This document shows, in pieces, positions 1 to 14,027 of a stretch of DNA of 14,027 nucleotides. Positions within the stretch are counted from its first letter, which is position 1; each line of letters begins with the position of its first letter. The notes below the pieces were generated by a model. That model ran no database searches and was not told the origin of the DNA. It worked only from the letters and a program-made list of their open reading frames with translations. The stretch comes from a bacterium (GTDB taxonomy: Bacteria > NPL-UPA2 > JAGMAN01): the NCBI GenBank assembly GCA_023130215.1, contig JAGMAN010000053.1, positions 1 to 14,027 of the forward strand, given 5' to 3'. The position numbers and the translations under genes are program-made.

Positions 1-2
1 GG

Positions 3-86
3 AAAGAATACATGCAGTTCACCGCTCCCCTTCCACACGATATGAAGCAGTTACTGCATAACTTGAAGGAATCGCCTTTTATTTGA
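3..86 (+). CDS. Possible 3' end of an unidentified gene (partial)
   Basis: Reading from base 3, this frame stays open for 27 codons and ends in TGA at 84-86, just where the tRNA promoter begins. The other two plus frames stop earlier (after 14 and 19 codons). The peptide has an ordinary globular composition (KEYMQF..., ending ...KESPFI). It is too short to assign to a family, and it could be chance. Confidence 0.3.
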   Translation, partial: KEYMQFTAPLPHDMKQLLHNLKESPFI

Positions 87-111
87 CAAAGAGCCTCGGG
101 CATGATAGTAT
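83..111 (+). promoter_or_regulatory. Sigma-70-type promoter for the tRNA-Ser pair
   Basis: A perfect -35 box TTGACA (83-88), a 17-nt spacer and a -10 box TAGTAT (106-111) preceded by TG one base upstream (extended -10). The expected start site falls at about base 118, which is the first base of the tRNA-Ser(UGA) gene, so the primary transcript would need almost no 5' trimming. Confidence 0.75.
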
Positions 112-117
112 TCATTG

Positions 118-201
118 GGAGGGCTAGTCCTAACGGTAAGGCACCTGACTTGAAATCAGGCGGGTTTAAAGCCCTTGGGGGTTCAAATCCCTCGCCCTCC
201 G
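118..201 (+). tRNA. tRNA-Ser (anticodon UGA)
   Basis: The acceptor strands GGAGGGC (118-124) and GCCCTCC (194-200) pair fully, followed by discriminator G201. The anticodon stem CCTGA/TCAGG (144-148, 156-160) encloses a 7-nt loop with TGA at 151-153. A long variable arm and a GTTCAAATC T-loop make it a class II tRNA, as expected for serine. CCA is not encoded. It decodes UCA-family serine codons. Confidence 0.95.
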
Positions 202-205
202 TAGA

Positions 206-292
206 GGAGAGGTGGCCGAGCGGCTGAAGGCAGCTGCCTGCTAAGCAGTTGTGGGGGCAACTCCACCCCGGGTTCGAATCCCGGCCTCTCCG
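206..292 (+). tRNA. tRNA-Ser (anticodon GCU)
   Basis: The acceptor strands GGAGAGG (206-212) and CCTCTCC (285-291) pair, with discriminator G292. The anticodon stem 233-237/245-249 holds GCT at 240-242. A long GC-rich variable arm and the T-arm GGTTCGAATCC identify a class II serine tRNA reading AGU/AGC. CCA is not encoded. It starts 4 nt after the first tRNA-Ser and must be cotranscribed with it. Confidence 0.95.
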
Positions 293-299
293 CTGGAAC

Positions 300-336
300 G
301 GTCGCGTTAGATGGGGAAGTAGCGGTGCCTTGAAGA
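300..336 (+). ncRNA. Short stretch resembling the 5' part of an SRP (4.5S/scRNA) RNA; possible remnant
   Basis: Bases 308-336 (TTAGATGGGGAAGTAGCGG...) resemble, from memory, the opening segment of SRP RNAs that many bacteria carry between tRNA-Ser and dnaX, the same position as here. The resemblance ends after GGTGCC, and dnaX begins 14 nt later, so the conserved SRP54-binding hairpin is not visible. If the match is real, this is a truncated relic or an unusual leader for dnaX. It may also be coincidence. Confidence 0.28.
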
Positions 337-349
337 TTAGAGTAACGTT

Positions 350-1948
350 ATGGCTTACATCGTCTTAGCCAGGAAGTGGAGACCTCAAACTTTTGAGGAA
401 GTGGTCGGACAGGAGCACATCACCCGCACCCTGCGAAACGCCATCCTCAGTAAAAGGGTGGCTCACGCCTATATTTTCTCCGGCCCGAGGGGAATCGGAA
501 AGACGACCACTGCCCGACTCTTAGCCAAAGCATTAAACTGTGTGAAGGGTCCAACGGCTAAGCCCTGCAATCAGTGTAGTTCCTGTGAGGAGATTACTGA
601 TAGCGCCAGCCTGGATGTGCTGGAAATAGATGGGGCTTCTAACCGGGGCATTGATGAGATAAGAAGCCTGAGGGAGAACGTTAAGTTCGCTCCCAGCCGG
701 GATAGATTCAAGGTTTATATCATTGACGAGGTCCATATGCTCACCAAGGAAGCTTTCAATGCGCTCCTTAAGACCCTGGAGGAGCCGCCGGAGCATGTGA
801 AGTTTATCTTCGCTACCACCGCTCCCCATAAGGTATTGCCGACTATTCTCTCCCGCTGTCAGCGGTTCGATTTCCACAGGATAGGGGTTCTCAATTTAAC
901 AGAGAGATTAAAATTTATTGCCAAAGAAGAGAGGTTGAAGGTAGAGGAGAGAGCTCTTTTCGCCATTGCCCGGGGCGGAGAGGGGAGCATGCGGGATGCC
1001 CTTTCCATCCTGGACCAACTGGTCTCCTTCTCAGCGGGAGAGAAGATTGTGGAGGAGGAGGTAAATACTATCCTGGGAATGGTTGGTGAGAAGCATTTTT
1101 TTGATTTAACTAAGGCTATAATCAAAGGAGACACCTTAAGCGCAATAAGGTTAGTGGATGCCATTATAAGTGAGGGGAAAGACCTTCGCCTTTTCTGTGC
1201 TAACCTCATTGAGCATTTCCGCAATATGATTATGCTCAAAGTTGGCGGTGAAGGAGTTGAGCTTGTTGACCTGCCTGAAGAAAGCATTAAAAGACTGAAA
1301 GGCGAGGCGGCTCACTTCAGCTATGAGGAGATAGATAAAGTCATTGCCACTGTCTCCCTGGCAGAAGAGGCTTTGAGACGTTCCCAGTCAGGTCGCATCC
1401 CCCTGGAACTGGCCGTCATAAAACTGACCAGGTTAAAGCCAGCCCCAAACTCAACTGAGCTGGGAGAAAAGGCTCCTTCTCCTGAGTCGAGAGAAGAAAC
1501 TGGTGCTGCCGAGGTGAAAGCAGAAACCGCTTCTCCTGTGCCGGGACCGGAGAACACTTTGTCTTTGGAGAAAGTTAGAGAGAACTGGCCTCAGGTGTTG
1601 GAGCAGGTGAAGGAGAAGAAAATCTCAGCCGAGGCCTTCTTAAAAGAAGGGAAGCCGGTCAAAGTGAGCGAGAGGATAGTAACCGTTGCTTTTCCAGCAG
1701 AGCTCGGTTTCCACAAAGAGAGTGTAGAGAGAAATGAGATCAGACAGATTATTGAAGAGGCATTGAAAGAAGTCTTCGCTCACGACCTGATGATTCACCC
1801 CATCCTCAAGGAGGCTAAAGCCAGTCAGCCAGAGAGTACAGATAAAGAGGATGAGCTGGCCGGCAGGCTCAGGGAGGAGCCAATCATTAAAACTGCTCTG
1901 GATACATTCGGAGGCAAGATAGTTCAGGTGAAGAAGAAGGAGGGATAG
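350..1948 (+). CDS. dnaX: DNA polymerase III subunits gamma/tau (clamp-loader ATPase)
   Basis: The AAA+ motor of the clamp loader, which opens the beta sliding clamp and places it on primed DNA. The N-terminus (ARKWRPQTFEEVVGQ) is diagnostic. The Walker A motif GPRGIGKTT is at residues 45-53. A zinc site uses C64, C73, C76 and C79, Walker B has DE at 126-127, sensor 1 is FATT (154-157), and SRC at 168-170 carries the arginine finger. After about residue 370 there is a low-complexity Pro/Glu/Ala-rich linker and then a C-terminal domain typical of tau. At 532 aa it is a full-length tau-like form, and I saw no convincing frameshift site for a separate gamma. There is no strong Shine-Dalgarno before the ATG, but the conserved N-terminus fixes the start. 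It leads the run of closely spaced genes dnaX-ybaB-recR-por. Confidence 0.96.
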   Translation: MAYIVLARKWRPQTFEEVVGQEHITRTLRNAILSKRVAHAYIFSGPRGIGKTTTARLLAKALNCVKGPTAKPCNQCSSCEEITDSASLDVLEIDGASNRGIDEIRSLRENVKFAPSRDRFKVYIIDEVHMLTKEAFNALLKTLEEPPEHVKFIFATTAPHKVLPTILSRCQRFDFHRIGVLNLTERLKFIAKEERLKVEERALFAIARGGEGSMRDALSILDQLVSFSAGEKIVEEEVNTILGMVGEKHFFDLTKAIIKGDTLSAIRLVDAIISEGKDLRLFCANLIEHFRNMIMLKVGGEGVELVDLPEESIKRLKGEAAHFSYEEIDKVIATVSLAEEALRRSQSGRIPLELAVIKLTRLKPAPNSTELGEKAPSPESREETGAAEVKAETASPVPGPENTLSLEKVRENWPQVLEQVKEKKISAEAFLKEGKPVKVSERIVTVAFPAELGFHKESVERNEIRQIIEEALKEVFAHDLMIHPILKEAKASQPESTDKEDELAGRLREEPIIKTALDTFGGKIVQVKKKEG

Positions 1949-1952
1949 CCGG

Positions 1953-2285
1953 ATGAAAGGATTATGGCAATTGTTGAATCAGGCAAAAACAATTCAAGGG
2001 AAGATGGCTAAGGTTCAGCAGGAACTTCGGGAGAAAACGGTGGAAGCCGGCGCCGGAGGAGGAATGGTCGCCGTCAAAGTTAATGGCGAAGGTCAAATTC
2101 TTTCCATAAAGATAGAGCCGGAAGTGGTGGATTCCAAAGATATGGAGATGTTAGAGGATTTAGTCCTGGCCGCCGTAAACGAGGGATTGCGTAAGGCTCA
2201 GCAGTTGATGGCTGAGGAGATGGGGAAAATAACCGGAGGAATAAACATACCAGGTCTTTCCCAGATGCTTGGCTCAGGAACTTAA
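1953..2285 (+). CDS. ybaB: YbaB/EbfC family nucleoid-associated protein
   Basis: A small DNA-binding protein of 110 aa, the usual family length. Members are homodimers that coat DNA and are almost always encoded between dnaX and recR, as here. Visible features are an amphipathic N-terminal helix (LLNQAKTIQGKMAKVQQEL), a Gly-rich turn, the beta segment around VAVKVNGEGQILSIKIEPEV, and a C-terminal helix with many Met/Glu residues ending in a Gly/Pro tail. The start is supported by AAGGAGGG (1936-1943), which lies inside the end of dnaX; the ATG follows the dnaX stop by 4 nt, so translation is probably coupled. The molecular role of the family in recombination or nucleoid organisation is still not settled. 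Confidence 0.93.
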   Translation: MKGLWQLLNQAKTIQGKMAKVQQELREKTVEAGAGGGMVAVKVNGEGQILSIKIEPEVVDSKDMEMLEDLVLAAVNEGLRKAQQLMAEEMGKITGGINIPGLSQMLGSGT

Positions 2286-2287
2286 AA

Positions 2288-2887
2288 ATGTACCGTTACC
2301 CTCAAGCAGTGATAAGAGCTATTGAAAATCTAAACAAGCTTCCCGGCATCGGTCCGAGGACGGCTGAACGGTTAACCATCTTCCTTCTTAAGAGCCCTAC
2401 CGAGGAGGTTGAGGCCCTGGCCACAGCTATTGGAGAGCTCAAAGAGAAAGTGAGTTACTGCTCGGTCTGTGGGAACCTGAGCGAGGAAAGACAATGTTTC
2501 ATCTGCCGCAGTGCCAAGAGAGATAGGTCGCTAATCTGCGTGGTGGAAGAGCCGGGCGATGTGGCCTCTATGGAGAAGACAAATCAGTATAAAGGTCTCT
2601 ACCATGTCCTCTCTGGAGCCATCTCTCCTTTAGATGGAATTGGCCCGGAGAATCTTCGAATAAAAGAACTTTTGCAGAGGATAAAAGAAGAGAAAGCGCA
2701 GGAGGTGATCTTAGCTACCAATCCTAATGCCGAGGGGGAAGCAACAGCCGTCTATTTAGCCCAGAAAATCAAACCGCTGGGAGTGAAACTCACCCGCCTT
2801 GCTCGAGGGATTCCGGTGGGAAGCAGTTTGGAGTACGTTGATGAAGTCACTCTGGGAAAAGCCTTGGATGGGAGAAGGGAGTTTTAG
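2288..2887 (+). CDS. recR: Recombination mediator RecR
   Basis: Part of the RecFOR pathway that loads RecA on gapped, SSB-coated DNA. At 199 aa it is the standard length. Domain order is canonical: a helix-hairpin-helix (LPGIGPRTAERL, residues 18-29), a four-cysteine zinc finger (C58, C61, C70, C73), then a Toprim domain starting near residue 82 (ICVVEEPGDV) with the TNPNAEGEATA stretch at 144-154, and the conserved RLARGIPVG segment near 170-178. Its ATG lies 2 nt after the ybaB stop, and the downstream porG ATG follows its TAG by 1 nt, so it is embedded in the operon. No anomaly is visible. Confidence 0.96.
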   Translation: MYRYPQAVIRAIENLNKLPGIGPRTAERLTIFLLKSPTEEVEALATAIGELKEKVSYCSVCGNLSEERQCFICRSAKRDRSLICVVEEPGDVASMEKTNQYKGLYHVLSGAISPLDGIGPENLRIKELLQRIKEEKAQEVILATNPNAEGEATAVYLAQKIKPLGVKLTRLARGIPVGSSLEYVDEVTLGKALDGRREF

Positions 2888-2888
2888 G

Positions 2889-3473
2889 ATGAAAAACTTG
2901 ATGGAAATTCGCTGGCATGGTCGTGGCGGACAGGGAGCAAAGACAGCCGCCCTTCTTTTCGGAGAAGCGGCCCTCGCCACAGGTAAATATATCCAGGCTT
3001 TCCCGGAATACGGACCGGAGAGGATGGGGGCGCCGGTGCAGTCTTTTAACCGTTTGAGCGATGAGCCGATTACACTTCATTCCCAGGTGATTTCTCCGGA
3101 GGTTGTGGTCGTTCTTGACCCAACTCTTATCGAGACAGTTGAAGTAACCGCCGGACTTTCATCCGGAGGAGTCATAATTGTTAATACCCGGGAGGCTCCC
3201 CGGGAAATGCGAAAAAAATTAGGTCTTGCCCCGGGGAAACAGAAAGTCTGGACCGTAGATGCCTCTACCATCTCCCGGGAACATATCGGTCGAGAGATTC
3301 CCAATACGCCGATGATGGGAGCTCTGGTCAAAGCCACCGGTATCCTGAGTTTAGAAAGCCTGCTTTCAGATACTAAGAAGAAATTGGAGAAGAAATTCCG
3401 TCACAAACCAGAAATAATCCGGGGGAACATTGAATCCATAAAAGAGGCTTACCAGAAAGTCAAAGGAGAATAA
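2889..3473 (+). CDS. porG: 2-oxoacid:ferredoxin oxidoreductase, gamma subunit
   Basis: Gamma subunit of a four-subunit pyruvate/2-ketoisovalerate:ferredoxin oxidoreductase, which oxidises a 2-oxoacid to acyl-CoA plus CO2 with reduced ferredoxin. The family signature MEIRWHGRGGQGAKTAA lies near the N-terminus, followed by AFPEYGPERMGAPVQSF; IPNTPMMGALVKATG is near the C-terminal third. The frame is open further upstream, inside recR, but AAGGGAG (2875-2881) sits 7 nt before the ATG at 2889, giving a 194-residue protein of normal length. A second ATG at 2901 would also keep the domain. Which 2-oxoacid is used cannot be decided from sequence alone, so porG is the family-level name and vorG is the alternative. 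Confidence 0.9.
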   Translation: MKNLMEIRWHGRGGQGAKTAALLFGEAALATGKYIQAFPEYGPERMGAPVQSFNRLSDEPITLHSQVISPEVVVVLDPTLIETVEVTAGLSSGGVIIVNTREAPREMRKKLGLAPGKQKVWTVDASTISREHIGREIPNTPMMGALVKATGILSLESLLSDTKKKLEKKFRHKPEIIRGNIESIKEAYQKVKGE

Positions 3474-3477
3474 GAAA

Positions 3478-3777
3478 ATGAGTAAGAAACCGGGATGGAA
3501 AGAGTTGGCTTCCGGTGACCTCCTGGAAGCCGGGACAGCAAAAGAGTTTGAAACCGGGGATTGGCGAACTCTTCGTCCCATCAAGGATGATGAGAAATGT
3601 ATAAACTGTCTTAACTGCTGGATCTGGTGTCCTGACTCAGCCATAATTGTTAAGGATGAAAAGATGATTGGCATAGATTACCGTTACTGTAAAGGATGTG
3701 GAATCTGCGCCAGGGTCTGCCCACCAAAAGTGCAGGCCATTAAGATGGTAGATGAGCGTGAATTTAGGGAAAAATAA
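3478..3777 (+). CDS. porD: 2-oxoacid:ferredoxin oxidoreductase, delta subunit (2[4Fe-4S] ferredoxin type)
   Basis: The electron-transfer subunit of the complex, 99 aa. Two ferredoxin cluster motifs are plain: C41-x2-C44-x2-C47-x3-C51P and C71-x2-C74-x2-C77-x3-C81P, each expected to bind one [4Fe-4S] cluster. The preceding segment TGDWRTLRPI is typical of delta subunits of the pyruvate/ketoisovalerate enzymes. AAGGAG (3463-3468) lies 9 nt before the ATG, and the gap from porG is 4 nt. It passes electrons from the TPP site in PorB to external ferredoxin. Confidence 0.93.
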   Translation: MSKKPGWKELASGDLLEAGTAKEFETGDWRTLRPIKDDEKCINCLNCWIWCPDSAIIVKDEKMIGIDYRYCKGCGICARVCPPKVQAIKMVDEREFREK

Positions 3778-3788
3778 GGAAGAAGACT

Positions 3789-4967
3789 ATGAAAAGAGTA
3801 GCAAGAACAGGAAATGAAGCCATGGCAGAAGCCATGCGGCAGATAAATCCGGATGTAGTGGCTGCCTATCCAATCACTCCCGCTACGGAAATTGTCCAGA
3901 TTTTCTCGCAGTTTGTTGCCGATGGACTGGTTGATACCGAGTTCGTTGCCGTGGAGAGTGAGCATTCGGCAATGAGTGCCTGTATCGGGGCGGCGGCGGC
4001 CGGAGCAAGAGCAATGACCGGAACCTCTTCTCAAGGGTTAGCTCTTATGTACGAGATGCTTTACATTGCCGCTGGCTTACGTCTGCCCATTGTTATGCCA
4101 GAAGTGAACCGGGCCCTGAGCAGTCCGATTAACATTCACTGTGACCACTCCGATACGATGGGAGCGCGGGATTCGGGCTGGATTCAGATTTTTTCCGAGA
4201 ATTCTCAAGAAGCCTATGACAATGTCATTCAGGCGGTAAGGATTTGTGAGCATCCTCAGGTGAGACTCCCCGGTTTGATTACTGTCGATGGGTTCATTAT
4301 CAGCCATGGTCTGGAAGTAGTGGACCTCATCCATGATGAAGAAGTGAAATCCTTTATCGGAGAGTATAAGACGGAGAGGTCACTTCTTGACATTAAACAT
4401 CCTTATTCCTTAGGCGCCCTTGACCTCCAGGACTTCTACTTTGAACATAAGCGGCAGGAAGCCGAGGCAATGTACAATACCCCGGAAGTGATTAGAGCGG
4501 TAGGAGAAGAATTTGGAAAGAGATTTGGTCGCAAGTATGACCTTATCGAGAAGTATAAACTTGAGGATGCCGAGCTTGCTATTGTCGTCCTCGGTTCTAC
4601 CGCCGGAACTTCACGGGTAGTGATTGATGATTTGAGGGAAAAAGGAATAAAGGCAGGTATGCTGAAAATTCGCATCTTCCGTCCTTTTCCTCACAAAGAG
4701 ATTGCCGAAAGCCTCTCTTCGGTTAAGGCTGTTGCGGTAATGGACAGGGTTGACGGCGTGGCTGGTTTTGGCAGTCCTACTTTCAATGAAGTGCGGGCCG
4801 CCCTTTATGACGGACCGACCAGACCGCCGATAGTAAATTACATCTACGGACTGGGTGGTAGGGAGATAAGCCTGGAAGAGATTACCTCCGTTTATAAAAA
4901 TCTTGAAAAGATTGCTAAAACAGGTGAAGTAAAAAAAATAGTCAACTATTTAGGAGTGAGGGAATAA
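3789..4967 (+). CDS. porA: 2-oxoacid:ferredoxin oxidoreductase, alpha subunit
   Basis: Alpha subunit, 392 aa, the normal length. The N-terminal pyrimidine-binding domain opens with TGNEAMAEAMRQINPDVVAAYPITPATEIV, including the family hallmark YPITP and the Glu-containing segment VAVESEHSAMSACIGAAAAG. The C-terminal transketolase-like domain includes the segment MLKIRIFRPFPHKEI and the end VNYIYGLGGREIS. The SD-like AAGGAAG precedes the ATG, and the gap to porD is 11 nt. It works with PorB to form the thiamine diphosphate site. No frameshift or missing motif was seen. Confidence 0.94.
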   Translation: MKRVARTGNEAMAEAMRQINPDVVAAYPITPATEIVQIFSQFVADGLVDTEFVAVESEHSAMSACIGAAAAGARAMTGTSSQGLALMYEMLYIAAGLRLPIVMPEVNRALSSPINIHCDHSDTMGARDSGWIQIFSENSQEAYDNVIQAVRICEHPQVRLPGLITVDGFIISHGLEVVDLIHDEEVKSFIGEYKTERSLLDIKHPYSLGALDLQDFYFEHKRQEAEAMYNTPEVIRAVGEEFGKRFGRKYDLIEKYKLEDAELAIVVLGSTAGTSRVVIDDLREKGIKAGMLKIRIFRPFPHKEIAESLSSVKAVAVMDRVDGVAGFGSPTFNEVRAALYDGPTRPPIVNYIYGLGGREISLEEITSVYKNLEKIAKTGEVKKIVNYLGVRE

Positions 4968-4968
4968 A

Positions 4969-5898
4969 ATGGCTACTCTAAAAGAACTTTCTAAAAGACC
5001 GGAGCGCTTCACCGGCGGTCATCGTCTTTGCCCCGGTTGTGGAGCGTCAATTGTTGCCCGGCAGGTGCTTTTAGCCTGCAAAGACCCGGCTGTGGTTACT
5101 ATCTCCACCGGCTGCCTGGAAGTGGGAAGCACCATTTTCCCTTACAGTGCCTGGGAGGTTCCCTTTTTCCACAGCGCTTTTGAGAATTCTGCCGCTACCT
5201 GCAGTGGAGTAGAAACTGCCTATCGAGCCCTGAAGAAGAAAGGAAGACTTCCTGTGGACAAGGAGATTAAATTCATCGCTTTTGGCGGCGATGGAGGGAC
5301 TTACGATATCGGAATTCAATCCCTTTCTGGCGCTATGGAAAGGGGTCATAAAATGCTTTACGTTTGCTATTCCAACGAGGCTTATATGAATACCGGCATC
5401 CAGCGCTCTTCGGCTACACCGCGGGCAGCTCATACCACTACCGCTCCGGTGGGGAAAGTAATTCCCGGGAAGAAAGAGTTTCCCAAGGACCTTACCGGTA
5501 TTATGGCGGCTCATAAGATTCCTTATGTTGCCCAGACAGCAGTTGGGTTCTGGCGTGACCTGACGACCAAGGTGGAGAAAGCCCTGGCGGTTGATGGTCC
5601 TTCTTTCATTAATGTCCATACCCCCTGCCGTTTGGGTTGGGGATATCAGCCGGATATGACTGTAGAAATAGGTAAATTAGCAGCGGATACCTGTTTCTGG
5701 CCTCTCTACGAGGTGGAGGATGGCCGGGCCTGGAAATTAACCTATAAACCAAAAGAGAAACGCCCGGTTAAGGATTTATTCAATCTTCAGCAAAGATTCA
5801 AACACCTTTTAAAAGAAGAAAATAAAGGTCTCCTGGACGAAATCCAGGCTCGAATTGACCAGGACTGGGAAGACCTTTTGAAGAAAGTTGAAAAATAA
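4969..5898 (+). CDS. porB: 2-oxoacid:ferredoxin oxidoreductase, beta subunit (TPP-binding)
   Basis: Catalytic beta subunit of 309 aa. Near the N-terminus is HRLCPGCGAS, whose C21 and C24, together with C49 and C220 (HTPCRLGW), match the four cysteines that ligate the proximal [4Fe-4S] cluster in this family. The TPP/Mg motif is GDGG at 107-110 followed by NEAYMNTGIQRS (136-147). The conserved ATPRAAHTTTAPVGK segment follows. The ATG is 1 nt after the porA stop, so the two are coupled. It is the last gene of the dnaX-por run; the split tRNA-Asn gene begins 48 nt later on the same strand with no obvious terminator between. Confidence 0.95.
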   Translation: MATLKELSKRPERFTGGHRLCPGCGASIVARQVLLACKDPAVVTISTGCLEVGSTIFPYSAWEVPFFHSAFENSAATCSGVETAYRALKKKGRLPVDKEIKFIAFGGDGGTYDIGIQSLSGAMERGHKMLYVCYSNEAYMNTGIQRSSATPRAAHTTTAPVGKVIPGKKEFPKDLTGIMAAHKIPYVAQTAVGFWRDLTTKVEKALAVDGPSFINVHTPCRLGWGYQPDMTVEIGKLAADTCFWPLYEVEDGRAWKLTYKPKEKRPVKDLFNLQQRFKHLLKEENKGLLDEIQARIDQDWEDLLKKVEK

Positions 5899-5945
5899 AG
5901 ACAACTGTGGTAAAAGAGAACCTACGGGCTCTTTGAAAACTATGT

Positions 5946-6342
5946 TCCCCGGTAGCTCAGTCGGTAGAGCAGGTGGCTGTCAATGAGACCACAATTTATG
6001 CGACCGTAGGAAACGTAAGTTGTGTGGTCGAATTGACTCTGAATTATGGCACAAAGGATTTCATGAAAATCCGACTGCCGTTTATAATTCAGAGTTAAGC
6101 TATGGCAGCTCCCGGTGGAAACACCGGGATGAAAAGCGGGCTAATTCAGGGAAGCCTAAAGCCGCAAGGCTAAGGTAATCCTGAGCTAAGTTCCGCCGAC
6201 GAATGTTGGCGGATAAATGTGCAGAGACTATACACCCGCTGCCCTAACGTAGAGTCGAGGGCAAAGAGATAGTCCAGGCCTGATAGAAATATCAGGGGAT
6301 CCTGTAACCACCTTGTCGCAAGTTCGAGTCTTGCCCGGGGAG
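5946..6342 (+). tRNA. tRNA-Asn (anticodon GUU), interrupted by a group I intron
   Basis: The exons are 5946-5980 and 6305-6342. Joined, they give a clean class I tRNA. The acceptor is TCCCCGG/CCGGGGA with discriminator G6342. The D-arm is GTAGCTCAGTCGGTAGAGC. The anticodon stem GGTGG/CCACC has the loop CTGTTAA, so the anticodon is GTT, and the T-arm is GCAAG-TTCGAGT-CTTGC. The intron lies between the second and third anticodon bases (GU^U). Reading the unspliced joint differently would give GTA (Tyr), but a bacterial tRNA-Tyr needs a long variable arm, which is absent here, and only the GTT junction leaves 5-bp paired stems. CCA is not encoded. Confidence 0.92.
5981..6304 (+). ncRNA. Self-splicing group I intron (IC3-like) in tRNA-Asn
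   Basis: A 324-nt intron. It follows the rule that the 5' exon ends in U (T5980) and the intron ends in G (G6304). Core elements are P (6143-6160) and Q (6175-6190) forming P4, R (6219-6230, GTGCAGAGACTA) and S (6263-6275) forming P7 through GACTA (6226-6230)/TAGTC (6270-6274). P3 pairs AGCGGG (6135-6140) with CCCGCT (6235-6240). P8 pairs GCCCT (6241-6245) with AGGGC (6258-6262). P9 is CCTGATA-GAAA-TATCAGG (6279-6296). P6 carries CCGCC/GGCGG. The P/Q/R/S wording is very close to bacterial and cyanobacterial tRNA-Leu introns (subgroup IC3). No homing endonuclease ORF lies inside. The P1 guide pairing could not be settled by eye. Confidence 0.92.
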
Positions 6343-6371
6343 TTCACATTTCAAACCCTCTGTGATATAAT
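6343..6371 (+). promoter_or_regulatory. Promoter directly abutting tRNA-Asn
   Basis: TTCACA (6343-6348), exactly 17 nt, then a perfect TATAAT (6366-6371). The -35 box begins at the base after the tRNA discriminator. It points toward the small gene at 6480 and would start transcription near 6378. Confidence 0.6.
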
Positions 6372-6390
6372 ATGTCGAAGAGGATTTTTG

Positions 6391-6421
6391 TTGTGACATT
6401 TCAAGCAATTTGTGATACAGT
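6391..6421 (+). promoter_or_regulatory. Second tandem promoter, sequence-related to the first
   Basis: TTGTGA (6391-6396) with GATACA (6414-6419) 17 nt downstream, or TACAGT at 19 nt. Bases 6396-6421 match 6346-6371 at about 20 of 26 positions (shared ACATTTCAA and TGTGATA), so the two promoters look like a diverged tandem duplication about 50 nt apart. The weaker -10 makes this one less certain. Confidence 0.4.
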
Positions 6422-6456
6422 AACACTGAGATAGCAGTAAACGTTCAATAATTAAT

Positions 6457-6463
6457 GTTGGGC
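6457..6463 (+). repeat. GTTRRRY core site (GTTGGGC), left boundary of an integron-like cassette
   Basis: GTTGGGC fits the integron crossover consensus GTTRRRY and is the exact reverse complement of GCCCAAC at 6784-6790 on the far side of the next gene. In integrated cassettes the TTRRRY at the left edge belongs to the cassette, and on the excised circle it pairs with the R'' box of that cassette's own attC, which is the relation seen here. No attC-like fold is visible upstream of it, so it could be an attI-like or secondary site. Confidence 0.45.
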
Positions 6464-6479
6464 AACAATGGAGGTAATC

Positions 6480-6773
6480 ATGCCACGTTCAAAGAATAGT
6501 CAGTCGAAGCATGACAAGGCTGTTCGTGTTAGAGCGAAGAAGCTTGAGTCACAGGGATTCAAGGTCAAAGCGGATATACCTGGTTTCGAACAACCGCCAA
6601 CAATTCGCAAGTTCCGACCCGATATCCTTGCGACCAGGCGAAAACAAAAGAGAATTGAGGAGATCGAAACCAAGGATTCTGTGGACAGTGCCAGAGACCT
6701 GAAACAGCAACAGGCGTTCAAACAGTCAGCGAAAGCAAGCAAGAACACAACGTTCAAGAGAGACACTGTCTAA
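6480..6773 (+). CDS. Small PD-(D/E)XK-like protein in a cassette-like setting
   Basis: A 97-residue basic protein. The motif FRPDI (P47-D48) followed by IETK (E63-T64-K65) spells a PD-(D/E)XK nuclease core, preceded by a helix and the strand GFKVKADI. The tail (DLKQQQAF..., then KNTTFKRDTV) fits small uncharacterised members of this fold that I recall as hypothetical proteins. The preferred start is 6480 because GGAGGT (6470-6475) lies just before it; an ATG at 6468 would add four residues but destroys the SD spacing. The stop TAA overlaps a GTCTAAC box. Two candidate promoters lie upstream and an attC-like hairpin downstream. The activity is unknown: it could be a nuclease or a non-catalytic relative. 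Confidence 0.7.
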   Translation: MPRSKNSQSKHDKAVRVRAKKLESQGFKVKADIPGFEQPPTIRKFRPDILATRRKQKRIEEIETKDSVDSARDLKQQQAFKQSAKASKNTTFKRDTV

Positions 6774-6783
6774 CAACACAGTT

Positions 6784-6859
6784 GCCCAACAACATGCTCG
6801 ACTCTGATATAGCCGCGTCGAGCGCGGCACCGCAGAGCGAGTGATCCATGACGTTATGT
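6784..6859 (+). repeat. attC-like recombination site (integron cassette end)
   Basis: GCCCAAC (6784-6790, fits RYYYAAC) and GTTATGT (6853-6859, close to GTTRRRY) bracket an imperfect palindrome. CTCG (6797-6800), an extra A6801 and CTCTG (6802-6806) pair with CAGAG-CGAG (6833-6841). Inside is the hairpin GCCGCG/CGCGGC (6812-6817, 6823-6828). One extrahelical base between the paired arms is the hallmark by which integrase reads attC polarity. The 76-nt length is in the usual range. The spacer next to GTTATGT (10 nt) is longer than usual, so the site may be degenerate. No intI gene is in the window. Confidence 0.45.
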
Positions 6860-6997
6860 AGGGAAAATCTGTTGCAGAAGTAGATATCAGCTAAAAGATA
6901 GCCAGTTCCTCGCATATCTGGGATACTTCCACGGAGAACAAAAAGTTGCGAAAGTCGTCCGATAGTAGCCGTGAAAAGAAAGTCAAGGGTTTCTATC

Positions 6998-7026
6998 TTG
7001 ACGATATGAAAATAATCGTGTATTAT
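6998..7026 (+). promoter_or_regulatory. Promoter for the Panacea antitoxin-toxin pair
   Basis: TTGACG (6998-7003), a 17-nt AT-rich spacer and TATTAT (7021-7026). The expected start near 7033 leaves a leader of about 16 nt that contains AGGAGGG (7036-7042), 6 nt before the ATG at 7049. The rest of 6860-6997 shows no gene that I can support. Confidence 0.75.
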
Positions 7027-7048
7027 TTAAACAATAGGAGGGACAATA

Positions 7049-7489
7049 ATGCTTAAATGTAAAGATGTTGCAGATTATATTTTAAAGCTAAGCGATCCGG
7101 AGATTGGAGATATAATCTCTAATTTAAAACTGCAAAAATTATTATATTATTGTCAGGGTTTTCACCTCGCCTTATACAATAAACCATTATTCAAAGAAGA
7201 TGTTTGTGCATGGGCTCACGGGCCTGTCGTGCCGGAAATGTATCGGAAATATAAAGATTATGGAGAACATGGTATTGACCCACCTGAATCGATTAAAGTT
7301 TCAGCATTTACGGAAAAACAAGAGGATTTAATAAAAGAGGTCTACAAGGTTTATGGCCAGTTTTCAGCATGGAAGTTGAGGAATTTTACTCACACTGACC
7401 CCACCTGGAAAGATACCCCCAAAGATGAAATTATTTCTCACAATAGAATGAAAAAATACTTTAAGACGTTACTCAAAACTAATGACTAA
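7049..7489 (+). CDS. DUF4065/Panacea (GepA/SocA-like) antitoxin
   Basis: A 146-aa protein with the family core: an N-terminal helix (KDVADYILKLSD), the signature NLKLQKLLYYCQGFHLALYN, then WAHGPVVPEMYRKYKDYG, and a C-terminal helical part with TDPTWKDT. Panacea-domain proteins are antitoxins that neutralise diverse small toxins, usually encoded next to them; the SocA relative acts as a proteolytic adaptor. At this length the protein is a minimal Panacea domain without a DNA-binding extension. It has its own strong promoter and SD, and its 3' end overlaps the next gene by 8 nt, the arrangement expected of a toxin-antitoxin operon. It is clearly AT-richer than the por genes, suggesting acquisition. 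Confidence 0.85.
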   Translation: MLKCKDVADYILKLSDPEIGDIISNLKLQKLLYYCQGFHLALYNKPLFKEDVCAWAHGPVVPEMYRKYKDYGEHGIDPPESIKVSAFTEKQEDLIKEVYKVYGQFSAWKLRNFTHTDPTWKDTPKDEIISHNRMKKYFKTLLKTND

Positions 7490-7898
7490 TTTTAGGCCAA
7501 GGTCTCTATCAAGGGGGAATAAATTAAAATTATCTAAAGATGTAAGACCTATACCCAAATTTGAACATCCCATTTTTTGTTTTAAGTATCTAAGAGAGAA
7601 GAAGCATGGTTTAAAGCAGTGCACCATAAAGGAAAAAGAGAAACTGCTTCATAGGTTACATAAATTAAGCCAAATGACTTGGCGGGATATTCAGTTTGCT
7701 CCTAAACATGGGTTGGGTTCTGAAAAAATAGCACGTAAGGCACTGCCAAGTATATCGTTACCTGATATTATTACCCCAGATGTTAATTTCTATGCTATAA
7801 GATTTGATGGACCAAAACCAATGATAGGTTTTAGGACAGACTATGTTTTTCATATTGTTTTTTTAGACACAAAGATGAAAGCCTATAAGCATTATTAA
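7482..7898 (+). CDS. Candidate toxin paired with the Panacea antitoxin
   Basis: 138 aa, basic, read 8 nt inside the end of the antitoxin gene, so translation is probably coupled. I do not recognise a named family. Visible features are an N-terminal basic stretch, the helix KEKEKLLHRLHKLSQMTW, the segment HGLGSEKI, then a beta-rich C-terminal half (VNFYAIRFDGPKPMIGFR, VFHIVFLDTKMKAYKHY) ending only three residues after Y-K-H. The pattern of an FR-x-G-x-x-x-x-x-GFR hairpin followed by a VFH-x-x-F-D strand recalls small toxins that act on RNA or translation, but no catalytic residue can be assigned. The toxin role is inferred from partner, size and overlap. Downstream, 7899-7968 holds no feature I can support. 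Confidence 0.6.
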   Translation: MTNFRPRSLSRGNKLKLSKDVRPIPKFEHPIFCFKYLREKKHGLKQCTIKEKEKLLHRLHKLSQMTWRDIQFAPKHGLGSEKIARKALPSISLPDIITPDVNFYAIRFDGPKPMIGFRTDYVFHIVFLDTKMKAYKHY

Positions 7899-7968
7899 CT
7901 TACAGCTTGATTTTTTCCATAGTTAATGGCTCCCAAATTCTAGTTCCCGTCTCACGATCTCTATAGTC

Positions 7969-9204
7969 TTACCGAATACAATCCACGGTTCCCAGAAAAA
8001 GAATTTGTAGGCTCCGCCCGCTTGAGCGGGCTCGGTGCTCGGACTTCATCGGATAAATCTGGATTCCGTTCCCTGCGCTCCAAGCCTGCCCCCCTTCCAA
8101 AACAAATTTTGGCTGGCGGCAAATTGGTAAATTAACGAGATATTCACCTAAAATCTTTGCCAGCCGAACTGGTACAGCGTTGCCTATTTGCATAGCCATA
8201 TTTCCGAACATGCCAAAGAATTCGTAGTCCTCCGGAAATGTTTGGAGGAAGGCAGCTTCTCTTAGTGAAATAGCTCTAAGTTGGATAGGATGGCCGAATC
8301 TACCGTTTGATATGCTGGTGCACCTACATGTTAGAGTCGGACTCGGAGCATCCCACTTCATTCTTCCGTAAACGTCTTTGTGTCCAGTATGGTCCACATG
8401 GCAATTCAGTATGAGTTCCTTAGGCCATGCCGTACGAGAACCACCGTTTTTCGGAACATGTGATAATCTTTTACGATTTATGTCTCTCATGTTAGCGCAT
8501 TCATGATTTGGTACACTTTTATGCCGCTGTCCAGCACGCAAACGCGGCAGGTGAGCTATTGCATTACGAACTGTTTTGTACGGTAAAAGGCCTTTCCCGT
8601 ATATCCTGTCAGGAAAAACAACTTTGCCTGCGTACAATTCCTTGCGTACAGCAAGCATGATAAAGCGCCTTCTGGTTTGCGGAACTCCGTAATGTTTCGC
8701 GTCAATTACATCAGCTTTGTAGTTATAACCGAGATTAGCCATAAGTCTGAGAAATTTTTTAAGAATTCTACCATTATCTATCTTGTATATCCGCGGTACA
8801 TTTTCAAGTAGCAGAAAATCGGGTTTTCTCTGAAATTCTGTCAAAATGCGTCCGACTTCTAGCAGTAAAGATTTTCTTCGATCGTAACGATGATTGTTGA
8901 TATGTCTGCTGAAAGGTTGGCATGGTGCACATGCAGCCATTAAGAACAGTTCAGTTGGCTTAATATCCAAGTTGCGTTCTAAGTCATTGCCGTTTAATGT
9001 TCTAACATCGGCACGATAGAAGATGGCCGGCTTGTTATTGTGCTCATAGCTTCTTCTGAAGCTATCATCGAAATCTATGCCCATCTTCACTTCTATGCCA
9101 GCATCTAAAAGGCCTCTCGTAAGACCTCCAGCTCCACAGAAGAGATCTATGGCTATTATTTTCTTCCTTGTACTTTCAGTGCTTTCTGCACCTTCGCAAC
9201 ACAT
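7969..9204 (-). CDS. C5-cytosine DNA methyltransferase (Dcm family) of a restriction locus
   Basis: Transfers methyl from S-adenosylmethionine to C5 of cytosine in a specific DNA site. Ordered motifs: I DLFCGAGGL (20-28), IV PCQPFS (94-99) with catalytic C95, VI ENVPR (134-138), VIII QTRRR (176-180), then a target-recognition region of about 100 residues, and X GNAVP (341-345). The last conserved helix ends near residue 359. The remaining 50 residues have no family look and are partly encoded by a GC-rich palindrome at 8016-8031. The 5' end overlaps the Vsr-like gene by 49 nt; a weak GGAG lies about 10 nt before the ATG. It is the last gene of the four-gene minus-strand operon starting at 12305. 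The recognition sequence cannot be read from the protein. Confidence 0.93.
   Translation of the reverse strand: MCCEGAESTESTRKKIIAIDLFCGAGGLTRGLLDAGIEVKMGIDFDDSFRRSYEHNNKPAIFYRADVRTLNGNDLERNLDIKPTELFLMAACAPCQPFSRHINNHRYDRRKSLLLEVGRILTEFQRKPDFLLLENVPRIYKIDNGRILKKFLRLMANLGYNYKADVIDAKHYGVPQTRRRFIMLAVRKELYAGKVVFPDRIYGKGLLPYKTVRNAIAHLPRLRAGQRHKSVPNHECANMRDINRKRLSHVPKNGGSRTAWPKELILNCHVDHTGHKDVYGRMKWDAPSPTLTCRCTSISNGRFGHPIQLRAISLREAAFLQTFPEDYEFFGMFGNMAMQIGNAVPVRLAKILGEYLVNLPICRQPKFVLEGGQAWSAGNGIQIYPMKSEHRARSSGRSLQILFLGTVDCIR
8016..8031. repeat. Perfect GC-rich palindrome within the methyltransferase 3' end
   Basis: GCCCGCTTGAGCGGGC, two 7-bp arms around TG. Similar short GC-rich palindromes occur at 12404-12418 (CCCGCTGGAGGCGGG) and 12571-12592 (CCGCCGCCCCAGCGGGCGG core) in the AT-rich intergenic region upstream of this operon. 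They look like members of a dispersed palindromic family; this one has been absorbed into coding sequence. Confidence 0.5.
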
Positions 9205-9578
9205 TTTTGCACATCTCCATCAAGCTGAAAATCCCAAAATCTTATTACTATCCACCCGTTTTTCTTTAACTTTTTATTTACCTCTTTATCTCTGGCAATA
9301 TTGCGTGATATTTTTTTTACCCAAAACCTTTTGTTGCTTTTAAAGTTATGGCGCTTAGTGCTCATATTCCTGTAGCCATGCCAGAAAGAACTATCGCAGA
9401 AAACAGCGGTTTTGTATTTACTCCAAGAGAAATCAGGCTTTCCTATAATATTGTTGGCATTTTTTCTGTATCCCCTCAAATCATATCTCCATAAGGTCCT
9501 TGACATTGTTTTTTCAATTTCAGAACCAGAAGATTTTATTTTCGACATATTGAATGAAATTATAGCTTTTGAGCGCAT
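9156..9578 (-). CDS. Very short patch repair (Vsr)-type endonuclease
   Basis: 140 aa. In its family Vsr nicks 5' of the T in T:G mismatches that arise from deaminated 5-methylcytosine, and it has the PD-(D/E)XK-related fold. Correspondences with E. coli Vsr seen by eye: MSKIKSSGSEIEK with E22 matching the active-site Glu, GKPDF with D49 matching D51, FCDSSFWHG with W66 and H67, FWVKKISRNIARD, and NGWIVIRFWD. The N-terminus is about ten residues shorter than usual before MSKIKS, so the ATG at 9578 is plausible although its SD is weak. It sits directly upstream of the C5 methyltransferase, overlapping by 49 nt. Either repair of methylation damage or the cutting role of the locus is possible; the ATPase partner favours considering the second. 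Confidence 0.88.
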   Translation of the reverse strand: MRSKAIISFNMSKIKSSGSEIEKTMSRTLWRYDLRGYRKNANNIIGKPDFSWSKYKTAVFCDSSFWHGYRNMSTKRHNFKSNKRFWVKKISRNIARDKEVNKKLKKNGWIVIRFWDFQLDGDVQKCVAKVQKALKVQGRK

Positions 9579-9620
9579 AAGCCCTTGATATACCTCGCTA
9601 ACGTATATTACAATAATACA

Positions 9621-10286
9621 TTAAGCGTTGATTTTCTCAAGAATATTCGTTAGCTCTTGTTCTAGTTCCGCTTCGCTCAATACAGTAGTGTCACGATTAT
9701 GAAACTGGTCAGTAAGTGATTTTGTAGTTTCTTTAAGCCAATTCTTTTTAAAAGACGATCGTAATTTATCACTTTGCTTTCCAAGCCATACAAAAATTCT
9801 TTCGTCTCTTTTTATGGCTAAATCAAAAAATCTCTGCCAAGATGACCAATCGCCGCCAGATTCTACTATGTCCCACGGCACCTTCGCCAATTTATAACAA
9901 TACGCGAAAAAGCTTGTTTTTGGCCGATTGTTTGCTCGCTCGTCCGGTGTCCCCGGGGCAAGGTCCTGCGCATGATCAAAAAGTGCTCTCCAAATGTATT
10001 TCTTGTCGTCTGGATGTAGGACTTTTGGATCATCTACGAAACTAAGTCTTTTTCCTAGCTCATATCTGAGTTTTAAAATGTATTCTCTTTTCTTTTTATT
10101 TTGATCAAGTAGGCCCATGTCATGAAGCTTCTTGCGGATTTCATTCATCTTATCTTTCAGGAATATATCAAGTCTATCAGCTTCATGAGCCATTTCTTTT
10201 GTTACGAATCTGTCAGACTTATATACCTTTGTTCCTGCTACGGATTTACCGCCCAGGATCCGTGTTTCTCTTATAATTACAGCCAT
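9621..10286 (-). CDS. Unrecognised 221-aa protein of the GHKL-ATPase/methyltransferase operon
   Basis: I do not recognise the family. The sequence is strongly charged and mainly helical by eye. Residues 28-85 form Lys/Glu-rich helices (MAHEADRLDIFLKDKMNEIRKK and on). Then comes a more conserved-looking centre, HPDDKKYIWRALFDHAQDLAP, followed by TSFFAYCYKLAKVPWDIV and GGDWSSWQRFFDLAIK with several tryptophans, and an acidic C-terminal helix. There is no signal peptide, membrane segment or cysteine cluster. Its ATG follows the ATPase stop with no gap, and GGAGGAGG in the last ATPase codons serves as its SD, so translation is coupled. That tight linkage suggests a physical partner or specificity subunit of the ATPase. 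This is inference only. Confidence 0.85.
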   Translation of the reverse strand: MAVIIRETRILGGKSVAGTKVYKSDRFVTKEMAHEADRLDIFLKDKMNEIRKKLHDMGLLDQNKKKREYILKLRYELGKRLSFVDDPKVLHPDDKKYIWRALFDHAQDLAPGTPDERANNRPKTSFFAYCYKLAKVPWDIVESGGDWSSWQRFFDLAIKRDERIFVWLGKQSDKLRSSFKKNWLKETTKSLTDQFHNRDTTVLSEAELEQELTNILEKINA

Positions 10287-12305
10287 TTAGCCTCCTCCTG
10301 ATACAATACCAGAAATATAGGCATATAATATCTTACCTTGCAGCAAAGATATTTTCTTCGCTAGTTGCTCCGGATCGCTTATCTCTTCTTGTGTAAATAT
10401 CTTTTGCTGATGACTACGAAGTACTACCCTGGGTATTTCATCCGCCATGATGCGGACCAGATAACCTGTTAATTCATCACCGTCATTATTAACTGCATAT
10501 GCTGGATGATCCTTGTTGTATTGGAATATGTATCCTTGGTCCGTACCAGATACGGCTTCGCCCATTATCGTCATCAAATCTTCATCATCTCCATAAGAAA
10601 TAGCTTCACACTTTTCAAAAAGACCCGTTTCGGGCGGATCTTCTTCTAAATAAAACGCCCTGGCAACTTTATGTAGTTCAGCGCCCTTTTTTTGACTGGG
10701 AACAGAAATAGCGACCATTCTTGCTCTTACTATATATCTTCCAGAGGTAGGAAACTTAGTTTTAGTAATTTCCAAATCTAAAGGATTTATGGTAAGGGCG
10801 CTCTTGCTTTGAATCTCAACATTAGAATCGCATAGGTGCGGTCCTATCTGCATATCTCCTTTAACAATGTACATTTTCAAATTTACTACTATTTTATCCT
10901 TTGTATCATTAACTGCAACAAGTTCTCCGCCTTTTAGATGCTCTCCATAGTTGAGCCTACGTATATTTCTAGGAAATGTAAAATCCGACATTTCTAGTCG
11001 TAAGAGTTTTCTTGGCGGTGGCGGCGGTGGCGGCGGTGGCGGCGGAGGTATAGTAATTCCTGTCAGTCCCATCTTTTTCAGTATTCTATTAACGGCGTAT
11101 ATTGCTTTTCGCTCTGCATCAGACTGCATCTGCTTTTTGCGGTCTTCGGGGCTTACGCCTATTCCTAGCTTTTCCCTTGCAAACCTCTCAAGCTCATCTT
11201 CTATCTTGTGCCTAACCGCAGCCGGTACAGATTTTCTAAAACTAAAACCATAATGGTCTGGGTCCTCTTCCTTCTGTATAGCTTGCTCGAGTTCCTTATC
11301 AAAGCTAACATAACCATATATAGAATTTGTTATGTTGGCGGGCACATAACGTATTGGTATAGAACATATCTTCATGCCTCCGCGCTGTATGGCAACTCCG
11401 TGCAAGTCCTCCGGAACTTCTTTTTTTAAGCTGCAGACAAAATGCAGATGCTTTATTCTATACTCTTTCCTGCCTACCCTGACCTTCTCATTATCCTTTT
11501 TCCATATAGTGAAAGAGGTGCTATCTTTATCATAAAGGACAAATTCTTTCGGCGCTTTTGCGGTTTTTTTGGTTTTACCATCGATTGTATATATTTTTAC
11601 ATCACATTTCGCAATTATTTCCCACCAAGTTTCCTCTATATATCGCAGAAAGCTTTCAGATTTATAGTCATCGATAAATTCCTTTACGGGATTGACAATA
11701 ATAATTCTTGTGCCTACTTTATCAAGAGGCTTTAATGTTTTTTTAGTATACTCTACTAATTTTTTTCTCCCTTCGTCGTCATCGAAGCAGTTGATTTTTG
11801 AATCGGTTAATTCTATAGTGCGAAATCCAAGTCTATAAGAGCCGTCGGGTTTTAAAGTGTCATATAATATTACATAATTTTCCGATGCTCCAACAAAAAT
11901 GAATTTACCCCTACCTCTAGCGCCAAGTGCTTCTTCTTCGGGGCTTTTTGTGAATGCAACATTTTCAAATCTCCCCCAGCGTTCTTCGATAGGCAGGTCT
12001 GTTTCTAATTCTTCGGGCTGGAGAACTCGTCCGGTCAAACCTGTCGTCCCTGAGTCCGTCATCGTAAAATATGTATTCTTGTCCTTGCCCTTTATAAGCT
12101 CGAATTTCATCAACCAGTTTTTTGCATGACGTTTATCCGTTCTTGCATCCCATCCGTTTTGAATGGCATCTTTCTGAACACCATGGCTTATGCTATGGCG
12201 AGCACTATAACTATCTACTATCTCTTTAACCTTATTTTTCCAATTCGTAACTGTAGATCTTGAAGAACTAATGTCAGCTTTGGGGATCAACGTATTAATA
12301 GTCAT
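10287..12305 (-). CDS. MORC/MutL-like GHKL ATPase of a restriction system
   Basis: 672 aa. The N-terminal GHKL (Bergerat) ATPase fold is shown by the N-box QKDAIQNGWDA (44-54; D46, N50, D53), the G1 box TDSGTTG (83-89) and the G2 box GARGRGKF (128-135). A middle region of about 250 residues is compatible with the S5-like transducer of MORC/MutL/Hsp90 relatives. A run of 12 prolines (420-431) then links to a beta-rich C-terminal half (about 435-672) that I cannot name. Such ATPases next to C5 methyltransferases and Vsr-like nucleases were described as restriction components by Iyer, Abhiman and Aravind (2008; cited from memory). By analogy it would dimerise on ATP binding and clamp DNA. First gene of the operon, with AAGGAG (12313-12318) 7 nt before the ATG. 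Confidence 0.88.
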   Translation of the reverse strand: MTINTLIPKADISSSRSTVTNWKNKVKEIVDSYSARHSISHGVQKDAIQNGWDARTDKRHAKNWLMKFELIKGKDKNTYFTMTDSGTTGLTGRVLQPEELETDLPIEERWGRFENVAFTKSPEEEALGARGRGKFIFVGASENYVILYDTLKPDGSYRLGFRTIELTDSKINCFDDDEGRKKLVEYTKKTLKPLDKVGTRIIIVNPVKEFIDDYKSESFLRYIEETWWEIIAKCDVKIYTIDGKTKKTAKAPKEFVLYDKDSTSFTIWKKDNEKVRVGRKEYRIKHLHFVCSLKKEVPEDLHGVAIQRGGMKICSIPIRYVPANITNSIYGYVSFDKELEQAIQKEEDPDHYGFSFRKSVPAAVRHKIEDELERFAREKLGIGVSPEDRKKQMQSDAERKAIYAVNRILKKMGLTGITIPPPPPPPPPPPPRKLLRLEMSDFTFPRNIRRLNYGEHLKGGELVAVNDTKDKIVVNLKMYIVKGDMQIGPHLCDSNVEIQSKSALTINPLDLEITKTKFPTSGRYIVRARMVAISVPSQKKGAELHKVARAFYLEEDPPETGLFEKCEAISYGDDEDLMTIMGEAVSGTDQGYIFQYNKDHPAYAVNNDGDELTGYLVRIMADEIPRVVLRSHQQKIFTQEEISDPEQLAKKISLLQGKILYAYISGIVSGGG
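11013..11048 (-). repeat. Poly-proline codon tract, 9-nt tandem repeat
   Basis: Twelve consecutive Pro codons encoded on the minus strand. On the plus strand this reads as a 9-nt unit (TGGCGGCGG type) repeated about three times with partial copies. It is a pure GC-rich tract in an AT-rich gene and a likely site of length change by slippage; any change of 9 nt keeps the frame. Confidence 0.85.
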
Positions 12306-12312
12306 ATTTATT

Positions 12313-12381
12313 CTCCTTTACATACAATAATTTTATTTTATTAACTCCCCGATATTATACCATATCCAGAATTACTTGCAA
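12313..12381 (-). promoter_or_regulatory. Promoter and ribosome site of the defence operon
   Basis: On the minus strand: -35 TTGCAA (12376-12381), a 16-nt spacer and -10 TATAAT (12354-12359) with TGG directly before it (extended -10). A leader of about 40 nt follows, AT-rich, with AAGGAG at 12313-12318. No GACT/AGTC C-box is present here, so the XRE regulator at 13466 is unlikely to act on this promoter through such a box. Confidence 0.7.
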
Positions 12382-12688
12382 GCATTTTTTGAAGATTTCG
12401 GCTTCCCGCTGGAGGCGGGGCGGACGAGACCGAGCAAAAAATAATTCCTTTTGAAAAAATTCGTTCGGCGCGCTCTTAAAAACAGATTTTTGCGAGGATG
12501 ACACTCCCCTGATTTCTTCGAAATCAAAGATGGGGAGGGCAGGTGACGCAGAGTGATATGGCTCACTTTGCCGCCGCCCCAGCGGGCGGTGGCATTATTG
12601 AAGATTTCTTTTCTTACATTGATGGATAGTATTCGGTAAAACTATTGGAATAGTTCGTTGAAATTTCAGATCTGGAGCCAGTCTTGAT
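12382..12688. repeat. Non-coding region with palindromes and a direct repeat
   Basis: No gene is supported here. An imperfect direct repeat, GCATTTTTTGAAGATTTC (12382-12399) and GCATTATTGAAGATTTC (12592-12608), brackets about 190 nt. Within or near it are three palindromes: CCCGC-TGGA-GGCGG near 12404-12419, TGATTTC-TTC-GAAATCA near 12510-12527, and GCCGCCGCCC-CAGC-GGGCGGTGGC ending at about 12593. None is followed by a U-run, so they are not convincing terminators. They look like small mobile or palindromic repeats settled in spacer DNA. Confidence 0.4.
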
Positions 12689-12725
12689 AACCCCGCTTAT
12701 CTTTATGGATAGGCGGGGTTTTTTT
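12689..12725 (+). terminator. Strong intrinsic terminator (plus strand)
   Basis: AACCCCGC-TTATC pairs with GATAG-GCGGGGTT, a 13-bp stem with one wobble pair around the loop TTTATG, followed by a run of T to 12725. It is oriented for plus-strand transcription but no plus-strand gene precedes it. It overlaps the broken 3' end of the recombinase on the minus strand, suggesting it was brought in by rearrangement. Confidence 0.75.
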
Positions 12726-12905
12726 GGAAGAGGCCGAAAAGAACCACCCCACCATTCCACATTCCCTTTTGAGCACGCTGGAGCATTTTGTCTTTTGTTC
12801 GTTCAGATGTAAGCTCTCTCTCAAATTGAGCAAAGGTCAACATAATATTCCTGAGAAGCCCGCCTGATTGTCCGTACTTACTCTTATATAAATAGCACAT
12901 TTCAT
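12703..12905 (-). pseudogene. Serine recombinase remnant with internal deletion
   Basis: From ATG 12905, preceded by GGAGGTG (12911-12917), the frame reads MKCAIYIRVSTDNQ. This is the catalytic N-terminus of a large serine recombinase, with the active Ser in RVST. That frame stops soon after. In another frame, from about 12865 down, it continues as GGLLRNIMLTFAQFERELTSERTKDKMLQRAQKGMWNGG, the conserved end of the catalytic domain and linker helix, which normally lies about 90-100 residues later. So most of the catalytic domain has been deleted with a frameshift. The gene then breaks off after GGVVLFG into terminator sequence, losing the whole DNA-binding part. It cannot be active. Confidence 0.8.
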
Positions 12906-13003
12906 TTTAACACCTCCACAATTATACAGATCAATCCTAAGATTACCAACATGACCACTCCCGCCACGAAGTGCCGATAGTAAAAGTTGAAATATGGTTC
13001 CAT
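12902..13003 (-). CDS. 33-residue single-pass membrane microprotein
   Basis: The ORF reads MEPYFNFYYRHF and then the hydrophobic run VAGVVMLVILGLICIIVEVL, ending LK. The first 12 residues are aromatic and polar, and the rest is one transmembrane helix. Translation signals are good: GGAG lies 8 nt before the ATG, which comes 2 nt after the response-regulator stop, and the TGA overlaps the recombinase ATG in the 4-nt form ATGA. Both couplings argue that it is a real gene in an RR-microprotein-recombinase operon. I do not recognise it. Chance is possible for so short a frame, but the fit between flanking stop, SD and start makes it less likely. Confidence 0.5.
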   Translation of the reverse strand: MEPYFNFYYRHFVAGVVMLVILGLICIIVEVLK

Positions 13004-13005
13004 GT

Positions 13006-13356
13006 TTATGACTCCAAGACTACATTATTTAGTGTGTCTATAGAAAATGGCTTGGAAAGATAATGGTCAGCCCCTAACTTAAAAGACTGCCTTCTATTAT
13101 TTTCTGAATAGGAGCCGGTCAAAACAATAACGCGACAAGAAGGATCTATATCTTTAATTCTTTCTAAGACTTCAAGCCCTGACATATCCCCTAAGCGCAT
13201 ATCCAGAATCACAACATCGGGCTTTTCAACCTCAAACATATCCAGCCCATCTTTACCTGTTAGAGCATATATAACCTCATGCCCTTTATCTTTGAACAAG
13301 TACTTTATCGTCTCACATACATTTATCTTGTCATCCACTATGAGGATTTTCTTCAT
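13006..13356 (-). CDS. Stand-alone response-regulator receiver domain protein
   Basis: 116 aa from the ATG at 13356, which has GGAG 8 nt upstream. The frame is open to an ATG at 13383, but the family begins at MKKILIVDD. CheY-like receiver residues are all present: D8 and D9 (acid pocket), D52 as phospho-acceptor in VVILDMRLGDMSG, T80 in VLTGS, and K102 in LSKPF. There is no output domain, so it acts through protein contacts like CheY or Spo0F, or its effector part was lost. It ends soon after the last beta/alpha unit (DTLNNVVLES). No histidine kinase is nearby. It lies first in a minus-strand operon with the membrane microprotein and the recombinase remnant. Its promoter overlaps the C-box-like site. 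Confidence 0.9.
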   Translation of the reverse strand: MKKILIVDDKINVCETIKYLFKDKGHEVIYALTGKDGLDMFEVEKPDVVILDMRLGDMSGLEVLERIKDIDPSCRVIVLTGSYSENNRRQSFKLGADHYLSKPFSIDTLNNVVLES

Positions 13357-13386
13357 GGCATTTTCTCCATTAACGAGCATCATATT

Positions 13387-13424
13387 ATGTCACTTATAGT
13401 CTGTAGACTTATTTTAGACAAATG
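13387..13424 (+). promoter_or_regulatory. C-box-like operator for the XRE regulator
   Basis: ATGTCACTTATAGTCTGTAG continues with ACTTATTTTAGACAAATGT. This closely follows the layout of operators of restriction-modification controller proteins such as C.Esp1396I (ATGTGACTTATAGTCCGTG followed by a second ACT...AGTC half, from memory). It has two tandem pseudo-palindromes (13391-13401 and 13407-13419), and AGTCT-GT-AGACT at 13399-13410 joins them. It lies between two divergent promoters, where the small XRE protein encoded just downstream would be expected to bind. Confidence 0.65.
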
Positions 13425-13431
13425 TTAGAAT
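13404..13431 (+). promoter_or_regulatory. Promoter of the XRE controller gene
   Basis: Extended -10 TGTTAGAAT (TAGAAT 13426-13431) with a poor -35 TAGACT (13404-13409) at 16 nt. A weak -35 overlapped by an operator is typical of C-protein genes that need self-activation. The predicted start near 13438 lies downstream of the ATG at 13433 and so favours the ATG at 13466. Confidence 0.5.
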
Positions 13432-13439
13432 ATTGTCAA
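13411..13439 (-). promoter_or_regulatory. Promoter of the response-regulator operon
   Basis: On the minus strand: consensus -35 TTGACA (13434-13439), 17 nt, then -10 TAAAAT (13411-13416), with a start near 13404. The -10 and start lie inside the C-box-like site, so binding by the XRE protein should repress this promoter. Confidence 0.65.
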
Positions 13440-13465
13440 GCATTAAAAAATTAAAAGAGGATAAC

Positions 13466-13672
13466 ATGGCAGATATTAGAAGCAAGTTAGGAAGCAGAAT
13501 AAAGAAGATTCGCCACAAAAAGAGAATGTCTCAAGAGACGCTTGCTTTCGAGTCTAATCTACACAGGACTTATATAAGCGATGTAGAGCGTGGGGCACGA
13601 AACATATCAATAATAAATATCGAAAAGATAGCAAAGGCATTAAATATTACTTTAAAACAGTTAATGCCATAA
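13466..13672 (+). CDS. XRE/Cro-type regulator resembling R-M controller (C) proteins
   Basis: 68 aa from the ATG at 13466, chosen because AGAGG (13456-13460) lies 5 nt upstream and the family starts here; an ATG at 13433 would add 11 residues but precedes the likely transcript start. It is a helix-turn-helix of Cro/C1 type throughout: RIKKIRHKKRMSQETLA, the recognition segment SNLHRTYISDVERGARN, and a closing helix IINIEKIAKALNITLKQL. The wording SNL-x-RTYIS-x-x-ER-x-x-RN is that of C proteins such as C.Esp1396I, which dimerise on C-boxes, activate their own gene and delay restriction. No restriction gene follows it on the same strand, so it appears to be an orphan of an R-M unit or the regulator of the divergent operon. 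Confidence 0.88.
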   Translation: MADIRSKLGSRIKKIRHKKRMSQETLAFESNLHRTYISDVERGARNISIINIEKIAKALNITLKQLMP

Positions 13673-13712
13673 TAAGTAGAGACAGTAATTAAGGATGGTT
13701 TCAGACTGATTG

Positions 13713-13741
13713 CAGCCTCAAGGTAAAACTTGAGGCTGTTT
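13713..13741 (+). terminator. Terminator after the XRE gene
   Basis: CAGCCTCAAG and CTTGAGGCTG form a perfect 10-bp stem with a 6-nt loop, followed by only three T. It is a reasonable though U-poor intrinsic terminator, 41 nt after the XRE stop. Two TATAAT-like boxes follow at 13744-13757 without a clear -35. Confidence 0.6.
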
Positions 13742-13826
13742 GCTATAATCTATAATATAGTAAGGGTATTCGATTTCGGGGGCAGTCACACGAAGGGCGG
13801 TGGGGTAGCCGAACCGATAAGCCCTC

Positions 13827-14027
13827 TTATTTCTTCAGGGCTTTGAGGACTAGTCTCTGGATGAGTTTATTATAAGGGATGCCGGATTTAATAGCTGCCT
13901 GCGCAAAGTCCTCCTTCTTGGCCAGGCAGGGATTAGCATTTGCCTCTAAAATGTAAATATTAGAATCCTTCCCTACTCTTATATCAAACCGTGCATAACA
14001 CTGCATATTTAAAACCCGATAAGCTCG
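13827..14027 (-). CDS. ATP-grasp enzyme, D-Ala-D-Ala ligase-like, C-terminal end (partial)
   Basis: Sixty-six codons read on the minus strand from the window edge to TAA at 13827-13829. The segment YARFDIRVG, then IYILEANANPCLA, is the metal- and ATP-binding end of an ATP-grasp ligase (pattern R-x-D-x-R ... LE-x-N-x-NP), followed by helices FAQAAIKSGIPYNKLI as in D-alanine-D-alanine ligases and relatives. The usual N-P-N order reads NANP here. The stop lies within a weak hairpin (AGCCCT/AGGGCT, 13820-13842) that may serve as a terminator. The base composition looks like the core genome, so the accessory region probably ends before it. The substrate cannot be assigned from the fragment. Confidence 0.8.
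   Translation of the reverse strand, partial: RAYRVLNMQCYARFDIRVGKDSNIYILEANANPCLAKKEDFAQAAIKSGIPYNKLIQRLVLKALKK

Follow-up and report, generated by a model that had tools for sequence, protein, structure and literature searches.

A predicted methylation-guarded defence operon that couples a paraMORC-like GHKL ATPase and a constant partner protein to a C5 methyltransferase and Vsr

Restriction-type operons built around MORC and paraMORC ATPases were predicted in 2008 by Iyer, Abhiman and Aravind, and prokaryotic MORC-type ATPases were proposed at the same time as the source of the eukaryotic MORC silencing proteins (PMC2292703). MORC sensu stricto is defined there by a GhXhhpXXRhl signature in the S5 domain, while the paraMORC2 branch is reported with SFII helicases and RE-fold nucleases, chiefly in cyanobacteria and Gram-positives (PMC2292703). 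VcSduA, a paraMORC3-like protein (Shedu type I-D), carries its own PD-(D/E)xK nuclease domain, and its anti-phage activity depends on its ATPase (PMC12137116). Other comparable arrangements are (i) PDC-M33, a PADLOC phage defence candidate; (ii) Dcm-Vsr and Mig.MthI, in which the gene of a T:G repair enzyme adjoins that of a 5mC methyltransferase; and (iii) R-M elements resembling two-component systems, with HEF_HK or Response_reg_2 domains, which combine a GHKL protein, a C5 methylase and Vsr (PMC8011034).

Here we analyse an operon in a window of 14,027 nucleotides (the whole stretch of contig JAGMAN010000053.1 that was considered) from a bacterium of the NPL-UPA2 lineage. All four genes of the preliminary description, which are those of a GHKL ATPase, a 221-aa protein (hereafter U), Vsr and a C5 methyltransferase, were found on the minus strand where it had placed them (Table 1). 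The ATPase stop directly abuts the next ATG (gap 0 between the ATPase and U genes), and the 49-nt overlap reported for the last two genes was measured for the vsr and methyltransferase genes.

Table 1. Operon genes and candidate regulatory or repeat features, in window positions
Feature	Position	Strand	Remarks
ATPase gene	10287-12305	-	672 aa
Gene of the 221-aa protein (U)	9621-10286	-	directly downstream of the ATPase gene
vsr	9156-9578	-	140 aa
C5 methyltransferase gene	7969-9204	-	411 aa
Candidate operon promoter, TTGCAA-16-TATAAT, TG before -10	12354-12381	-	consensus match only
Candidate second promoter, TTGAGA-16-TATTAT, upstream of vsr-methyltransferase	9613-9640	-	consensus match only
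Left arm of imperfect inverted repeat around the operon	7954-8029	+	repeat score vs shuffles
Right arm of imperfect inverted repeat around the operon	12574-12654	-	repeat score vs shuffles

The four genes had been assigned to one strong promoter. This is plausible, with a consensus match ∼49 nt upstream of the ATPase gene, but consensus scoring finds 12 promoter-like sites in the operon region against 11.2 in shuffles. The candidate just upstream of vsr reaches the same score (10/12), and judged by this match vsr and the methyltransferase gene could have their own transcript, apart from ATPase–U. The inverted repeat that flanks the operon scores 54, and 1000 shuffled sequences reached no more than 41; its left arm overlaps the final codons of the methyltransferase ORF. 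The ATPase, Vsr and the C5 methyltransferase each occur once in the genome, and the ATPase and Vsr are absent from the eight phylum mates searched.

Gene neighbourhoods were then compared among 33 distinct loci that encode the ATPase family in many bacterial and archaeal phyla. U is adjacent to and downstream of the ATPase in 29/33 loci (gap -50 to +33 nt); two of the four loci without an adjacent U run to contig ends. The preliminary description had staked its reading on co-occurrence elsewhere, and for the ATPase and the 221-aa protein, which it regarded as a conserved-looking partner, such co-occurrence is evident. A methyltransferase is nearby in 19 loci, Vsr in six and an HhH-GPD glycosylase in 11. 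Vsr and the glycosylase never occur together (0/33; Fisher p=0.001), and either gene is present solely alongside a methyltransferase (p=1.5e-7; 33 loci). Mapping Vsr onto the tree of the ATPases takes at least four changes; the nearest relative of the window ATPase (L029, 53%) has a glycosylase and not Vsr, whereas that of the window methyltransferase (L041, 42%) has Vsr. The methyltransferase and its repair gene thus act as a separate module, and the operon consists of two modules: ATPase plus U, and methyltransferase plus T:G repair enzyme.

We favour, with a probability of roughly 60%, a methylation-guarded defence system of paraMORC type in which the ATPase–U pair is the effector. This pair is constant, independent of Vsr and often independent of any methyltransferase. 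In the mechanism that we infer, from complex formation and clamping to methyl-sensitivity and defence itself, the operon would be a mobile defence unit of two modules, such that (i) the C5 methyltransferase would mark host DNA, and Vsr would nick T:G mismatches arising from deaminated 5-methylcytosines, so that marked sites are preserved; (ii) the ATPase and U would form one complex that carries out restriction, in which, on the model of MORC, MutL and topoisomerase VI, ATP binding would shut the ATPase dimer as a DNA clamp, and the basic U would provide the DNA contact, the recognition or the damaging step; and (iii) methylation would block ATPase–U action on the host, a role that would fall to some other self signal at loci lacking a linked methyltransferase.

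The ATPase comprises a GHKL+S5 region (residues ∼18-393), a coiled-coil/polyproline linker (polyPro ∼414-430), an Ig-like beta domain (∼435-555) and a helical C-terminus. Searched alone, it has no match in Pfam, NCBIfam or PADLOC; its GHKL assignment follows from the predicted fold and from motifs kept in 33 relatives (Q44-K45-D46-x2-Q49-N50, D84-x-G86-x2-G89 and G128-x2-G131-x-G133-K134). The best folds for the predicted model are SMCHD1 (Z 22.5), MORC3 (21.9) and MORC4 (21.4), in line with the MORC-like label given earlier, and over residues 18-393 SMCHD1/MORC rank ahead of Hsp90 and Hsp90 ahead of MutL (Z 16-22). Both the GHKL motifs and the S5 transducer fold that characterize the GHKL+S5 ATPase superfamily are thus present. 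The catalytic Glu position of the N-box (E-x3-N) is occupied by Asp46 in 33/33 relatives, a change that may weaken ATP hydrolysis. The MORC signature is absent from S5, where the window protein reads G303-V-A-I-Q-R-G-G-M311 and the Arg position is an invariant Met in the 33-relative alignment. The ExxxH of paraMORC2 near the C-terminal end of S5 is present (E347 in 30/33, H351 in 33/33).

These features support the proposed link to the predicted MORC/paraMORC operons. The family shares with paraMORC2, besides the ExxxH-ended GHKL+S5 ATPase, a patchy presence in bacteria and archaea with DNA methylases and Vsr among its neighbours; it differs, in a comparison by description only, in lacking a helicase (no SFII helicase, and no RE-fold nuclease besides Vsr, is found in the window operon), in its constant helical partner and in the N-box Asp. 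The ATPase is a distant homologue of PDC-M33A (hhalign 95%, 2.8e-8, 113 columns): SDSGTTGL and E-N/D-P-x-H are common to both, and PDC-M33 in one genome (G387) has the gene order C5 methyltransferase, ATPase, partner M33B. PDC-M33A nevertheless retains the canonical N-box Glu (REIIQNSLDA), U is not similar to M33B (hhalign probability 0.1%) and no M33B was found at the surveyed ATPase–U loci. VcSduA also represents a GHKL ATPase in defence, and two paraMORC3-like relatives (L006 and L007) lie beside a C5 methyltransferase with a Vsr or HhH-GPD gene close; however, VcSduA cannot be aligned with the window family (hhalign 1.3%). Neighbours on paraMORC3-methyltransferase plasmids were ruled out as relatives by sequence. 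HEF_HK and Response_reg_2 domains were not found in the four window proteins.

The closeness of SMCHD1 and MORC folds also raises the possibility of silencing without a nuclease, in which an ATPase–U clamp would trap foreign DNA topologically and compact it as eukaryotic MORC and SMCHD1 do. The Glu-to-Asp change would favour slow hydrolysis, and no nuclease or other effector motif was recognised in the ATPase or U, a result that also counts against the explanation favoured above. However, MORC-like compaction is still unproven for bacteria and the change is compatible with unslowed hydrolysis, so we hold this explanation only tentatively. We are similarly hesitant about the pair as an autonomous two-gene immune system without a classical nuclease, whose Asp-type GHKL clamp would trap foreign DNA, as MORC/SMCHD1 do in eukaryotes. 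Such a system would repeatedly have recruited an accessory module for marking self DNA, made up of a methyltransferase and one of the two repair enzymes (Vsr or T:G glycosylase).

Alternatively, U could be a nuclease with an unrecognised fold that is activated by the ATPase, which would make the pair a conventional two-part restriction enzyme. U is the constant companion of the ATPase and is basic (pI 9.4), as is most of its family, and effectors without any recognised motif have precedents. However, its high-confidence model, a beta-hairpin plus an all-helical part, matches no known fold (the weak Foldseek and VIA matches, with E 0.5 or worse and Z ≤4.5, were counted as none), and the 29-member alignment strongly conserves only G78, W99, W147, W150 and R163, with W167 less strictly, and no acidic pair, His-Lys or HxH set of metal-dependent nucleases. 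This makes a nuclease role for U rather unlikely. An HEPN RNase was dropped on visual inspection of the family alignment, which has no conserved RxxxxH; MAE_28990 systems (HEPN RNase) were found beside similar methyltransferases.

The ATPase–U pair also stands alone in several genomes. At three loci (L039, L044 and L046) no DNA-methylase motif occurs within at least 7 kb on each side, at L074 the pair lies between topA and xerC, and no C5 methyltransferase was seen genome-wide in some of the genomes with standalone pairs (G389, G392 and G393). This suggests that methyl-gating may not be general across ATPase–U pairs. Lone pairs among housekeeping genes, and modules with separate histories, could mean that the operon has no defence role and joins a solitary C5 methyltransferase–Vsr pair to an unrelated chromosome-organising ATPase pair. 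We regard this as improbable, given the nearby methyltransferase in over half of the loci (19/33), the similarity of the ATPase to a PADLOC candidate and a patchy distribution (2/400 Chloroflexota genomes beyond the query and none new among 388 Bacillota). Single-protein scans with the ATPase or U over plasmids, phages, viral and genome contigs gave no match. Three matches from a DNA pattern scan were set aside as chance, and in a motif-steered scan two artificial rows were added to the alignment solely to shape the search patterns; neither scan serves as evidence.

The methyltransferase (Pfam DNA_methylase, 2e-52) has intact DLFCGAGG, PCQ, ENV, QTRRR and GNAVP motifs. Vsr is recognised by Pfam (3.8e-18) and by NCBIfam vsr (TIGR00632; 100.8 bits vs cut-off 97.85); its active-site positions E22, D49, D62, H67 and D97 align to E25, D51, H64, H69 and D97, and the protein lacks the structural Zn ligands. 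Asp at the H64 position also occurs in V.NgoAXIII and V.Nme18VIP (PMC12907096). Where Vsr is found, a C5 methyltransferase is always linked (6/6) and is directly adjacent in 5/6. The glycosylases have Mig.MthI as best PDB match (1kea, 6e-48), ahead of MutY and EndoIII, and all 11 contain the Tyr of Mig in the HhH (GVGxY-like). HhH-GPD proteins have been described as base-excision restriction enzymes (PMC10273834); repair is favoured here by the likeness to Mig.MthI and the exclusive exchange with Vsr. As in Dcm-Vsr and Mig.MthI, methyltransferase and repair genes are paired; here, however, the pair is joined to a GHKL ATPase module and both repair enzymes are interchangeable inside one system type. 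This exclusivity and methyltransferase dependence suggest that Vsr is most likely the T:G repair companion of the methylase and not the restriction effector.

Caulobacter VsrA, a Vsr-like protein, causes DNA damage and an SOS response when its methyltransferase is missing (PMC12907096), and by analogy Vsr could contribute to restriction or addiction. As the preliminary description noted, Vsr is the only recognisable nuclease of the operon (no other endonuclease is recognised with the methyltransferase; an AlwI-like REase occurs at only two surveyed loci, L034 and L049). Its catalytic positions are intact, yet its proposed role as the cutter, switched on by the ATPase and U at unmethylated DNA as MutH/Vsr are with MutL, is very doubtful because 27/33 ATPase loci lack Vsr, which is swapped for a base-excision glycosylase and tracks the methyltransferase rather than the ATPase.

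In the literature surveyed, experimental testing of such ATPases has reached only the nuclease-fused paraMORC3/Shedu branch. The ATPase–U family represents a minimal two-gene unit without a helicase or recognised nuclease, and would offer a direct test of what the ATPase does to DNA. In addition, the exchange between Vsr and glycosylase reveals, purely by genome comparison, how systems marked with 5mC meet the cost of deamination, and it provides a rule for interpreting ‘Vsr’ genes within defence operons.

ORF calls reproduced the coordinates of all four minus-strand genes in the preliminary description and recovered its two junctions, i.e. a gap of zero between the ATPase and the 221-aa protein (hereafter U) and a 49-nt overlap between Vsr and the C5 methyltransferase. 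Curated models confirm the Vsr and methyltransferase identities; the ATPase and U have no meaningful match in Pfam, NCBIfam, PADLOC or PHROGs. The operon is the sole site of the ATPase, Vsr and C5 methyltransferase in the 1.0-Mb genome, and the ATPase and Vsr are absent from eight phylum mates.

A whole-genome search gave two ATPase homologues; immediately downstream of one is a 209-aa relative of U (BLASTP 7e-9). The alignment of these two homologues guided a scan across 85,000 species genomes, which yielded 33 ATPase loci; with duplicates and one fragment removed and the window included, 33 distinct loci remain. Their hosts are Chloroflexota, Atribacterota, Ignavibacteriota, Patescibacteria, Omnitrophota and Gammaproteobacteria MAGs, Asgard and DPANN archaea and one Bacillota isolate. 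Members are uncommon: 400 Chloroflexota genomes contained two further cases, and 388 Bacillota genomes no new member.

Across these loci the operon resolves into two modules, the ATPase with U and the C5 methyltransferase with a T:G repair gene. U lies directly downstream of the ATPase in 29/33 loci (gaps −50 to +33 nt). Where it is missing, the ATPase is at a contig end (L028 and L038) or truncated (L056); L057 is the single genuine absence. The pair also occurs without any DNA-methylase motif within 7–10 kb either side (L039, L044 and L046) and flanked by topA and xerC (L074). We infer that it acts on DNA. The structure of U is predicted with confidence (pLDDT 90.6, pTM 0.87): a beta-hairpin at the N-terminus plus about twelve helices, with no fold match in the PDB or a viral library. 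G78, W99, W147, W150 and R163 are strongly conserved, and the protein is basic in most members, with a pI of about 9. U is best read as serving the ATPase as a subunit for DNA contact or regulation; the main rival is an unrecognised nuclease, and no nuclease signature is visible in the U alignment. Another family, F4 (∼320–390 aa), lies directly upstream of the ATPase in L034, L035, L048, L052, L053, L054 and L060. Two members tested have no Pfam match; the N-terminus resembles an RHH or zinc ribbon by eye, and F4 is likely a DNA-binding third component in this subset.

In an AlphaFold2 model built on 31 family members (pLDDT 84.7, pTM 0.65), ATPase residues 18–393 best match SMCHD1 (Z 22.5), MORC3 (21.9), MORC4 (21.4) and MORC2 (20.4), followed by Hsp90 (19.7), MutL (17.0) and TopoVI-B (16.8). 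The earlier MORC-like label thus holds for the modelled fold, but not under the 2008 MORC definition, because the family has an invariant Met311 where the signature requires Arg (PMC2292703). E347 and H351 form the ExxxH motif given for paraMORC2 (PMC2292703). The N-box catalytic-Glu position is Asp in 33/33 members. The region on the C-terminal side of S5 carries an Ig-like domain, which seven longer members have in repeated form, and the conserved motif N-x2-H-P (N597, H600 and P601). A polyproline run in the linker is absent from both relatives first aligned.

The PADLOC phage defence candidate PDC-M33 contains a distant relative of this ATPase, PDC-M33A (hhalign 95%, 2.8e-8). Both share SDSGTTGL and E-N/D-P-x-H stretches, whereas the PDC-M33A N-box has Glu rather than Asp, and its partner M33B is unrelated to U. 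In genome G387 (L084, G387:C82, 1582–6152), the order is C5 methyltransferase, M33A, M33B and a 260-aa ORF, which shows that PDC-M33 is a methyltransferase-linked GHKL system.

A C5 methyltransferase lies within ∼8 kb of the ATPase in 19/33 loci. Vsr is present in six (the window, L041, L048, L052, L054 and L060) and an HhH-GPD protein in 11. Vsr and HhH-GPD never occur together (0/33, p=0.001), nor does either occur without a methyltransferase (0/33, p=1.5e-7), with loci treated as independent in both tests although only partly so. This pattern is not one inherited event, because the tree calls for no fewer than four changes in the Vsr label. The top solved-structure match of the HhH-GPD protein is the G-T mismatch enzyme Mig.MthI (1kea, 6e-48), ahead of MutY and EndoIII; the single protein tested has an EndoIII-type iron–sulphur motif. 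All 11 carry Tyr at the HhH position that is Lys in EndoIII and Ser in MutY. A glycosylase acting on T:G mismatches and an enzyme that nicks them would be expected to swap if their common job is repairing deaminated 5-methylcytosine. The alternation also occurs beside paraMORC3-type ATPase and C5 methyltransferase pairs (L006 and L007), with HhH-GPD on a haloarchaeal plasmid and Vsr on a Rhizobium plasmid.

The window Vsr retains residues for T:G nicking (E22, D49, D62, H67 and D97). It has Asp at the His64 position, as do functional neisserial Vsr proteins (PMC12907096); the ligands that hold the structural zinc in E. coli Vsr are missing from it. The proposal that Vsr is the cutting effector is disfavoured, given these repair residues and the interchange with a T:G glycosylase. 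Vsr may still have a secondary role, since in Caulobacter that lacks the methyltransferase DNA can be damaged by a Vsr-like protein (PMC12907096).

An imperfect inverted repeat brackets the operon (score 54, where the best of 1000 shuffles reached 41). Its left arm overlaps the final codons of the methyltransferase ORF, and a serine recombinase fragment adjoins the right arm on the outside. A 26% sample of this genome (264 kb) contains no second copy of the repeat. This suggests that the operon may be a transferred cassette, with the repeat arms as its possible ends. The neighbouring SocA/Panacea-like and phrog_8366 genes are likely a toxin–antitoxin pair.

Features in and around the operon
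Feature	Coordinates	Strand	Remarks
101-aa ORF	6468–6773		weak, sub-threshold AHJR-like REase match (5e-4)
SocA/Panacea antitoxin-like gene (5e-23) and 138-aa gene of phrog_8366	7049–7898		the two genes overlap
Inverted repeat, ∼76–81 nt arms	7954–8029 and 12574–12654		core AATAGTNTTACCGAATACNATCCA
Polyproline run	11012–11048		GGCGGTGGC repeats on + strand
Serine recombinase fragment (Resolvase, 4.6e-6)	12703–12900	−	just outside right arm

In brief, the operon is a variant within the MORC/paraMORC systems, a known class associated with methylation. New are the near-constant ATPase–U pair, its independence of Vsr, the exchange of Vsr and a T:G glycosylase between loci, and the Asp N-box of the ATPase family.
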